Shown here in pieces: positions 1-64,000 of a stretch of DNA of 64,000 nucleotides. The position numbers were made by a program, and so were the translations under genes. The DNA is from Pseudarthrobacter sp. MM222 (GTDB lineage Bacteria; Actinomycetota; Actinomycetes; Actinomycetales; Micrococcaceae): positions 930,001 through 994,000 of the forward strand of contig NZ_OX352321.1 in assembly GCF_947090775.1 (NCBI RefSeq), read 5' to 3'. The notes beneath the pieces are model-generated. The model was not told the DNA's origin. It ran no database searches and saw nothing but the letters and a program-made list of their open reading frames with translations. The first letter of the stretch is position 1, and each line of letters opens with the position of its first letter.

Positions 1-1
1 C

Positions 2-148
2 GAACTGATGGGAGTCGCGGCCACAGGTCGCAGTGTTAAATTCAGCGGTATCGACATCATCCGCATCGAGGACGGAAAAGTGGTCGAGCACTGGGGTGCC
101 ACGGACATCATGGCTCTTATGCAGCAGATTGGCGCCGTTCCGGAGTAA
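2..148 (+). CDS. SnoaL-like ester cyclase family protein, C-terminal fragment (runs off the left edge)
   Basis: The last 48 codons of a gene that begins outside the window, ending in TAA. The residues GRSVKFSGIDI followed by RIEDGKVVEHW are the typical end of SnoaL-like polyketide cyclase / ester cyclase proteins (small NTF2-fold alpha+beta barrels), where this strand pair closes the barrel. Family members act on varied small substrates, so no reaction can be given. It converges on the AlkD-like gene, with 32 bases between the stops and no clear terminator. Confidence 0.75.
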   Translation, partial: ELMGVAATGRSVKFSGIDIIRIEDGKVVEHWGATDIMALMQQIGAVPE

Positions 149-180
149 CGCGCCATACCGGAGTAACCCGGAAAGCCCGC

Positions 181-900
181 CTACTTATCGCCCTGTCGGC
201 GCACCATTTCGTTGATCCAGCTGGGCGCAAAAGGAGAGGTGCAGCCCGGCGGAGTCGGGTAGTCCTTGAGCACTTCCAGGCGCTCACCGATGTCGAGTGC
301 ACGGGCGCGGTGCTCGGCGTGCTCGATCCCGATTTGGGCCAGGCAGTGGTTCATCGCCCACTGCAGGCGATCCGGGGCGTCTTTCATCTCCGTTTCGACG
401 ACGTCGAGCAGTCCTGCGAGGTCGAGGCCCTCCGGCTTCTTCGCCACGCGCTCGGTGGTCAGCGCCCAGCCGGCACTCGCGACCACGGGATCCGGATCGG
501 CGAACCACGCCAGGCGCAGCTCTTCGGCGTGCGGGTTCTTCTTCACCACGTAGTTCACGAGCCAGTCGTGCACCTTGGGGATGCGCGCCTCGCGCAGCAT
601 CACGTCCAACTCGGAACGCTCGAACGCCTTCGGGCGGCAGATCAGCAGCGCCAGCAGCCTCGCCGCGGTGTCTTCCGTCTCCCAGAGCTGGCGCGCGAGG
701 TCCTGCTGCGTCTTCAGCCGCTTCGCGAGCGCGCGCAGTTTGCCGAGGTTCACACCGTGATCGTCACCGTGCCGCTCGTTCACCGCGCGGGCCTTGGGGT
801 CCTCGAGCGCGGCCAGCTCGGCCATCACCTCGGCCACTGTCGTTCCAGCTACCGTCGTTCCGGCCACCATCGTTCCGGCCACTGTCGGCCCCCTGTCCAT
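181..900 (-). CDS. AlkD-like DNA alkylation repair protein
   Basis: 239 codons. The core starting at MAELAALEDPKA and running through RHGDDHGVNLGKLR is typical of the small AlkD-like HEAT-repeat family (COG4912). Known AlkD proteins remove alkylated bases by wrapping DNA in helical repeats; whether this subgroup is catalytic is not established from sequence alone. The first 25 residues are a short tandem repeat (VAGTT units) coded by a 15-base DNA repeat, so the N terminus is repeat-expanded. The ATG at 900 has AAGGA directly against it, too close to be a good site. The ATG at 825, after GAGGTG, is an alternative start that would leave the repeat untranslated. Confidence 0.75.
   Translation of the reverse strand: MDRGPTVAGTMVAGTTVAGTTVAEVMAELAALEDPKARAVNERHGDDHGVNLGKLRALAKRLKTQQDLARQLWETEDTAARLLALLICRPKAFERSELDVMLREARIPKVHDWLVNYVVKKNPHAEELRLAWFADPDPVVASAGWALTTERVAKKPEGLDLAGLLDVVETEMKDAPDRLQWAMNHCLAQIGIEHAEHRARALDIGERLEVLKDYPTPPGCTSPFAPSWINEMVRRQGDK
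833..888. repeat. 15-bp tandem repeat, about 3.7 copies
   Basis: Consecutive 15-base units of the form GCCACTGTCGTTCCN lie at 833, 848, 863 and 878 (the last unit incomplete). On the minus strand they encode VAGTT/VAGTM units at the extreme N terminus of the AlkD-like protein. The period keeps the reading frame, so copy-number change would only lengthen or shorten the tail. Confidence 0.85.
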
Positions 901-956
901 TCCTTGTGGGATTCAGCCTACTGGGAAGGCCCCGTCAAACCGGCTAATCAGCAGAG

Positions 957-1748
957 TCAGGAAGCAGCCGCCTGCGCGGACGAGACGTCGACGAGCTGCA
1001 CCGTGACGCCGGCGTTCCGGAACAGCTCCACCTGGCCAGGATCGGCCTGGTCATCGGTGACCAGGATCCAGGGGGCGGGAAGCTGCACCCAGGCGTGGAA
1101 CGGCCGCTTGCCGAGTTTGGTGGAATCCGCGAGGACGTACACCGTGTTGCCGCGCCGCGCCATCAGCTCTTTGAGCCGGGTCTGGGCCTGGTCCGCCTCG
1201 CACAGACCGTCCTCCACGGTGACCGCGTCGGCGCCAAGAAACACCCGGTCGAAACTCATCCGCTCCAGGGCCGCCTCGGCGAGGGGACCCACGAAGGTCT
1301 GGCTGACGCCGCGGAGCCGTCCGCCCAGGCAGTCCACCTGGATGCCGGGCGAGTCTGCGAGTTCCTGGAGCGTGTTGATGCCCGGTGTGGTGACGGAGAG
1401 GTTCTCCCGGCCGCGCAGGGCGTGCGCCATGGCACCGACCGTCGATCCGCCGTCGAGCAGGATGTTCTCACCTTCCTTGACCTCGGAGGCCGCCCAGGCG
1501 GCGATGGCTTGTTTCTGTTCGAAGGCCTCGCCGGTGCGCTGGCGCAGCGACGGCTCCGGGTGCGCGCCGAGGGCCACCGCGCCGCCGTAGGTCCGGGCGA
1601 GCTTGCCCTGTTCGTTGAGCTGCGCGAGGTCCCGGCGGATGGTGGACGCCGTCACCCGGAAGTGCCGCGAGAGTTCCTCCACGGACGCCAGACCGGTGGT
1701 CACGGCGAGGTGGTAGATCTCTTCGCGCCGGGCTTTGGCGGTGGTCAT
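957..1748 (-). CDS. DeoR/GlpR family transcriptional regulator
   Basis: 263 aa. An N-terminal DeoR winged helix (about residues 5-57, with the family signature STIRRDLAQLNEQG) is followed by a DeoRC sugar-phosphate sensor domain with LLDGGSTVGAMA and VFLGADAV. Such regulators usually repress sugar catabolic genes and release DNA on binding a phosphorylated sugar. The ATG at 1748 is preferred because GAAGGAG lies 8 bases upstream; a longer frame reaching 1793 adds an alanine/glutamate-rich tail with no homology. It is the promoter-distal gene on the strand of the SDR / sialidase / aldolase / ABC cluster and is its likely regulator. Confidence 0.88.
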   Translation of the reverse strand: MTTAKARREEIYHLAVTTGLASVEELSRHFRVTASTIRRDLAQLNEQGKLARTYGGAVALGAHPEPSLRQRTGEAFEQKQAIAAWAASEVKEGENILLDGGSTVGAMAHALRGRENLSVTTPGINTLQELADSPGIQVDCLGGRLRGVSQTFVGPLAEAALERMSFDRVFLGADAVTVEDGLCEADQAQTRLKELMARRGNTVYVLADSTKLGKRPFHAWVQLPAPWILVTDDQADPGQVELFRNAGVTVQLVDVSSAQAAAS

Positions 1749-1866
1749 CGGTGGTTCTCCTTCGGCGGCTGCTGCATCCGTGGCGCTGCCCATCGGTTGG
1801 TCGCTGTCCTCATGCTATTCGGCCCGCGGCTGATCCGGTTCACAGGCGCGGCTCCGCTCCACAGGC

Positions 1867-2547
1867 TCATAGCGACGCGCCGCCGCAGATCACGTAGTTC
1901 TGCCCGGTGATGGACTTCCCGTGGGGTCCCAGCAGGAACCCGGCGAGAGCGGCGACGTCCTCCGGGTCCACCAGCTTGCCCAAGGCGGGCAGCTTCGGCG
2001 GTGTGGCGGCCCGGCCGGGATCGGCCAGCATCGGCGTGTCCGTCGGCCCGGGCGAGAGCACGTTCACGGTAATGCCGCGCGGTGCCAGTTCCTGGGCCCA
2101 GCTGCGGCCCATCCCGAGCAACGCCGCCTTGGTCGCCGCGTACTGGCTCTTGCCGGGGGAGCCGGTGGACGTACGGCTGCCGACCAGGAGTAGCCGGCCG
2201 CCGTCGGGCATCCGGGGAACCAAAGCGTTCGCCAGGCTGCTGGCCGCGGCCACGTGCACGGTGAACATCCCGTCCAGCGCCTCAGCATCCAGCTCGCCCA
2301 GCGCGGCGGTCCGCTGGAACCCGGCCGCGTGGACGAAGGCGTTCACCGGCGCCAGGTCCTCGACGCCGGACGCCAGCGATGCGGGGTCGGAGAGATCCGC
2401 GTGCCGCCACCGGAAGCCCGGCCCGAAGGAGGGCTCGCTGCGGCTGAGGCCGGTCACCCGCCAGCCGTCGGCCAGCAGCCGCGCCGTGATGGCCTGCCCG
2501 ATTCCCGAGCTGCAGCCGGTCACAAGCGCATGCGGTTCAGCGGTCAC
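1867..2547 (-). CDS. SDR family oxidoreductase
   Basis: 226 aa from the GTG at 2547. The nucleotide-binding motif TGCSSGIG sits at residues 10-17, a catalytic serine in VGSRTSTG, and the YxxxK pair in QYAATKAAL, followed by the usual PGPTDTPM segment. It is therefore a classical NAD(P)H-dependent short-chain dehydrogenase; the substrate is unknown. The GTG overlaps the last codons of the sialidase-like gene by 11 bases, arguing for translational coupling. An upstream GTG at 2583 would add 12 residues. Its place in the cluster suggests it oxidises or reduces a sugar-derived hydroxyl. Confidence 0.85.
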   Translation of the reverse strand: MTAEPHALVTGCSSGIGQAITARLLADGWRVTGLSRSEPSFGPGFRWRHADLSDPASLASGVEDLAPVNAFVHAAGFQRTAALGELDAEALDGMFTVHVAAASSLANALVPRMPDGGRLLLVGSRTSTGSPGKSQYAATKAALLGMGRSWAQELAPRGITVNVLSPGPTDTPMLADPGRAATPPKLPALGKLVDPEDVAALAGFLLGPHGKSITGQNYVICGGASL

Positions 2548-3964
2548 TGTCCACCCTGTCCGTTCCCGCCTCGGTTGCCTCACCTGGCGTGCTGGTGCCC
2601 TCGTACGCCCACTGCGGATCCACGCGGACGTACTTGATGGCCTGGCGGAAGTAGGTGTACGCGATGTTCAGCGCACCGTCCGGGCCCTGGTGGATTGACG
2701 GGTAGGAGTACTCACGGTTCAGGCCGTCGCGGGAGTTGTTGGACAGGCAGTAGCCGTCTCCCACGTCGAGGTTCCGCCGGATCGGCCAGCTGCGCCCCGA
2801 ATCCTCGGAGATCGCCAGCGTCATCGGGGACCGCGGTGTGCCCCAGAAAGCGCTCCGGTTCCCGCCCGCTCCGGCAGTCGCGCTGGCAGACGCCGCGTTC
2901 GACGCCGACTCAGCGGACCCGCCCGACGCCGGCTCAGCCGCAGGCTCGGGAAGCTGGCCCTGTTCGGCGGCGAGGCCGTCGTCGTCGATCTCGTCGTAGA
3001 GGGAGAGCCGCCGCTCGGTGGTGGCTTCGGCGCGGCTGTGGTTGTAGACCAGGGCCAGCCGGCCGTCGGCCAGCGCGGTGAACTGGATGGAGGAGTTGTT
3101 GTTCGGCAGCTCGGTGGGAACGGGTTCGCTCCAGGTGCTGCCGCCGTCGGACGACCGCGATTCGTAGATGGAGTCGGCCCAGCGGCTCCGGAACAGGGCC
3201 AGCAGCGAGCCGTCGGCCACCGGCTGGATGTTCATGTGCACGCAGCCCACGCTGCCCGGGAGGACATGCTCAGTCCAGCTGGCGCCGGCGTCGTCCGAGA
3301 TCATCACGGCGCTGTCGTCGCTGCTGCCCACCCACTTCTCGCCGGGTGTGGTGATGCAGCGGAAAATCGGGATGATCCAGCGGCCGGACGGCAGCACGAC
3401 GGGGAGCTGCCGGACGAACACTCCGCCGGTCTCGTTCGCGGGGAAGAGGGTTTCCACCGGGCCCCAGGTTTTGCCGCTGTCCCGGGAGATGCGGCGGCGG
3501 ACCTCGGCGGTGTCCTGGTTGCCTGCCCTCTGGGCGGTGTACAGCAGCCAGAGCTCGTTGCCGGGGGTGGTGAAGAGGATCGGGTTCTGTTCCGAGCGGG
3601 TGGAGTCGTCGGTGAGCTGATCGGGGGCCGACCACTGGCGGCTGCCGGGCTCCAGGGTGGAGAACCAGATGGAGATGTCCGGCACGCCTTCCTGGGTGCC
3701 GCCGAACCAGACGCAGCCGAGCCGGCCGTCCGGCAGGGTCAGGAGGTTGGCGGCGTGGCTCTGCACGGTGGGCGCCGGCAGGTAGGCGAAGAGGGCGCCG
3801 CCCGCTTCCTTGACCGCACCGTCGGGCGTGATGGTGCTGTAGCCGGCGCTCGACCCGGCGCCCGCCACACTTGCGGCGCCCGAGCTTGCGCTCGTGGCGC
3901 TCGCCGCGCCCGAACCTGCAGTGGAGGCGGTGCTGAGGGAGTCGGTGCTGTTGGTTCCGGGCAC
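2537..3964 (-). CDS. Sialidase-superfamily protein (BNR/Asp-box beta-propeller)
   Basis: 475 aa from a GTG with AAGGA 8 bases upstream. Four Asp-boxes (SxDxGxTW-type) are visible: SRDSGKTW, SDDAGASW, SSDGGSTW and SEDSGRSW, as expected for a six-bladed sialidase-like propeller (BNR_2 family). There is no signal peptide: the N terminus is a Ser/Ala/Thr-rich low-complexity stretch, and a second Ala/Ser/Gly-rich insert lies about residues 335-370. A cytoplasmic location would fit a hydrolase acting on an imported oligosaccharide. True sialidase activity is not shown; many relatives act on other acidic sugars or are uncharacterised. The gene lies 3 bases after the aldolase stop. Confidence 0.82.
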   Translation of the reverse strand: MPGTNSTDSLSTASTAGSGAASATSASSGAASVAGAGSSAGYSTITPDGAVKEAGGALFAYLPAPTVQSHAANLLTLPDGRLGCVWFGGTQEGVPDISIWFSTLEPGSRQWSAPDQLTDDSTRSEQNPILFTTPGNELWLLYTAQRAGNQDTAEVRRRISRDSGKTWGPVETLFPANETGGVFVRQLPVVLPSGRWIIPIFRCITTPGEKWVGSSDDSAVMISDDAGASWTEHVLPGSVGCVHMNIQPVADGSLLALFRSRWADSIYESRSSDGGSTWSEPVPTELPNNNSSIQFTALADGRLALVYNHSRAEATTERRLSLYDEIDDDGLAAEQGQLPEPAAEPASGGSAESASNAASASATAGAGGNRSAFWGTPRSPMTLAISEDSGRSWPIRRNLDVGDGYCLSNNSRDGLNREYSYPSIHQGPDGALNIAYTYFRQAIKYVRVDPQWAYEGTSTPGEATEAGTDRVDSDR

Positions 3965-3967
3965 GGT

Positions 3968-4744
3968 TCAGTCCTTCTTGGTTGCGGCGGCCAGGTGGGC
4001 TTTGGCGACCAGCTCCAGGTGGGTCAGGTCGGACGCGATGGTGGTGAAGGTGTAGCCCTGGCGCAGCCGGAGGGCCGCGACCTCGCCGGCGGGGGTGTGG
4101 ATGCCGGCGGCGATGCCGGCGGAGGCGGCCGCTTCCGCGACGGCTTCCAACGCGGCGTTGAATTCGGTCTCGATTGCGGGGTCGCCGGGGAAGGCGGCGC
4201 CGACGGCCAGGGCGAGGTCGGAGGGTCCCACGTAGATGCCGTCCAGTCCCGGCGTCGCGCAGATTTCCTTGACGTTGGCCAGCCCGTCCGAGGTCTCGAT
4301 CATGGCGAACACCAGGGTGGCGGCGTTGGCGTCAGCCGGTACGGGGCCGATCCGCAGGGCCGAGCGCATCGGCCCGTAGGACCGGCCGCCCATCGGCGGG
4401 TACTTTGCGGCGGCAACCGCGGCCGCGGCGTCCGCGGCGGTGTTGACCAGCGGCACGATCACGCCGACGGCGCCGGCGTCGAGCGCCTTGCCGATGGCGG
4501 TGAGGTTGTTGTCCTCCACCCGGACCATGCCGACGGCGGTGTGCCCGGCGTCGATGGCCATCAGACCGTTCAGCACGCCCGAGTAGCCGAGCAGTCCGTG
4601 CTGCGCGTCCAGGGCCACGTAGTCGTAGCCCAGCCGGCTGATGCGCTCGGTGGCGACTGGGGCGTCCAGGACGGCCCAGTAGCCGACGGCCTGTTCGCGG
4701 GCGCGGATCTTGCGGGCAAATTCGGTAGCGAGTTCGGAAGTCAT
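3968..4744 (-). CDS. HpcH/HpaI-family aldolase
   Basis: 258 aa, normal for the family. These class II aldolases cleave 2-keto-3-deoxy acids to pyruvate plus an aldehyde using a divalent metal. Visible signatures are the RVEDNN arginine segment, the metal-binding glutamate in AMIETSDGLAN, and GIYVGPSDLA with the metal-binding aspartate. The ATG at 4744 is chosen because GAAGG lies about 10 bases upstream; the longer open frame to 4870 is arginine-rich and overlaps the neighbouring gene. In this cluster it is the likely C-C bond-breaking step for a keto-deoxy acid sugar. Confidence 0.88.
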   Translation of the reverse strand: MTSELATEFARKIRAREQAVGYWAVLDAPVATERISRLGYDYVALDAQHGLLGYSGVLNGLMAIDAGHTAVGMVRVEDNNLTAIGKALDAGAVGVIVPLVNTAADAAAAVAAAKYPPMGGRSYGPMRSALRIGPVPADANAATLVFAMIETSDGLANVKEICATPGLDGIYVGPSDLALAVGAAFPGDPAIETEFNAALEAVAEAAASAGIAAGIHTPAGEVAALRLRQGYTFTTIASDLTHLELVAKAHLAAATKKD

Positions 4745-4815
4745 GTCGTGTCTGCCTTCAGTTCGGGGAGGTTCAGTTCGGTTCGGGGAGAGCTTCGGGG
4801 GAGCGGTGCGCGGGA

Positions 4816-5805
4816 TCAGCGGTTGTAGGCGGGCATCGGGCCGCGGAGTCCGGCGCCGACGGCGTCGCACGCAGCGGTGACGTCGGCGGGCAGCGGTCCC
4901 TTGGCCACGGCGGCGATGTTGGCCTGCAGCTGCTCCACCTTGGAGCCGCCGAGGAGCATGGAGCCGACGCCGTCGCGGTAGGCGAGCCAGCGCAGCGAGA
5001 GCTCGGCGAGGGTGATTCCGGCGTCGGAGGCGATCTCGGCGAGGGCGGTGACGGCCTCGAAGAGCTGCTTGTCCCAGTACCGCTGGGTGTACATGGCGGC
5101 GAGTTTGGAATCGCCGAAGCGGCCCTCGGAGGGCTTGTCCTCGAAGCTGTGCTTGCCGGTCAGCAGGCCGCCGCCGAGTGGGTTGTAGACCATGGTGTGG
5201 ACCTGGTGCGTGGCGGCGAATTCGAGGTATTCCTCCTCCACCCGTCGCGCCACCAGGTTGTAGAGCTGCTGCGCCACCACCGGCCGCGGCGCGCCGACCT
5301 CGCGGGCCACATGGATCACGTCGGCGATCTGCCAGGCCGCGAAGTTGGACACGCCCAGCGCGCCGATCTTCCCTTCGGCGGCGAGTTCGGCCACGGTGCC
5401 GAGGGTTTCCTGCAGGGGAGTGGCCCGGTCCGGCTGGTGCAGGTAGAACAGGTCGATGCTGTCCGTGCCCAGCCGGCGGAGGCTGCCCTCCACGCTGTTG
5501 CGCAGCCCCTCTTTGGACAGCGGCGCGTGCTGGCCGTGGTCCGGATGCGGCATGCCCGCCTTGGAAGCGAGGACGACGTCGGCCCGGCGGTCCTTGAGGA
5601 CGCGGGACAGCATCTCCTCGGTGGCGCCGCCGACGTAGGCGTTGGCGGTGTCGATGGTGGTGATGCCGGCGTCCAGCGCCTCGTCCACCATGCGTCCGGC
5701 GGTGGCCTCATCGGCGGTGTCGCCGAACGTCATGGTGCCCAGGACGAGCCGGGAGATGGGAAGCTTCAGGCCGTCCACTGGCGTGCCTTCGGGCTGCTTG
5801 CTCAT
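4816..5805 (-). CDS. Aldo/keto reductase
   Basis: 329 aa TIM-barrel NADP-dependent oxidoreductase. The catalytic set is visible: Asp and Tyr in IDTANAYVGGA, Lys in LASKAGM and His in YLHQPD; GVSNFAAWQ and a cofactor-binding C-terminal LGGSKVEQL follow. GAGGAATC precedes the ATG. It lies between the ABC importer and the aldolase, so it probably reduces or oxidises a sugar intermediate of the same pathway. The exact substrate cannot be read from the sequence. Confidence 0.88.
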   Translation of the reverse strand: MSKQPEGTPVDGLKLPISRLVLGTMTFGDTADEATAGRMVDEALDAGITTIDTANAYVGGATEEMLSRVLKDRRADVVLASKAGMPHPDHGQHAPLSKEGLRNSVEGSLRRLGTDSIDLFYLHQPDRATPLQETLGTVAELAAEGKIGALGVSNFAAWQIADVIHVAREVGAPRPVVAQQLYNLVARRVEEEYLEFAATHQVHTMVYNPLGGGLLTGKHSFEDKPSEGRFGDSKLAAMYTQRYWDKQLFEAVTALAEIASDAGITLAELSLRWLAYRDGVGSMLLGGSKVEQLQANIAAVAKGPLPADVTAACDAVGAGLRGPMPAYNR

Positions 5806-5857
5806 GCGTTGATTCCTCGAGGTTGGGGGTTCGGATACAAGTTGAAAGTAGGAAGGT

Positions 5858-6682
5858 TCAGGACTTCAGCGCCAGGGACGAGACCAGGTGCCGCGGCTTT
5901 AGGCCGCGCATCGAGGCCGGATCCAGGGCTGCCCGGCGGAGTTTGCGGGTGTAGTCCTCCTTGGGTGTGGTCAGGACCGAGGCCGTGGTTCCGGCCTCCA
6001 CCAGCTTGCCGCTGCGCATCACCATGACGGTATCGCTGATCTCCTGCACCACGCCAAGGTTGTGCGAGATGAACACGTAGGTGATGCCGGTTTCGTCCTG
6101 GATGGACTTCAGCAGGCGGAGCACCTGGGCCTGCACCGAGACGTCCAGCGCGCTGGTGGCCTCGTCGCAGACCAGCAGTTCCGGCTTGGACGCCAGCGCC
6201 CGGGCAATCCCGATGCGCTGCCGCTGGCCGCCGGAGAACTCTGCCGGGTGCTTGTCCAGGGAATTGAGCGGCAGTCCTACCTGGTCCATCAGCTTCGCCG
6301 CGGCCTTCTCCCGCTCGGCCCGGGACCGGACGCCCTGCAGCTTCAGCGGCTCGGCCACGATTTCCTGGGCCGTCAGGTGCGGGTCCAGCGAGCCGTACGG
6401 GTCCTGGAAGACCATCTGGAACTTGGAGCGCAGCGGCCGCAGCTTGGCCTCGCTCATCGGCGCGAGGTCGGTGCCGTCGAGATCGATCCGGCCGCTGGTC
6501 GGCTTGACCAGGCGCATCAGCGCCTTGGCGATGGTGGACTTGCCGCAGCCGGATTCCCCGACGACGGCGACGGTCTTGCCCTTCTCCACCGAGAAGGACA
6601 CGTCGTCCACGGCCCGGAAGGTCCCGCCGGGGACGTGGTAGTCCACCACGAGGTTCTCGACGGACAGGAACGGCTTAGTCAT
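5858..6682 (-). CDS. Oligopeptide/dipeptide-type ABC transporter ATPase (DppF/OppF-like)
   Basis: 274 aa. Walker A GESGCGKST, Q-loop in FQDPYGSLDP, signature SGGQRQRIGIARAL, Walker B LLVCDEATSALD and the switch histidine in FISHNLGVV are all intact. It powers the importer together with the neighbouring ATPase; its start overlaps that gene's end by 8 bases. It lacks the extended OppC-terminal specificity region of longer members, which is not unusual. Dpp/Opp-type systems also carry oligosaccharides, which fits this cluster. Confidence 0.92.
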   Translation of the reverse strand: MTKPFLSVENLVVDYHVPGGTFRAVDDVSFSVEKGKTVAVVGESGCGKSTIAKALMRLVKPTSGRIDLDGTDLAPMSEAKLRPLRSKFQMVFQDPYGSLDPHLTAQEIVAEPLKLQGVRSRAEREKAAAKLMDQVGLPLNSLDKHPAEFSGGQRQRIGIARALASKPELLVCDEATSALDVSVQAQVLRLLKSIQDETGITYVFISHNLGVVQEISDTVMVMRSGKLVEAGTTASVLTTPKEDYTRKLRRAALDPASMRGLKPRHLVSSLALKS

Positions 6683-7547
6683 GGTTGGCTCCGGTGCTGG
6701 TCAGGGCGGTGTCTGCCGCCGGGGTCTCGTCCCACGGGCCCAAGACCGGCACGGCGGCCAGCAGGCTGCGGGTGTACTCGGTGGCGGGGTGTTCCACAAT
6801 CTGCTGGACCGCGCCGGATTCGACGAACGCGCCGTCCTTCATGACGTGGATCCGGTCCGAGATGAGCCGGGCCACGCCGAGGTCGTGCGTGATCATCAGG
6901 ATGCCGATGCCGCGTTGTTCCTGCAGTTCAAGCAGCAGGTCCAGGATGCCGGCCTGCACGGTGACGTCCAGGGCGGAGGTGGGCTCGTCCGCGACCAGCA
7001 GCTGCGGCTCGCTGGCGAGGGCGATGGCGATCAGGACGCGCTGGAGCATGCCGCCGGAGAGCTGGTGCGGGTACTTCTTGAGCTGGGCGTCCGGGGTGGG
7101 GATGTGGACCTGTTCCAGCAGCCGGATGGCGCGTTTGCGTACGGCGTCCTTGTCCTTGGAGGAGGCAGCCCCAGCGATGCGGATGGCCTCGGACAGCTGG
7201 TTGCCGATCGAGTGGACCGGGCTGAGCGCGGTCATCGGGTCCTGCGGAATCAGCGCCACAGTCCTGCCGCGGACCTTTTCGATGGCCTTGGCGTCCTTGG
7301 TGACGTCGACGCCGTCGATCAGGACGGTTCCGGAGATCACGGCGAGGTCGTCCGGCAGGAGCCGGAGGAGGCCCATCGCCGTCGTCGATTTGCCGGAACC
7401 GGACTCACCGATGATGGTGACCGTTTCCCCCCGGTGGATGCTGAAGCTGACCGAATCCACGGCGCGGATGATGCCGCCGTCGGTGATCAGCTCCACCTGG
7501 AAGTCGCGGACGTCCAGGAGCGGCTGTTCGGCATGTGCTGCGTTCAT
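6675..7547 (-). CDS. Oligopeptide/dipeptide-type ABC transporter ATPase (DppD/OppD-like)
   Basis: 290 aa. Walker A GESGSGKST, signature LSGGMLQRVLIA, Walker B LLVADEPTSALD and switch MITHDLGVARL are complete. The ATG at 7547, directly after the permease stop and with AAGGGTG upstream, is preferred to a GTG three codons earlier. It is the second nucleotide-binding subunit of the five-gene importer encoded between 5858 and 10997. Confidence 0.92.
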   Translation of the reverse strand: MNAAHAEQPLLDVRDFQVELITDGGIIRAVDSVSFSIHRGETVTIIGESGSGKSTTAMGLLRLLPDDLAVISGTVLIDGVDVTKDAKAIEKVRGRTVALIPQDPMTALSPVHSIGNQLSEAIRIAGAASSKDKDAVRKRAIRLLEQVHIPTPDAQLKKYPHQLSGGMLQRVLIAIALASEPQLLVADEPTSALDVTVQAGILDLLLELQEQRGIGILMITHDLGVARLISDRIHVMKDGAFVESGAVQQIVEHPATEYTRSLLAAVPVLGPWDETPAADTALTSTGANHD

Positions 7548-7548
7548 G

Positions 7549-8487
7549 TCAGGCACCCTTCTTCTTGCGGCGGGGACGGTCGCGGAGGCCGTCGCCCAGC
7601 AGGTTGACGCCCACCACCATGAGGACGATCACCAGGCCGGGCAGCGTTACCATCCACCAGGAGGTGGTGATGTAGTCCTGCCCGTCGGAGATGATGCGGC
7701 CCCAGGTGGCGAACGGCCGCTGCGGGCCGGCGCCGAGGAAGCTGAGCGCGCTTTCCAGCAGCACGGCCTGGGCCAGGAGGAGCAGGACGACCAGGGTGGC
7801 CTGCTTGATGACGTTGGGGATGATGTGCTGGATGAGGATCTGGATGCGGTGCAGGCCCAGGATCCGGGCCGCGGCCACGTACGGCTTTTCGCGTTCCACC
7901 AGCACCATGGACCGGGTGAGTCTGGCCACTTCGGGCCATTGGGCGATGGCGATCACGAAGGTGATGACGGGGATGGAGGGGCCGAAGAGGGCCACCACCA
8001 GCAGCAGCATCATCAGCAGCGGCAGGGACATCTGGGCTTCGAGGACGCGGGAGACCACGGTGTCCACCCAGCCGCCGAAGTAACCGGCGGCCGCGCCGAG
8101 GATGATCCCGATGGCGCCGGAAACCACCACGGCCAGGACGCCGATGGTCAGCGAGACCTGGCCGCCGTGCAGCACCCGGGAGAGCAGGTCGCGGCCCAGC
8201 TGGTCGGTGCCGAACAGGTGCCCGTCCGTCAGCGGCGGAAGCCGGCGGGCGGAGAGGTCCTGGGAGTTGGCGTCCGGCAGCGGCAGCAGCTGCGCGAGCA
8301 GGATGGGGATGATGACCAACAGGGTGCAGAGCGCGCCGATGCGCATCTTCCATTTGGCGGAATTACGACGCCGGGTGGCCCCGGCTTTGGCGATCAGCGC
8401 CTTGGTGACGGCGCTGGGGGAGGGCGTCCGCTGCGGCGCCCCGCCTTCGGGCAGGTCGGCGGTGGGGGTTGCGGTGTCGAGGCTCAT
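7549..8487 (-). CDS. ABC transporter permease (DppC/OppC-like)
   Basis: 312 aa. A cytoplasmic N-terminal tail is followed by a first membrane helix near residues 50-70 and then the OppC-type extracytoplasmic segment HLFGTDQLGRDLLSRVL, which is diagnostic for DppC-type permeases. Further membrane helices and the binding-protein-dependent transport loop (AAARILGLHRIQI) follow. Start and stop overlap the DppB-like gene by 4 bases (ATGA), showing translational coupling. Confidence 0.9.
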   Translation of the reverse strand: MSLDTATPTADLPEGGAPQRTPSPSAVTKALIAKAGATRRRNSAKWKMRIGALCTLLVIIPILLAQLLPLPDANSQDLSARRLPPLTDGHLFGTDQLGRDLLSRVLHGGQVSLTIGVLAVVVSGAIGIILGAAAGYFGGWVDTVVSRVLEAQMSLPLLMMLLLVVALFGPSIPVITFVIAIAQWPEVARLTRSMVLVEREKPYVAAARILGLHRIQILIQHIIPNVIKQATLVVLLLLAQAVLLESALSFLGAGPQRPFATWGRIISDGQDYITTSWWMVTLPGLVIVLMVVGVNLLGDGLRDRPRRKKKGA

Positions 8488-9419
8488 GATGTTGCCGCCT
8501 TTCCAAGACGAACGCGGGGATCAAGCAGCGGGTAGGCGAGGTCGATCAGCAGCTGGACCCCAACGGCGAGCAGCGCCGTGAGGAGGACCGTGGCCTGGAT
8601 GAGGGGGTAGTCGCGGGTTTCCAATGCGCGGACAATCAGCGAGCCGACGCCGGGCCAGGCGAACACCACTTCCACCACCACCACGCCGTTGAGCATGGCG
8701 GCGAAGCGGGTGCCGAGGGCGGTGAACACCGGGATGGCGGAGTTGCCCATGGCGTAGCGCCAGGTCAGGACTGAGTTCTTGACGCCCCGGGAGCGGGCCA
8801 CGGTGAGGTAGGGTGCGGCGAAGTTGGTGGTCATTTCGCGCCGCACCATCCGGGAGATCAGGGCGATCTGCAGGATGGCGATGGTGAGCGTGGGTAGGAC
8901 CAGGCCGCCCCAGGTGGCGAAGCCGGAGGCCGGGAAGATCGGAATCAGCACGGCGAAACCGGTGAGCAGCATGATGCCGGTCCAGAAGTCCGGCATGGAC
9001 TGCCCGGCGATGGTCAGGACGTTGACGCCGAATTCGCGCCGGGTGTCCGCGCGCCGGGACATCCACACGCCCAGCGGGATGGCCACGATGGCGGTGAGGA
9101 GGATCGACGCCGCGGCCAGGGTGAGCGTGTACGGCATGCGTTCGCTGACAACCTGCAGTGCGGGTGCCTGGAAGGAGTACGAGGTTCCGAGGTTGCCGCT
9201 GAACAGTTGTTGCAGGAAGATCCAGTACTGCTCCAGCACGGGGCGGTCCAGGCCGAACTGCTCCCGGACCTTGGCGAGCTGTTCGGTGGTGGCCAGCGGC
9301 CCGGCGTAGGAAACGGCGGGGTCGCCCGGGGCCAGCCGGATCAGGATGAACACGGTGGACACGGTGAGGAACACGGTCAGCAGGCCTTGGCCCAGCCGTT
9401 TGAGGATGTAGTTGGTCAT
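8484..9419 (-). CDS. ABC transporter permease (DppB/OppB-like)
   Basis: 311 aa. It begins with YILKRLGQGLLTVFL and has RLAPGDPA, both typical of DppB-type permeases, then six predicted membrane helices and the cytoplasmic coupling loop near TVARSRGVKNSVL. It forms the membrane channel with the DppC-like partner. It is 3 bases downstream of the substrate-binding protein gene. Confidence 0.9.
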   Translation of the reverse strand: MTNYILKRLGQGLLTVFLTVSTVFILIRLAPGDPAVSYAGPLATTEQLAKVREQFGLDRPVLEQYWIFLQQLFSGNLGTSYSFQAPALQVVSERMPYTLTLAAASILLTAIVAIPLGVWMSRRADTRREFGVNVLTIAGQSMPDFWTGIMLLTGFAVLIPIFPASGFATWGGLVLPTLTIAILQIALISRMVRREMTTNFAAPYLTVARSRGVKNSVLTWRYAMGNSAIPVFTALGTRFAAMLNGVVVVEVVFAWPGVGSLIVRALETRDYPLIQATVLLTALLAVGVQLLIDLAYPLLDPRVRLGKAATS

Positions 9420-9422
9420 GAC

Positions 9423-10997
9423 TCAGGCCTCCAGCCGGACGTCGGCAAGCGGGTAGGAGTTGGTGGGTGCCAGTTCCAGGCCGCCCACCCGGTCACGCTG
9501 CGCCAGCACGGACTTGGGGACGAACGCCCAGGCGCAGGGCCAGGTGTCCCAGATGGCCTTCTGCGCCACGGCGAGAAGTTCCTGCCGGCGCACGGGGTCC
9601 ACTTCGGAGGAGGCCGCCTGGACCTTCGCCTGCACGTCGGGAATCACGTAGCCCTGGTAGGTGTCGCGGGTCTTTTCCTTCTCCGCGGTGCCGGCGTACA
9701 TGCCCTGCATCATGGTGATGGCCAGACCGGTGGGGCTGCTGAAGCCGTTGCCCAGCAGGTCCCAGTCGCCTTCCTTGCCCTGGCGCCAGGCGAGGATGTT
9801 GCCGCCGGGTTCGAACTGCTGAAGCTGGGTGGTGACGCCGATGTTGCCGAACATCTCCGCGAGGGCCTCCATGACGGACGTATCGGACGCGAATTCGCCG
9901 GTTTCCCAGATGATCTTGAGGTTCAGGTTGGCGGCGCCGAGGCTCTGCAGGGTGGCCTTGGCCTTCTCGGGATCGTAGTTGTAGGTGCCGGTCTTGGCGA
10001 AGCCGGTCAAGCTGGAGGGCACCACGCCCTCGGCCGCGCTGACCGAGTCCACCAGCACGTCCCGGACCAGCGCCTCGCCGTTGACGGCCCAGCTGAGGGC
10101 CTCGCGGACCCGAGGGTCGGCCAGCGGGTGCCCGGCCGGCTTGCGGAAGTTGTAGAAGATCTGGTTCAGCCGGAGGCTGGAGGCTTCTTTAAGTACGACG
10201 CCGGGAAGTCCTGCCAGCTGTTCGCGCGAGTCGGGCGTGATGGAGTCAATGACATCCACCTCGCCGCTGCGCAGCGCGATGACGCGGCTGGATTCCTCGG
10301 GGAGGAACCGGACCTCCACCTTGTCCACCTTGGGAGCCTCGCCCCAGTAGTTCTCATTGCGCTGCAGGCTGTAGGTGCCGGCGCCGCGGTTGAACTTGGT
10401 GACGACATACGGGCCGGTGCCCACGCCTTCCTGCAGCTCCTCGGGCTTGTTCTTGGCCGCCGGGCTGATCAGGATCATGCTCATGAGCGAGTCCAGGATG
10501 GGGATGGGTTTCTTGGATTCCATCCGGAAGGTCCGGTCATCAACCGGGACCACGGTGGGGAATTCGGGGAAGAAGCCGGCCACGAAGGAGCCTTGGACCT
10601 GCTGGTACATCTTGAGCGCGGTGGCGACGTCCTCGATCTGAAGCGGCGTGCCGTCGGAGTACTTGACGCCTTCGCGGAGCTTGACGGTCCACTGCGTGGG
10701 GGTGGTCATCTCGAAGCTCTCGGCCAGGACCAGGATGGGCTTGGTCTCGGGGCCGATCGCGGTGAGGCCCTGGCGGACGGCGCGCTGCACGGTGACGGCG
10801 GCGTCGAACTGGTTGAGTTTGTTGTCCAGGCTGACCAGGGATCGGTTCAGTGCCAGGGTCAGGGTGCTGGGGCCCGGCAGGCCGGTGGGGCCGGCACATC
10901 CGGCCATGGTGCCTGTGCCCAGGAGAAGCCCGCCCAGCGCGCCGAACTGCAGGAGGCGGCGGCGGGAGATCTCACTTCCTTGAGGAAGAACGGTCAT
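9423..10997 (-). CDS. ABC transporter substrate-binding lipoprotein, family 5
   Basis: 524 aa. The N terminus carries a twin-arginine-like motif (SRRRLLQFG), a hydrophobic run and a lipobox ending MAGC, so the mature protein is probably TAT-exported and lipid-anchored outside the membrane. The body matches SBP_bac_5 proteins (VKLREGVKYSDGTP, GTGPYVVTKF, YNYDPEKAKATLQ). It is the first gene of the importer operon, transcribed away from the kinase/dehydrogenase fusion across a 224-base divergent region holding a candidate operator pair. The ligand may be a peptide, glycoside or acidic oligosaccharide; the neighbours favour a sugar acid. Confidence 0.92.
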   Translation of the reverse strand: MTVLPQGSEISRRRLLQFGALGGLLLGTGTMAGCAGPTGLPGPSTLTLALNRSLVSLDNKLNQFDAAVTVQRAVRQGLTAIGPETKPILVLAESFEMTTPTQWTVKLREGVKYSDGTPLQIEDVATALKMYQQVQGSFVAGFFPEFPTVVPVDDRTFRMESKKPIPILDSLMSMILISPAAKNKPEELQEGVGTGPYVVTKFNRGAGTYSLQRNENYWGEAPKVDKVEVRFLPEESSRVIALRSGEVDVIDSITPDSREQLAGLPGVVLKEASSLRLNQIFYNFRKPAGHPLADPRVREALSWAVNGEALVRDVLVDSVSAAEGVVPSSLTGFAKTGTYNYDPEKAKATLQSLGAANLNLKIIWETGEFASDTSVMEALAEMFGNIGVTTQLQQFEPGGNILAWRQGKEGDWDLLGNGFSSPTGLAITMMQGMYAGTAEKEKTRDTYQGYVIPDVQAKVQAASSEVDPVRRQELLAVAQKAIWDTWPCAWAFVPKSVLAQRDRVGGLELAPTNSYPLADVRLEA

Positions 10998-11076
10998 CGT
11001 TGACCTCTCGGGTAGAAAGGGACGGCTGGCGGCCGGATGGCCTTGCGCCGTGTTACATGCATCACTTTGCCACGAC

Positions 11077-11115
11077 TGCGCGATTTGCGCAATACATCTA
11101 GCGCGATCCGCGCAA
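11077..11115. promoter_or_regulatory. Candidate paired operator between divergent catabolic genes
   Basis: Two near-identical 16-base boxes, TGCGCGATTTGCGCAA (11077-11092) and AGCGCGATCCGCGCAA (11100-11115), start 23 bases apart, about two helical turns. Each contains an inverted repeat (TGCGC..GCGCA; GCGCG ATC CGCGC). They sit 80 bases upstream of the substrate-binding protein start and about 107 bases before the kinase start, a classic place for a shared operator. The cognate regulator is unknown; the DeoR protein at the end of the cluster is the nearest candidate. Confidence 0.6.
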
Positions 11116-11221
11116 TTGTGCCATCATGGGAACACAGCCCCGCTAGATACTTTGCTCGGTGGGTACGGGATTTCTTTCATTCATCAGCGCTTTCAGCTAC
11201 GCACTTCAGGGAGGAGGGAAC

Positions 11222-13624
11222 ATGGCGGCAGTCCTTATACAGGCCGACGACTTCTCCGGCGCCGCCGAGGTTGCACAGTGCTTTGCCCAGTACGGGTTCG
11301 GAACGCGGATCCTGCTGGAACCTTCCTTCGCGGATGCCGGCACCTCCTCCGACACTTCCGGGGATTCCGAGATTTCCGACGTGGTGGTCGTTGATACCCA
11401 CTCGCGGGCATCCTCCCCGGAGGACGCCGCAGCCGCAGTGGCCCGGGCGTTCGCCGGGCAAGATGTGGCTGGAGAACGGGTGCTCTTCAAGAAGATCGAC
11501 TCGCTCTGGCGCGGCAACGTTGGCGCCGAAGTCGGCGCCTTGACTGGCCTCGGCTTCCACGTGCTCGTTGCGGGCGCCCTGCCCCAGTTGCGCCGGACCG
11601 TGGTGGACGGACGTCCTTATGCTGACGCAGTTCCGCTGGCCGAAACCACACTCTGGCAGGCGGAGGCTTCGACGCCGCCGGCGCACGTGGCGGAGGTCCT
11701 GGGCACGTCGGCTGGCGAGTTGGGCAAGCTGGATCTCGCCGCGGTCCGCTCCTCGGATCTGGCCGCCAGCCTTGGTCGCGTGTTCTCCCAAGGCGTCCCC
11801 ACGACCGTGATAGCGGACGGCGAAACTGAGGCAGACCTGGAATCCGTAGTCGAGGCCCTCAAACGCTTGGGCTTTGAAGCCGGTGGTCGGCGGATCGTTC
11901 TGGTGGGAACGGGCGGCATCGCCGACGTCCTTGCACGGGCGTTGGGGGCTGGGTCTGCGCACAATGCGCAAGATGCGCAGGTTGTTGCGCCGGACTCGAG
12001 CACCCCGGTGCAAACTCTGAGCGGGGCCGCAAGGCCGGTGCTCGCCGTCGTCGGCTCCGCCTCGGATGCTGCACGGAGGCAACTGCGGGAGCTCCAGGCC
12101 GGCGGTCTTCGGCTTGTCGGGCTGACCCCGGAGGAGCTGCGTCAGGGGACAGCGGACCCGAAACTCAACGCCGTCCGCGAGGCACTGGCGTCCGGCGAAC
12201 CCGTGGTCCTGACGGTCATGGCCGAACACGTGGATCCCCGGGAGGCCGGCGGGATCGTCCGGAACCTGGCACGCTTTGTGTCCGCCGCCATCGACACCGG
12301 GGTGGCCGGCGCCCCGCTTCCCCACCTCATCCTCACCGGCGGCGAGACCGCCCGCGAGGTATTAGACATCCTCGGCATCCGCACCTTGGAGCCGCTGGAA
12401 GCCGTCCAACACGGGGCCGTGGTCAGCCTGGCAGACGACGGCAGGCTGGTCGGCACCAAACCCGGGAGCTTCGGCGATGACCTGGCCCTGCTGCAACTCT
12501 TTTCCGCAATCCACGGCCGCCGGACAACCAACGCGGCCGGCCTGAGCAAATCAAAACCACTCGACCCTTCCGATCCCTCTGGAGAAGCAATGAATTCAGC
12601 GTTGAATGCGACCGAACAGGACACCCGACCCTTCATTGCGGTCACCATGGGCGACGGCGCCGGCGTCGGCCCCGAAGTGACAGTGGGCGCGCTGGTGGCC
12701 GAGAACGCCTACCGGGACTGCCGCCCGGTGGTCATCGGGGACGTGTACCGGCTGGAACTCGGTGCCAAGGCTCTCGGCATCGAGGCAAACATCGTGGAGA
12801 TCCAGGACATCGCCGAGGCCGTGTTCGAGCCGGGCCGCATCAACGTGATTGATCCGAAGCTGCTGCCGCACGATCTGCCCTGGGGTGTGGAGTCTGCGGT
12901 GGCGGGCAACGCCGCGTACCACTACATCCGGATCGCCTGCGAGCTCGGCATGAAGGGCAAGGTGCAGGGGATCTGCACCGCGCCGCTGAACAAGGCCGCG
13001 CTGCACAAGGCCGGGCACATTTTCCCGGGCCACACCGAGTTGCTGGCGCACTTCATGGGGATCGAGGAAGTGTCCATGATGCTGTCCACGCCCAAGGTCA
13101 AGGTCATCCATGTCACCACGCACATTGGCCTGATCGATGCGGTCAACAAGATCGAGCCCGGCCTGGTGGAGCGCACCGTCCGCCGCGGCCACAGCGCCAT
13201 GCAGCGCGCGGGTATTGCCAACCCGAAGATCGGCGTCTGCGCCATCAACCCCCACGCGGGGGAGAACGGCCTCTTCGGCTACGGCGAGGAAGCGGAGAAG
13301 ATCACCCCGGCCATCGAGAAGCTGCAGGCCGACGGGATCAACGCCATAGGCCCGCTCCCGGCCGACACCGCCTTCTTCCTGGCTGGCCGCGGCGACTACG
13401 ACCTGATCGTCGCGATGTACCACGACCAAGGCCACGGCCCCGTCAAGGTCCTCGGCATCGAAGCCGGCGTCAACATCACCGTGGGCCTGCCGGTGATCCG
13501 CACCTCCGTGGACCACGGCACCGCTTTCGACATCGCGGGCAAGGGCATCGTGGACGTGCGCAGCATGATCGAGGCCCTGCGCCAAGCCGCCGAGATGTCA
13601 CCTAGCCCGGCGGCGCTGAAGTAA
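11222..13624 (+). CDS. Fused four-carbon acid-sugar kinase / PdxA2-type 4-phospho-acid dehydrogenase
   Basis: One 800-codon frame with no stop. Residues 1-440 are a DUF1537 four-carbon acid-sugar kinase: N-terminal ADDFSGAAEVA, C-terminal LTGGETAREVL and KPGSFGDD nucleotide-binding motifs. After a linker rich in Ser/Pro/Asp the last 344 residues are a PdxA-family dehydrogenase (VTMGDGAGVGPEV) with the three metal-binding histidines in FPGHTELL, INPHAGENG and YHDQGHGP. Separate DUF1537 kinases and PdxA2 enzymes are known to convert D-threonate or L-erythronate-type acids through the 4-phosphate to DHAP and CO2. GGAGGAGG precedes the start at 11222. An ATG at 12590 after GGAGAAGC could also start a free PdxA2, so the fused protein, two proteins, or both are possible. 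Confidence 0.88.
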   Translation: MAAVLIQADDFSGAAEVAQCFAQYGFGTRILLEPSFADAGTSSDTSGDSEISDVVVVDTHSRASSPEDAAAAVARAFAGQDVAGERVLFKKIDSLWRGNVGAEVGALTGLGFHVLVAGALPQLRRTVVDGRPYADAVPLAETTLWQAEASTPPAHVAEVLGTSAGELGKLDLAAVRSSDLAASLGRVFSQGVPTTVIADGETEADLESVVEALKRLGFEAGGRRIVLVGTGGIADVLARALGAGSAHNAQDAQVVAPDSSTPVQTLSGAARPVLAVVGSASDAARRQLRELQAGGLRLVGLTPEELRQGTADPKLNAVREALASGEPVVLTVMAEHVDPREAGGIVRNLARFVSAAIDTGVAGAPLPHLILTGGETAREVLDILGIRTLEPLEAVQHGAVVSLADDGRLVGTKPGSFGDDLALLQLFSAIHGRRTTNAAGLSKSKPLDPSDPSGEAMNSALNATEQDTRPFIAVTMGDGAGVGPEVTVGALVAENAYRDCRPVVIGDVYRLELGAKALGIEANIVEIQDIAEAVFEPGRINVIDPKLLPHDLPWGVESAVAGNAAYHYIRIACELGMKGKVQGICTAPLNKAALHKAGHIFPGHTELLAHFMGIEEVSMMLSTPKVKVIHVTTHIGLIDAVNKIEPGLVERTVRRGHSAMQRAGIANPKIGVCAINPHAGENGLFGYGEEAEKITPAIEKLQADGINAIGPLPADTAFFLAGRGDYDLIVAMYHDQGHGPVKVLGIEAGVNITVGLPVIRTSVDHGTAFDIAGKGIVDVRSMIEALRQAAEMSPSPAALK
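11956..11979. repeat. Three TGCGCA boxes at exact 9-bp spacing inside the kinase gene
   Basis: TGCGCA occurs at 11956, 11965 and 11974. The tract encodes an Ala/His/Gln/Asn-rich loop in a poorly conserved part of the kinase. The core TGCGCAA equals the half-site of the upstream candidate operator, so it could be an intragenic binding site. It could also be simple triplet-periodic repeat expansion. Confidence 0.5.
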
Positions 13625-13853
13625 CACTGCCAGACCGCGTCGGGCCCTAGGGCCATGCCAACGCGGGTGCGGCCACTCGGTGCCGCCTCCGTAGTTGGCC
13701 CAAAGGACCAGCGCGACCGCGCAGACCAAGTCACCCGCCTCGCAGGAGGCCTACGAACCGGCGCTGGCCGGAGTAGCCCAGCTTTGACGCCCTCGGGACG
13801 GCGGCGCAGACCGGGATGCTGATGACACCGGCTAAAACTGGGCTAGTCCGGAT
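13625..13853. other. Intergenic region between convergent genes
   Basis: No convincing coding frame or RNA gene is seen here. The stretch is GC-rich and ends in the strong hairpin that separates the kinase/dehydrogenase gene from the phosphodiesterase gene. Confidence 0.5.
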
Positions 13854-13886
13854 CACGGGGGCGGCCATTGAGTGGCCGCCCCCGTG
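13854..13886. terminator. Bidirectional terminator hairpin
   Basis: A perfect 14-bp stem (CACGGGGGCGGCCA paired with TGGCCGCCCCCGTG) around a 5-base loop, placed 9 bases beyond the phosphodiesterase stop and between convergent genes. There is no long T-tract, as is common for actinobacterial terminators. Confidence 0.85.
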
Positions 13887-13895
13887 GTCGTGTTG

Positions 13896-14978
13896 CTAGG
13901 CCTGAGGCGAGTAGGCCTTGGGGAGCTTCAGGCCGCGCTCTTCCATTACCGTGCGCAGTCGGGTGGGGTAGTCGCTGATGATGCCGTCCACGCCGAGGTC
14001 CATCAGCCGCGCCATGTCCGCCGTCGTGTTGACCGTCCACGGGATGACCGGCAGGCCGAGCTCGTGGGCTTCGGTGATCATGCCGGGCGTGACGGACCGG
14101 AAGGTGGGGGAGATGACGTCGTAGCCCTGGGCAGCCGCAGCCTTGGCGAGCGACCCGCCGTAGGTGTCGATGTCGATGCCGCCGAGGTTGGCGCTGGCGC
14201 CGGGCTTGCCGACCTCGAGCCAGGCTTCGCCGCTGGACAGGGCTGCGAGCGGGAGCTCCGGGGCGAGCGTCTTGGTCAGGTTGAGCGAGGACCAGTCGAA
14301 CGACTGCACGGTGCTGCGCTCGGCCATGCCGGCGGCATAAATCTCCGTAACCACGGCCTTTGTCAGCGCCACCATGCCCTCGCCGCCGGACCGGCCGTCC
14401 TCCACCTTGGTCTCGATGTTGAAGCGGACCTTCTTGGCGTCGGCGTCGCGCACCAGCTGGAACACGTCCTTGAGCTCCGCGATCCGGTTGCCCTCGATAA
14501 CGTCCTGCTCCGGGTACCCCTTCAACTGGGAGAAGCCGCAGTCCAGGGTCTTGATCTGGGCAAGTGACAGCTCCGCGACCCGGTCGCCGACATACGGGAA
14601 TTGCGGGTCCCCGGGCGTAGCCGGCGCGGTGTCGCGGCACTTGTCTGCCTGGATGGTGTCGTCGTGCCAGACGATGACCTTGCCGTCCGAGGTCAGGTGG
14701 GTGTCCAACTCCAGGGTGGTCACCCCCAGCTTCAGCGAGTTGGCGAACGCGGCCAGGGACTCCTCGGTCCACTCTCCTCGGCCCCCGCGGTGGGACTGTA
14801 GATCAAAGGAGCCGTTGCTCTCGTTGATTTTGATGCCGGCTGTTGCTGAGGCGGAAGCCGTGGCGGAAGCGTTCGACGACGGTGCGGAGCCAGCTTCCGG
14901 GCTCATCGCGGCGACGGCGGGGCTCGCCAGCGACGCGATGAGCGCGGCGGTGGCCGCGGCAGTCAGGGGTGTGCGCAT
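13896..14978 (-). CDS. Secreted glycerophosphodiester phosphodiesterase
   Basis: 360 aa with a Sec signal peptide (MRTPLTAAATAALIASL, cleavage near SPAVAA). The GDPD-family catalytic signature is clear: HRGGRGEWTEESLAAF, ELDTHLTSDGKVIVWHDD, later NIETKVED and PWTVNTTADMARL. It should hydrolyse glycerophosphodiesters outside the membrane to glycerol-3-phosphate and an alcohol, a phosphate and carbon scavenging role. AGGAGGAA lies just upstream of the ATG. A short Ala/Ser/Thr low-complexity segment links the signal peptide to the barrel. It is monocistronic, flanked by terminators. Confidence 0.93.
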   Translation of the reverse strand: MRTPLTAAATAALIASLASPAVAAMSPEAGSAPSSNASATASASATAGIKINESNGSFDLQSHRGGRGEWTEESLAAFANSLKLGVTTLELDTHLTSDGKVIVWHDDTIQADKCRDTAPATPGDPQFPYVGDRVAELSLAQIKTLDCGFSQLKGYPEQDVIEGNRIAELKDVFQLVRDADAKKVRFNIETKVEDGRSGGEGMVALTKAVVTEIYAAGMAERSTVQSFDWSSLNLTKTLAPELPLAALSSGEAWLEVGKPGASANLGGIDIDTYGGSLAKAAAAQGYDVISPTFRSVTPGMITEAHELGLPVIPWTVNTTADMARLMDLGVDGIISDYPTRLRTVMEERGLKLPKAYSPQA

Positions 14979-15162
14979 GGGAATGGTTCCTCCTGGATGA
15001 CGGTGACCGGCACTGCACCGGCGACTCGACCAACCTAGGGAGGCCAGATGGCCTGACGAGTTCGGGGAGGTGGCGTCGGGGTGAACTCATAGATTGCTGC
15101 GGAGGTGCGCAACGCTGGCGCTGGTAATAAGTGCGGGCGGATCATCCCAGGCGCAGAAAGAA

Positions 15163-15201
15163 GGGCGCCGTCCAGGTCTAGCTTCGACCCGGACGACGCC
15201 C
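15163..15201 (-). terminator. Terminator of the MFS transporter operon
   Basis: Interrupted 11-base inverted repeat, GGGCGCCGTCC (15163-15173) and GGACGACGCCC (15191-15201), 19 bases beyond the transporter stop. One central mismatch; the loop is 17 bases. Good position, moderate structure. Confidence 0.65.
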
Positions 15202-15219
15202 GCCTCAGTTCAGGAATTA

Positions 15220-16593
15220 TCAGTTCGCGCTGACGCGATCCTGTGCGATCCCTGCGTTTTTCTCATCCAGCGCCTGGGCGGCGGTGACGCGCCGGTCCAA
15301 CTTCTCCAGCGTTTCCGGGGCGAGGATGGTCGCCACCACCGTGATGACGCCGATGATGCTGAAGTAGAGGATGACCCAGCCGGGCTCGCCGTTTCCGGCG
15401 TTCAGGAGCGCCACGGCGACCAGCGGTGCGATGCCGCCAGCGAGCACCGAACCGAACTGGTAGCCCATGGACGCTCCGCTGTAGCGCAGCTTGGTGGAGA
15501 ACAGCTCGGAGAAGAAGGCGGCCTGGGGGCCGTACATCGAGTTGTGGAATACGGCGAGCCCGATGATGATGGCGAGCGTTGCCAGCAGCGCGCTGCCGCT
15601 ATCCGTCATGACGAAGTAGAGCGGGAAGAACAGGAGTCCGCCGATCGAGCCGAACAGGTACAGCGGCTTGCGCCCGATCTTGTCCGAGAGGATGGCCCAG
15701 AGCGGCACGGCGAAGACGCCGATGCCGGAGGCGATCAGGACCGACAACGTTCCCTGGTTGGCGCGCTCGGCTCCAAACGTCCGCATGATGTAGACCACCG
15801 AGAACGTGGTGTACAGGTAGAACGCGGAGTTCTCTGCCAGGCGCATGCCGACCACCAGCCAGATGCCCTTGGATTCCTTTTTCATGGCTTCGCCCAGCGG
15901 CTTCTTCGAGGTCTGCTTCGTTTCAAGAAGTTCCTTGAAGTCGTCTGAGTCCTCGAGCTTGGCGCGAACAACCAGGCCGATGACGATCAGGACCACGCTG
16001 AGCAGGAACGGCACGCGCCACGCCCAGGCGTCGAAGACTTCGGCGGGCACGGAGGACTTGACGATCAGGACGCTCGAGTTGGCGAGCAGCATGCCTGCCG
16101 GGACGCCCATCTGCGTGAAGCTTCCGAAGAATCCGCTGCGGCCGGGAGGGGCATGTTCGATGGAGATGACGGCCGCGCCGGCCCATTCGGCTCCGGCGCC
16201 GAAGCCCTGCAGCAGGCGCAGCACCGTCAGGAGGATGGGAGCCCAGACGCCAATCTGGGCGTAGGTGGGAAGCAGCCCCATGGCCAGCGTGGCGAAACCC
16301 ATGATGAGCAGCGAGAGCACCAGCATGGGCTTGCGGCCGATTTTGTCGCCGAAGTGGCCGGCGAACATGCCGCCGAACGGACGTGCGACGAAGCCGACGG
16401 CATAGGTGACGAAGGCCAGAAGGAGCCCGGTCGCCGGGTCCTGTTCGGGGAAATACAGCCGGCTGAAGACGCCTGTCGCGGCCAGCAGACCGAAGATGTA
16501 GTAGTCGTACCACTCGATGGTGGTGCCCGCGAAGCTGGCGAGCGGTACCCGCCACGCTGCCTTCGGCTTGGCGTGGGAATTAGAGATCGTCAT
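15220..16593 (-). CDS. MFS transporter, metabolite:H+ symporter (MHS/ShiA/ProP-like) family
   Basis: 457 aa, twelve predicted membrane helices. The MHS signature is present: TTIEWYDYYIFG in helix 1 and GHFGDKIGRKPML in the helix 2-3 loop, with a second GRKPL loop midway. Such proteins import organic acids or zwitterions with protons. It is the last gene of an operon with an SSADH-type dehydrogenase and an iron alcohol dehydrogenase, so it probably imports their substrate, perhaps 4-hydroxybutyrate or a related acid. Confidence 0.9.
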   Translation of the reverse strand: MTISNSHAKPKAAWRVPLASFAGTTIEWYDYYIFGLLAATGVFSRLYFPEQDPATGLLLAFVTYAVGFVARPFGGMFAGHFGDKIGRKPMLVLSLLIMGFATLAMGLLPTYAQIGVWAPILLTVLRLLQGFGAGAEWAGAAVISIEHAPPGRSGFFGSFTQMGVPAGMLLANSSVLIVKSSVPAEVFDAWAWRVPFLLSVVLIVIGLVVRAKLEDSDDFKELLETKQTSKKPLGEAMKKESKGIWLVVGMRLAENSAFYLYTTFSVVYIMRTFGAERANQGTLSVLIASGIGVFAVPLWAILSDKIGRKPLYLFGSIGGLLFFPLYFVMTDSGSALLATLAIIIGLAVFHNSMYGPQAAFFSELFSTKLRYSGASMGYQFGSVLAGGIAPLVAVALLNAGNGEPGWVILYFSIIGVITVVATILAPETLEKLDRRVTAAQALDEKNAGIAQDRVSAN

Positions 16594-16631
16594 TGGTCTT
16601 TTCTTTCGGATGGAAACGAAGGGAGCCGGAG

Positions 16632-18107
16632 CTACCAGTCGAGGGCAATGTATTTGGTTTCGGTGAAGTCCAGCAGGCCCTGGTGGGCACCTTCGCGGCC
16701 GAGGCCGCTCTGCTTGACGCCGCCGAAAGGTGCTGCGGGATCGGAAACGAGTCCCCGGTTGAGGGCCACCATGCCGCTTTCGACGCGCTCGGAGACCCTG
16801 AGCCCTCGGCGGAGGTCCTCGGTGAACACGTACGCCGCGAGGCCGTACTCGGAGTCGTTGGCGGCGGCGATGACTTCCTCTTCGGTGTCGAAGGGGATGA
16901 CCGAGGCCACCGGGCCGAAGATTTCCTCGCTGACCATGCGGGCCTGCAGCGGCACGTTGGTGACAACAGTGGGCGGGTAGTAGTACCCGGCGCCGTCGAT
17001 GGCCTTGCCGCCGGCGAGGAGCCGGGCGCCCTGGCTGACCGCGTCGCGGACCAGCGAGTCGACCTTGCGGACGCTGGGCTCATCCACGAGCGGACCGACC
17101 TCGGTGCCGGGGTCGGTGCCCGGGCCTACGCGCATGGCGCCCATCCGCTCGGCCAGCCGGCGGGCGAACTCATCGTGGATGCCGCGCTGGACGTAGATCC
17201 GGTTCGCCGCGGTGCAGGCCTGGCCGCCATTGCGCATCTTGGCGATCATTGCGCCGTCGAGTGCCAGCTCGAGGTCCGCGTCATCGAAGACCAGGAACGG
17301 GGCGTTGCCGCCGAGTTCCATGGAGCACTTGAGCACGTTGTCGGCCGCCTGGCGCAGCAGGTGGCGTCCGACGCTGGTGGAACCGGTGAAGGACAGCTTG
17401 CGGACCCGGGGGTCAGCGAGGATGGGCGTCATGACGTCGCTGGTCTTGCTCGTGGTGATGATGTTGACCACGCCGGCCGGGACACCGGCGTCGACCATCA
17501 GCTGGGCGATCGCCAACGTGGTCAGCGGCGTGAGTGTGGCGGGCTTTAGCACCGCGGTGCAGCCGGCTGCCAGCGCCGGTGCCAGCTTCCGGGTGGCCAT
17601 GGCTGCCGGGAAGTTCCAGGGGGTGATCAGCACGCAGACGCCGATCGGCATGTGCTGGACCAGGATCCGGTTGGAGCCCGACGGCGAAACGGATACATCG
17701 CCGATGATCCGGACTGCTTCTTCTGCATACCAGCGGAAGAATTCGGCGGCGTAGGCCACTTCACCGCGGGCGTCGGCCAGGGCTTTGCCGTTTTCGAGGG
17801 AGATGAGGTGGGCGATCTGCTCGCTGCGCTCGGTCATCAGGTCGAAGCAGCGGCGCAGGATTTCGGCGCGGCGGCGCGGGGGCGTCGCGGCCCACTCCGG
17901 GAGGGCTGCTGCCGCGGCGTCGACGGCGGCAAGGCCGTCCTCGACGTCGGCGTCGGCGATGTCCGTGATGACGGAAGCATCGGAAGGGTTGATCACCTCG
18001 ACGGTGTCACCGTTGCTGGCGTCCTGCCAGGTCCCGGCAATCAGCAGCTGGCGGGGCACCGCCAGGCCGTCGACGTCGAGCGGTTCAGTGGTTGAAAGGA
18101 GGGTCAT
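16632..18107 (-). CDS. NAD(P)-dependent aldehyde dehydrogenase, succinate-semialdehyde dehydrogenase type
   Basis: 491 aa. The catalytic glutamate is in MELGGNAPFLV and the catalytic cysteine in GGQACTAANR; PWNFPAAM and FTGSTSVG mark the cofactor site. The C-terminal GLVSDPAAPFGGVKQSG pattern is typical of GabD-type succinate-semialdehyde dehydrogenases. It would oxidise succinate semialdehyde to succinate. AAGGACC precedes the ATG. It lies 19 bases downstream of the Fe-alcohol dehydrogenase, which could supply the semialdehyde. Confidence 0.88.
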   Translation of the reverse strand: MTLLSTTEPLDVDGLAVPRQLLIAGTWQDASNGDTVEVINPSDASVITDIADADVEDGLAAVDAAAAALPEWAATPPRRRAEILRRCFDLMTERSEQIAHLISLENGKALADARGEVAYAAEFFRWYAEEAVRIIGDVSVSPSGSNRILVQHMPIGVCVLITPWNFPAAMATRKLAPALAAGCTAVLKPATLTPLTTLAIAQLMVDAGVPAGVVNIITTSKTSDVMTPILADPRVRKLSFTGSTSVGRHLLRQAADNVLKCSMELGGNAPFLVFDDADLELALDGAMIAKMRNGGQACTAANRIYVQRGIHDEFARRLAERMGAMRVGPGTDPGTEVGPLVDEPSVRKVDSLVRDAVSQGARLLAGGKAIDGAGYYYPPTVVTNVPLQARMVSEEIFGPVASVIPFDTEEEVIAAANDSEYGLAAYVFTEDLRRGLRVSERVESGMVALNRGLVSDPAAPFGGVKQSGLGREGAHQGLLDFTETKYIALDW

Positions 18108-18126
18108 CTTTGGTCCTTATTGCTGG

Positions 18127-19377
18127 TCAGCGGATGGTGCGGTCGCCGGCGTAGGCGGCGTTCACGATGGAGGTGACGGCGTCGAGGTCAAGCGGCACGG
18201 GGTTGTTGTCGATGAGCCGCTTGGAATTCAGTGAGAGCTTGGCGATCTGGGCGAGGTCGCTTTCCTGCACGCCAAGGTCCTTCAGCGTCGGGGGCAGCTC
18301 GATGGCGGCGATGACCTCATCGATTGCCTCGACGCCTGCGACGGCGGCAGCGCGCGTGTCCAGCCCGCGGATATCCCGTCCCAGGGCTTCGGCGATCTGC
18401 GCGAGCTGCGGCTGGATGGCCTGGAAGTTGTGGCGGACGACGTAGGGCAGCAGGAGGCCGACGCCCACGCCGTGAGGAGTGTGGGTGAGGGCGCCCACCG
18501 GGTACTGGACGGCATGGGCCGCGGCGGTTCCGGCGTTGCTGAGGACCACGCCGCCGTAGAGTGCCGCGAGCATCATCCCGGCACGGGCCTCAGTGTTTTC
18601 GGGGTCCTTGTAGGCCGTGACGAGGCTGCGGCCCACGAGCCCGATGCCGTTCAAGGCGATCGAGTCGGTCAGGATGTTCTTGCCGACGAAGACCCGTTCG
18701 CTTGCCAGGGTGGACGTGGGTTCCCGGGTGATGGCGGTAAAGGACTCCACCAGGTGCACGAAAGTGTCCGCACCGGTGGCCGCCGTCAGGGACGGCGGGC
18801 AGGAGTAGGTCAGCTCGGGATCGCACACCGCGGCGAACGGAATGATGTGCGGGCTCGAGATGCCCATCTTCATGCCGAGGTCAGGGTCGGAGACGACGGC
18901 GATTGCAGTGGCTTCGGAACCTGTGCCCGCTGTGGTGGGCAGGGCGATGACCGGCTTGGTGGGGCCGGGAACGGCGAATTCGCCGTAGTAGTCGCTGGGT
19001 TTGCCGCCGTGGGTGAGCAGCACGGAGACGACCTTTGCCATGTCCATGCAGCTGCCGCCGCCGAAGCCGATGATGACATCGATTTCCTGGCCCTGGAGCT
19101 CCTCGACGCAGGCCACGATCCCGGACACCGGCAGCTCTGCCTGGGTGTCGCCGTAGACCCGTACGGTCAGGTTCTTGTCCTCGAGGCTGCGGACCAGGGC
19201 CGAAAGGTCCTCTGAGGCGGCCAGTCGCGGATCGGTGCAGACGAGGACGTTTGTCCCGAATTCGGCTGCGATATTGGCGACGGCGAAGCGCTGCTGGGCG
19301 CCGACGACGACGCTCCGCGGCAGGCGGAGGACGCCGAAAGTTGCGGGACGGATGCCCGCTGCATGCGCACACGACAT
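18127..19377 (-). CDS. Iron-containing alcohol dehydrogenase (candidate 4-hydroxybutyrate dehydrogenase)
   Basis: 416 aa, group III Fe-ADH. The nucleotide site GFGGGSCMDMAK, the turn TTAGTGSEAT, and the metal ligands near GADTFVHLVE, HAVQYPVG and HTPHGVGV are visible. The ATG at 19377 has AGGAG 9 bases upstream. As the first gene of an operon with an SSADH-type enzyme and an organic-acid transporter, the most economical role is oxidation of 4-hydroxybutyrate to succinate semialdehyde; lactaldehyde- or other diol-type substrates cannot be excluded. Confidence 0.85.
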   Translation of the reverse strand: MSCAHAAGIRPATFGVLRLPRSVVVGAQQRFAVANIAAEFGTNVLVCTDPRLAASEDLSALVRSLEDKNLTVRVYGDTQAELPVSGIVACVEELQGQEIDVIIGFGGGSCMDMAKVVSVLLTHGGKPSDYYGEFAVPGPTKPVIALPTTAGTGSEATAIAVVSDPDLGMKMGISSPHIIPFAAVCDPELTYSCPPSLTAATGADTFVHLVESFTAITREPTSTLASERVFVGKNILTDSIALNGIGLVGRSLVTAYKDPENTEARAGMMLAALYGGVVLSNAGTAAAHAVQYPVGALTHTPHGVGVGLLLPYVVRHNFQAIQPQLAQIAEALGRDIRGLDTRAAAVAGVEAIDEVIAAIELPPTLKDLGVQESDLAQIAKLSLNSKRLIDNNPVPLDLDAVTSIVNAAYAGDRTIR

Positions 19378-19541
19378 TGTGAATAACTCCTAGAGATGGG
19401 ATGGGCGGCTGCCCGAAAGGTGCCGCAGATCTCAGCATTCCAGAATGGAGTGACCCTCACCATGTGGTTTCGTGCCATATATAGACCTTGCGCATGTGTA
19501 CGGGCACCATGTGCGCTGGATTGGCGGGGCTTGGCCGAAGG

Positions 19542-21527
19542 TCAGGATCCGCTGGAGCTGACGCCGGCTGTCTTCATCCGCCATAAGCGCAGCGCCACTT
19601 GGATGTCGAGGGAACGGCTTCCCCGGCGCCACGAGGCACCGATCAGGGCGTCGATCCGGTCCAGCCGCTGCCTCAAGGTGTTGGCGTGGATGTGGAGGGA
19701 GTCGGCCGTTTCCTGGGTGGCACCGCCGTATTCGTGGAATGTCCACGCGGTGAGGACCAGCTGCGTTCCCCTCCGCTCGTCGTATGCCAGAAGCGGCCCA
19801 AGCTGGGCAGCCAGCAGCTGTCCGGCGAAGGGGCTGTCCATCGCTCCGAGCAGCATTCCTGCGGTACCGAGGGCCGCACGGTCCGCTGCCTCGCCGTTGC
19901 GTGAGAGGGCCTGCAGTGCGCGGAGGACGGCGTGGGCTTCGGTGTGCGCCGCGGACAGCCGGGCGAAGCCGGTGATTGGTTCTGATGACCCGACGGCGGC
20001 AGTGATGCGGCGCCGTTTCAGCTCGTCAATGATGGACTGGCCGGTGCGCCCGGCACCGCCGGCTTCATTCGGGCGGCTGTCTTGTCGCTCCACGGGTTCA
20101 ATGATGCACAAGTGTGATTCGTGCAGGGCGATGATTCCCGGGGCCCCCTCGAATCGATGCCTCAGTACGGAGAGTGCCCGTTGGCGCTGGTCGTCGCCGA
20201 CCCCCACCACGCGCACCACAAGCTGGAGGTGGTTTGCCAGACCGAACTGCCCGGCCCGGCGGGCCAGCGCCGCCGAGTGTTCGGCGCGGGGACTCAGCAG
20301 GTCATCGATGAGTTCCAGCTGCAACCGGTACTGGGCGTCCTGGAAGGTGCGCTCCAAAAGCAGGGACACACTGAGCACCAGGGCGCTGCGTTCCAGGACC
20401 GCCAGCCGGGCCGTGCTGAGTTGCTCCGCGACGATGAGGGAGGCGAGGTGCTGGTCGCCCGCTACGGCGGACATCACGGTGTACTTCTTGTCCTTAATTT
20501 CGAAGTGTACGGCCGCCCTCCTGGCCGCTGACTCCTCGGCGGCGCTCAGGGCCGGGAAGCTACCGAAGTCTCCGTCCGAGGCAAGCCCCGCCAGCGGCTC
20601 GCCCATGGGAGAGACCAGGAAGACGGGAGTGCCAAGGGACTCGGCCAGCAGGTCGAGCAGATAGGGAAGGCTGCCGGTTGCGGCCAGGGTTTCCATGAGC
20701 CGCCGGTCCAGTGTGGAGAGCTCCTCCAGGGCCCGTACGTGGGCTAGGTTCTGCTGCTGTGCTTGGTCTAGCCGGGTAAGGGCGCTGGCCATTTCGCTGA
20801 AGTAACGGGCGTTCTCCAGTGCGACGGCTGCGTGCGTGCCAATGGATTCCATCAAGGCAATGTCATCACTGCTGAACAGGTGCGCATGCCTGTCGGCGAC
20901 CAGGAGCGCGCCGATGACTTTCCCTTCTGCGCGAAGGGGGACACCCATGATGGCTCGGACGCCTTCGGCCGCAACAGCCGTGTCGCTGGACTCCAGATGG
21001 GATTTGGACTCGTCCATCAAATAGTCCGCGCTTTGGGCGGGCGCCTCGCCGGTCGCTACGGCGCCGAGCACGCCTTCGCCGAGGGGCATGCGGATGTTGC
21101 GGAAGAGAGCGGTGGTTGCGCCGTCAGTCACCCGGACGTAGGACTCACCGCTGTCGTAGTCGTTCAGGCTCAGGTAGGCGATGTCGCTGCCGATCAATGA
21201 CCGGGTGCGCCGGACGATGGCCTTGAGCACGGCCTCCACGTCGCGGATGCCGGTCAGGTCGGTGGCCGTATCGTAGAGGACCCGCAGCAGGCCCTCCCGG
21301 CGGCTCGCCTCCCACAATTGGGCGTTCAGCCGCCGTGCCGCCGCCGCAGTGGACTGGTCAATGTCCCCGGCTTCCAGCCAGGCGGACAGTGTCGTTTCCA
21401 GATCAGCCGCGGAAACACCATGGTCGAGCATTGCCATGATTCGGCCGGCACCACCCGTACGGCGTGACGGGCCTCCGGCTGTCGGGACACCGCCGCTGTG
21501 AACGGCAGAACTGTCGTTGGCACGCAT
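19542..21527 (-). CDS. GAF-domain PucR/CdaR-family transcriptional activator
   Basis: About 661 aa. A GAF sensor domain occupies roughly residues 75-235 (TGIRDVEAVLKAI to HAAVALENARYFSEM), followed by a coiled linker and a C-terminal PucR-type helix-turn-helix (TQETADSLHIHANTLRQRLDRID split over the recognition helix). Such proteins activate catabolic operons when substrate is sensed. The start at 21527 is uncertain because no strong ribosome site is seen; an ATG at 21437 is the next choice. It lies directly upstream of the Fe-ADH operon on the same strand, making it the likely local activator. Confidence 0.85.
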   Translation of the reverse strand: MRANDSSAVHSGGVPTAGGPSRRTGGAGRIMAMLDHGVSAADLETTLSAWLEAGDIDQSTAAAARRLNAQLWEASRREGLLRVLYDTATDLTGIRDVEAVLKAIVRRTRSLIGSDIAYLSLNDYDSGESYVRVTDGATTALFRNIRMPLGEGVLGAVATGEAPAQSADYLMDESKSHLESSDTAVAAEGVRAIMGVPLRAEGKVIGALLVADRHAHLFSSDDIALMESIGTHAAVALENARYFSEMASALTRLDQAQQQNLAHVRALEELSTLDRRLMETLAATGSLPYLLDLLAESLGTPVFLVSPMGEPLAGLASDGDFGSFPALSAAEESAARRAAVHFEIKDKKYTVMSAVAGDQHLASLIVAEQLSTARLAVLERSALVLSVSLLLERTFQDAQYRLQLELIDDLLSPRAEHSAALARRAGQFGLANHLQLVVRVVGVGDDQRQRALSVLRHRFEGAPGIIALHESHLCIIEPVERQDSRPNEAGGAGRTGQSIIDELKRRRITAAVGSSEPITGFARLSAAHTEAHAVLRALQALSRNGEAADRAALGTAGMLLGAMDSPFAGQLLAAQLGPLLAYDERRGTQLVLTAWTFHEYGGATQETADSLHIHANTLRQRLDRIDALIGASWRRGSRSLDIQVALRLWRMKTAGVSSSGS

Positions 21528-21594
21528 GAACCTAATGCTAGTCCGGGGGCCGGGCTGGCGTACGGCGGGCACCGCGACCAGGCGAGGGCCGTTC

Positions 21595-22644
21595 CTAGCG
21601 GAGCAGGAGCAAGTAATACTGCCGCAGGACATGCGAGCAGGAAGGGTGTCTGAGCTTCTTCAGCGCCGCGGCCTCGATCTGGCGTACGCGTTCGCGCGGC
21701 ATGCCGCACGCCTTCCCGACAGCCTCCAAGGTGTTCTCTTTACCGCCCGTCATGCCGAAACGCATCGCTATAACGCCTGCTTCCAGCTCTTCGAGTGAGT
21801 CGAGTACGGCATGTACCCGCTCCTTCAACTGTCGATGGAAGAGTGGATCCGTGGCGTCGAACTCAAAGGGATCCAACAACTGTTCGGCCAGCGCTTCGGA
21901 GCCGCCCCTACCGTCGGGCACTAGGAAGCTCAGCGAATATGTCGGCTTGTCCAAGGTCAGCAGGTAGTTGATCTTGTCGACGGAATAACCCGTCAGCTGG
22001 CTAAGATCCTCTATGCTGCAGACGGGCCCCGCGATCTCGGCTGTCCGCTGTGCTGACCGGACCTTCTGCAACTGCTCGATGACGTTAACCGGCAGCCGGA
22101 TAAGACGGGCTTGGTTAGCCAGCGCCCGGGTGATGGCTCGCCGGATGCAAAACGTAGCGTAGGTGGAGAATCTGAAACCCTTGGCGAAATCAAACTTGTA
22201 GACGGCCTCGTGCAGTCCCAAGTTTCCTTCCTGAATCAAGTCCAGGAGCTCCAGGCCCCCGTGGGTGTAGTGCTTGGCGATCGACACCACTAGCCGGAGG
22301 TTAGCGGTGAGCAGCACGTCCGCGGCACGCTGCCCCAGAAGGACGATGGTCCGGAGTTCTCCTCTGTCCCGTTCAGGCCGCGAAATTTCCTTGCCCAGGA
22401 GTTGTTCCGCGAAGAGCCCTGCCTCGATCTCCTGCGCCAGCTCAACTTCCTGCTCGGCAGTGAGCAAGTCGAATTGACGCAGCAGGCGCAGGTAGTCCGC
22501 GAGGGCGTTGTCCGTGAAGCCTTCGGTGCCGGCGCGCTGCTCCCGCCACTCGGCGTCATCCGGCTCAGATGATTCAGGGATCGGGGCGGCTGCTGCAGGC
22601 AGGGAAGCCTTACTGTCGATTGCCTCGCGGATCGGGTCGGCCAT
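21595..22644 (-). CDS. RpoD-type sigma-70 factor, stand-alone paralogue with altered region 2.3
   Basis: 349 aa. Regions 1.2 (TDNALADYLRLL, LLTAEQEVELAQEIEAG), 2 (NLRLVVSIAKHY, LDLIQEGNLGL, KGFRFSTYAT), 3 and 4 (PRERVRQIEAAALKKL) are all present, so it is a group 1/2-like sigma. At residues 165-166 the nearly invariant Trp-Trp pair of region 2.3 is Phe-Cys (STYATFCIRRAITR). In E. coli sigma70 the equivalent Trp433/434 help open the -10 element. It is a close paralogue of the sigma half of the fusion gene at 61163-63694 and shares its leader and GGGGGATGAA start context. Region 1.1 is absent. Confidence 0.92.
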   Translation of the reverse strand: MADPIREAIDSKASLPAAAAPIPESSEPDDAEWREQRAGTEGFTDNALADYLRLLRQFDLLTAEQEVELAQEIEAGLFAEQLLGKEISRPERDRGELRTIVLLGQRAADVLLTANLRLVVSIAKHYTHGGLELLDLIQEGNLGLHEAVYKFDFAKGFRFSTYATFCIRRAITRALANQARLIRLPVNVIEQLQKVRSAQRTAEIAGPVCSIEDLSQLTGYSVDKINYLLTLDKPTYSLSFLVPDGRGGSEALAEQLLDPFEFDATDPLFHRQLKERVHAVLDSLEELEAGVIAMRFGMTGGKENTLEAVGKACGMPRERVRQIEAAALKKLRHPSCSHVLRQYYLLLLR

Positions 22645-22704
22645 TTCATCCCCCGTTGAACTGTTCAAGCTCGTGAAGGCAGACTACGTGGCGGGTGCGA
22701 CAAT
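22645..22704 (-). promoter_or_regulatory. Leader shared with the helicase-sigma fusion gene
   Basis: The 60 bases before the start match those before the helicase-sigma gene: 13 identical bases at the start site, then 38 of 43 identical beyond a one-base gap. It contains a 14-base near-palindrome (22664-22677, TTCAAG CT CGTGAA on the plus strand) and TAGTCT, a -10-like hexamer, about 37 bases upstream of the ATG. It is a candidate promoter/operator common to both sigma genes. Beyond it, up to 22925, nothing recognisable is seen. Confidence 0.7.
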
Positions 22705-22925
22705 TATCGGGCGATACTCCGCGGTGGTAGACGCACCAATAGCGGTCAATTTGTCCGGCCGGCATCGCCTGCCTGGACGCCCTATGCCGTCATACCGGGC
22801 GACTGGGTACTGAGGCCGGCATCTCGATTTCTAGGAACCCATGCGGGCACAGGGCAACTTCCGACACTGAAGACTTGCTCGCCCGCGTAGGCTCGCGAAC
22901 TGCCTCGGCGCGCAGGCCGCGCGGT

Positions 22926-23393
22926 TCAGGTGCGACTACCCAAAACCGCCTGCAATTTCTCGAACGACTCGGTCCATCCGTTGCGGTGCAGTTCCAGCCG
23001 CTCTTCCGTCAGGAACGGTCCGTGCGAGAGCACCAGGCGCGTGGCTTCGCCGGTGCTCCCGAGTGCGAGGTCGACGACGGTTTCCCGGTCGTCCGGCGTC
23101 GGTTCCTCCCAGCGGAAGGTGTACACCAGGCGCCATGGGGGATCGATCTCCAGGAACTCGCCCGAGAGGTGGAACGGTTCGCCGTCCGGTGGCGTCATGC
23201 GGAATCCGTAGCGGCCGCCTTCCGTGAGGTTCACCTCGGCTGCAGGGATGGTGAAGCCGTGCGGACCCCACCACTTCACCAGCTGGGTCGATTCCGTCAG
23301 CATCCTGAAGACTTCTTCCGGCGGAGCATCGAGCGTGCAGTCGAGGTTCAGGACCAATCCGCCAGTTTCCTCATTCCCGCTTGCCTCATTCAT
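22926..23393 (-). CDS. SRPBCC (AHSA1-like) domain protein
   Basis: 155 aa Activator-of-Hsp90-homologue / SRPBCC fold: DCTLDAPPEEVFRMLTES at the N terminus, KWWGPHGFTIPAAE, GEFLEIDPPWRLVYTF, and a closing TERLEL-type helix ending NGWTESFEKLQ. These bind small hydrophobic ligands in a helix-grip pocket; no specific role can be given. The gene stands alone, with a 20-base direct repeat upstream. Confidence 0.85.
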   Translation of the reverse strand: MNEASGNEETGGLVLNLDCTLDAPPEEVFRMLTESTQLVKWWGPHGFTIPAAEVNLTEGGRYGFRMTPPDGEPFHLSGEFLEIDPPWRLVYTFRWEEPTPDDRETVVDLALGSTGEATRLVLSHGPFLTEERLELHRNGWTESFEKLQAVLGSRT

Positions 23394-23415
23394 CGTTCAA
23401 CTCTGGCACCCTGCA

Positions 23416-23480
23416 GACGCTGACGGAAGTGGCTCTTGCCGGGCAGCGGCCGGCAAGCTGGACGCTGACGGAAGTGGCTC
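23416..23480. repeat. 20-bp direct repeat, copies 45 bp apart
   Basis: An identical 20-base word beginning GACGCTGACGG and ending AGTGGCTC lies at 23416-23435 and 23461-23480, in the gap between the PhzF-like gene and the SRPBCC gene. It sits upstream of the SRPBCC start, so it may be a paired binding site or a small duplication. Confidence 0.7.
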
Positions 23481-23496
23481 GGGCCGGGCTGCATGC

Positions 23497-24354
23497 TCAG
23501 GTGATCTCGATGGCTCCACCGCTCACGACAATCCCACCGGAGGTAGGAATGTCGACGGTGAGCACGCTCGGGCGGCCCACATGGCTGCCCTGGTGCACCA
23601 CCACACGGCTTGGCAGGTTCACGAGAGAAAGCAAGCGGAGGTAGCCGCCGAAAGCAGCGGCAGCCGAACCGGTCGCCGGATCTTCGGTGATGGTGCCCAC
23701 CGGGAAAAGGTTGCGCGCGTCGAACTCGCCCGGTCCCATCTCGCAAAGAGTCGTTACGGTGCCAGCCCAGTTCTGGGCATCCATCAGCGTGCGCATGGGA
23801 TCCGGGTCGAAAACGAATGAGTCAAAGGTCCTTTGTTCTGCGAATACAAGAATGGGGTGCCAGTTCCCGGCGAAAGCGATCATCGGAGGGTACGCCGGGT
23901 GCAGCTCGCCGCGTCCCACGCCGAGCAACCCGAGCAGGGTGCTCAGAACACCGTCGGGGAACTCGGCCACTCGCGGCTCCACGCTCGTGAAGGATGCCGT
24001 GGCCGCTGCGCCCCGGCCCTGAGTCTCGATCACGACAGGCCCCACCGCCGTGTCGAAAACAAAAGTCCCCGCACCATCACGCCCTGACAGCACGACGGCC
24101 AAAGCAATCGTGGCATGGCCGCAAAACGGCACCTCGGCAATTGGGGAAAAGTACCGCACACGGTTTCGGCGGGAGTCTCCGTCAACTGCCGCCTCAGTGA
24201 CAAAGACAGATTCCGCATATCCGATGTCGGCCGCGATAGCCTGCATACCGGCGTCGTCGAGTCGGGTTGCGTCCAGGATTACTCCCGCCGGATTTCCCCC
24301 ATCCGGGGTGGTGGTAAAGGCGGCGTAGCGCAGTACTTCCGTGGGTTGTTCCAT
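23497..24354 (-). CDS. PhzF-family isomerase/epimerase
   Basis: 285 aa from the ATG at 24354. The PhzF fold is recognised from FTTTPDGGNPAGV near the start, the catalytic glutamate in GYAESVFV, SPIAEVPFCGHAT, and GTITEDPATGSAAAAFGG in the second half. Members isomerise small carbon acids without cofactor; few have known substrates, and this one need not concern phenazines. A longer frame to 24447 exists but the conserved region begins just after 24354. Confidence 0.88.
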   Translation of the reverse strand: MEQPTEVLRYAAFTTTPDGGNPAGVILDATRLDDAGMQAIAADIGYAESVFVTEAAVDGDSRRNRVRYFSPIAEVPFCGHATIALAVVLSGRDGAGTFVFDTAVGPVVIETQGRGAAATASFTSVEPRVAEFPDGVLSTLLGLLGVGRGELHPAYPPMIAFAGNWHPILVFAEQRTFDSFVFDPDPMRTLMDAQNWAGTVTTLCEMGPGEFDARNLFPVGTITEDPATGSAAAAFGGYLRLLSLVNLPSRVVVHQGSHVGRPSVLTVDIPTSGGIVVSGGAIEIT

Positions 24355-24559
24355 TCCGACATCGTCGCACAGTGGCCCATATGGCGGCGGAATGAACCAG
24401 GTCTGAATTTGTCCTAGTTGTCGCCCTCGCGAATGCGTAGAATTCACAATGTTCCTACTGGATCCAACCGCGCTGGGCGTTGCTGGGACGCGACGGCCGG
24501 AACAACGCAGCGGTCAGAAAAGCACCGATGGGCCTGATCGCAGAAATCAGGAGCACGTG

Positions 24560-24925
24560 ATGAAGACAGTGCAAAACGTCGCGGCGGGCGCAGCGCTAAC
24601 TGGCGCTCTCGCCGTCGGCGGCATGTATCTCGCGATGGCCGCTCCAGACGGCGCAGCGACCTCCACAACTCAGTCCGTTTCACATCAAAAGGGCAGCCAC
24701 CAAGCCAACGGCATCACCGAGCAGCTGCTGACAGGCGACACCGCCGCCCGGGTGGAAGCGGCAGCGAAAGCCGCCAACCCCGGGGCGACCGTCGTCCGCG
24801 TCGAAACCGATGCGGAGGGGGCAGCCTACGAGGCACACATCCGGAAGGCCGACGGGACTTTTGCGACCGTGAAACTGGACGCCTCGTTCAACGTCACGGT
24901 CACCGAAACGGACAAGCGGCGCTAA
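24560..24925 (+). CDS. Secreted/membrane-tethered PepSY-like protein
   Basis: 121 aa. The N terminus (VQNVAAGAALTGALAVGG) is a signal peptide or membrane anchor. The mature part, VEAAAKAANPGATVVRVE followed by YEAHIRKADG and a V-x-L-D strand, resembles the PepSY domain, found in peptidase inhibitors and extracellular proteins. CAGGAG lies 7 bases before the ATG. It is on the opposite strand to both neighbours. Confidence 0.7.
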   Translation: MKTVQNVAAGAALTGALAVGGMYLAMAAPDGAATSTTQSVSHQKGSHQANGITEQLLTGDTAARVEAAAKAANPGATVVRVETDAEGAAYEAHIRKADGTFATVKLDASFNVTVTETDKRR

Positions 24926-24976
24926 GTCACAGTATTCACCACGACGGCGGCACCCGGGTTGGGCGCCGACGTCGCC

Positions 24977-25726
24977 TCAGGTGTACATGAGCGAGCCGGG
25001 AGTGGTGAGGAGCTCGCCGGTTTCCAGCCAGGTCTTCAGGCCGGAGAGGATCATCGGCCAGCCGCCGTAGAGCTGTTCGTTGGCGCCTTCGCGGAGCTGG
25101 TCGTGGGTGACGGTCAGGCGGCAGGAATCGCCCACCGGTTCGATCTCCCAGGTAACCCGGGACGTGCCTTCGGCCTTGACGTCCTCGCCCCAGAGTGCGC
25201 GCATGCTCTGGACGAGCCGGCGGGGCGGGTCCACCTCCAGATTCTCGCCCTCGCCCAGGGGTTCCCCGCCCTTGGTTGCCATCCCGAACCGTGATCCCGG
25301 CGTCCAGTCCGAGGTGACCACGGACCCGAACTGGTACTTGCTGCGTATCTCGCCGTCCGTGATGGCCTCCCAAAGCCGCTCCGGGGTGGTCTTGATATAG
25401 ATTTCGAAGATCTTTTCCATGGGACTTTCCAATCTGGTTTTGAGGTCGCTGAGGCCAGCGGCCCATGGTTCGGCATATTTGCTCACCCAGCGGTCGTGGA
25501 CCAGCCGGATGGGCACCGGATTCAGGAAGTGGAGTTTCTCCCGTCCCCGACGGCGGGTCACCACCAGGCCGGCTTCCTCCAGGACCCTGAGGTGCTTCAT
25601 CACGCCGTAGCGGGTCATCTCGAAGCGGGCTTCCAGAGCGTGGAGGGTCTGCCCGTCGTTCCTGAAGAGTTCATCCAGGAGATCGCGGCGGGTGGCGTCG
25701 GCCAAGGCCTTAAATACGGCGTCCAC
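24977..25726 (-). CDS. ArsR-type winged-helix regulator fused to an SRPBCC domain
   Basis: 249 aa. Residues 1-95 are an ArsR-family winged helix (ALADATRRDLLDEL, RYGVMKHLRVLEEAGLV). From about residue 103 (EKIFEIYIKTTPERLW) an AHSA1/SRPBCC domain follows, ending in DQLREGANEQLYGGWPMIL. The same two-domain design is common in actinobacteria, where the SRPBCC part probably senses a small ligand. A damaged copy of its 3' end with flanking DNA is found at 31351-31447. Confidence 0.88.
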   Translation of the reverse strand: MDAVFKALADATRRDLLDELFRNDGQTLHALEARFEMTRYGVMKHLRVLEEAGLVVTRRRGREKLHFLNPVPIRLVHDRWVSKYAEPWAAGLSDLKTRLESPMEKIFEIYIKTTPERLWEAITDGEIRSKYQFGSVVTSDWTPGSRFGMATKGGEPLGEGENLEVDPPRRLVQSMRALWGEDVKAEGTSRVTWEIEPVGDSCRLTVTHDQLREGANEQLYGGWPMILSGLKTWLETGELLTTPGSLMYT

Positions 25727-25791
25727 AAATCCAGCATAGGTGACTGATTGGTCACATGTCTAGGACTTCACGGCACCGGTGCGCAGTCGCC

Positions 25792-26685
25792 CTAGTCCGT
25801 GGCCGGATTACGGCGCCGCAGATGCCGGTGGTGTAGCTCGTAGCTGTCGAACACATCGGAAGACGTGGTTCCTGAGTGGCCGAATTTGCCGCGAAGAACG
25901 TCCGCAAGTGCGTCCAGCGCCGCGTGGAGCATCCGTCCGGCGAACTGGAGTTCAGGGCTCTCACTGCGCAGGGCCTGGGATGCCAACTCCTGGGCGTAGG
26001 CCACCGTGGCCGGCAAGGAGCCGCGCTGCTCGACCTCACGGAAGTAATAAGTTTCATGGAACGCAAGGAGATCTATGCTCACCAAAGCCACGTTCCCGGC
26101 CATTGATTCCAACAGTCCGGCAGCATGCCGGGGATCCAGCGACAATACACCCGCGGGACCGGCAGCTTCCCTGAACAGGTTCAGCTGGTGGGCAAGGGCC
26201 CGGCGGCGGTTCAGGGCCGGGTACGTCTGAAGGATCCAAGTGACCGTTGCCGTCAGCAACCCGAAACCGGTGACGGCCTGGAGGGCTACAACTAGCCTGA
26301 GCACCGGATGCGCGGGCACGATTTCGCCGAACCCCACGGTGGAAAGAGTCACAAGGGAGATGTAGAGCGCTTCGGCAAAGTCGCCCCGCTGTGGAATCCC
26401 GGCTCCGTGAACAAAACCCGCCGGCAGATGGGGCAGATAGAGCAGGGCCCAGCCTATGGCCGCCAGCCCTGCCCAGGCGCCAATGACAGCGGCCATGGCC
26501 AAAGGTGCTGCGATCAAGGTGCCCCGGCCTCGCAGTTTTCTGGATACCAGCCAGAATCCGCGCATAATCGCCCGCCCTACAGGACCAGAACCGTGCTGGT
26601 AAAGGAGCGTACGAAAGACGTCAACGAACATCAGCAGAACCAGGCCGGCCCCCAAAACCGTCCAGAGCATACCCTCGATGTCCAT
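25792..26685 (-). CDS. Two-helix potassium-channel family protein
   Basis: 297 aa. An N-terminal hydrophobic helix (MLWTVLGAGLVLLMFVDVF), another near residues 58-82, a pore loop with the K+ selectivity filter TLSTVGFGE, and an inner helix (VALQAVTGFGLLTATVTWI) are followed by a roughly 150-residue cytoplasmic part with no recognised domain. It should form a tetrameric K+ channel; the gating signal is unknown. Confidence 0.85.
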   Translation of the reverse strand: MDIEGMLWTVLGAGLVLLMFVDVFRTLLYQHGSGPVGRAIMRGFWLVSRKLRGRGTLIAAPLAMAAVIGAWAGLAAIGWALLYLPHLPAGFVHGAGIPQRGDFAEALYISLVTLSTVGFGEIVPAHPVLRLVVALQAVTGFGLLTATVTWILQTYPALNRRRALAHQLNLFREAAGPAGVLSLDPRHAAGLLESMAGNVALVSIDLLAFHETYYFREVEQRGSLPATVAYAQELASQALRSESPELQFAGRMLHAALDALADVLRGKFGHSGTTSSDVFDSYELHHRHLRRRNPATD

Positions 26686-26792
26686 GCCTCATCTTATGGG
26701 CGGCACTGCTTCGCAGCGGCGATGGGCATTACGGGACGGGAAGGAGCAGTCGGGGTTTCGCGCCCCAGGGGGCAAGCCATCAGACTGTCCTA

Positions 26793-27485
26793 ATGAAGCG
26801 GACGCGTGTGAAGGACTGGCTGATCGGTGCTGCGGGGATGCTCCTCGTCCTGGGGGTGATGGCCGTGATCCTCTGGTGGTCGGTGAGCGCCCCGGCAGGC
26901 GGGGGAGAGGCAGGGCCTGTGCCGTCGCCGACGGCGGGGGCCGGCAGCCCGCCGTCGGCACAGCCTCCCGCAGACCTGCGGGAGGACGAGGTATGGCTCG
27001 CCGACGTTGCGCTGGACGCTGGGACCTTGGTGTCCGGGACCTCGACACTCCGCGACGTCCGGGCCGTCGGGCAGGACGTAATCACCAGCCCGGACGGGCT
27101 GGTCGCGGGACGGCTGACCGTGGACGCGACCGTGCCGTTCGAGGCGGTCGCCAGCAAGCTCGGCGACGGGACGGTGGTCAGCTCTGCCGACGGCGGCCAG
27201 GCCATGGTGGTTCGAACTGTCACGATCTTGGGCCGAGAAGTGCGCGTCACCGCCACCGGCACGGTCGAGGTCAAGGCCGGCAAGCTCGTTGTCGAACCAC
27301 GCTCGATCGACGTAGGCGGGCCGGACTTCCTCTCCGACGCCACCGCCGCCGTCGTGCGCCGGTTCGTGACCATCGAGCACAGCATCGAGGGCTTGCCCGA
27401 TGGCCTCGTGCTTCAGGACGTCGCCGTTCAGGGCGACGGCTTCCGCGCCAACCTTCGGGGTGAAGACGTCAAGCTTGACCCGTAG
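26793..27485 (+). CDS. LmeA-like (DUF2993) phospholipid-binding protein
   Basis: 230 aa. A single N-terminal membrane helix (WLIGAAGMLLVLGVMAVILWW) and a Pro/Ala/Gly-rich linker precede a beta-rich domain with the DUF2993 pattern (VVRTVTILGREVRV, LVVEPRSIDVGG, LPDGLVLQDVAVQGDGF). Mycobacterial LmeA is a periplasmic phospholipid-binding protein involved in lipomannan assembly; a cell-envelope role is the reasonable inference here. Confidence 0.82.
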   Translation: MKRTRVKDWLIGAAGMLLVLGVMAVILWWSVSAPAGGGEAGPVPSPTAGAGSPPSAQPPADLREDEVWLADVALDAGTLVSGTSTLRDVRAVGQDVITSPDGLVAGRLTVDATVPFEAVASKLGDGTVVSSADGGQAMVVRTVTILGREVRVTATGTVEVKAGKLVVEPRSIDVGGPDFLSDATAAVVRRFVTIEHSIEGLPDGLVLQDVAVQGDGFRANLRGEDVKLDP

Positions 27486-27567
27486 CGTCCGGTTGCGCTG
27501 TCACCTATCGTCGCTTTCAGCGGGTTGGGTGCACCGTGTCGTTCCGACGACGACGGGGTGGAGGGCC

Positions 27568-28770
27568 TTATGGCCCCGATTCGCTAGCCTCAGGTTCCTG
27601 CCCAGTTTCCGACCCAACCACAATCGCGATTGCCCCAGCCAGCAGCGCGGCGTTGGCCCAGAAAATGCCGACCACACCCAGCGGAGCAGCCACGGCGCCG
27701 ACCCCGAGGGGCAGGCCGATCTGCGCCAGCTGATTGACGGTCATTCGCAATCCCAGGGCGGCACCGTGCAGGGATGGCTTGGTTAGGGAGACCACCCAAG
27801 ACATGGTGAGCGGCTGCGGGATGCCCAGCCCGAGCCCCAGTCCTATCATCGCCACCGCTGCGCCGTAGATTCCCAGTATGGGGAGCGCGAGCAGCGAGAT
27901 GGCTGCTGCGGCGATGGAGACAATAAGCAGGGGCTTCCTGCCGAACCGTCGGGTCAATCGTCCGAGTCCTACACGGCTGACCACCGACACAAAGGCCCGC
28001 AACGCCAGCAGGGCACCGACTGTAGCAGCGCTGATATTTTCTTCGATCGCCCACATCGGCACAAACGCGTACATCAGGTCGACGGTCACCAAAACGGCAC
28101 CGCTTACAGTCAACAGCCGCCACAGGCCACGGCTCGACATCAACACGCGCATGTCGGCCGACACCTGACCGTTGGGCAGTCGGTTCTTGGCCAGCACCCG
28201 GTCTGAGCGATGCATCCAGAGGTAAACCGGCATGGCCAGGACGGATAAGCCGAAGCACAGGAACAAACCCGCCGACGTGTCGGGATTGGGGCCTCGGCCA
28301 GCCTGCGTCAGCGACGCGACCCACGTTGCTACGAGCGGCCCCACGAGCTGGCCCAACGACGCCGCCGCAGCCAGAGTGCCGAAGGCATTGTCGCTGCCCT
28401 TTGTCGCGTTGGCGTGGGCCACTGACGCCTGCTGCCCTACCATCGCCAGCAAGTGACCGAGGCCCACAGCCGCACTGCAGGCAAGCAGCGGACCCTTCCC
28501 GGGTAGAAGCAGCATGGCAGCAATTCCCAGGGCGGCAGTCAGGAGGCCAGCGAGGGTAACGGCCGAGCCGCCAACGCGGTCGGCAAGCCGCCCGGCCGGC
28601 AATGCAGTGCAGAGAGCAGGAACGGCAAACGATGCAGCCAGCATTCCGAGGAACAGCGGATCTGTGCCCTCATCCAAGGCTCGGTAACTAACCATGAGCC
28701 TGACCCCCACGGACGAGGCCTGGGTCAGCATGATCTGCGAATTCAGGGCCAACCCTCGCAGGCGAGTCAC
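27568..28770 (-). CDS. MFS transporter
   Basis: 400 aa, about twelve membrane helices. The motif A loop PAGRLADRVGGS lies after helix 2 and a second copy, VSRVGLGRLTRRFGRKPLL, after helix 8. No signature identifies the substrate; drug or metabolite efflux are both possible. It is 88 bases downstream of the M20 peptidase gene on the same strand. Confidence 0.85.
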   Translation of the reverse strand: MTRLRGLALNSQIMLTQASSVGVRLMVSYRALDEGTDPLFLGMLAASFAVPALCTALPAGRLADRVGGSAVTLAGLLTAALGIAAMLLLPGKGPLLACSAAVGLGHLLAMVGQQASVAHANATKGSDNAFGTLAAAASLGQLVGPLVATWVASLTQAGRGPNPDTSAGLFLCFGLSVLAMPVYLWMHRSDRVLAKNRLPNGQVSADMRVLMSSRGLWRLLTVSGAVLVTVDLMYAFVPMWAIEENISAATVGALLALRAFVSVVSRVGLGRLTRRFGRKPLLIVSIAAAAISLLALPILGIYGAAVAMIGLGLGLGIPQPLTMSWVVSLTKPSLHGAALGLRMTVNQLAQIGLPLGVGAVAAPLGVVGIFWANAALLAGAIAIVVGSETGQEPEASESGP

Positions 28771-28858
28771 CGGGACACAGCCGACGAAGGAGGTCCGCTG
28801 CCCTCAGGAGTCCGGGCCGGTAGTCCCTCCTCCGTCCCATTCCGACTGCGGTGCACAC

Positions 28859-30109
28859 TCACACTGCGGCGCGTAGCCTGTTGAAGGCCAAGGTTGCCAG
28901 GAACCGTGCCTGATCCGGCAGCACACTGTCGTCAAAAATGGCCCGCGCTGAATGGATCGGTGCCCAGTCTTTCGGGTCCATGTCGGGTGAACCTGCGCCC
29001 AAGTGCCCGAAAGCCCCCGGGACCTGCAAGAGGACGCAGGAGAAGTCCTCGGAGCCTGCCTTCGGGTTGGCGAGGAGTTCAAAACGGTCCTGACCATAGA
29101 GCGAGGTAACCGTTCGCTCCCAGAACACGGCTTCGTCGTCGTTATTGATGGTGGCCGGCAGCTTGGGCGTGAACGAAACATCCGCGGTGAGCTGGTGTGC
29201 CTCGGCAAGCCGGCGCAGCATATCCGGGAGTTCCGTCTGTAGGCGCTTCCCGACGGCGGGGCTGAAGGAGCGCACTGCAGCGGTGAACGACGCGGTGTCG
29301 GGAATGATGTTGGCCGCCGTTCCGCCCTGGAACTTCCCTACCGTCAGGATTACGGGGTCGAAAACGTTGAACCTGCGCGTCACGAACGTCTGCAGTGCCC
29401 CCACCATTTCGGCGGCAACCTGCACGGGGTCGAGCGTCTGGAAGGGACGCGATCCGTGTCCTCCCCGTCCCAGGACTTCCACCTGCAGTTCGCCCATGGC
29501 CGCCATGTATGAACCCGGACGCGTGGTGAACAGCCCTGCCGGGGCGTCGGAGGCCATGTGGACCCCGTAGGCCGCGCTGGGACGGGGCCCCGCCGCGTCG
29601 AGGACCCCTTCGGCGATCATGACCTCGGCGCCGCCGTGGCCTTCCTCGCCCGGCTGGAACATGAAGATGACATCGCCGGGGAGTTCGTCCCTGACGGCGT
29701 GCAGGAGTCTTGCGGCCCCGACGAGTCCCGCGGTGTGGAGGTCGTGGCCGCAGGCGTGCATGGCCCCGTTGGCGGAGGCGAAGGACACTCCGGTTTTCTC
29801 CGTGATGGGAAGTCCGTCCATGTCGCCCCGCAGGAGAACTGACGGCGTGGTGGTGCCGGACACGGCCGGAAGTCCGCCGCGCAGCACGGCCACCACCGAT
29901 GTGGAGTTCTTGCCGAGGGTGATCTCCAGGTCCAAGCCCCGCAGGGCCTCGAGCACGCGGCCCTGGGTGCGTGGCAGGTCCAGTCCCAGTTCGGGATCGG
30001 CGTGCATCTCCCGCCGGAACGCAACCAGGTCGCCGGCCAGCGATGTCTGTCTCCCCAGCGCTTCTCCGATGACATCCGTGGGCGTGGGTGTAGCAATGGT
30101 GCTGGTCAT
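28859..30109 (-). CDS. M20-family amidohydrolase / peptidase
   Basis: 416 aa. The two-metal active site is visible: LRGDMDGLPI, HACGHDLHTAG, QPGEEGHGGAEV and YGVHMASD, with a later GSEDFS ligand. This is the hippurate-hydrolase / N-acyl-amino-acid amidohydrolase branch (M20D). It would release free amino acids from N-acyl conjugates. The ATG at 30109 (GGAG 10 bases upstream) is chosen; the frame runs on upstream through a truncated ABC-transporter gene. It probably once belonged to an amino-acid ABC transport operon. Confidence 0.88.
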   Translation of the reverse strand: MTSTIATPTPTDVIGEALGRQTSLAGDLVAFRREMHADPELGLDLPRTQGRVLEALRGLDLEITLGKNSTSVVAVLRGGLPAVSGTTTPSVLLRGDMDGLPITEKTGVSFASANGAMHACGHDLHTAGLVGAARLLHAVRDELPGDVIFMFQPGEEGHGGAEVMIAEGVLDAAGPRPSAAYGVHMASDAPAGLFTTRPGSYMAAMGELQVEVLGRGGHGSRPFQTLDPVQVAAEMVGALQTFVTRRFNVFDPVILTVGKFQGGTAANIIPDTASFTAAVRSFSPAVGKRLQTELPDMLRRLAEAHQLTADVSFTPKLPATINNDDEAVFWERTVTSLYGQDRFELLANPKAGSEDFSCVLLQVPGAFGHLGAGSPDMDPKDWAPIHSARAIFDDSVLPDQARFLATLAFNRLRAAV

Positions 30110-30146
30110 GGGAAATTTCTCCGGTCTGATGTTGACGCTCATCGAT

Positions 30147-30290
30147 CTAGAGGAAGCGCGCCAGAAAGTTGCGCGTCCGTTCGTGCTGCGGGTTGCCGAT
30201 GACCTGCTCGGGCGTACCTTGCTCAACCACCACGCCGCCGTCCATGAACACCACGCGATCGGCTGCCTCGCGGGCAAAGCTGATCTCGTG
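30147..30290 (-). pseudogene. C-terminal remnant of a polar amino-acid ABC transporter ATPase
   Basis: A minus-strand frame reads HEISFAREAADRVVFMDGG, then VVVEQGTPEQVIG and NPQHERTRNFLARFL, and stops at 30147. This is the unmistakable end of a GlnQ/HisP-type ATPase, beginning at the switch histidine. Everything before that histidine is missing: at about 30290 the sequence passes directly into the MocR-like remnant on the other strand. It marks a deletion or recombination joint. The stop is 38 bases before the M20 gene start. Confidence 0.9.
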
Positions 30291-30292
30291 CC

Positions 30293-31321
30293 GTGCTGGA
30301 CCTTACGCTTGCCGCCCCCGATCCGCTGCTGCTGCCCGATCTATCCGCGGCGATTGCCAACGCAGCCCCTGATCCGGAGCTGAATTCCTACCGCCGGCCC
30401 GGCATCACCCCGGCCCTGGTGAACGCCGTGAAACCCACCTGGGGCTGGGACCCCGCGAGCTGGCTCGCAGTGAACGGTGGGTACGAAGGCATCCTGCTGC
30501 TCGTGCAGTCGAGTATCCTGCCTGGGCAGCACGTCGCGGTGGCGGACCCGTCCACCCCCCGCCTCCTGGATATCCTGGAGTTGGCCGGCGTCGTGGTTGT
30601 TCCTGTGGCGACGGACGCGGACGGGCCCGTCCCGGAATCCCTGAAACAGGCCCTGACCAAGCAGCCCGTCGCGTTCATCTACGAGCCGTGCGCAAACTCC
30701 CGGTCGGGCACGAACATGACGCCCGCGCGTCGGGATCTGATTGCTGAAGTACTGCGGGACACACGGGTACTCATCATCGAGGACGACGGCCTGGGGGACC
30801 TCGCGCTCGGCCCGTATGCGGGCCTGGGCGCGCTTCTTCCGTCCCAGACCGTGCTGGTCCGCAGTTACTCCAAATCCCACGGGCCGGACCTGCGGCTGGC
30901 TGTTGTCGGCGGTCCCGCCGAGCCGTTGGAACGCGCCAGGCTCTACAGGCAGTTCGGGGCGGGGTGGACCAGCCGGACGCTGCAGAATGCTCTGGCCTGG
31001 ATGCTCACCAGCGATGCCGTGAAGGCGTAGGTGCAGCATGCGCGCACGGAGTACGCCAAACGCCGGACTCAAATGGCGACGCTTCTCGCCGAGCGCGGCG
31101 TCAAAGTGGAAAGCCACGACGACGGGCTGGGGCTCTGGGTTCCGGTGCTGAATGAGCAGCAGGCGCTGCTGGTGCTGGCATCGCATGGCGTCGCGGCAGG
31201 TGGCGCGTCCGGCGGAGCGATCCGCAGCCATCCGCACAGCATCCGCCTGGCCATAGGCAGGCAGCTCGAGCGGCCGGACGAAGTTGCCGACCTGTATGCC
31301 ATGGCGTCCCGGGCACTGTAA
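30293..31321 (+). pseudogene. Truncated, amber-interrupted MocR-type aminotransferase-regulator
   Basis: The frame encodes an aminotransferase class I/II domain (LNSYRRPGITPAL, VNGGYEGILLLVQ, EPCANSRSGTNMTP, EDDGLGDL, and the PLP lysine in VRSYSKSHGPDLRL). The N-terminal GntR winged helix of MocR proteins is missing, cut at the joint near 30290. An in-frame TAG at 31028-31030 interrupts the domain, after which the same frame continues to 31321 (EYAKRRTQMATLLAERG, HSIRLAIGRQ). Truncation plus nonsense codon make it a pseudogene. Intact relatives activate PLP- or amino-acid-related genes. Confidence 0.88.
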
Positions 31322-31350
31322 GTCCCGCCCGCGCGGGTCCAGCGGGGGAG

Positions 31351-31447
31351 TACGACGTCGGCGCCCGGGTGGGGCGCCGACGGTGGCCTCAGGTGTACAT
31401 GACTGAGCCGGATGTGGCGGGCTCTTCGCCGGTTTCAGCCAGATCGA
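31351..31447 (-). pseudogene. Degenerate 3' fragment of the ArsR-SRPBCC gene
   Basis: About 95 bases match 24940-25034, the last 17 or so codons of the ArsR-SRPBCC gene plus the bases beyond its stop. On the minus strand it reads AETGEEPATSGSVMYT then a stop, compared with the original ETGELLTTPGSLMYT. Nothing of the upstream gene remains. It is a small duplicated or relic fragment. Confidence 0.75.
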
Positions 31448-31461
31448 CAGGGCCGGAGAGA

Positions 31462-31870
31462 CTACTCGCAGGCCACGCCGTCCCCGTCACGGTCGAGCGA
31501 GCGGCTGTAGCCCGGCTGTCCTGCCCGGATGGGGGCCGCCCCGGCCGCCCTCACCGCTGAGCAGTTGGCGTAATACGCCGCCGCCGGCGGCGCGGGCGCG
31601 GGCGCCACATGCACGGTGCGGGAGCGACATAGCGGGGCGCCGGAGCGTTCGCCTTGGGTGCAGGTGCCACGGGCACCGGGACAACGACAGCCGCTTCGGC
31701 GCCGCTCTCCTGTTCAGCGTCTACTGACGCGACGACAGCAACTTCCTTCTTGCTCGTTGGAACCAGCTGGTCGGCGCAGTCCGCCAGGACGCCGGCCATC
31801 GCATCATGCTCAGCCTGCGTCACCCAGCGCTGATAGGTCGCCTCGACGGATATCTGCCGTGCGACGTCCG
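31462..31870 (-). pseudogene. Excalibur-domain protein, frameshifted
   Basis: The last 40 codons encode an excalibur calcium-binding domain: YYANCSAVRAAGAAPI, then GYSRSLDRDGDGVACE and a stop at 31462. The upstream Pro/Ala-rich linker (VPVAPAPKANAPAPRYVAPAP) lies in a different frame; joining them needs one inserted base near 31614. Upstream of that a short helical segment (WVTQAEHDAMAGVLADCADQ) looks coding, and before about 31870 no family is recognised. Either a genuine frameshift or a sequence error. Such proteins are normally surface-exposed. Confidence 0.6.
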
Positions 31871-32247
31871 ATGGGGGTCGTTGAAGCTGACCTTGGCCTG
31901 ACACCCGGGGTGCGGGATGCGTCCCCAATGTTCCGGCAGCGGCGGCTCTAACCAGGACTGAGCACACCTGTATCCTGACAATGCAGGTTGAATGGCTACA
32001 GCGGCCATCAACCAAGCTCGGTTCGCGGCCGGATGACGGTCCGGAATCTTGGGCCGTCGCCTTCCGCGTCGTGGAATCACCGCCGCAATCGTCAGTCGCC
32101 GATCGGCTACTCTGACGCTTGGAATGGATCTCTATCACTACGGACACGCCAGCTCCCGTGGGACTCCCGACGCCGGTCCTCAAGCCAGCGCGCACCGCTG
32201 CGGTGAATAACCCCGCCGTTGTGACCTGGGTCGAGGCTGGTGTCAGT
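31871..32247. other. Region without a confident gene
   Basis: Both strands are open in places, but none of the translations resembles a known family. On the plus strand the methyltransferase frame is open from a TTG at 32119; on the minus strand it may hold decayed 5' sequence of the excalibur gene. Confidence 0.4.
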
Positions 32248-33321
32248 ATGACCGCGCGATGGCGTTCGGCGAACGGCAGACCAGCGCCGACGCGCGTCGA
32301 AGTGGTCGACGACTCCCTCACGGCCGATGATGCGAACCGGATGGCGTCACAGGGGATCGCGATGCTCTGGCGCGGTGACTTCCACAACGCACGGCAGATC
32401 CTCAACGCCCTGGACCGGCGGATAGGCGCCGGAAAGAAGATCGCAGGAACTCCGGCCGATCAGTTCTACCGGCACCGCCAGTCGCGCTCGCAACGTGCAC
32501 GCATTCTCGGCCTGCTGCTGATATCTCTTGAGCCGGGCCCGGTGGTGCCGCTGCGCCGCGCACCGGATATCCAAGAGGCCGCCGCCGAAGCATACGGTGA
32601 GATCGGCGAATCTTCCGTTGTGTCCCTGCATGAGCTTGTCGGGGCAATTGGCGCCCACGAGTGGCGGCGGAATGGCGTCTACGTCGATGCCCTGCAGGGC
32701 CGCATCCACCCGCACTATGGCACGTTCTTCCCCACCCGAAGTGAGTATGTGGATCTCGTGGCCGCCGCTGCGCTGCCCTCCGACACGCTGGCGTTCGACG
32801 TCGGAACCGGCACCGGTGTGCTCGCTGCCGTCCTCGCGCACCGTGGCGTCCACCGGGTGGTGGCGACGGACAATGAGCCGCGTGCGATCGCCTGCGCCGC
32901 TGAGAATTTCCGGAACCTCGGTGTCAAGGACCGTGCTGAGGCCGTCCTGACCGACATGTTCCCGCCCGGGCGGGCACCCCTCATCGTGTGCAACCCGCCC
33001 TGGATTCCGGCCACGCCGCATTCCAGCCTGGACAACGCCGTATACGACCCCGGAAGCAGGATGCTGTTCCGCTTCCTGAACGAACTTCCTGACCATCTGG
33101 AACCGGGCGGTGAGGGCTGGCTTGTCCTCTCTGACCTGGCCGAGCACCTTGGCCTGCGGACGCGAGACGACCTGCTGGACGCCATCACCGCGGCTGGGCT
33201 CAAGGTGGTGGAACGCCTGGACACCAGGCCAACGCATCCGAAGGCATCGGACCGCGACGATCCCCTGTTCGAGGCGCGCGCGGCCGAGGTTACGTCCCTG
33301 TGGCGGCTTGTTCGCCGATAG
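32248..33321 (+). CDS. Class I SAM-dependent methyltransferase with NPPW motif
   Basis: 357 aa from the ATG at 32248. The Rossmann methyltransferase core lies in the second half: FDVGTGTGVLAAVLAHRG (motif I), VVATDNEPRAIACAAENF (motif II) and VCNPPWIPATP (motif IV). The NPPW/NPPY motif is shared by enzymes that methylate planar nitrogens in nucleic acids or glutamine side chains (HemK/PrmC, RlmG-like). The N-terminal 150 residues are helical and may bind substrate. A TTG at 32119 would lengthen the protein by 43 residues of poor composition. Confidence 0.82.
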   Translation: MTARWRSANGRPAPTRVEVVDDSLTADDANRMASQGIAMLWRGDFHNARQILNALDRRIGAGKKIAGTPADQFYRHRQSRSQRARILGLLLISLEPGPVVPLRRAPDIQEAAAEAYGEIGESSVVSLHELVGAIGAHEWRRNGVYVDALQGRIHPHYGTFFPTRSEYVDLVAAAALPSDTLAFDVGTGTGVLAAVLAHRGVHRVVATDNEPRAIACAAENFRNLGVKDRAEAVLTDMFPPGRAPLIVCNPPWIPATPHSSLDNAVYDPGSRMLFRFLNELPDHLEPGGEGWLVLSDLAEHLGLRTRDDLLDAITAAGLKVVERLDTRPTHPKASDRDDPLFEARAAEVTSLWRLVRR

Positions 33322-33347
33322 TCCGGTGCGATAGGGCGTAGCCCGAC

Positions 33348-35021
33348 CTAGCCCGCCACCGCCGCCTTCGCCTCCTGCTTGGCCGCCATCCACTCGCCCA
33401 GCCACGGGGCCCGGACGCTCGACGTGATGCGGCAGTCGGCCACGAAGGTTCCCTTCGCGCCGGCGTCGATCCAGTCCTTGAGCGCCTCAAGGTCCGCCAG
33501 TGAGCGGATGATCGCCGACTCGGCACCGAGCGCGCCGGCGATGCCGCTGAAGTCCACCTCGGGGATCAGCATGGGCTTTTTGGTCAGGCCCTGGGAGCCG
33601 TACTGGTGGATCTCGGCTCCGTAGGCGGCATCGTTGTAGATCACGACGACGGCGCTGTTGGCCGCACCAATGAGCGATTCGAGGTCGGACAGGCCCATCA
33701 GGAAACCGCCGTCGCCGGACGCCAGCACCAGGGTGCGGCCGTCCTCCACCGCGCGGGCTGCCCCGACGGCGCTGGCAAGGCCCAGCCCGATGGCCTGGTA
33801 CGCGGTCCCCACCATGACCAGGTCCTGGGGCCGCGGGATGTGCCAGTACATGGGTGCCCAGCCGACGAAGTGCCCTCCGTCCTGGACCACCGTGCGGCGC
33901 TCCGGCAGCACTGCATCCAGTGCCGTGGCAAGGGAGCGCGGGTCCAGCCGGCCGTCCGGTGTTTCGTCGGAGCCTGGGTGGTGGGCCGGTCCGTCGGCCA
34001 GGCGCTTGCGGGCTTCCGCGCGCCAGGCTTCTGCGCGGCCGGCGTCCGCTGAAGCGTCGTCGTCCAGAATCCGCAGGATGCGTGCCGCGGCAGTCTTCAC
34101 GTCCGCGCTGACGAACGTTTCCACCCGGGGGTGCGTCGGCTGCAGGGCGGCGTCGATCTGGATGACGGTGCTGTCCGGGCCGAGCAGGTGCCCGAACCGC
34201 ATGGTGAAGGGGCTCAGGCTTGCCCCTGCCACGAGGACCACATCGGCTTCACCCATGAGTCCGGCCGCGGTGTCCGTGCCGAAGCCGCCCGCGACGCCGA
34301 GGTATCCGTCGCCTTCGAGGAGGTTGAGCGCCAGGGCGGTTCCGGCGGTCAGTGCGCCCAGACGGTCAGCGAGCTTCCGAAGCTCCTGGCCGGCGCCGGC
34401 GAGATGCGCACCGCGGCCGGCGAGGATCAGCGGCCGCTTCGCCCCGGCGAGCAGGCGGGCTACCTGCCCGAGGCCGCCGTCGACGTCGTCACTCACCGCG
34501 GGTGCCAGCGGCGCGGGAAGCTCTTCGTCCGCCGCCTCGAGTGCCGCGAGGTCGTAGGGAATGGCAATTACGACGGCGGTGCGCTTGGTGAGTGCGTACT
34601 CCACCGCCTGCTGCGTGATGGAGCCCGCGGCGTCCCGGGTGACGGTAAAGGTGGCTGCGCCGAGGCCTGCGGCGATCGCCACCTGGTCCACATCCTGGGG
34701 CCGGGCGCCGCTGCTCGGGGCGTCGCCGGTGACCAGCACCACGGGGATTTGCGCCTGGACTGCTTCGGCGAGGGCGGTGAGTGCGTTGGTGTAGCCGGGG
34801 CCGTAGGTGGTGGTGCCCGCGGCGAGGCGTCCTGACGTCCGGTAGTAGGCGTCTGCCGCGGCGATGGCGGCGCCTTCATGGCGGACGGGGGAGAAGCGGA
34901 GGCCCAGCTTTTCCGAGGCGTCCAGGAAGTACACGTTGCCGTTGCCCATGACGCCGAAGACATCGCTGACATAGCTGCTGAGAACCTGTGCCACGCGGCC
35001 TGAGACGGTAAGAGTAGTCAT
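33348..35021 (-). CDS. Thiamine-diphosphate-dependent enzyme, acetolactate-synthase-like
   Basis: 557 aa, three-domain ThDP enzyme. The catalytic glutamate lies in RHEGAAIAAADAYYR, the central FAD/DHS-like domain in LILAGRGAHLAGAG, and the ThDP/Mg site in GDGGFLMGLSDLESL to NDAAYG. It may decarboxylate a 2-keto acid or act as a lyase; true biosynthetic acetolactate synthase would normally sit with its regulatory subunit and ilvC, which are absent. The neighbouring aminotransferase, Lrp regulator and permease point to breakdown of an amino acid through its keto acid. Confidence 0.88.
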   Translation of the reverse strand: MTTLTVSGRVAQVLSSYVSDVFGVMGNGNVYFLDASEKLGLRFSPVRHEGAAIAAADAYYRTSGRLAAGTTTYGPGYTNALTALAEAVQAQIPVVLVTGDAPSSGARPQDVDQVAIAAGLGAATFTVTRDAAGSITQQAVEYALTKRTAVVIAIPYDLAALEAADEELPAPLAPAVSDDVDGGLGQVARLLAGAKRPLILAGRGAHLAGAGQELRKLADRLGALTAGTALALNLLEGDGYLGVAGGFGTDTAAGLMGEADVVLVAGASLSPFTMRFGHLLGPDSTVIQIDAALQPTHPRVETFVSADVKTAAARILRILDDDASADAGRAEAWRAEARKRLADGPAHHPGSDETPDGRLDPRSLATALDAVLPERRTVVQDGGHFVGWAPMYWHIPRPQDLVMVGTAYQAIGLGLASAVGAARAVEDGRTLVLASGDGGFLMGLSDLESLIGAANSAVVVIYNDAAYGAEIHQYGSQGLTKKPMLIPEVDFSGIAGALGAESAIIRSLADLEALKDWIDAGAKGTFVADCRITSSVRAPWLGEWMAAKQEAKAAVAG

Positions 35022-35131
35022 GCAGGAATCTTGTGGGTTGGCTCACAGATAGGCAAGGGAGGCGGATTTGATTGGGATTCTTGGCAGAAAGTGGGAGTGC
35101 AGACTGAAAATATGCCCACTTGTGGCCTGCA

Positions 35132-35644
35132 TCACCCCAAGTTAGGCGGAGGGGCGGATTCCTGCTCGGAGAGCCGGCTCAGGAGTCCGTCGTAGCGGGG
35201 CGGCATGAGTTCGAGTACGGAAATGGCGGTGCTGGTCCGTTGGATCCCCTCGATTTCCAGGATCTCGTTGGTGATGCGGTAGAGGTCGGCCGTACTGCGT
35301 GCCACCACCTTGGCCATGAGGTCCGCATCTCCGGTGGTGGCGTGCACTTCGATGACCTCCGGGATCGCGGCGAGCCCGTCTTCCACCGCGCCTGTCCGGG
35401 TCTGGCTGATTGACAGTGAGAGGAAGGCCATCAGGTCATAGCCCAGCGCGGCGGGATCCAGCCTCCGGCTGAAGGAGCGGAGCGCGCCGCTGCGCTCGAG
35501 CCGTGCCAGTCGGGCGTGGACTGTGTTCCGGGCGACGCCGAGCGTCCGCGAGAGTGCCAGGGCGCTGGCTTCGGGATCCTTGTCGAGGGCCAGGATGATC
35601 CTGCCGTCGAGGGAATCCAGGGTGCGGGGGATCGGGATGGTCAT
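35132..35644 (-). CDS. Lrp/AsnC-family transcriptional regulator
   Basis: 170 aa. An N-terminal helix-turn-helix (LDGRIILALDKDPEASALAL, RNTVHARLARLERSG) is followed by a RAM/AsnC ligand-binding domain (VEDGLAAIPEVIEVHATTG, DLMAKVVARSTADLY). It is divergent from the HisC-like gene over 93 bases and directly upstream of the ThDP gene, so it likely controls both in response to an amino acid. Confidence 0.9.
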   Translation of the reverse strand: MTIPIPRTLDSLDGRIILALDKDPEASALALSRTLGVARNTVHARLARLERSGALRSFSRRLDPAALGYDLMAFLSLSISQTRTGAVEDGLAAIPEVIEVHATTGDADLMAKVVARSTADLYRITNEILEIEGIQRTSTAISVLELMPPRYDGLLSRLSEQESAPPPNLG

Positions 35645-35737
35645 ATTTTCACCAGAGTCGATTGAAGTTGAGCAGAAGTCCCAATGGGTAGAGGGTATCT
35701 TGCATTGTGGGGCGGGTCACAATCATGATCGTTCCTC

Positions 35738-36835
35738 ATGACCCGTGATCAGCTCCTGACCGCACTGGACACCGCGCTTCCCACCCTTCGTGGCGCAGTG
35801 GCCGGACTTCCGCCCTACGTCCCGGGCCGCCGCAGCGCCGGCCTGGACATTGCAGCCCTCGCCAGCAACGAAAGCCACTACGAACCTCTTCCAGCTGCCG
35901 CCGCTGCGGTGGTCGCGGCGGCCGGCACCATGAACCGCTATCCGGACAGTGCCGCCGTCGAACTCCGTGAACGGCTTGCCCGCCACCTCGGCGTCACGGC
36001 CGGAGAGGTCGCGGTGGGACCCGGTAGCGTCGGCGTCCTCCAGCAGATCATCACCGGACTCTGCGACGCCGGGGATGAAGTGATCTTCGCGTGGCGCTCG
36101 TTCGAGGCCTACCCCATCCTGGTTGAGCTGGCAGGCGCCCGGCCGGTCCGCATCCCGCTGGACGACGCCGAGGGCCACGACCTGGAGGCCATGGCCGCGG
36201 CCGTCACTGCCCGCACCAAGGTGATCCTGCTCTGCACCCCCAACAATCCGACCGGCGTGCCTATCAGCCACGAACGCATCGAGGACTTCCTGCAAGCCGT
36301 TCGCTCCGACATCCTTGTGGTGATCGACGAGGCCTACGTGGAATACGCCGAAGCGGGCAGCGGCCCCGATTCCCTGGCGCTCTACCGCCAGTACCCGAAC
36401 GTCTGCATCCTGCGCACCTTCTCGAAGGCCTACGGGCTCGCCGGGCTGCGCGTGGGATACGCCGTGGCGGCGCCCGATATTGCCGAGGGACTGCGCCGGA
36501 CCGCCCTTCCCTTCGCCGTGAGCACGCTGGCCCAGAAGGCGGCCATCGCCTCACTGGACGCCGGGGCGGAGATGGAAACGCGCGTCGCCGCCGTCAGGAA
36601 GGAACGCGCCCGGATGGCCGCGCAGCTGGAAGCCCAGGGCTGGAATGTGCAGGCGAGCCAAGGCAACTTCCTATGGATCCGCGCGGATGAGCGCCTCCAG
36701 GCGAGGCTGGTGGACGCGTTTGACCGCGCGGGCATCCTGGTTCGCGCGTACCAGGGCGACGGCGTGCGGATCACCGTTGCCGATCCCGCCTCCAACGACC
36801 GCGTGCTCGGGCTCCTGGCAGCCCACACGGCCTGA
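35738..36835 (+). CDS. HisC-like pyridoxal-phosphate aminotransferase
   Basis: 365 aa, class I/II aminotransferase in the histidinol-phosphate / aromatic aminotransferase branch. SNESHYEPLP and NRYPDSAA are typical N-terminal substrate-site motifs; TPNNPTG, VIDEAYVEY and the PLP lysine in RTFSKAYGLAGLRVGY follow. Not being in a his operon, it is more likely a catabolic aromatic or general amino-acid transaminase. The 54-base gap to the permease suggests co-transcription. Confidence 0.88.
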   Translation: MTRDQLLTALDTALPTLRGAVAGLPPYVPGRRSAGLDIAALASNESHYEPLPAAAAAVVAAAGTMNRYPDSAAVELRERLARHLGVTAGEVAVGPGSVGVLQQIITGLCDAGDEVIFAWRSFEAYPILVELAGARPVRIPLDDAEGHDLEAMAAAVTARTKVILLCTPNNPTGVPISHERIEDFLQAVRSDILVVIDEAYVEYAEAGSGPDSLALYRQYPNVCILRTFSKAYGLAGLRVGYAVAAPDIAEGLRRTALPFAVSTLAQKAAIASLDAGAEMETRVAAVRKERARMAAQLEAQGWNVQASQGNFLWIRADERLQARLVDAFDRAGILVRAYQGDGVRITVADPASNDRVLGLLAAHTA

Positions 36836-36889
36836 ACACTCACTGACCCCATTTACCAACCCGTTCCGCCCACAAACAGAGGAATCCCC

Positions 36890-38302
36890 ATGGAACAACA
36901 GACAAAGACGTCTGGCCGCGCACTGGGCGCCGCACTCAAACCCCGCCAGCTCACCATGATGGGGCTCGGAAGCGCCATCGGCGCGGGCCTCTTCATCGGC
37001 TCCGGCGCCGGCATCCAGGCTGCCGGCCCGGCCGTGCTGATCTCCTACCTCGTGGCCGGCACCCTCATCATCCTGGTGATGTGGGCCCTCGGCGAGATGG
37101 CCGCCGCCAATCCGGACAGCGGCGCCTTCTCCGTCTATACCGCCAAGGCCTACGGGCCGGTGGCCGGTGCCACGGTGGGCTGGCTGTGGTGGCTGCAGCT
37201 CGTGGTGGTCATCGCGGCCGAAGCGCTGGGTGCGGCAGGCCTGCTAGCCACCATCTTCCCGGCCCTGCCGGTGTGGCTGATGGCCTTCGTGTTCATCGTG
37301 GTGCTCACCGCCGTGAACCTCACCAGTGTGAAGAACTTCGGCGAATTCGAGTTCTGGTTCGCCCTGCTCAAGGTGGCGGCAATCGTCGGGTTCCTCCTGG
37401 TGGGCGCTGCCCTGCTCTTCGGCTGGCTGCCGGGCGTCCAGTCGCCGGGCCTGTCCAACTTCACCGGAGCCGGCTTCGCACCCAGCGGTTTTGCCGGGAT
37501 TGCCACGGCCCTGTTCGTGGTGGCATTCGCGTTCGGCGGCACCGAGATCGTCTCCGTGGCGGCAGCTGAAACCGCGGAACCGGCCCGCAGTGTGAAGAAG
37601 GCAGTCCGGACGGTGCTGTGGCGCATCCTGGTCTTCTACATCGGTGCGATCTTCGTGATCGCGGCGGTGGTTCCTGTGGGCTCGGCGGGGCTGAAGAGCC
37701 CGTTCGCAGCTGTGCTGGACGCCGCCGGCATGCCCGGCGCGGCCACCGCCATCACCCTGGTGGCCGTAGCGGCACTGCTCTCCGCCCTCAACGCCAACCT
37801 TTACGGTGCCTCCCGGATGGCGTTCTCCCTTGCCGAGCGCGGCGAAGCGCCACGTCTGCTCGCTTCCGTGTCCAAGGCCCGGGTTCCGGTTGTCGCGGTC
37901 CTGGCCAGCGTTGCCTTCGGTGTTGTCACAGTTGTGCTGGAGTTGGCTTTCCCCGAGATGGTGCTTCCGGTCCTGCTCAACATTGTGGGCTCGACATGCC
38001 TGCTGGTGTGGACGTCCGCGCTCCTCGCCCAGCTCGCGCTGCGCCTCCGTGCCGACCGCGAGGGAACGGAACTTCCCCTGCGGATGCCCGGCTTCCCGTG
38101 GCTCACGTGCTTTGGCCTGCTCATCCTCGCGGCGATCTTCACGGTGGGCTTCATCGGCGAGGACTCCCGTCCCCAGCTCCTGAGCACTTTCGCACTCGTG
38201 GCGCTTCTGGCGGTGGCGAACTGGCTGCACCACCGGAACGGCAAGGTTCCGACTGTTGTCGAATCTTCGGATGGTGCCAAGCAGCCGGTGCTCATCGACT
38301 AA
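36890..38302 (+). CDS. APC-superfamily amino-acid permease
   Basis: 470 aa, about twelve membrane helices. The AAT-family signature begins MMGLGSAIGAGLFIGSG in helix 1, followed by EMAAANPDSGAFSVY, and FAFGGTEIVSVAAAET in helix 6. AGAGGAA precedes the ATG. It imports an amino acid by cation symport; the aminotransferase and ThDP enzyme next to it probably consume that amino acid. Confidence 0.92.
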   Translation: MEQQTKTSGRALGAALKPRQLTMMGLGSAIGAGLFIGSGAGIQAAGPAVLISYLVAGTLIILVMWALGEMAAANPDSGAFSVYTAKAYGPVAGATVGWLWWLQLVVVIAAEALGAAGLLATIFPALPVWLMAFVFIVVLTAVNLTSVKNFGEFEFWFALLKVAAIVGFLLVGAALLFGWLPGVQSPGLSNFTGAGFAPSGFAGIATALFVVAFAFGGTEIVSVAAAETAEPARSVKKAVRTVLWRILVFYIGAIFVIAAVVPVGSAGLKSPFAAVLDAAGMPGAATAITLVAVAALLSALNANLYGASRMAFSLAERGEAPRLLASVSKARVPVVAVLASVAFGVVTVVLELAFPEMVLPVLLNIVGSTCLLVWTSALLAQLALRLRADREGTELPLRMPGFPWLTCFGLLILAAIFTVGFIGEDSRPQLLSTFALVALLAVANWLHHRNGKVPTVVESSDGAKQPVLID

Positions 38303-38337
38303 ACCAGGTGCCTGAAGCCACTTCGGGGGTTCGGTGC

Positions 38338-38640
38338 ATGCGGAGGGCGCGTCCGGTTTGTCCGGGCGCGCCCCTGCGCGCTACTGCGCAAAGGGGGCTG
38401 GGCGCCGGGGTTGCAACCGCAGCCGACACGGTAAAGCGTGCGTTCCGGAGCGTGGACCTCGACGGGGACGGGATCCCCGATGAGCCCCAGGCCCTTACCG
38501 CGGTCAAAGGCGTCGGTGGCGCCATTGCCGGTACGGCGGGCTCGGTCGGAAACGTCGCCGGGCTGTTCAAACGGAAAAAGCGCGGCGAACAGACGGCGGA
38601 GGGGCCTGAGACCGGCACTGTGGAAGCGGTCGAGAAGTAA
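38338..38640 (+). CDS. Small protein with an EF-hand-like calcium loop (start uncertain)
   Basis: The frame encodes DTVKRAFRSVDLDGDGIPDE followed by a Gly/Ala-rich segment and a basic tail (FKRKKRGEQ). The DxDxDG loop resembles EF-hand or dockerin-type calcium sites. Only the part after about 38425 looks conserved; the first 30 codons overlap the permease terminator hairpin, so either translation begins later or the 5' end has been lost. Not a firm call. Confidence 0.4.
   Translation: MRRARPVCPGAPLRATAQRGLGAGVATAADTVKRAFRSVDLDGDGIPDEPQALTAVKGVGGAIAGTAGSVGNVAGLFKRKKRGEQTAEGPETGTVEAVEK
38345..38373 (+). terminator. Terminator of the aminotransferase-permease operon
   Basis: A 12-bp stem (GGGCGCGTCCGG with CCGGGCGCGCCC, one T-G pair) and a TTTGT loop, 43 bases beyond the permease stop. 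Confidence 0.75.
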
Positions 38641-38712
38641 CCCGGTCCAGCAAGGGTTCAGCTGCGCAACGTGGTTCGTCTGGAAGGTGGACGGCACCCG
38701 AAATCGATAGCT

Positions 38713-40377
38713 CTAGTCGCGTAGCACCCACACGGCGTTGTTTGGCTGCAGCCAGCCGGCCTCCGCCAGGGGTTCTGCGCTGAGCAGCACCGTTCCGGCC
38801 GGCAGCTGGACCGGTTCGGTGCCCATCGCCACGGCGACGAAGAAGTCCGCACTGCGTGCGCAGATCAGCAGGTTTCCCGGCTCAACCCGCCAGGTGCCGC
38901 CGTCGTTCGGGGCGAAGACCTCGTTCTTCCACAGCAGCCGGCGCATCTCCAGCGCCTTGGTCACCAGCGCCAGCGTGGACTCCGGGTCCCGCTGCTGCAG
39001 TTCGATTGCGTGCGCGCCCCAGCCCGCGGGCTGCGGAAGCCACGGCTCGGCGGCGGGCTCGGACAGAGAGAAGCCGTGGTTCAGCGCGGCATCCTCGGTC
39101 CAAGGTAGCGGGACGCGGGCGCCGTCGCGGCAGACTCCGCCGCGGGCCCACATGGGATCGACCCGTGCCTGGACCGGGACGTCGACCTCGGGCAGCCCGA
39201 GCTCCTGGCCCTGGTAGAGGTACGCCGGACCGGGCAGGCCGAGCAACGCCACAAGTGCGGCCCGCGACCGGGCGCTCCCAAGCTCGCCGCCGCCGAAGCG
39301 CGTGGCGGAGCGGACGATGTCGTGGTTTTCCAGCGCCCAGGTGGGCGTGGCCCCGTGCAGCTGACGGGCGGTTTCCAGGTCGTTCCCGACGGCGGCCCAG
39401 GCTGCGGGATCCCAGCCGAGCTTCACGAACGCGAACGCGAAGGCCTGCTGCATCTCGTCCGCGCGGGTGTAGCGCGCGGCACGGGCCGGCTCCAGGTTGA
39501 CCTCGCCCACCAGCAGGCGGTGCGGCTGGTACTTCTCGGCGAGGTTGCGCCAGCGGCGGTAGACCTCGTGGACTTCCTCCTGGTCCGAGACCTGCGGGTT
39601 GGACCGCAGCCCGTCCACCACCCCGCCGGTAGAAGGCGAGTCGGGCAGGCCCTCGGCCTTGAACAGGGCATGCGCGACGTCGATGCGGAGCCCGTCCACG
39701 CCCTTGTCGAACCAGAAGCGCAGCACGCCGTCGAAGTAGTCCCCGACGGCGGGGTTGCGCCAGTTCCAGTCCGGCTGCCCGGCGGAGAAGAGGTGCAGGT
39801 ACCAGGCCGTGTCCCTCTCGGACTCCGGGTTGGCGCGGCTCCAGGCGCGGCCGCCGAACACGCTCTGCCAGTTGTTCGGCGGGACGTCATCGATAGCGGA
39901 ACCGCTGCCGCCGTCGTCAGACTCCAGAACCCGACCCGGGACAAAGTGGAACATGTCCCGTTCGGGCGACCCCGGGCTGGCCGCGAGGGCCGCCTGGAAC
40001 AGTGGGTGTTCCGAGGAGCAGTGGTTGGGGACGACGTCGAGCAGGATTTTAAGACCCAGCGAGTGGGCCAGCTCCAGCAACGTGTCGAACTGCTCCATCG
40101 TGCCGAACAGCGGGTCCACACCGCAGTAGTCGGTGACGTCGTAGCCCTGGTCCAGCTGCGGGGAGGGCTGGAAGGGGGTCATCCAGATGCCGTCGACGCC
40201 GAGGGCGGCGATGTACGGCAGCCGCGCGATCAGCCCGGCGAGGTCGCCCACGCCGTCGCCGTCGCCGTCGGCGAAGGAGCGCGGGTACACCTCGTAGATG
40301 ACAGCGGACTGCCACCACTGCGCGGCGGAGGTGAGAAGGGTTTCCTCGACCAGACTGACCGGCGGGTGTTCGCTCAT
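38713..40377 (-). CDS. GH13 alpha-glucosidase (oligo-1,6-glucosidase / trehalose-synthase-like subfamily)
   Basis: 554 aa. The four GH13 regions are visible: DVVPNH, GLRIDVAHAL (nucleophile Asp), LLVGEVNLE (acid/base Glu) and LENHDIVR (transition-state Asp). The N terminus WWQSAVIYEVYPRSFAD is typical of intracellular alpha-glucosidases, and there is no signal peptide. It would hydrolyse alpha-glucosides brought in by the adjacent importer. The ATG at 40377 overlaps the permease stop (ATGA), so the longer arginine/proline-rich frame upstream is not used. Confidence 0.93.
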   Translation of the reverse strand: MSEHPPVSLVEETLLTSAAQWWQSAVIYEVYPRSFADGDGDGVGDLAGLIARLPYIAALGVDGIWMTPFQPSPQLDQGYDVTDYCGVDPLFGTMEQFDTLLELAHSLGLKILLDVVPNHCSSEHPLFQAALAASPGSPERDMFHFVPGRVLESDDGGSGSAIDDVPPNNWQSVFGGRAWSRANPESERDTAWYLHLFSAGQPDWNWRNPAVGDYFDGVLRFWFDKGVDGLRIDVAHALFKAEGLPDSPSTGGVVDGLRSNPQVSDQEEVHEVYRRWRNLAEKYQPHRLLVGEVNLEPARAARYTRADEMQQAFAFAFVKLGWDPAAWAAVGNDLETARQLHGATPTWALENHDIVRSATRFGGGELGSARSRAALVALLGLPGPAYLYQGQELGLPEVDVPVQARVDPMWARGGVCRDGARVPLPWTEDAALNHGFSLSEPAAEPWLPQPAGWGAHAIELQQRDPESTLALVTKALEMRRLLWKNEVFAPNDGGTWRVEPGNLLICARSADFFVAVAMGTEPVQLPAGTVLLSAEPLAEAGWLQPNNAVWVLRD

Positions 40378-41291
40378 TTGCTGGCGCCTGCGGTGAGGCC
40401 TTCGACGATCCGCCGCTGGAAGATGAGCACCATAATGACCAACGGTACGGTGACGATCACGCCGGCGGCCATCTGCTCGCCGAAGGGCGCCTGGAATTCG
40501 GTGGCGCCGGTGAACTTGGAGATCGCGACCGTGGCGGTCTGGATCTTGGGGTCGTTGATCATGGACAGCGCGATGATGAATTCGTTCCAGCTGTGGATGA
40601 AGGTCAGGATCGCGGTGGTGAAGACGCCCGGCGCGGCGAGCGGGAGCAGGACCTTGCGGAAGGCCTGCCACTTGGTGCAGCCGTCGATCATGGCGGCTTC
40701 CTCGAGGTCGAACGGCAGGGCCTTCATGAAGGTGGTGAGGTTCCAGACCGCCAGCGGGATCGCGAAGGACAGGTTGGGCACGATCATGGCCTGGTAGGTG
40801 TTGATCCAGCCGATGTCGGTGAAGAGGCGCAGCAGCGGCACCACCACGGAGATGCCCGGGAACATCGACGTTGCGATGATGACGCCCAGGATCACGGACT
40901 TGAAGCGGAAGTTCAGCCGGGAGATGGCGTAGGCGGCGAAGACGCCGAGGACCAGCGCGAACAGCGTGGTGGTGCCGGCGACGATCAGGGAGTTCAGCAG
41001 GGCCTGGCCGAACATGGTGGAGCCGTCGAACACCTTGGCGTAGTTCTCCAGCGAGAACGGCGCCGGCAGCAGGGTGTTGTCGAAGATGTCGGCGGTGCGG
41101 CGGAGGCTGGAGACGATCATCCAGTAGAAGGGGGCCAGGCAGTAGGCGAAGATCAGGGCCAGGCCGGCGTAGACGGAGTAGGAGCGCCAGGTGCGCTTGG
41201 GTTTGGTCTTTGACGAGCCGGGTACGACGGCGGCACTCGCCCCGGGGGCGCCGGAATCGGTTGCGGCGTTGCGGAGGTCGGAGATGGTCAT
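40374..41291 (-). CDS. Carbohydrate ABC transporter permease (MalG-like)
   Basis: 305 aa, six membrane helices. A cytoplasmic Ala/Gly/Lys-rich tail is followed by VYAGLALIFAYCLAPFYWM, and the coupling loop EEAAMIDGCTKWQAFRKVLLP matches the EAA motif of sugar permeases. Coupled by 4-base overlaps to the MalF-like gene before it and the alpha-glucosidase after it. No ATPase gene is present; such importers often share an MsiK-type ATPase encoded elsewhere. Confidence 0.92.
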   Translation of the reverse strand: MTISDLRNAATDSGAPGASAAVVPGSSKTKPKRTWRSYSVYAGLALIFAYCLAPFYWMIVSSLRRTADIFDNTLLPAPFSLENYAKVFDGSTMFGQALLNSLIVAGTTTLFALVLGVFAAYAISRLNFRFKSVILGVIIATSMFPGISVVVPLLRLFTDIGWINTYQAMIVPNLSFAIPLAVWNLTTFMKALPFDLEEAAMIDGCTKWQAFRKVLLPLAAPGVFTTAILTFIHSWNEFIIALSMINDPKIQTATVAISKFTGATEFQAPFGEQMAAGVIVTVPLVIMVLIFQRRIVEGLTAGASK

Positions 41292-42337
41292 CGGGTGGCC
41301 TCGGCCTTCTTCTGTTCAGGGTTCGCCTGGGTGCGGGTTGCCTTGGTGCGGGACTTCTTCGAGAGCAGCTTCAGTTCCTTGGCGCCGGTGACGTCGGCGC
41401 CGAGGACCTTCACGAACACGATCGCGACGACGGCGACGTACAGGAAGAGCATCACGGCAAACGCGGAGGCGGAGCCGTAGCGGAGCTGGTTGGATTCGTC
41501 CCAGGCCAGCATGGAGAGGGTCTCCACGGATTCCTTGCCGGGGCCCACCAGCACGAACGGCAGGTCGAACATGCGCAGCGCGTCGAGCATGCGGAACAGC
41601 ACGGCCACCAGCAGGGTGGGCTTGACCAGCGGAAGCGTGATGGAGCCAAGCTGGCGCCACCAGCCGGCGCCGTCGATCTTGGCCGCTTCGTAGACTTCGC
41701 CGGGAATGATCTGCATGCCGGCGAGGACCAGCAGGCCGATAAACGGGGCGGTCTTCCAGACCTCGGCGATGATGACGGCCACCTTGGAGGCGTTGCCCTC
41801 GGCAGTCCAGAGGATTTCGCTACCGAGCAGGGTGTTGGCGATGCCGTCGGACTGGAAGATCCAGCGCCAGAGCAGGCCGGAGACGGCGGTGGGCACGGCC
41901 CACGGGACCAGAATGCTGGCGCGCAGGAAGGACCGGCCGCGGAAGGCGCGGTTCATGGCGAGGGCCAGGCAGAGGCCCAGGACGGTTTCGAGGAACACCG
42001 TGGTGATGGTGAAGAAGGTGGTGTTGGCGAAGGCGTTCAGGAAGCGCCGGCCGGATTCGCCAACGAAGAGGTCGGCGTAGTTGGCCAGGCCCACGAAGGA
42101 TTCCACATCCGAGACGAAGCCGTCCGCGTCCAGACCGGATTCCGCGCGGAACAGCGACTGGTGCACCGCGGAGAGCAGCGGGTACACGATCACCAGGGCC
42201 AGCACCAGGAGGGTGGGGGAGAGCAACATCGCGGCCATGCGGCCTTCGCCGGGGGAGCGGTTGCCGCGTCTGCGCGGGCTGCCTGCTTGGGGCGTGCCGG
42301 TCTGCGCGCCGGCGGGCGAGGCGGTCGTCGTCGTCAT
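41288..42337 (-). CDS. Carbohydrate ABC transporter permease (MalF-like)
   Basis: 349 aa. MLLSPTLLVLALVIVYPLLSA is the first membrane helix, and the EAA loop EVYEAAKIDGAGWWRQLGSI is clear. It pairs with the MalG-like permease. The C-terminal tail is Lys/Thr/Ala-rich. A strong hairpin separates it from the upstream binding-protein gene. Confidence 0.92.
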   Translation of the reverse strand: MTTTTASPAGAQTGTPQAGSPRRRGNRSPGEGRMAAMLLSPTLLVLALVIVYPLLSAVHQSLFRAESGLDADGFVSDVESFVGLANYADLFVGESGRRFLNAFANTTFFTITTVFLETVLGLCLALAMNRAFRGRSFLRASILVPWAVPTAVSGLLWRWIFQSDGIANTLLGSEILWTAEGNASKVAVIIAEVWKTAPFIGLLVLAGMQIIPGEVYEAAKIDGAGWWRQLGSITLPLVKPTLLVAVLFRMLDALRMFDLPFVLVGPGKESVETLSMLAWDESNQLRYGSASAFAVMLFLYVAVVAIVFVKVLGADVTGAKELKLLSKKSRTKATRTQANPEQKKAEATR

Positions 42338-42365
42338 GCTGGGTACCTAACTGGAGTTGCAGCGT

Positions 42366-42398
42366 GCCTGGCCGGCCGGGTGGACCGGCCGGCCAGGC
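42366..42398 (-). promoter_or_regulatory. Intercistronic hairpin between binding-protein and permease genes
   Basis: A perfect 14-bp stem (GCCTGGCCGGCCGG with CCGGCCGGCCAGGC) and 5-base loop, 50 bases beyond the binding-protein stop and 28 bases before the permease start. In ABC operons such stem-loops stabilise the upstream transcript or partly terminate it, giving more binding protein than permease. Confidence 0.75.
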
Positions 42399-42447
42399 GT
42401 GTGGTCTGAACTGCTGGGGTTACTGCTGGATTACTGTGTCTGCTGAA

Positions 42448-43767
42448 CTACTTGGCCAGCTCGGTGAGCTTGGCCTGCATGTCGTTCAGGGCGGTGTCCG
42501 TGTCCTTGGCGCCGGTGATGGCCGCGTAGGCCTCTTCCTGGATCGCCTTGGTGGTGGCGCCGTACTGAACCACCTTGGGGCGCGGCTGGGCGTTGTTCAG
42601 CGAGGTCAGCAGCGTGGGGAAGAACGGGCGCTTGGCGACGACGGCGGGATCCGCGAACAGCGACGCGTACACCGGGGCGCGGGAGCTGAGCGCGAGGCGC
42701 TTCTGGGCCTGCTCCTCGCTGGTGAAGAACTTGACGAACTCCAGCGCGGTGGCCTTGTTCGGGGTGAACGGGGAGATGGCGAGGCTGCGGCCGCCGAGGG
42801 TGGAGACGCCGGGGCCGTCGGTGCCGGGGATGGAGGTGATGTCGAACTTGCCGGCCACCTGGCTGGAGCCGTCCGTGGCGCTCAGGGAGGCGTGCAGGAA
42901 GGGCCAGTTGCGCATGAAGACGAGCTTGCCGTCCTGGAATGCGCGGCGGCCCTGCTCCTCGAGGTAGGTGATGGCGTCGGAGGGGAAGAGCCCTTCCTTG
43001 AAGCCGTCCACCAGCAGGTTCAGGCCCTTCTTGGCTTCGGCGGTGTTGACGGTGGGCTTGCCGTCGGCGTCCACCACGGTGCCGCCCGCGGAGGCCACGG
43101 CCTCGGAGAAGTTGACCGTGAGGGCCTCGTTCTTGTCGAACTGGCCGGTGTAGCAGGACATGCCCACGGCTTCCGGGAGGGCCAGGATGGACTTGCAGGC
43201 GGTCTTCATTTCGTCCCAGGTCTTCGGCGGGGCGGCGATGCCGGCGGCCTTGAGCAGGTCCGAGCGGAAGTAGAACAGGGCACCGTCGGTGTAGTACGGG
43301 GCGCCCACCAGGGAATCCCGGTATGTCGCGGCGTTGACCGTGGCGGGGATCATCTTGTCCGTGGGGACGGCGTCTGCCGGCAGCGGCAGGATCCACTTGT
43401 TGGCGGCGAACTCAGAGGTCCAGACGACATCCAGGTTCAGCACGTTGAAGGTGTCCGACTTGATCTGCGCGTTCTGGATGAGCTGCTGGCGCTGCTGGTC
43501 CGCGGAGTCCGGCAGTTCAATGAACGTGACCTTCTCCTCCGGGTGCGCGGCGTTCCATTCCTCGATGCTCTTGTTCGCGGCGCCGGAGGCATCGCGGTTG
43601 GAGACGTAGTTGATGGGGCCCTTGCCCTCGAAGGACGCGGTGGTGGCCTTCGGGGTGCTCTTGGCTTCCGTGGCGCTTCCGCCGCAGCCGGTGAGGGCGA
43701 CGGCGGCGACGGTCAGGGTTGCGGTAGTGGTGAGAAGAGTCTGCCAGGTGTGGCGGCGCTGCCTCAT
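42448..43767 (-). CDS. Extracellular sugar-binding lipoprotein (family 1)
   Basis: 439 aa. A signal sequence ends in a lipobox (VAAVALTGCGG), so the mature protein is membrane-anchored outside the cell. The body is SBP_bac_1 type (KTWDEMKTACKSI, FMRNWPFLHA, GGRSLAISPFTPNKATALEF). AAGGAG lies 6 bases before the ATG. It delivers an alpha-glucoside, by context, to the MalFG-like permeases. Confidence 0.93.
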   Translation of the reverse strand: MRQRRHTWQTLLTTTATLTVAAVALTGCGGSATEAKSTPKATTASFEGKGPINYVSNRDASGAANKSIEEWNAAHPEEKVTFIELPDSADQQRQQLIQNAQIKSDTFNVLNLDVVWTSEFAANKWILPLPADAVPTDKMIPATVNAATYRDSLVGAPYYTDGALFYFRSDLLKAAGIAAPPKTWDEMKTACKSILALPEAVGMSCYTGQFDKNEALTVNFSEAVASAGGTVVDADGKPTVNTAEAKKGLNLLVDGFKEGLFPSDAITYLEEQGRRAFQDGKLVFMRNWPFLHASLSATDGSSQVAGKFDITSIPGTDGPGVSTLGGRSLAISPFTPNKATALEFVKFFTSEEQAQKRLALSSRAPVYASLFADPAVVAKRPFFPTLLTSLNNAQPRPKVVQYGATTKAIQEEAYAAITGAKDTDTALNDMQAKLTELAK

Positions 43768-43901
43768 GTGTTGCTCCTTGTTATCTGTGTTTTTGAATAC
43801 GGTGGTGCGAGTGGTTTGGTGCATGCGGAACTGCGGCGGCTGGCCGGTTTGTGGCACGGGGGAGTGCCGGCTGTCGCCGTTGGTGGGTGGTTTTGGTGGG
43901 G

Positions 43902-44939
43902 CTAGCTGACTAGGACGTGGTCTCGGGGTTGAGCTGATGTCGCCGGTGCCGCACTGGACATTGCTGGCTTGGGCGTGGCGGTGGAGCCGCGCTCGATCAG
44001 CCGGTGCGGCATGATCTTCGGGCCCAGGTCGCGGGAACGGAGCAGCTTTTTCACGGCCATCCGTCCCATTTCCTCGAGCGGCTGGGCCATGGTGCTCAGC
44101 GGCGGGTTCACGTGCAGTGAGGTGGAGGTGTTGTCGAACCCCAGGACCGAGACGTCCTCCGGCACCCGGAGGCCCCGCCGCTGCAGTTCATTGACGACGG
44201 CGGCGCCCATCTCGTCGCTCATCGCGAAGATCGCGGTGAGGCCGGGTTCCTGCTGCAGCAGATCGTCGACGCCGGCGGCGCCGCTTTCGTAGAAGAAGCT
44301 GCCGGTCGCCGTCACAGGAGTGCAGTTGGCTTCGCTCATGGCGCGGAGGTAACCACGTTTTCGGGGCTGGGCGACGTGGACCGACGCCGGATCACCGGCC
44401 AGCAGGCCGATGCGCCGGTGGCCGAGCCGCAGCAGGTGACGGGTCGCGTCGTAGGCTGCCTGCTCGTCGTCGATGGCCACGCTGGGGGATCCCGACTTGT
44501 CGCTGATGGCGACGGAGATGATGGGGACGTTGGGCCCCAGCAGCTGCCTGGTCTCCGGTGTGATCACCGCGGAGATGAGGATGACGCCGGCGGCCCGGTA
44601 GGTGCGCAGGGTGCGGAGGTAGCCGCCGATGTAGGCGGACTTGGCCCCGGTGCGGCCGAGCATCACGGCGTAGCCGCGTTCCTGGGCTTCCTCCTCCACG
44701 CCCTGCATGACCTGGGAGGCCAGGGCATCGGAGACCATCGGGGCGAGCAGGCCGATCACGGACGTCTGCCGGGTCTTGAGGCCCCGGGCGAGGTAGTCCG
44801 TTTCGTAGCTGAGGCTCTTGACCGCGGTTTCGACGCGTTCTCTTGTTTCGTCGGAATAGCCGACGAGCCCGTTGACAACCCGGGAGACGGTGGCGGGGGA
44901 GACGCCGGCGTGCTTGGCGACATCGCGGATGGTGACCAC
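43902..44939 (-). CDS. LacI-family transcriptional repressor
   Basis: 345 aa. The LacI helix-turn-helix and hinge helix (TIRDVAKHAGVSPATVSRVV, DYLARGLKTRQT) precede a periplasmic-binding-protein-like sensor domain (VIGLLAPMVSDALAS, VLGFDNTSTSLHVNPPLST). It heads the alpha-glucoside operon, with its palindromic operator 32 bases upstream of its start, so autorepression together with the operon is likely. A 147-base piece of this gene is duplicated at 46691-46837. Confidence 0.93.
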   Translation of the reverse strand: MVTIRDVAKHAGVSPATVSRVVNGLVGYSDETRERVETAVKSLSYETDYLARGLKTRQTSVIGLLAPMVSDALASQVMQGVEEEAQERGYAVMLGRTGAKSAYIGGYLRTLRTYRAAGVILISAVITPETRQLLGPNVPIISVAISDKSGSPSVAIDDEQAAYDATRHLLRLGHRRIGLLAGDPASVHVAQPRKRGYLRAMSEANCTPVTATGSFFYESGAAGVDDLLQQEPGLTAIFAMSDEMGAAVVNELQRRGLRVPEDVSVLGFDNTSTSLHVNPPLSTMAQPLEEMGRMAVKKLLRSRDLGPKIMPHRLIERGSTATPKPAMSSAAPATSAQPRDHVLVS

Positions 44940-44970
44940 TGTTCCTCCTCCCTGGTGCTGGCGGGCCGTG

Positions 44971-44991
44971 TTACGTAAACGGTTTACGTAA
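44971..44991. promoter_or_regulatory. LacI-type operator
   Basis: TACGTAAACGGTTTACGTA (44972-44990) is a perfect palindrome around a central G, extended by one matched base on each side. A degenerate second box (GTAATCGGTTTCGTG) overlaps its right end. Typical of LacI/GalR operators and ideally placed to repress the lacI-like gene and the operon behind it. Confidence 0.85.
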
Positions 44992-45065
44992 TCGGTTTCG
45001 TGATCTGCTGCACCAACACTAAGGGCAGGCGTGCCGGAGGCGTGACTGTTTAGGAAACAACGCCC

Positions 45066-46028
45066 TCAGGACGGCGAGGTCGCGGCGCCCGGTCCGTCGA
45101 ACGATGCGCTCGTGCTGCTCTGGGGTGCCACCACGTGGACGGCGTTGCGCTGGACGGTGAAGTCGGTGGGCGTGGTGGTCGCGATCTCGCCGTCGAGGTT
45201 CACCGGCAGCGGTGGCTCGGTGACCAGCCGCACATGCCGGCTGGTCAGGTGGTACACCCGGTCGTGTTCGATGAAGCTTCCGTCCTTGAGCAACCGTGCG
45301 ATGCTCACGTGCTCCCGGAGCGGGCCGGCCAGGATGGCGTAGATGTCAAGGATGTGGTCGTCGATCCCGGCATTAGGGGAGACCGTGTTGCCGCCGCCGT
45401 AGTGCCGGCCGTTGCCGACCGCCACCTGAAGCAGGTCCTGGAGCTCCAGCGGCTCGTGGTCCCCGTCCGGGAACTCGAGGCGGGCCCGGAACGGCTTGTG
45501 CCGGGTATAAGCCAGAAGCGTGGCGATGCTGTACGCCAATGGCCCGATGTACCGCTTCAGGCGGGGGCTGAGCGCTTCGGTAACCGCCACCGAGAGGCCC
45601 ACGGATGCGACGTTGAGGAATGGCTCAGCGTTGGCCCGGCCGAGGTCGATGTCCACCACCTTCCCTTCGGCGATGGTGGCGCAGGCCTCGGCAAGATTGT
45701 TGGGTATCTCCAGCGTGCGGGCGAAGTCGTTGGCGGTGCCCAGCGGAAGAACGCCGAGCACCACGTGGGTGCCGGCAACCCGGCCGGCGGCATAAGACAC
45801 CGTCCCGTCGCCGCCGCCGACAACCACCAGGTCGTGCCCCTCGGCAAGCACCCGGTCAAGCGTCCCGGCCAGCTCGCCCCCGGACAGCCCGGGGTGCACG
45901 GAGGAGATCGGCACGCCTGCCTTTCGCATCATGTCCACCGCAAGTTCGTCTGCCGCCCCTCGGCGTGATCCGGCGTTGATCACAACGGCGGCAGAGCGGG
46001 CGTCTCGGGCTGCCTTCATTTGGGCCAT
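45066..46028 (-). CDS. Diacylglycerol/sphingosine-kinase-like lipid kinase (YegS/DagK family)
   Basis: 320 aa. The catalytic nucleotide motif VVGGGDGTVSYAAG and the PLGTANDFARTL segment are diagnostic for the DAGK_cat family; LLQVAVGNGRHYGGG and PLPVNLDGE belong to the C-terminal domain. It should phosphorylate a lipid such as diacylglycerol at the membrane using ATP. Transcribed alone, tail-to-head with the LacI gene. Confidence 0.92.
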   Translation of the reverse strand: MAQMKAARDARSAAVVINAGSRRGAADELAVDMMRKAGVPISSVHPGLSGGELAGTLDRVLAEGHDLVVVGGGDGTVSYAAGRVAGTHVVLGVLPLGTANDFARTLEIPNNLAEACATIAEGKVVDIDLGRANAEPFLNVASVGLSVAVTEALSPRLKRYIGPLAYSIATLLAYTRHKPFRARLEFPDGDHEPLELQDLLQVAVGNGRHYGGGNTVSPNAGIDDHILDIYAILAGPLREHVSIARLLKDGSFIEHDRVYHLTSRHVRLVTEPPLPVNLDGEIATTTPTDFTVQRNAVHVVAPQSSTSASFDGPGAATSPS

Positions 46029-46296
46029 GTTAGGTGACGGACCTGTGCGTTCCTATGGCGCCGGCGCCATTCGGAGCAGTCCGTAGGTGCCTTGCATAAG
46101 ACGTGAGCCTTCCCACCTTATTATGAGTAGCTCACGATAAGCCGATAAAGTTAGATGCAGGCCGACGTAGCCCTTGAGTACCGCACCGGCGAAGACACCC
46201 GGGCCAGCGGGGCAAGCGACACAACGCGCAACCGCTCTCCTGCTTTAGCGGCACAAGAACCTGTACGTCCCTCATCCCGACACCCACGGAGAACCC
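46029..46296 (+). promoter_or_regulatory. Divergent upstream region of the GSYVT-repeat gene
   Basis: An AT-richer stretch near 46092-46150 contains an inverted repeat, CGTGAGC (46102-46108) and GCTCACG (46130-46136), flanking TATTAT-like sequence. It could be a promoter with operator for the small protein gene or for the lipid kinase on the other strand. ACGGAG before 46297 is the ribosome site. Confidence 0.45.
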
Positions 46297-46584
46297 ATGA
46301 CTTTGCTGACCGAACGCCCCGCAACCTCCTCATCCACCACCGAAGCCACCCTCAAGGCCGCTACCGGGGCCCGTGTCGCTGACACCGCAGTGCGCGGCGG
46401 CAGCTACGTGACCCTCCCCGCCGGCAGCGTCCCCGCCGGCGTCGAGGGCAGCTATGTCACGGTCGCTGGCGCTCGAAACCTGCCACCCGTCACCCGTGGC
46501 AGCTTTGTCACAGTAGACGGCACTCCCGTTGTTGCCGCCGGCGTCATCGAGGGCAGCTACGTAACGCTTCCGACGGCGGCCTAG
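46297..46584 (+). CDS. Small protein with four GS(Y/F)VT repeats
   Basis: 95 aa, no signal peptide or membrane helix. After a Thr/Ala-rich N terminus (residues 1-33) the sequence consists of four repeats starting GSYVT at residues 35, 51, 68 (GSFVT) and 86, with spacing 16-18, each preceded by a charged residue two or so positions before (VRG, VEG, VTRG, VIEG). The pattern looks like a chain of beta hairpins. I do not recognise a characterised family. It has its own ribosome site, upstream region and an exceptionally strong terminator, so it is a real, probably well-expressed gene. Confidence 0.8.
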   Translation: MTLLTERPATSSSTTEATLKAATGARVADTAVRGGSYVTLPAGSVPAGVEGSYVTVAGARNLPPVTRGSFVTVDGTPVVAAGVIEGSYVTLPTAA

Positions 46585-46625
46585 TGTCCAGCGCCCTGCG
46601 GCGATAGCACCAACGCGGGGGGCAT

Positions 46626-46673
46626 AAAAGGAGGCCGACGGCGACACTGGGTGTCGTCGTCGGCCTCCTTTTT
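46626..46673 (+). terminator. Strong intrinsic terminator
   Basis: A 22-bp stem with only one G-T pair (46626-46647 with 46651-46672), a 3-base loop and a run of five T after the stem. It lies 42 bases past the small-protein stop. It is the strongest terminator in the window. Confidence 0.95.
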
Positions 46674-46690
46674 CGCGCCAGCCGGGCAGC

Positions 46691-46837
46691 ACGCTAGGGG
46701 AGCCCGACTTGTCGCTGCTGGCGACGGAGATGATGGGGACGTTCGGTCCGAGCAGTTGCCTCGTCTCCGGCGTGATCACCGCGGAGATGAGGATGACGCC
46801 GGCGGCCCGGTAGGTGCGCAGGGTCCGGAGGTAGCCG
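46691..46837 (-). pseudogene. Duplicated internal fragment of the LacI repressor gene
   Basis: 147 bases about 90% identical to 44481-44630 of the LacI gene, same orientation. It encodes VITPETRQLLGPNVPII followed by SDKSGSPSV, without start or stop of its own. Its right border coincides with a perfect 12-base palindrome GTGAGCGCTCAC (46838-46849). Confidence 0.9.
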
Positions 46838-47273
46838 GTGAGCGCTCACGACCTCTAAAAGGTCGGCAAGTTGCCGGTCTCTGGATTGCTGCCGCGTAGT
46901 AACGCGTGCGCAGCCGATCAGTTTCGTCGTGGGCCACCCGATGTGTCTCGTGAGTATTGGTGATCCCTCTCGTTCTACCTGGACGTTTTCGGGACAATCC
47001 TCCCGGGAAAATCAGTGGGGAACAGAATATTTGCATCAGTGCCCAAGTTAGGGGGTGCGGCGGCGAGGGGCCTGTTATGTCTCGCAGCTGAATCTTTAAA
47101 GACCCGATAGAACAGGTCTTCGGCCCCGGGACGCGGAACCTCGTTGCCGGCGCCGACTCGACGGCACGCCGGACGTCCGCGGCAAGTAATTAGGAGTTGA
47201 ATAGCTATCCTTACCGAGAAGCCTTGGGCATTCAGCCCTGGCGGCCCAACGGGCGGCGACGAATGGAGTTTTC
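46838..47273. other. 436-bp gap without a gene, left border of the accessory island
   Basis: It begins with the palindrome GTGAGCGCTCAC and a small hairpin (GACCT CTAAA AGGTC at 46850-46864). No coding frame resembles a protein family. The AT-richer part near 46980-47035 could hold a promoter. GGAG at 47265-47268 is the ribosome site of the next gene. Confidence 0.5.
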
Positions 47274-49103
47274 TTGGCGAGCGAACCGATCTTGCTGTTC
47301 TTGCACGGCGTTGGTGACGGCGACCAAGATGACAACTGGCGGGTCAGGCTAACGGAGACTCTGGTCCGCGTTGGCTACCCGGAATTGGACAAGAATCGTT
47401 TGATCGCGCCCAAGTACGCACACTCACTAGTCGGCTCGGACGACAAGGATCCGCTGCCAAGCTTGACGATCAAACTGCCTCCCCGCGAGGCCTCCAAGAA
47501 GAACCGCCGAGACTTCGAGCGTCGCATCGGAGCCGTCGAGTTCAGACTGGGACGTCATGATCGGGGCAACGGTCGGCCGGGTGGTGACGCCGTCATCAAT
47601 CTTGCCGTCGGACTGCCTCCCTTCCTACAAGCGCGCAACTACCTGAAAAATCCTCAGATTCGCGCTCAAGTTCTAAATCGAATCCTCAAAATGCTTCCCG
47701 AGTCTGGACGGCTCGTGATCGTCGGCCATAGCCTCGGCTCCGTGATCGCCGCCGACCTCGTGCGCCGGCTGCCACCCGGCCTCGACGTTGCCGGCATGGT
47801 GACTATTGGGAGCCCCCTGGCGAATGGTCAGTTCGACGTTGACAAACTCCGGGAGACGCTGGCGGAGCCGCCGACGAACCTGGCATGGTGGGTAAATTTC
47901 TGGAACGGCCATGACCCTGTGGCAGCCCACCGTGGCGTGTCATCCGTCTTCCCTTGGATGATCGATTTCCGTATTCAGACGAAAATGAGTCCCCGCGTCC
48001 ACGACGCGGTGGAATATCTCACGGACGAGACCGTCGCCGAGGCCATCGGCTTCGCGTTGTTCGGGTCCAGATCGAAGGAGCTCGCGGTCATTGACCAAGG
48101 TCTCGACATTCCCCTGGATTCCTCGGAACGACTCGCTCTTCTGGCGCTAAGGTACGGGTACCTGATCAAGATGAAGCTGGAGGGGGACCTTCGAGATCGC
48201 TACAGTGGCGCGCTCAGACAGGTGCAAGCGACAGCCGTCGACAGTATCAGGTGGCGGAATGACCGCGAGGGCCGAGCGATGCCATCAGAGGTCGGCCGCC
48301 TCGCATTTGACCTCTCCGATCCACACGCCACTGCGCCAGAGCCGCTCCCAAGCAGCCATCTCGCGAAGGACGATGCCGTGGTCCTGTTGACGATCCTTGC
48401 AGCCGAAAACGTCATTCGTCCATTTGAGATCTCCGTCCCGAAGGACGCGCGGCAGGACGCCATGAAGGAGCTCACCGCTGAAATGGGACTGGGAAGCCAG
48501 TACGGTGCCGACGTGTTCGCCGCTGCCAAACGAGCACAGGAGGCATTGAGCGGCGGCCGCGGAGTGAACTGGATCAAGGGGGGCGCACTAGGTGCAGGCG
48601 CGGCGGCCATTGCGGTGGCGACCGGCGGCCTGGCCGGTCTTGCCGGAGCCGCAGTGATCACAAGCGCTCTCGCGGGTTTTGGCCCTGGCGGTATGATAGG
48701 TGGGTTGCTGGCCGCGGGAAACCTCGTCACTGCGCGTGGCGACGGCATCGCAATCGGTCTTGCCAACTCCGGAACCACAGCTGAAACGCTGGAAGCGGTT
48801 GTTGCGCGCCCGCTGGCGGCGGCAATTCTGCGGCAACTGCAACATCTCGAGCAGGATGGGGCCGTCTGGAGAATTTTGGTTGAGACCGAGATCGTCGTGC
48901 GGCGTGAACATGAGCGGCTGGACGAGTTCTCCGATGAATCTGCGCCGGCACTCAAAGAGCTGAAGCGGAAGATCGAAGCCATCGAGCGTGCGCTGAAGTA
49001 TCTGAGAGAGAATGGCCTCGAGCCAGGCGTCCCGCCTAGCCATCCCGACGAGACCGGTCCCGCTCCACGATCCGCCTTCCGGAAAGCGCTCGCCCCTCGG
49101 TGA
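47274..49103 (+). CDS. Alpha/beta-hydrolase (lipase-like) with a C-terminal Gly/Ala-rich membrane segment
   Basis: 609 aa from a TTG preceded by GGAG at 6 bases. Residues 1-300 are an alpha/beta-hydrolase: oxyanion-hole HGVGDGD near residue 11, nucleophile elbow VGHSLGS (Ser153), then GSPLANG and candidate Asp/His in NGHDPVAAHRG and SPRVHDAVEYL. After a helical middle part, residues about 430-482 are Gly/Ala-rich and hydrophobic (GALGAGAAAIAVATGGLAG), like a membrane-inserting hairpin, followed by a charged coiled region. The design, esterase plus membrane-active tail, resembles phospholipase-type effectors; no function is proven. It borders the helicase-nuclease island and points towards it. 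Confidence 0.78.
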   Translation: MASEPILLFLHGVGDGDQDDNWRVRLTETLVRVGYPELDKNRLIAPKYAHSLVGSDDKDPLPSLTIKLPPREASKKNRRDFERRIGAVEFRLGRHDRGNGRPGGDAVINLAVGLPPFLQARNYLKNPQIRAQVLNRILKMLPESGRLVIVGHSLGSVIAADLVRRLPPGLDVAGMVTIGSPLANGQFDVDKLRETLAEPPTNLAWWVNFWNGHDPVAAHRGVSSVFPWMIDFRIQTKMSPRVHDAVEYLTDETVAEAIGFALFGSRSKELAVIDQGLDIPLDSSERLALLALRYGYLIKMKLEGDLRDRYSGALRQVQATAVDSIRWRNDREGRAMPSEVGRLAFDLSDPHATAPEPLPSSHLAKDDAVVLLTILAAENVIRPFEISVPKDARQDAMKELTAEMGLGSQYGADVFAAAKRAQEALSGGRGVNWIKGGALGAGAAAIAVATGGLAGLAGAAVITSALAGFGPGGMIGGLLAAGNLVTARGDGIAIGLANSGTTAETLEAVVARPLAAAILRQLQHLEQDGAVWRILVETEIVVRREHERLDEFSDESAPALKELKRKIEAIERALKYLRENGLEPGVPPSHPDETGPAPRSAFRKALAPR

Positions 49104-49274
49104 GAGTCCCGACTACGGCGCTGACCCTCAGTAATGAAGGGTCAGGCCAAGCAGCCGCCGGCGTAGACCCAAGATTGTCTCTCGTTGGGCTAGGCCACGA
49201 AAGGCCAAGCCCGACGGGTTTGGGTAACTCCTCAGATGCCTCTAACTGTCAGAGTGCCGGCCTAGAGTGCTTCC

Positions 49275-49532
49275 ATGACACCCGATGAGGCGCTTCCCGA
49301 ACCGACGACGAAACGCGTTGTCACGCGGCGCTGCCCGATATGTGGCCACGAGGGGTGGCGGATTGCGTACGGTGAGATTATGCCCTCAGACGGCCAGACA
49401 ATGCCGAAAACCGAGTTCGCAGGCTGCATGATCGTGTCCTCGGAGCGCGTTTACCCCGCCACAGGCAAGATTGAGCGAGGCACGCCCAAATGGGCATGCC
49501 AGAACCCGGAGTGCCGCCACCGTTGGTGGTGA
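49275..49532 (+). CDS. Small zinc-ribbon protein
   Basis: 85 aa. Two cysteine pairs, CPICGHEGW near residue 20 and CQNPECRHRWW at the very end, can bind one zinc ion. Between them lies FAGCMIVSS. Small proteins of this kind bind nucleic acid or act as adaptors. It is the only intact plus-strand gene between the hydrolase and the AddA-like gene, and a broken second copy of its 3' half follows. Confidence 0.7.
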   Translation: MTPDEALPEPTTKRVVTRRCPICGHEGWRIAYGEIMPSDGQTMPKTEFAGCMIVSSERVYPATGKIERGTPKWACQNPECRHRWW

Positions 49533-49650
49533 GTATCAGCTGATGCGGTATATCTTCCCCAGCGCCAGCATCTGGATTAGCGTCTCGACGACGGGCCGCC
49601 CGGTGATGGACTCAATCGCTTCGGCACACGCGGGAGGGTATCCGAAAGCG

Positions 49651-49771
49651 GGATTCGCCGGCTGCGTCATTTATGAGGGAAACTCAGGCTCTACGCCACT
49701 ATTGGCAAAGTTGAAACGGCGTGCCTCGATGGGCGTGCCAGAACCCGGAGTGCCGGCACCGCTGGTGGTAG
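49651..49771 (+). pseudogene. Frameshifted partial copy of the zinc-ribbon gene
   Basis: In one frame FAGCVIYEG is read, in another YATIGKVE, and in the third ACQNPECRHRWW with a TAG at 49769, matching the order FAGCMIV, YPATGKIE, ACQNPECRHRWW of the intact gene just upstream. At least two frameshifts separate the pieces, and the first CPxC pair is lost. Confidence 0.8.
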
Positions 49772-49786
49772 CAATACCCGGCTGAT

Positions 49787-52700
49787 CTAGACCTCGCTGA
49801 TCTCGTAGACCCGGCCTAGAGCCGGAAAATGAATTAGCGTCCGCAGGACCGGCTTTCCGGTCGCGGCGAGAACCGCATTGCGGTACGCCGCCATCTGGCC
49901 CAGATACTTCTCGCGAACGTGGGTTTCTGGATCGCTTCCCGGGTAGGTTTTGTGGTCTACCAGGACGAAGCCATCCGGGCCTTCCAAAAGCAGGTCGATC
50001 CAGCCCTCCATCACCTGGTGGTCCGGTCGCCAACCGATTGCAGCTTCCCGGTGGCGTATCCACTGCGGAAACTCTGACTCAAGATAAGACTCGAAACGTT
50101 CCCCGGAAGTGATCAACAGCGAAGCATCAACCGTGGCCCCGACTTGCCACCGTCCTACGATCCGCTCCGCCAGATCGCGCCGCTCGGGCGGGTTGAGCGC
50201 GGAAAACTGCGTCCCCAAGTAGGCATGCACCGCGCTGCCGACCGCGCCCCAGTCATCGGAACCATGATCGGCAAGCCGTGAACCCAGCTCGGCCACAGCG
50301 GTGACATCGGCGTCGAGTCCTGAAGAGTCCATGGATGAGGCGGCGAAGCGGGCTGGCAATGTGTCAGTCGGTAAGGGATCAGAAAGCGTGTCCGCAAAGC
50401 GCAGCTGCCAGGTCGCCGCTGGGGGAAGGGCGTCTACAGGCGCTAGCTCCTCAACGAATGCGGGAAAGCCCTCGTTGTCTGCTACTTGGATAACGCCCAC
50501 CGGGCTGTGATCGTCCTGTTTTGTCCAAGACACCAAGGATGGAATGCCCAGATTGTTCAGTAGATCCGGTTTGCTGCTTTTGGCGGTCAGGACAGTGGTC
50601 TCGACCGCCCGGGTCATGCCGACGTACATAAGGCGTGACATGTTGCGGCGGTCGCGTTCCCGCGCCCGTTCCGCCACGTCGCTATTCCTACCCTTTGCAT
50701 CCAGGGGGGATCCGCCGTACGGGAATGGGCTTGGCCAGAACCGGATCCATCGGCCCGCAAGCGGCTGTGACAGATCGAAGCTGCCCTGCTGCTCAACGGC
50801 GGCACCGAACGCTGCGAGCCGCAGGTCCTTGTCCAGCCCCTCCATCACCACCACGGGCCATTCAAGCCCCTTGGCCTTGTGGTAGGTGAGGACGTTGACC
50901 ACGTCGTCCCCGGAATTTTCAGCTGATTGTTGCTCCTCACTGCCGAAAAAGGCCAGGAAGCCGCGCAACGTGGCCGGGGAGCGGAGCGCCAAGCAGCGCT
51001 CGTAATATGTGTTGATTCCACCGCGGACGGCGTCTAGGTTCCTGAGCCGAGTGGCAGGAGAAGACCAGCTGCTGATCAGTCGGGGTAGGCCAAGGACACC
51101 GGTCACCGCGTCGAAGACTTCGGTGGGAGTAGCCCCGACCGCACGTTTGCGAAGGCCGTCAAGCGCAGTGACCAACGGGTCGGCATTCCACGACTCCAGC
51201 ACGGCGGCGGCATCTGGAGCAGCAAGCAGCTGCTGTTGCCAGGTGGAGTGAGCGGAGTGGCCGGGATGGAGTGCCACCAGCTCGGCGAGGGCAACAGTGT
51301 CATAGCCGTCAGCGACGAACGCCATGCCTGCCCGTGCCAGCTGCACCTCCCTGGCAGCGGCTAGCTTACGAGGGTTGCGGCTTGCCCGGATACCCAGTGC
51401 ATCGAGTGCGGCGGCGAGAGATTCCACGTCCGCGTTTGACCGGGCAAGGATGGCGACGTCGCCGGCTCGCAGGTCAGGACGACGGCCCAGCAGGGTCGCA
51501 ATGCCTGCTGCAGTGGCTTTAAGCCGGTCGCCGTCGTTGGACTGGGGCCGGATCCAGCCTTCGAGCGTGCCTGCGGACCAATCCGCGTGTGCAGCCGGAA
51601 GCGTCAAATGGACGGTCTCGGGCGCCATGCCGTGTTCTTCGAACACCGGCTCAAATACGGCGTTGCTCAGGTTCACCACGGCCTGGTGGGACCGCCAGGT
51701 TTCGGACAGCTGTTCCCGGTGGCTGACCTTTGCAACCACGGCCTCCATGAGCTCGGGGTCGGTGCCGCGGAACTCGTAGATGGCCTGCTTGGGGTCGCCC
51801 ACCCATACGGCCTTGTCCACGAGCTGGGTGAGCTGCAGGAAGAGTTCAAGCTGCAGTGGGCTGGTGTCTTGGAACTCGTCCACGACGAGAAACCTCACTC
51901 GACCTGGAAACGAGCGGCGGAAGGCAGCGTTGTTGCGTGCCAGTTCCAGGACAAGGGTCTCTTGGTCCACGAAATCCATGAGGCCATGGAGCCGTTTGAA
52001 TTCGGAGTAGGCCGTGAGGCACTCGGCAGCGCACGTAAAGATAGACCGGATGTATTGCTCAAGGTCGTGGTGGAAAGCGGGGTTTGAGAGCAGCCCCGCC
52101 TTGATCGCGTCAGTCGCGGGTGAGAAGAGACTCTTGACGGCGGCCGGAGCCGCGGACCCCACCACTCCGCGCCAGTCCTCCCAAGAAATGTTTTCGATCT
52201 CCCCCATGGAGGCAACCTTGTGCAAGATTTTTGGCACGTGCTCCGTAAAGGATGCCGTAGTGACGGTTACAGTTTTGCCGGCAGGCGTTTTGCCGTCCCT
52301 CGCCGTTGCCTCAAGGTCGGGCACGCTGGCGCGAAGGTCCCGCAGCCATAGCTCCCTCTCGTCCGTGCCTGGGTTATCGAGGAGCTCGCGGAAACCTGTC
52401 CAGGAACGCTCTGCGCAGGCTGCCAGTTCTTCGGCTCCGAGCAGGTTCGTTCGGGCAGCATCCACGATGGCCCTGACCATCTCCTGCCAAGTTTTGGCAT
52501 CCCGTGCACCATTGCCGTCGGTGCCCATGCGCTGAGCGATGGGGAGGATAACGGAGGCGTGCTCAGCCAGAACCTCGTCGGCGGCGAGGTTAAAGATACT
52601 GGCGAGCTGTTCCTCCCCGATGACTTCCAACGCAGGCGACAGGCCTGCGTCGATGGCGTGTTCCTGAAGCAACTGACCGCAGACACTGTTCACTGTTCCG

Positions 52701-52963
52701 ATAAGGCTGGCCGGAAGCTGCTGGGAGGCGAGCCGAAGCGCGGCGGCAGCATCGGCGCCGTCCTCAGTTTCCGCCTGTTCCAGGAGCCTGGCGGCAATTC
52801 GCTCGCGGAGCTCATCTGCCGCCTTCTTGGTGAAAGTGGTGGCCATGATGGCGCCGGAAGGTAGGCCGGCTGCGATCTGCTCCACGATCTTGCCCGTCAG
52901 CGTGTAGGTTTTCCCGGTACCGGCGCTCGCCGAGACCATTGTGACATTGTCCAGCAGGTTCAC
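49787..52963 (-). CDS. AddA-like UvrD/Rep helicase with C-terminal PD-(D/E)XK nuclease
   Basis: 1058 aa. SF1A helicase motifs: VSASAGTGKTYTLTG (Walker A), VVDEFQDTSPLQLELFL (motif II), VGDPKQAIYEFRG (III), NVLTYHKAKGLEWPVVV (V) and MYVGMTRAVETTVL (VI). The C-terminal nuclease has IDLLLEGPDGFVLVDHKTY and QMAAYRNAV, the RecB-like catalytic core. The GTG at 52963 overlaps the stop of the AddB-like gene (GTGA), so the two are coupled and probably form a heterodimer that unwinds and cuts DNA ends. Actinobacteria usually carry AdnAB for recombination, so this pair may be a specialised or defence-linked system. Confidence 0.9.
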   Translation of the reverse strand: MNLLDNVTMVSASAGTGKTYTLTGKIVEQIAAGLPSGAIMATTFTKKAADELRERIAARLLEQAETEDGADAAAALRLASQQLPASLIGTVNSVCGQLLQEHAIDAGLSPALEVIGEEQLASIFNLAADEVLAEHASVILPIAQRMGTDGNGARDAKTWQEMVRAIVDAARTNLLGAEELAACAERSWTGFRELLDNPGTDERELWLRDLRASVPDLEATARDGKTPAGKTVTVTTASFTEHVPKILHKVASMGEIENISWEDWRGVVGSAAPAAVKSLFSPATDAIKAGLLSNPAFHHDLEQYIRSIFTCAAECLTAYSEFKRLHGLMDFVDQETLVLELARNNAAFRRSFPGRVRFLVVDEFQDTSPLQLELFLQLTQLVDKAVWVGDPKQAIYEFRGTDPELMEAVVAKVSHREQLSETWRSHQAVVNLSNAVFEPVFEEHGMAPETVHLTLPAAHADWSAGTLEGWIRPQSNDGDRLKATAAGIATLLGRRPDLRAGDVAILARSNADVESLAAALDALGIRASRNPRKLAAAREVQLARAGMAFVADGYDTVALAELVALHPGHSAHSTWQQQLLAAPDAAAVLESWNADPLVTALDGLRKRAVGATPTEVFDAVTGVLGLPRLISSWSSPATRLRNLDAVRGGINTYYERCLALRSPATLRGFLAFFGSEEQQSAENSGDDVVNVLTYHKAKGLEWPVVVMEGLDKDLRLAAFGAAVEQQGSFDLSQPLAGRWIRFWPSPFPYGGSPLDAKGRNSDVAERARERDRRNMSRLMYVGMTRAVETTVLTAKSSKPDLLNNLGIPSLVSWTKQDDHSPVGVIQVADNEGFPAFVEELAPVDALPPAATWQLRFADTLSDPLPTDTLPARFAASSMDSSGLDADVTAVAELGSRLADHGSDDWGAVGSAVHAYLGTQFSALNPPERRDLAERIVGRWQVGATVDASLLITSGERFESYLESEFPQWIRHREAAIGWRPDHQVMEGWIDLLLEGPDGFVLVDHKTYPGSDPETHVREKYLGQMAAYRNAVLAATGKPVLRTLIHFPALGRVYEISEV

Positions 52964-55599
52964 GAGTAGTCCCCTTTGAGTCCGCATAGAGTTCCAAAAT
53001 GGCAGTAACGGCAATTAGGCTGCCGGTGCAGCCGCTCATTCGCAGCGGCGAGCGCGGCGGCATCGGGCTCACCTCCGGCCAACGCGGCTTCGGCCGGTTG
53101 CGCTGCAGTGATCCGTCCGGCCAGTACTTCCTCGACCGTGAATTCCACCGAGCGTACGGCGCGGCGCCAGAGCTCTGGCGTGTCCTGTGCGGACTGCAAG
53201 GCACCGCCAAATTCGGGGTGTGAGGACGCGAAGGTCCCCTGTTTGAGCAGGAAATACGCTGCCGGAGAATCGGGAGGCACGTCGCCACTGTTGAGAGCCC
53301 ACTGGTACAGCGCCAGCTGGAGAGCTTCCCCCCGCTGCACGTCCGCGCGGAGATACTTCTCGGTGTTGCTCCATTTGAGGTCTATGACGGCCGTCCGGCC
53401 GTCAGCATCGATGCCCACCGCGTCGGCACGGCCCTCGACCGCAACAGTGAGTTCAGACCCGCCCACGGTGAACGTCAAGTCTTTACTGAAACCCTTCTCC
53501 ATGTCCTGCAGAACCACGCCGCCGTGCTGCAGCTGTGTGAAGAATGTCATGACGGTGGTCTCGATGGTGGCCCGGACACCCGCAAGCCGGTGCAGCTGGC
53601 CGGGCAGGAGCAGCTCGGAAGCCATCTGGGGTAAGAGCGAGTCAATGACGGCACTCACCTCGCTGAGTTCCGGTACCGCCCGATGTTGCTGCCGCAGTTG
53701 GTCGTGAAGCACTTCGACGATTTTATGGGCGAAGATTCCGAGCATCTGGTTGCCGGCGGGCACATCGGCGGCAGCGGGTACACGAAGGTGCGACTTATGT
53801 TTGAGCACCCAGGCGAGGGAACAGCCGAGCAACGTTGACAGCTGGGTGTAGGAGAGGCGCTTGGGGATGAGCGCGGGGTTCGGAGCTACCTCGTGGACGG
53901 GAGGTGGCGCCGTGGGGCGGTGTTGAGGAACGGGAATTAGCTGTGCTTGCCGGCTCGCAAGAGACCAGCGGCCGCTGGTCTTGGTCAGTTCGGCGGGAGT
54001 GACAGTCAACGCGGCGAGGCGATTCGCCAGGGACTCCGATTCTGCCAGCGCGCTCGGCTGGGCGGCCACGAGCGCCTCCAAGAGCGGGTTTCCTGCCTGT
54101 CGTTCGCCGTCGCGCTGTTGGATCTGGATGAGAACCAGATTTCTAGTCCGGGTTGACCCGGCAAGCGTCTGGGTTACCTCGAGAGCGCTCAATTGTTCGG
54201 GGGTCGGAAGATGCGCACCCACTTGTGCGAGGGCATCGACGTCATGGGCGTCCCACCGGCGGATGCGCTGCATGCCCGCGCCCTGGAAACCCCACCACAG
54301 CACCTGATCGACGTCGTCGGTGAGCTCCGCCAAGTGGCTGAGGCGCAGCCAAGGTGAGGCTTCCGCTGGGACCAAGGACCCGGAGGAGGGAGTGATCACT
54401 GAGTCGATGATTCGGCGCAGGTCCCGGCGAGACACTCGGGGGAGCGGATTGATGAGTGCAAGAATCCGTTGCAGCAGCGCCGCCGTGCCCTTGGCGGTCT
54501 CGTCGATGGCTACGCGGGCATGCAGCCGGGCCGCCAGCCATTCCGCCCGCTCAGCCAGTTGGAGGCCGCTAACATTCCGTTCTTCCACAACCAGACCGGC
54601 GTTGAAAACGTCGTCCAGAACCCCGGCAATGTCCGGACCCAGGTGCTCGTCGCCTTCGATCTCTGCAATAGCCGCATTCCAGGCGTCACCTCCGATTCCC
54701 GGCTCCGCCCTGAGCGCGCCCAGCAAGTATCGCGCGGCGCCCCGGCGGACCGGTGAACCGGGGAGGCTGAGCAGTTCGGCGAGGAGCTGCACGTTCACCG
54801 GTGACCAGATCACTTCGAAAAACAACGGAATTAACTGCTCCTGCGGCCGCCACACGGATGGGGCTCCGACGCCGACTGCCGGCAGCCCATGGTCGGAGAG
54901 GTAGCTGTCCAGGAGGCCGCTGCTGTCGGAGCAGACGACGGCGGTCCTGGTGTTGTCGCCCGCCGCTAGCCACCTGGCGGTTACTTCTGCGGCGTCCCAT
55001 TCGGTTTCGGCTGTCAGGATTGTCAGCTTGGGAGGCGCTGCGGCTGGGATTGCTTCGCTGATGTCGACGCCCCGGTTGCGGAGCTTTCCAATGACAACCT
55101 GCCAGACCTGCGGAAAACTGCGCTCCGGGTGCTGGAGTATGAGCTCGTCGATGCCAAGCGGCAGCGGCGAGTCAAGCGCTACCGCAAGCTCCGCGATGTC
55201 ATCGGCCAAGGATGGCGCGAGCTGTCCGGGCGCTATCTCCGCGGCGGCAAGTGTCTGAAGCAAAGGGGACGGAGCAGCAGCATCCAACCGCTGGACGGGG
55301 AGCACGCCGTTCCAGCCATTTGCGACGGCGTCGTCGCGGGCGGCAAGCAGCTCCTCGGCCGTGGACCAAGGGTCAACCTGGAACGACTCGTGGAACCAGG
55401 CGCCGGGGGAGTAAATGGACTGAAGACGGCCCAAGTACTGGCTGACGCGTTCGGCATGCCCCGTCTCCGGCCGGGTGATGCCCAGGCGCGTCTGCAGCAG
55501 GGCGGTGAAGTTTTTCCGGCCCACCCGGATCTGATTGAGGCCAGGCCGCGTGTAGCTCCAAGGTGCCCGGTCCAGATGCCATCCGAACTCAATTCTCAT
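52960..55599 (-). CDS. AddB-like PD-(D/E)XK nuclease
   Basis: 879 aa. The C-terminal part has the RecB-family nuclease core (VEGRADAVGIDADGRTAVID, then LKW and EALQLALYQW) and ends in CRYCHFGTLC; with the upstream cysteine in STLLGCSLAW this could hold an AddB-type iron-sulphur cluster. The N-terminal two thirds is an inactivated helicase-like region, lacking a Walker A motif. The ATG at 55599 is preceded by an unusual GGGGG ribosome site. It is the upstream partner of the AddA-like helicase. Confidence 0.85.
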   Translation of the reverse strand: MRIEFGWHLDRAPWSYTRPGLNQIRVGRKNFTALLQTRLGITRPETGHAERVSQYLGRLQSIYSPGAWFHESFQVDPWSTAEELLAARDDAVANGWNGVLPVQRLDAAAPSPLLQTLAAAEIAPGQLAPSLADDIAELAVALDSPLPLGIDELILQHPERSFPQVWQVVIGKLRNRGVDISEAIPAAAPPKLTILTAETEWDAAEVTARWLAAGDNTRTAVVCSDSSGLLDSYLSDHGLPAVGVGAPSVWRPQEQLIPLFFEVIWSPVNVQLLAELLSLPGSPVRRGAARYLLGALRAEPGIGGDAWNAAIAEIEGDEHLGPDIAGVLDDVFNAGLVVEERNVSGLQLAERAEWLAARLHARVAIDETAKGTAALLQRILALINPLPRVSRRDLRRIIDSVITPSSGSLVPAEASPWLRLSHLAELTDDVDQVLWWGFQGAGMQRIRRWDAHDVDALAQVGAHLPTPEQLSALEVTQTLAGSTRTRNLVLIQIQQRDGERQAGNPLLEALVAAQPSALAESESLANRLAALTVTPAELTKTSGRWSLASRQAQLIPVPQHRPTAPPPVHEVAPNPALIPKRLSYTQLSTLLGCSLAWVLKHKSHLRVPAAADVPAGNQMLGIFAHKIVEVLHDQLRQQHRAVPELSEVSAVIDSLLPQMASELLLPGQLHRLAGVRATIETTVMTFFTQLQHGGVVLQDMEKGFSKDLTFTVGGSELTVAVEGRADAVGIDADGRTAVIDLKWSNTEKYLRADVQRGEALQLALYQWALNSGDVPPDSPAAYFLLKQGTFASSHPEFGGALQSAQDTPELWRRAVRSVEFTVEEVLAGRITAAQPAEAALAGGEPDAAALAAANERLHRQPNCRYCHFGTLCGLKGDYS

Positions 55600-55745
55600 T
55601 TGTCCCCCATGCTTTGAGTGGTGGTCGTTTCTATCACGCTAACGGCAGGGTCAAACAATCGGTCCCGTCGTCTGGGACAAGGTCGTGAGCGCGGAATGAC
55701 GGTTGTGTTGGTACGATTCCATCGAATGCCCTTCGATCTCGCGGA

Positions 55746-56504
55746 TCACTGCAAAGACAAGGGATCAAGGCGCCTTGGCTGATACTCACGCGGTTGCCGA
55801 TTTAGCCAATAGTTGGCTGGGCTCCCGGCACGAGACATTCGGTCATCTTGCGAAGTCCAGATGATGATGTCCAGCAGCCGGAGATCCGTGGCTTTGCCAA
55901 TATCGGGTACCTCACGGGCCACTTGGTCACCGATCCGGGTAAGCTCGCATTGTTGGTGACGGAGGATGCTCCGAAGTGTCAAAAGCGTTTTCTCGATACG
56001 CTCCCACCGCGGTTCCGCCCCGAAACGGAAGCCGTCTCTCTTGAAGCCCATGGCCATCGCCACGTGGCCGTCGAGAACAGGTACGGCGTCCGGCCTGTAA
56101 AGGGCAAGCATTTTGGTGACCTTGGGTGCCCACACCCCGTGGAAGCCGGACCGGCAAAGAAGAGTTAGGCCTTTCACGTCTTCATCGTCCATTTGGGCGA
56201 GGTCCTTAGCGGACAGGGCGTTGAGCCGTTGCGCCAGTTCCGACCGAACATCGTGCGTGAAGCGTGCGATGTCTGCCGCGGACAATCGCCCAGCCAACGT
56301 GGTTGCCCACAACAGTGACCACGGAGCGATCTCCTTGAAGTGGCCACCTTGCCTAGCTACCGATCCAAGCAAGTCGTAGGTATGCCAGCCGCTCCGAGGA
56401 TGGGTGCAGTAGCCGACGACTCTTGCCGCAATGTCTTGGATTGGTCGGACACCTATCCCTCCGGACATGCCGGGGGAGAGATCCATCTGAAAGGGCGTGC
56501 TCAT
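55746..56504 (-). CDS. Uncharacterised protein, DUF6308-like
   Basis: 252 aa from the ATG at 56504 (GAAAGAAG upstream). Helical, with WSLLWATTLAGRLSAADI, KGLTLLCRSGFHGVWAPKV and ALYRPDAVPVLDGHVAMAM; the last two recall helix-hairpin-helix glycosylase-type folds and the actinobacterial DUF6308 family. No catalytic residues can be assigned. It stands alone between the nuclease pair and the NERD helicase, on the same strand. Confidence 0.6.
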   Translation of the reverse strand: MSTPFQMDLSPGMSGGIGVRPIQDIAARVVGYCTHPRSGWHTYDLLGSVARQGGHFKEIAPWSLLWATTLAGRLSAADIARFTHDVRSELAQRLNALSAKDLAQMDDEDVKGLTLLCRSGFHGVWAPKVTKMLALYRPDAVPVLDGHVAMAMGFKRDGFRFGAEPRWERIEKTLLTLRSILRHQQCELTRIGDQVAREVPDIGKATDLRLLDIIIWTSQDDRMSRAGSPANYWLNRQPREYQPRRLDPLSLQ

Positions 56505-56611
56505 CGTCTTCTTTCCTAGGGTTAGATTCAATGTCAATTGACGGACCCTCCTTTCGAAGTCGCATCCAACTGACGGCTGGCTGGATGGCTTCCGAGCTCG
56601 GTCAGGGCTCG

Positions 56612-58297
56612 CTAATCTTCAGTTAGTATCGGCGTCCATGCCTGGGACCGTGACAATGCTGCCTTTAGTTCCCGCCCGCCCGCTTCCTCCAGTAACTCGG
56701 AATCACCAACTACCACTAGCAGGCTCCGGGCACGGGACAACCCGACGTACAGCTGTTCGGGTGCCCGGCCCATGTCCTTGAACCCGTTGACGCAAAGAAC
56801 AACGACGGACCGTTCCAGGCCTTTGAAGCCCAGCACGTGGCCGTAGAACTCACTCTCGTTGGCATGGAAGTCCCGCCAGTACTCCTCCGTGGCGCCGCGC
56901 TCGAAGTAGTCCAGATGGATGGGGTGTCGGTCCTTGGTGGTGAGGAGCGCGATTTGATTGTTCGCCCAGCCCTCGTCGATCAAGGCGTTCAAACAGTCTT
57001 CAGCGACGTCGAGCGACTCCTCCGCAGGGCAGTCGACGAACCGTACAGGCAGGCCGGTGCTGCCCCTGGGCGTGAAATGTTCGCCGGCGAAAGGCTTGAA
57101 TGTCTCAGCGATCTTGCGGGTGTTGCGGAGGTTCTCGTCGATGTGGATGGGCACGAACGTGGCCGTCGGACCATTGGTGAGGTCCGCCGTCGCACCTCCC
57201 CAACGTTGGTAGACGTCCTGGCGGTCATCCATGAAGGCGTACACCTCGCCCGCGGCGGGATCAGTAGTGCAGGCGAGAAGCGCCTCCCACCACAGTGGCG
57301 CGAAGTCCTGCGCTTCGTCGACGATGACGGCGTCCAAGCGTTCGTGGGGCTCCATCCCGGCAGCTAGTTCCCTCAAGAGGCGGGGCATCTCGACGTCGAA
57401 GTAGTCCTGACCCGAACCGTCCGGGACCCCGAGCCCGCGCACGTACTCGTGGAACTCGCCGGTGAATACGGGCTTGGCTTGGCGCCACGTTGCAACCTGG
57501 TCCTGAAGGTACTGTCCCAGGCCTTTGTTGTAGCAGAAGAGCCCGACCCGTTTGCCCTGTTTGCTGAGCAGTTTGGCCTTTTCGACCGCGAGCCAGGTCT
57601 TTCCGCTGCCGGCGCCGCCGGTGAAGCGGATACGGGGGAGCGACCGGGTTGCCTGAAGCAGCACGGACTGCCGTTCGGTGAGATGGTCCTGTGCGGCCTC
57701 ATCCTCCTGTGCTGTGGTGGAGGGTACGACGGCGGTGTCCAGGTCTCCGCTCAGCCTGCGGACGATACGTTCCAGGAAAACCGGGGCCAGAGGGGCGGCG
57801 CCGCCGCCTTCGTTTTCGATCGCTTGGCGCACGAGCTCGGCGGGTGCCTTGCTTTCCGTTTGGTCAAGGATGAGTGACCGAGGGCAGCCGGCCATGGTCC
57901 AGTCACCCGGCACGTCGGTATACGGCAAGCTGACCATGTAGACGCAGCGGCTGCTCAGGCGGGAACCGAGCTGGTTTTCAAGCCAGTTCTTGAGCGCATG
58001 AAGTGAGCTTTGGGACTGCGCCACGGGGCTTTGGATCTTGCGCCTCTGGCTCCGGTCCGACTGGTACCACTGCCCGTCGGCGATGCTGACCTGGCCACCC
58101 TTGACCTCGATCGCGGCCATGCCAACGCCGGGCCAGAGGACCAGCAGGTCGATCTCGTATTCGTTCCGGCCGTCGCGGACATGGACGGAGTGGGCGAGGA
58201 CGCAGTCATCGGGAAGGCTGCTCTTCAGTGCCGTCCAGACGGCCTTTTCCGCCAGCTGTCCCTCACCGAACTCCGGTTCTGCCGGAATGCACCTCAT
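56612..58297 (-). CDS. NERD-domain UvrD-type helicase
   Basis: 561 aa. The N terminus (residues about 5-125) is a NERD nuclease-related domain: LAHSVHVRDGRNEYEIDLLV and AIEVKGGQVSI provide the D..ExK core. Then SF1 helicase motifs: RFTGGAGSGKTWLAVEKA (Walker A), VIVDEAQDFAPLWWEALL (II), FMDDRQDVYQRWGG (III) and LYVGLSRARSLLVVVGD (VI). NERD helicases are known from mobile elements and defence loci. The ATG at 58297 follows GGGGGCAACA; a TTG at 58345 gives a longer form. Confidence 0.88.
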   Translation of the reverse strand: MRCIPAEPEFGEGQLAEKAVWTALKSSLPDDCVLAHSVHVRDGRNEYEIDLLVLWPGVGMAAIEVKGGQVSIADGQWYQSDRSQRRKIQSPVAQSQSSLHALKNWLENQLGSRLSSRCVYMVSLPYTDVPGDWTMAGCPRSLILDQTESKAPAELVRQAIENEGGGAAPLAPVFLERIVRRLSGDLDTAVVPSTTAQEDEAAQDHLTERQSVLLQATRSLPRIRFTGGAGSGKTWLAVEKAKLLSKQGKRVGLFCYNKGLGQYLQDQVATWRQAKPVFTGEFHEYVRGLGVPDGSGQDYFDVEMPRLLRELAAGMEPHERLDAVIVDEAQDFAPLWWEALLACTTDPAAGEVYAFMDDRQDVYQRWGGATADLTNGPTATFVPIHIDENLRNTRKIAETFKPFAGEHFTPRGSTGLPVRFVDCPAEESLDVAEDCLNALIDEGWANNQIALLTTKDRHPIHLDYFERGATEEYWRDFHANESEFYGHVLGFKGLERSVVVLCVNGFKDMGRAPEQLYVGLSRARSLLVVVGDSELLEEAGGRELKAALSRSQAWTPILTED

Positions 58298-58445
58298 TGT
58301 TGCCCCCATACTGAAGAACCGGCTCTCCGGTTTTCGCTGCTCCAACGTTAGTCAGCCGGCGACTTCTTCGCCGATCCGACACGACTGCTCGTCCGTCGGT
58401 CGTGTTCTTCGCAGTTGACCGTCAGCGCATAGGCCCTGTTGACGA

Positions 58446-59960
58446 TCAGCTCGCATTCCGCAGCGTTTGGACTGCTCCGCTCACCACATCGTCAAGTGTG
58501 ACGCCCCCATCCGGACCGGGCCCGGTTGGAAATTCGCCGGTATGCCATTGAAGCTTGCTGGCGTCCTCGCAGCCCCGTCCAAAGCGCAAGCCGTCGAGTA
58601 TCTGGTGCCCCGCTTCGATGTGCGGGACTCCGTCCTTGTACCAGTTCGGAAAATCGTTGTTGGGAGCAGACCAGCCATTCCCGGTCAGGTAGCCGGCATC
58701 TAGGGGCCACGTGTCGGCGGGTAGGTACTTCTCGGACACGATTTCGAACCAGACCCCATCGGCGCTGGGCACGGCCTGGGCGTACGGCGTCAGTCCTTCA
58801 GTGTCGTTATCGTACTGAATGCTCAGGAATGAGTTCCACGGCATGTTTGCCAGAACCTCGCTGATCAGTTCGCCCGCTTTCGCCCAACCTTCCTGGACGT
58901 CGTTCTGGGCTCTGATGTGGTTGACAAGGCCGTCGTACTCATCCTCGATTTCCGACGGCATTACGGCGCCGATCACCGACTCCCAGGCGCCGAAGTGCCT
59001 TCTAATGGCGACCACGGACGGGCGATGGCGTCCGGCGGCCATTTCGACAGTCACCCAACTGTCGTAGCTCGCCACGTCTTTTGGGGAGCCGAAGTAGCGG
59101 TACTCATCTCTAAATCTGCGGGCCGCCTCAGCAAATTCAGAGGCGCTGAAGCTAACTGGGTCTAACGTCGGCTGGAGCCCGGCGGAAGCCAACGCGGTGT
59201 CCCAGAACCCTAGGCCCAAGTGGCGTCGCACCGTGCCTGCGGGTACCGGCCAAAGGTCTCCGCGACCGGGCCGTTCGTCTCCAAGGTCCGCCGAAATTGC
59301 CTCCGCTATCTCCTCGTAGTCTGAGTACGAGATTCCGGCGTCATCGCCGGCGCGGATGGCCTGCGCTGTTGTCTCAATGACCGCCAGGATTTCGGCTAAC
59401 TGGCCGTAGGGGCGGCTCGGACCCAGGAAGCTCCGGATCTCTTCGACCGATGAGAGCGGCGTCATCCCCAGAGCCATTTCATAATCAGGTTGAAATCCCC
59501 GGTGGCGGCCTACCACATAGAGCAAGCTGAGCATATCGATGGGTGGAGCAAACTCCACCTCACCCCTTTGTTGTTGGTCGGCGCGGTGCACGAGTTCCTT
59601 GAACATGTGCGTAGTCCGGAGCATTTCCTCGGCAATGTCGACGTCGACCGGTGCTCCGAGCGCGGCGAGGACCCTGGGTATATCCACGAAATCGATTCCG
59701 GCTCGGTCGAGCTGCTCGAAGCGTTCGCGCTCCTGGTAAAGGGCTGCCAACGTGGCATTGCATCGATCCCGGAGTGCCCTGGACCGCTGCTCCTCACCCC
59801 GGTCCGCGACCCGACTACCGAGGATGCGCAGAATCTCCCAGCTGCTCATTTTCGCGGCGTCCGCGATGCACCGCAGTGGATCCCCGGCCAGGAAGGATCT
59901 GGTCACCTGCCCAGTCACGTCGCGCTGGGGAACGTCAGCCTCGGAGGATGGTGTGCTCAC
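58446..59960 (-). CDS. HNR-repeat DNA-binding protein with C-terminal TY-Chap-like domain
   Basis: 504 aa from a GTG two bases after the upstream gene's stop. Residues 15-55 look like a helix-turn-helix (LRCIADAAKMSSWEILRILG). Residues 143-262 share a conserved block with the neighbouring protein (LSLLYVVGRHRGFQPDY, GFWDTALASAGL). Two homing-endonuclease-associated-repeat-like units lie at 237-262 (WPVPAGTVRRHLGLGFWD) and 312-333 (RPSVVAIRRHFGAWESVI). The C-terminal 125 residues (GVWFEIVSEKYLPAD, LTGNGWSAPNNDFPNWY) resemble TY-Chap/YbjN chaperone-like domains. No endonuclease motif is seen. Probably a DNA-binding or regulatory protein. Confidence 0.7.
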   Translation of the reverse strand: MSTPSSEADVPQRDVTGQVTRSFLAGDPLRCIADAAKMSSWEILRILGSRVADRGEEQRSRALRDRCNATLAALYQERERFEQLDRAGIDFVDIPRVLAALGAPVDVDIAEEMLRTTHMFKELVHRADQQQRGEVEFAPPIDMLSLLYVVGRHRGFQPDYEMALGMTPLSSVEEIRSFLGPSRPYGQLAEILAVIETTAQAIRAGDDAGISYSDYEEIAEAISADLGDERPGRGDLWPVPAGTVRRHLGLGFWDTALASAGLQPTLDPVSFSASEFAEAARRFRDEYRYFGSPKDVASYDSWVTVEMAAGRHRPSVVAIRRHFGAWESVIGAVMPSEIEDEYDGLVNHIRAQNDVQEGWAKAGELISEVLANMPWNSFLSIQYDNDTEGLTPYAQAVPSADGVWFEIVSEKYLPADTWPLDAGYLTGNGWSAPNNDFPNWYKDGVPHIEAGHQILDGLRFGRGCEDASKLQWHTGEFPTGPGPDGGVTLDDVVSGAVQTLRNAS

Positions 59961-59962
59961 GC

Positions 59963-61072
59963 TCAAAACCCCAGTGATTGTTGTGGCGGGTGGATCGCGC
60001 GCCGGACGGCGGGTGGCAAGCCGAGCACCAGCGCGCTTTGTCCGGTATCCTCTTCGAGCACGTCGTCCTCGTCCTCCTCCTCCGGAAGGATGACCTGCAT
60101 GGCGGAAGCCCAGCTGCCGTAGTGACGGATGATTTCCACCGCGGAAGGCCGGTCGTTCCTCATGGACGCTTCGGAGAAGACCCACCGGTCGTAGGTGGCA
60201 ATGCTCATGGGATGTTCAAAACCCATGCATTCCTCCGTGAAACCGTCGAGCGCATCAAAGAAGTCGTTGTCGGTAAATCTGGACTCGGAACCTGGCAGGC
60301 TCAGCCCGGCCGCCCGCAGTGCGGCGTCCCAGAAGCCATAACCGTAACGGCGTAGCAGTACGGATCCCGGCACCGGCCACTGGCCATCCGCGGCAACTCT
60401 GGTGTTTCCCAGGCGCGAAGAAACCGCCGCCGCCGTCTTCGTATAGTCCGCATAGGAGATGGCCCGCAATGCCCTGGCGCGGATGGCGAGCTTCGTAGTT
60501 TCCGCCACGGCGGCGAACTCCGCCAGGCGCCGCGGCGGAAAGCTGGGCTGCATGAGTGACCGAAGCGCGGCCAATTCCTCGATCGGCATGGTGCCGAGCG
60601 CCAGCTGATAGTCCGGTTCGATTCCGTGGTGTTTGCCCGCCACGTACAAGAGACTGAGCTTGTCGCCCAAGGTTCTTGGAGGCAGGGCCCTCTCCGTCCG
60701 CTCGGAAGCGACTCCGGGAATGTTCACGAGCTCGACGCCGACCTCCACGTCGATGGCCGTCTGCAGCGCTTTCAAGACCTTCGGCGTATCAGACCAGGCA
60801 ATCCCGGCGCCGGCCAGCCGGTACAACAGGACGCGGTTCTTGTAGAGAACCTCGTCCGTGGCCAGGCTCCGGCGTCTGACGGATCTCGCGCGCTGTAGCT
60901 CGTGGTGGCTGGCTGGTTGCGTGGCCAAGAAATTGCAGAGTTCGTCGACCGTGCAACCCAAATCGGCGGCGATGGCGCGGAGAGGTTCACCGGCCGCATA
61001 TGCGTCGTCCGCTGGTTCACTGCGCATGACGGCGTCACGCTGTTCCCGACTGAGTTCAGGAGCTGTAGTCAT
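59963..61072 (-). CDS. HNR-repeat DNA-binding protein, short paralogue
   Basis: 369 aa from the ATG at 61072 (AGGAA 9 bases upstream). An N-terminal helix-turn-helix (AGEPLRAIAADLGCTVDELC, residues 28-47) is followed by the block shared with its neighbour (LSLLYVAGKHHGIEPDYQLA, ISYADYTKTAAAVSS). Two HNR-like units occur at 231-256 (QWPVPGSVLLRRYGYGFWDA) and 307-329 (RPSAVEIIRHYGSWASAM). It ends in an acidic tail without the TY-Chap-like domain. The two HNR genes are almost contiguous and lie directly after the helicase-sigma gene (90 bases), suggesting one transcription unit. Confidence 0.72.
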   Translation of the reverse strand: MTTAPELSREQRDAVMRSEPADDAYAAGEPLRAIAADLGCTVDELCNFLATQPASHHELQRARSVRRRSLATDEVLYKNRVLLYRLAGAGIAWSDTPKVLKALQTAIDVEVGVELVNIPGVASERTERALPPRTLGDKLSLLYVAGKHHGIEPDYQLALGTMPIEELAALRSLMQPSFPPRRLAEFAAVAETTKLAIRARALRAISYADYTKTAAAVSSRLGNTRVAADGQWPVPGSVLLRRYGYGFWDAALRAAGLSLPGSESRFTDNDFFDALDGFTEECMGFEHPMSIATYDRWVFSEASMRNDRPSAVEIIRHYGSWASAMQVILPEEEDEDDVLEEDTGQSALVLGLPPAVRRAIHPPQQSLGF

Positions 61073-61162
61073 GGTCACATTCCTACCAGTAGTAGCCGAC
61101 ATTGCCCGGCAGTGATGATGTTTGGCCGCGCGGCCACGGCGCATTACAGCCGAAGACACCGC

Positions 61163-63694
61163 TTAGTCGCTCTCTGCAGTGGCCACTGCCGTCTCGGGTG
61201 TTTTCGAGTGCACCGAGTCGTAGCCGTCAAACATGAATTGTCGCAACACCTCGGATCGAGATGGATGGCAGAGCTTCTTCATCGTCTTTGCTTCGATCTG
61301 CCGGATGCGCTCCCGGGTGACGCCATACACCTGGCCGATTGCGTCCAAGGTCTTTTCCTGGCCATCGGTCATTCCGAAGCGCATCGCGATGATGCCGGCC
61401 TCCCGTTCCTCCAGTGTGTCCAGAACAGCATGCACCTGCTCTTTCATAAGTTGCTGAAAGAGCGAGTCCGTCACATCCAGGTCAAACGGATCGGCCAGCT
61501 GTTCGGCCAGCGCTTCGGAGCCTCCCCTGCCATCGGGCACTTGCATATCCAGCGAGTAGATCGCTTTGTCCAACGTCAGAAGATATTCGACCTTTTCGGT
61601 TGAACTGTCCGTGAGCTGGGCAAGATCTTCATTCGTGCACGAGGACCCATTCATTGCAGCAGTTCGTTGCGCCGACTGCAGCTTTTGGAGCTGCTCGACC
61701 ATGTGGACGGGCAAGCGGATAAGACGTGCCTGATCAGCCAAGGCCCTCGTGATGGCTTGGCGGATCCACCACGTCGCATAGGTGGAGAACTTGAAGCCTT
61801 TGGTGAAATCGAATTTGCAGACAGCCCTGTGCAGTCCCAAGTTGCCTTCCTGGATCAAGTCCAGGAAGGCAAGGCCCCTGTTGGAGTAGTGTTTGGCGAT
61901 CGAAACCACCAGTCGCAGGTTTGAGTTCAGCAGAGTGTCAGCCGCTCGTTTTCCCAGCAGAACGAGAAACTCAAGTTCACGGATTTCCCGTCGCGGGCGC
62001 GTCGAACCCTTATCGGCGAGGAGATGCTCCGCAAAAACCCCGGCCTCGATCTCCTGCGCCAGCTCCACTTCCTGCTCTGCCGTCAGCAATTCGTAGCGGC
62101 CAAGCCGCCGGAGGTAGTCCGCGACGGCGTCGTCGGTGACACTCTCGCTGCCGGCAAGCTGTTCAGGCCACTCATCGTCTTCCAAGTCGAAACCTACAGG
62201 CTTGGCATCATCTTCGGGTTCTTCAAGTGGCGGCTCGGGCAACGCCTGGGTTTGCTCCACAACAGCGATCGGATCTGCCTCAGCGATTGGCTGAAGCTCG
62301 GGTTTGGGCTCGGCCACGACGTGGTGGAGAAAGCTCCGCAACCGGTCCAAGTCGGTCCTGATGTCGAAGAACTCGACCTTGCGGGCGAACGGAAGCACCC
62401 GGCCCAGAAACTCTTCGCCCTGGACATTGGGGTCCTCGACCGTGTCTTTCGAGTACAGGACAACGAGACGCCCGACGCGACCGTCGGCCTTCTTGCGGAT
62501 GACGCGTCCCAGACGCTGGACCATCTGTCGCTGGCTGCGATTGGCCGCGACGATGATGCCGAGGTCAGCTTCCGGCACGTCGATGCCTTCATCGAGCAGT
62601 CTCGGCGCGGCCAGGATCTGCGAAGTACCGTTGCGGAATTCCTCCATGCCCTGCCGGCGTTCATCCTTGGCCATCCCGCTGAAGATCGCAGAAGCCTTGG
62701 AACCCATCGCCGTGTACAGCTCCTGGGCACGCCTCGCAGATTCTTGAGTTTGGGTGAACACCAGCGTGCCGCGAGACTGGTCGACTGTCTCCTTGAGGGC
62801 TGCCAAAGCGTGGTATTTGGTCCGGGCTTCTGCCAGCAAGGTGAGCCTGGACGCCATCGCCCGCATGTACTTTCGCGCAATCGTCGATTCCCGAGTGGTG
62901 GAGTCTGACCCGGCGAGGGAGGCGACTGCCGCAATGAACCGGTGGAACGGACGCCGGGGGATTCCGGCGTAGGTCTCCAGGTTGCGCGCCGCTTCCAGCA
63001 TTGTGTTCGAGAGATCGTCGTAGTTGATTCTCTCCGTCGGCGTGAGTTCAACACCGACGAGGGCGATGTCGAACGGTGCGATGACATTGTCTTTCAGCGC
63101 GCGGTCGTACCAAAGCTTGTAGACGACTCCGCCGAAATATGGCGACAAGACAGTCTCGTGCTCTCCGTCCGACCGCTCGTAGGTGGCGGTCAGTCCGAGC
63201 CGCCATGCGAATCCCTCTTGAAGAGCCCCTGTGAACATGGGAGCGGCGTAGCGGTGGCATTCGTCCGCGATGATTAGCCCGGCCTTGTGGCTCCGCAGTG
63301 TCTCGCGGTTGGACGCCGAGTGGACTATGGCCACCAGGATGTCCACCTGGTCAAGTGAATCTGTGCGACCATCGCCGAGCGCGCCCCGGCGGGCCTGGGG
63401 GAGGTCGCGCTGGATAGAGGACAGCCATTGACGCTGGAGCTCGGCGGTGGGGACGAGAATCAATACCTTGATTCCCTGGCGGACGGCTTCAAATGCAGCA
63501 GCGATCCCGACGCGGGTTTTGCCCGATCCGGTGACGGCCTCCACCACCCCACGCCGAGCATTCGAGTGCCAGGCCTTCAGCGCTTCCTGTTGCCACGAGT
63601 ACAAGAATGCGTAGTCGTAAGAAGTTGGAACAGAGGCGGCCGAGGCAGGCTCGGAGTCCGTCCCATTCATTACCTCCTGGATCAGGTCAGTCAT
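61163..63694 (-). CDS. XPB-like SF2 helicase fused to a complete RpoD-type sigma-70 factor
   Basis: 843 aa in one uninterrupted frame. Residues about 25-460 are an SF2 helicase: AVTGSGKTRVGIAA (motif I, residues 53-60), LVPTAELQRQW (Ia), IIADECHRYAAP (DECH box, 144-147), LGLTATYERSD (III), TLVFTQTQES (IV), LLDEGIDVPEADL (V) and QRLGRVIRKK (VI). An acidic Pro/Glu-rich linker (about 460-505) leads into a full sigma factor: region 1.2 LLTAEQEVELAQEIEAG, 2.1-2.4 NLRLVVSIAKHY to STYATWWIRQAITRALADQA with the Trp pair at 642-643, region 3, and 4.2 GVTRERIRQIEAKTMKKL. Both halves keep all key residues. The start at 63694 follows GGGGGATGAA, as in the stand-alone paralogue. Confidence 0.93.
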   Translation of the reverse strand: MTDLIQEVMNGTDSEPASAASVPTSYDYAFLYSWQQEALKAWHSNARRGVVEAVTGSGKTRVGIAAAFEAVRQGIKVLILVPTAELQRQWLSSIQRDLPQARRGALGDGRTDSLDQVDILVAIVHSASNRETLRSHKAGLIIADECHRYAAPMFTGALQEGFAWRLGLTATYERSDGEHETVLSPYFGGVVYKLWYDRALKDNVIAPFDIALVGVELTPTERINYDDLSNTMLEAARNLETYAGIPRRPFHRFIAAVASLAGSDSTTRESTIARKYMRAMASRLTLLAEARTKYHALAALKETVDQSRGTLVFTQTQESARRAQELYTAMGSKASAIFSGMAKDERRQGMEEFRNGTSQILAAPRLLDEGIDVPEADLGIIVAANRSQRQMVQRLGRVIRKKADGRVGRLVVLYSKDTVEDPNVQGEEFLGRVLPFARKVEFFDIRTDLDRLRSFLHHVVAEPKPELQPIAEADPIAVVEQTQALPEPPLEEPEDDAKPVGFDLEDDEWPEQLAGSESVTDDAVADYLRRLGRYELLTAEQEVELAQEIEAGVFAEHLLADKGSTRPRREIRELEFLVLLGKRAADTLLNSNLRLVVSIAKHYSNRGLAFLDLIQEGNLGLHRAVCKFDFTKGFKFSTYATWWIRQAITRALADQARLIRLPVHMVEQLQKLQSAQRTAAMNGSSCTNEDLAQLTDSSTEKVEYLLTLDKAIYSLDMQVPDGRGGSEALAEQLADPFDLDVTDSLFQQLMKEQVHAVLDTLEEREAGIIAMRFGMTDGQEKTLDAIGQVYGVTRERIRQIEAKTMKKLCHPSRSEVLRQFMFDGYDSVHSKTPETAVATAESD

Positions 63695-63755
63695 TTCATC
63701 CCCCATTTGGACTGTTCAAGCTCTTGAACGCAGACTACTTGGCCGGTGTGACACT
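63695..63755 (-). promoter_or_regulatory. Leader of the helicase-sigma gene, shared with the stand-alone sigma gene
   Basis: Almost identical to 22645-22704. It contains a perfect 14-base palindrome TTCAAGCTCTTGAA (63715-63728), one base off in the other copy, and a TAGTCT -10-like hexamer at 63732-63737 on the minus strand, overlapping the stop codon of the upstream phosphatase-like gene. A candidate common promoter/operator, possibly read by these sigma factors themselves. Confidence 0.7.
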
Positions 63756-64000
63756 ATTCACTCCGTTCGCCGGCACCGCGCCGAGCGACCGAAGAAACAG
63801 CGGGTTTGGGTTCGCTCCGGGCAGTACGCGCTTCACGTCCTCCAGTGCTTCCAGCGGCGTAATCCCGGCAACCTGCGCTCCATACAGCGCAGCCACTGTC
63901 GGCGTCCGTGACTCGGCCCGCACGCAGTGCAACAGCACCGTCCTGCCCTCCGAGCGGAAGTGTTCGACGGCGCCTGCCGCGTCTTGCAGCACGAACGCGG
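63735..64000 (-). CDS. Dual-specificity/tyrosine phosphatase-like protein, C-terminal part (runs off the right edge)
   Basis: The last 88 codons of a gene starting outside the window. LLHCVRAESRTPTVAALYG is the cysteine phosphatase P-loop (HCx5R) with its following helix; GITPLEALEDVKRVLP belongs to the usual closing helices. It would dephosphorylate protein or a small molecule. Its stop lies 41 bases upstream of the helicase-sigma start and within the shared leader, so co-transcription is possible. Confidence 0.82.
   Translation of the reverse strand, partial: AFVLQDAAGAVEHFRSEGRTVLLHCVRAESRTPTVAALYGAQVAGITPLEALEDVKRVLPGANPNPLFLRSLGAVPANGVNSVTPAK

Follow-up and report, generated by a model that had tools for sequence, protein, structure and literature searches.

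An XPB-like helicase joined to a sigma-70 factor in predicted anti-viral islands of Pseudarthrobacter

Bacterial sigma-70 factors are held to open promoters without ATP, whereas sigma-54 and RNA polymerase II need ATP-driven partners. RapA, Mfd and HelD are ATP-driven translocases that act on bacterial RNA polymerase, and to our knowledge none of them is built into a sigma factor. For Pol II, reeling of downstream DNA by XPB is described in an excerpt of PMC13024598. Among defence proteins, the helicase PbeA possesses a PLD domain (excerpt of PMC6459918), and ARG-centric systems, named after their ADP-ribosylglycohydrolase (ARG), are predicted to be anti-viral in the relevant part of PMC9503650. 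The gene described here encodes an SF2 helicase and a sigma-70 factor in one chain. The first-pass annotation of this DNA knew of no described system of such design and, in keeping with this, no description of a helicase-sigma fusion was found among the matches listed in the literature searched. As judged from its sequence, the fusion adds a new domain design to the sigma-70 family.

One reading frame for a helicase and a sigma factor

The window, by which we mean the whole stretch of 64,000 nucleotides analysed, corresponds to C1:930001-994000 of a 4.29 Mb genome. A single open frame on its minus strand (61163..63706) encodes 847 residues from an ATG at 63706; a second ATG at 63694, with GGGGGA just upstream, yields a fusion product of 843 residues and may be the true start. 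The gene had initially been placed at 61163..63694 without a strand. That interval is right, with the gene lying on the minus strand and its frame extending to 63706, and the plus-strand frame of 61163-63694 is interrupted by stops. The accompanying description of an SF2 helicase, an acidic linker and a sigma-70 within one 843-codon frame is borne out by Pfam, by the motifs and by 133 distinct full-length homologues, and no stop or frameshift was found between the halves here.

Within the frame, the helicase half (residues 27-468; 62303..63628) is followed by a disordered acidic linker (residues 469-520; 62147..62302) and by the sigma-70 half with regions 1.2 to 4.2 (residues 521-826; 61229..62146), all on the minus strand. 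Pfam matches above curated cut-offs comprise ResIII (35-178, E 1.9e-23) and Helicase_C (304-405, 6e-18) in the helicase half, and Sigma70_r1_2 (526-559, 2.5e-11), Sigma70_r2 (592-661, 1.7e-21) and Sigma70_r4 (761-812, 6.5e-15) in the sigma half; the match to Sigma70_r3 is under its curated cut-off. An AlphaFold2 model (46 sequences; mean pLDDT 81.6, pTM 0.53) is confident in both halves, with pLDDT below 50 at residues 1-26, 469-520 and 827-847. The two confident halves, the low pLDDT of the segment between them and the pTM value together point to a linker that acts as a flexible tether. It is net acidic in 133/133 fusions, with a median length of 57 residues (range 27-84).

A protein search with the fusion gave 7,978 matches, the best 120 of which were listed, and most of those 120 span the whole query. 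Together with the loci and a second search, 149 rows cover both halves; 133 of these are distinct, as judged on a 200-residue stretch near the C-terminus, and were aligned as full-length fusions. In Walker A (GSGKT, residues 60-64; 63515..63529), K63 is present in 133/133 fusions and G62 and T64 in 132/133; in motif II (DECH, residues 148-151; 63254..63265), D148 and E149 are found in 133/133, C150 and H151 in 131/133; and in motif VI (QRLGRVIR, residues 397-404; 62495..62518), R404 is found in 133/133 and R401 in 132/133. The nine helicase motif residues examined are all unaltered in 132 of the 133, and one fusion alone, that of locus L082, is degenerate around the fully conserved K63, D148, E149 and R404. 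For six pairs of close relatives, dN/dS was 0.03-0.06 in the helicase, 0.09-0.14 in the sigma half and 0.22-0.55 in the linker; both halves are under purifying selection in these pairs.

Because 133 distinct full-length homologues exist, chance, an assembly slip and a frame artefact can be ruled out, and the fusion is confirmed, at the level of sequence, as real and conserved. The same homologues settle whether the halves are always two separate genes, a question raised in the first-pass annotation: they are not, both halves being in one chain in all 133. An in-frame ATG within the linker is absent from 12 of 14 loci and present in two, ATG being the only start codon judged, so the twelve have no separate ATG-started sigma product.

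The helicase half has an XPB-type helicase fold, its top fold match being XPB within the Pol II pre-initiation complex. The early label of an XPB-like translocase thus holds for the fold, but not for XPB itself: on NF045503 the fusion scores 101.9 bits against a curated cut-off of 610, whereas a separate, true XPB of the same genome reaches 851 bits. The N-terminal XPB domain that characterises XPB/RAD25 (NF045503, archaeal XPBII and TFIIH XPB) is absent from the fusion; PF13625 is matched in the genome's own XPB and not in the fusion, where confident structure begins at about residue 27. At the E position of the XPB R-E-D motif, E is retained in only 3/133 fusions, with A or S in 94/133.

The sigma half and its origins

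The sigma half falls within the sigma-70 family by Pfam, with r1_2, r2 and r4 over their curated cut-offs, and by its core-binding, melting and -35 residues. In sigma-70 factors, the positions aligned here serve in core binding, -10 melting and -35 reading. In E. coli numbering, equivalents of Y430, W434, Q437, R441, R451, R584, E585 and R588 are present in 133/133 fusions, H455 in 132/133 and W433 in 127/133 (six fusions lack it). At the core-binding positions, D403 is found in 133/133 and Q406, E407 and N409 in 128/133 each. The Trp pair of region 2.3 for promoter melting, equivalent to W433 and W434, lies at residues 646-647 (61766..61771), and the -35 recognition helix of region 4.2, with R584, E585 and R588 equivalents, at residues 797-808 (61283..61318), both on the minus strand. 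The earlier claim of a full sigma-70 from region 1.2 to 4.2 with this Trp pair therefore stands. These residues favour binding of the sigma half to core RNA polymerase, and by sequence it is expected to engage polymerase and to melt housekeeping promoters. Among the matches listed (best 25 of 91 families), all RpoD models stay below their cut-offs, RpoD_Cterm for instance at 283.6 vs 354, and an RpoD-type sigma is encoded elsewhere in the same genome.

The region 3.2 sigma finger is altered. Its sequence in the window's fusion is SLDMQVPDGRGGSEALAEQLAD (residues 718-739; 61490..61555, minus strand), with a loop of the type SLDxxVPDGxGG that is two residues longer than the RpoD loop, SLHTPLGEDGDSEFGD. 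A loose pattern for this type matches 105/133 fusions. The RpoD-type pattern matches 28/28 RpoD sequences and a single fusion of the 133, P0082, which comes from a MAG and may be an assembly chimera. The 27 other fingers, read from the list, comprise ten that differ little from the window's type and 17, each in a distant fusion, with other loops, some of them shortened; loss of the RpoD finger is therefore general, and its replacement is not uniform. The finger has been implicated in template pre-organisation, abortive initiation, pausing and escape (excerpt of PMC12445709).

Sigma trees were built with 56/133 fusions, and a helicase tree with those 56 plus 45/72 helicase-only rows, both as quick searches with several long branches. 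A single sigma clade for all 56 sampled fusions was rejected (p 5e-33). P0095, P0096 and the L082 fusion combine a helicase half from within the fusion family with a sigma half of RpoD origin, and the RpoD-type finger is gone in these as well. The helicases of P0095 and P0096 are ~65% identical to those of other fusions, while their sigma halves share 73-77% identity with RpoD and 55-59% with fusion sigmas. Regions 1.2-3.1 of L082 differ from the RpoD of its own genome at a single residue, and the L082 finger is of fusion type. Some fusions have thus, to judge from the trees and identities, exchanged their sigma for RpoD, and a housekeeping sigma can therefore apparently stand in. P0095 and P0096 are the cleanest case, since the helicase of L082, including its Walker A, is degenerate and P0082 derives from a MAG; the L082 swap may belong to a decaying gene.

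Eleven stand-alone sigmas form one clade nested among the fusions, and one of them is encoded in this window (21595-22644). Keeping the 52 main fusions apart from these sigmas was rejected at p 0.016, a value that is not clean because four fusions were excluded from the group once the tree had been inspected. In 7/11 stand-alone sigmas, the N-terminal peptide of the fusion runs directly into the end of the linker; for these seven, no more than 5 of 2000 shuffles gave as high a score, and the other four were not significant. We read this junction as the mark of an internal helicase deletion, by which the stand-alone sigmas would have arisen from fusions. They have lost W434 in 11/11 cases and W433 in 7/11; the melting residues are thus maintained alongside an attached helicase. 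Of the helicase-only rows, five are placed among the fusions in the helicase tree; two of these, P0144 and P0151, on contigs of less than 2 kb, may be cut fusions.

Distribution and genomic surroundings

Within the genus, an unbroken frame matching both halves was found in 15/150 genomes, one of which (G106) carries the L082 copy with its degenerate helicase and RpoD-like sigma. Beyond these 15 there are three partial copies: one broken (G052), one frameshifted within the helicase (G128, locus L050, where the N-terminus is present in another frame) and one at a contig end (G047). Five genomes of the genus with an extra, weaker match proved, when searched again, to hold sigma only. With an E limit of 1e-108, at which distant forms would be missed, matches were obtained in 11/295 genomes of the family (10 of them fusions, in 5/32 genera), in 6/297 of the order (three in another family) and in 2/396 of the phylum (both in the window's genus). 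A single-sequence scan of genome contigs reached 4 close relatives. The distribution of the fusion is patchy and accessory. Among the matches listed (best 120 of 7,978), named relatives are mostly Arthrobacter and Pseudarthrobacter, and the source names nearly always refer to a sigma factor only, so that the helicase is hidden. Two fusions reside on the megaplasmids pACHL01 and pYJN5-1, where they adjoin dnaE and other genes, with no known defence genes. An origin as a phage gene was rejected: none of 47 viral-contig matches spans both halves, and every phage record covers less than 80% of the query.

The genes around the window's fusion lie mostly on the same minus strand. Upstream, at a distance of 28 bp, is the 3' end (63735..64000) of a gene for a 505-residue ADP-ribosylglycohydrolase with DSP phosphatase, which runs past the window, and then come ARPP-1 and a divergent NrtR gene. 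Downstream on the minus strand follow an HNH-repeat protein (354 residues; 59963..61027; Pfam match below cut-off), grouped with the adjoining gene for a predicted TY-Chap3 chaperone (504 residues; 58446..59960; Pfam E 5e-11); a NERD protein with an SF1 helicase (561 residues; 56612..58297), identified by Pfam NERD and by PADLOC NERD-helicase models (E 4e-26 and 2e-25); a DUF6308 protein (55746..56285, frame to 56537); and a nuclease pair of AddB-like and AddA-like type, namely a PD-(D/E)XK nuclease protein of 854 residues (52960..55524) and a UvrD helicase with PD-(D/E)XK nuclease of 1058 residues (49787..52963), whose gene shares 4 bp with the preceding one. PF03747, PF20208, NUDIX with NrtR_WHD, and TY-Chap3 are over their Pfam cut-offs in the island; DSPc, at 28.3 bits, is below its cut-off of 33.5. 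The island holds the ARG-centric gene set (ARG with R-P phosphatase, ARPP, Nudix-HTH regulator and TY chaperone) and, by gene content, matches these predicted anti-viral systems.

Co-occurrence was assessed in 81 related genomes, 10 with the fusion or a remnant (two broken or cut) and 71 without. ARPP-1 was present in 9/10 vs 4/71 (p 2.6e-8) and the NERD gene in 9/10 vs 7/71 (p 4e-7), values that are optimistic because the genomes are related and two of the ten copies are broken or cut; the exception among the ten is the plasmid copy of G054. Near the NERD gene of the seven fusion-less genomes, the stretch read contained neither half of the fusion (one lies near a contig end). With a NERD-type island gene lacking the fusion in 7/81 genomes, the island does not need the fusion.

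At 18 distinct loci, comprising close fusion relatives (69-93% identical) and the window, a NERD-helicase gene is nearby in 18/18 and the AddAB-like pair in 16/18. At locus L054, a helicase-less sigma lies 37 bp ahead of a related nuclease pair. None of these nuclease genes occurs in the stretch seen at the distant fusion loci L051, L072-L080 and L082. At four of ten distant loci sampled by picked genes, a strong PADLOC match (ZacC, PDC-S37/Hhe, DndH-like and mad3/mad8) lies within ~6 kb; the picks from the remaining six, among them 10 genes taken from five loci, yielded no match. No consensus promoter was found in 60900-64000, with 0.6 expected.

Possible roles and known systems

The reading we tentatively prefer is a defence-associated sigma with its own translocase, used for ATP-assisted initiation at ordinary promoters by a mechanism that we infer. 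The fusion would be an alternative, group-2-like sigma-70 to which an XPB-type translocase of double-strand DNA is flexibly tethered, and would travel as an optional module of anti-virus islands. Its sigma half would bind host RNA polymerase and bring it to ordinary sigma-A promoters, where the tethered motor would work in cis on promoter DNA. Transcription of island and host genes could in this way be kept up or restarted once a phage alters the normal holoenzyme or ties it up. ADP-ribosylation, whose reversal is predicted for the neighbouring ARG system, would be one such route, and inhibitors working via region 1.1 another. Judging from the island around it, the fusion may be used when phages attack; the helicase could act far from the promoter. 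In favour of this reading we count the conserved residues and low dN/dS of both halves, the sigma swaps, the helicase deletions with their loss of W434, the lost RpoD-type finger, the XPB fold match, the island type and the co-occurrence with ARPP-1. Against it weigh the degenerate L082 copy, the possible chimera P0082, island genes without the fusion, the missing consensus promoter, the loci without a PADLOC match, the plasmid copies away from known defence genes, the varied fingers and the six fusions lacking W433. More specifically, the fused motor, at the place of sigma region 1.1, might drive promoter opening or escape as TFIIH does and provide an emergency holoenzyme that is proof against viruses, blocked neither by phage inhibitors nor by modification of the polymerase, which we regard as conceivable though doubtful. 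Of the roles proposed at first (difficult promoters, damaged or foreign DNA, roadblocks), the surroundings favour anti-phage islands over difficult promoters in general, and ATP-driven opening is something we continue to infer.

The sigma might instead serve as a docking arm that takes the translocase and the island's NERD and AddAB-like nucleases to RNA polymerase on foreign promoters, so that transcribed phage DNA would be stripped or cut while promoter opening stayed ordinary. The nuclease genes at the loci of close relatives (18/18 and 16/18), the sigma of L054 beside its nuclease pair and the closeness of the helicase half to PbeA of the phosphorothioate defence system all fit this idea, but the distant loci are without these nuclease genes in the stretch seen, and docking alone leaves the invariance of W434 and Q437 unexplained; in our estimation this role is unlikely. 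A translocase on patrol along DNA, looking for phage-type or damaged structures and with a state that decides whether the sigma is free to act on a small regulon, mainly the island, is a somewhat poorer candidate. Helicases of XPB-like fold, such as RIG-I, act as sensors and, with a linker this long, acidic and disordered, the helicase might be able to mask the sigma. The island's Nudix-HTH regulator is of the NrtR type, reported to sense ADP-ribose in the relevant part of PMC9503650. This patrol role sits badly, however, with the absence of a promoter-like site in 60900-64000 and with sigma residues of the type that reads housekeeping promoters, by which no private regulon is apparent.

The XPB-like fold and the repair-type neighbours might also bring to mind transcription-coupled DNA repair, with the sigma-bound enzyme opening damaged DNA where polymerases have stalled and making it accessible to the AddAB-like nucleases. 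Yet the genome has a separate true XPB, sigma acts mainly at initiation, and the fusion is patchy and accessory; we hold this role to be improbable. Least credible of all is a fusion that came about by accident and has been retained as two activities independent of each other, with no special function: the linker does evolve fast, and broken copies exist (L061 in several frames, G128 frameshifted within its helicase), but against it stand 133 distinct fusions, their occurrence in 5/32 genera of the family as well as in another family of the same order, and the lack of an in-frame linker ATG at 12/14 loci.

If the preferred reading of translocase-assisted initiation is true, covalent attachment of an XPB-type motor to a sigma-70 would do away with the division between ATP-free and ATP-driven promoter opening and offer a one-polypeptide model for the assisted process; ATP-driven initiation by such a factor, if shown, would be categorically new. 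Through the fusion, anti-virus islands are connected with the transcription machinery, and the sigma swaps and helicase deletions that occur in nature are ready-made test pairs.

Compared with primary and group-2 sigma-70 factors (actinobacterial SigA/HrdB), which occupy the top rows of the structure search, the fusion is 52-56% identical over regions 1.2-4.2 and has the same melting and -35 residues, whereas its N-terminal part is replaced by the helicase and its finger is not of the RpoD type in 132/133. MzaA, the sigma factor of the MZA defence system, is likewise a defence-linked sigma-70 with a long N-terminal part, but the match is limited to the sigma part (profile 474-714; 317.2 bits vs a curated 800), and membership was rejected. 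With the ARG-centric systems of PMC9503650, the island shares the ARG with DSP phosphatase, ARPP-1, the Nudix-HTH NrtR, TY-Chap3, nuclease-fold and helicase genes; the word sigma is absent from the main text of that article, and the fusion is an added, optional part. For the helicase half, PbeA is the best PADLOC match (E 2.8e-61) and TIGR04095, also of phosphorothioate defence helicases, the best NCBIfam match. Only profile positions 245-619 of PbeA align, however, and PbeA is without a sigma; as the fusion lacks a Pfam match to the N-terminal PLD domain and aligns to the best PbeA profile only from 245, it was not counted as a PbeA. Finally, RapA, Mfd and HelD resemble the proposed role of the fusion as ATP-driven enzymes on bacterial RNA polymerase, whereas the motor of the fusion sits in the sigma itself.

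Variant and broken fusions

An additional C-terminal domain is present in some fusions of SF2 helicase and sigma-70: the copy on the megaplasmid pACHL01 (L051:8250-11222) carries an extra helicase-associated HA domain, and the fusion P0096 has a weak match to a KOW motif at its C-terminal end. Broken copies were found in Arthrobacter sp. OVS8 (L061:10001-12541), split into several frames, and in genome G128 (G128:C1:1437475-1439923), with a frameshift within the helicase; these are either pseudogenes or sequencing errors.

Sigma labels and sigma-like domains

One source labels four helicases (P0174, P0187, P0200 and P0214) as 'RNA polymerase primary sigma factor'. A sigma domain was sought in them by Pfam and none was found; the label was perhaps carried over from fusion names. 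A sigma region 4-like helix-turn-helix can open proteins of the HNH-repeat/TY-Chap3 group, whose members at L139:6508-7464 and L137:6529-7485 are relatives of window genes 59963-61027 and 58446-59960. In the L139 member, Sigma70_r4 scored 28.6 bits, above the Pfam cut-off of 24.1.

Stand-alone sigma factors

The window holds a second, stand-alone sigma (21595-22644, minus strand), with FC in place of the region 2.3 melting Trp pair. It descends from the fusion type by helicase deletion. At L054:7932-14897, a stand-alone sigma without helicase is followed, after 37 bp, by an AddB-like/AddA-like pair with 44-46% identity to the window pair.
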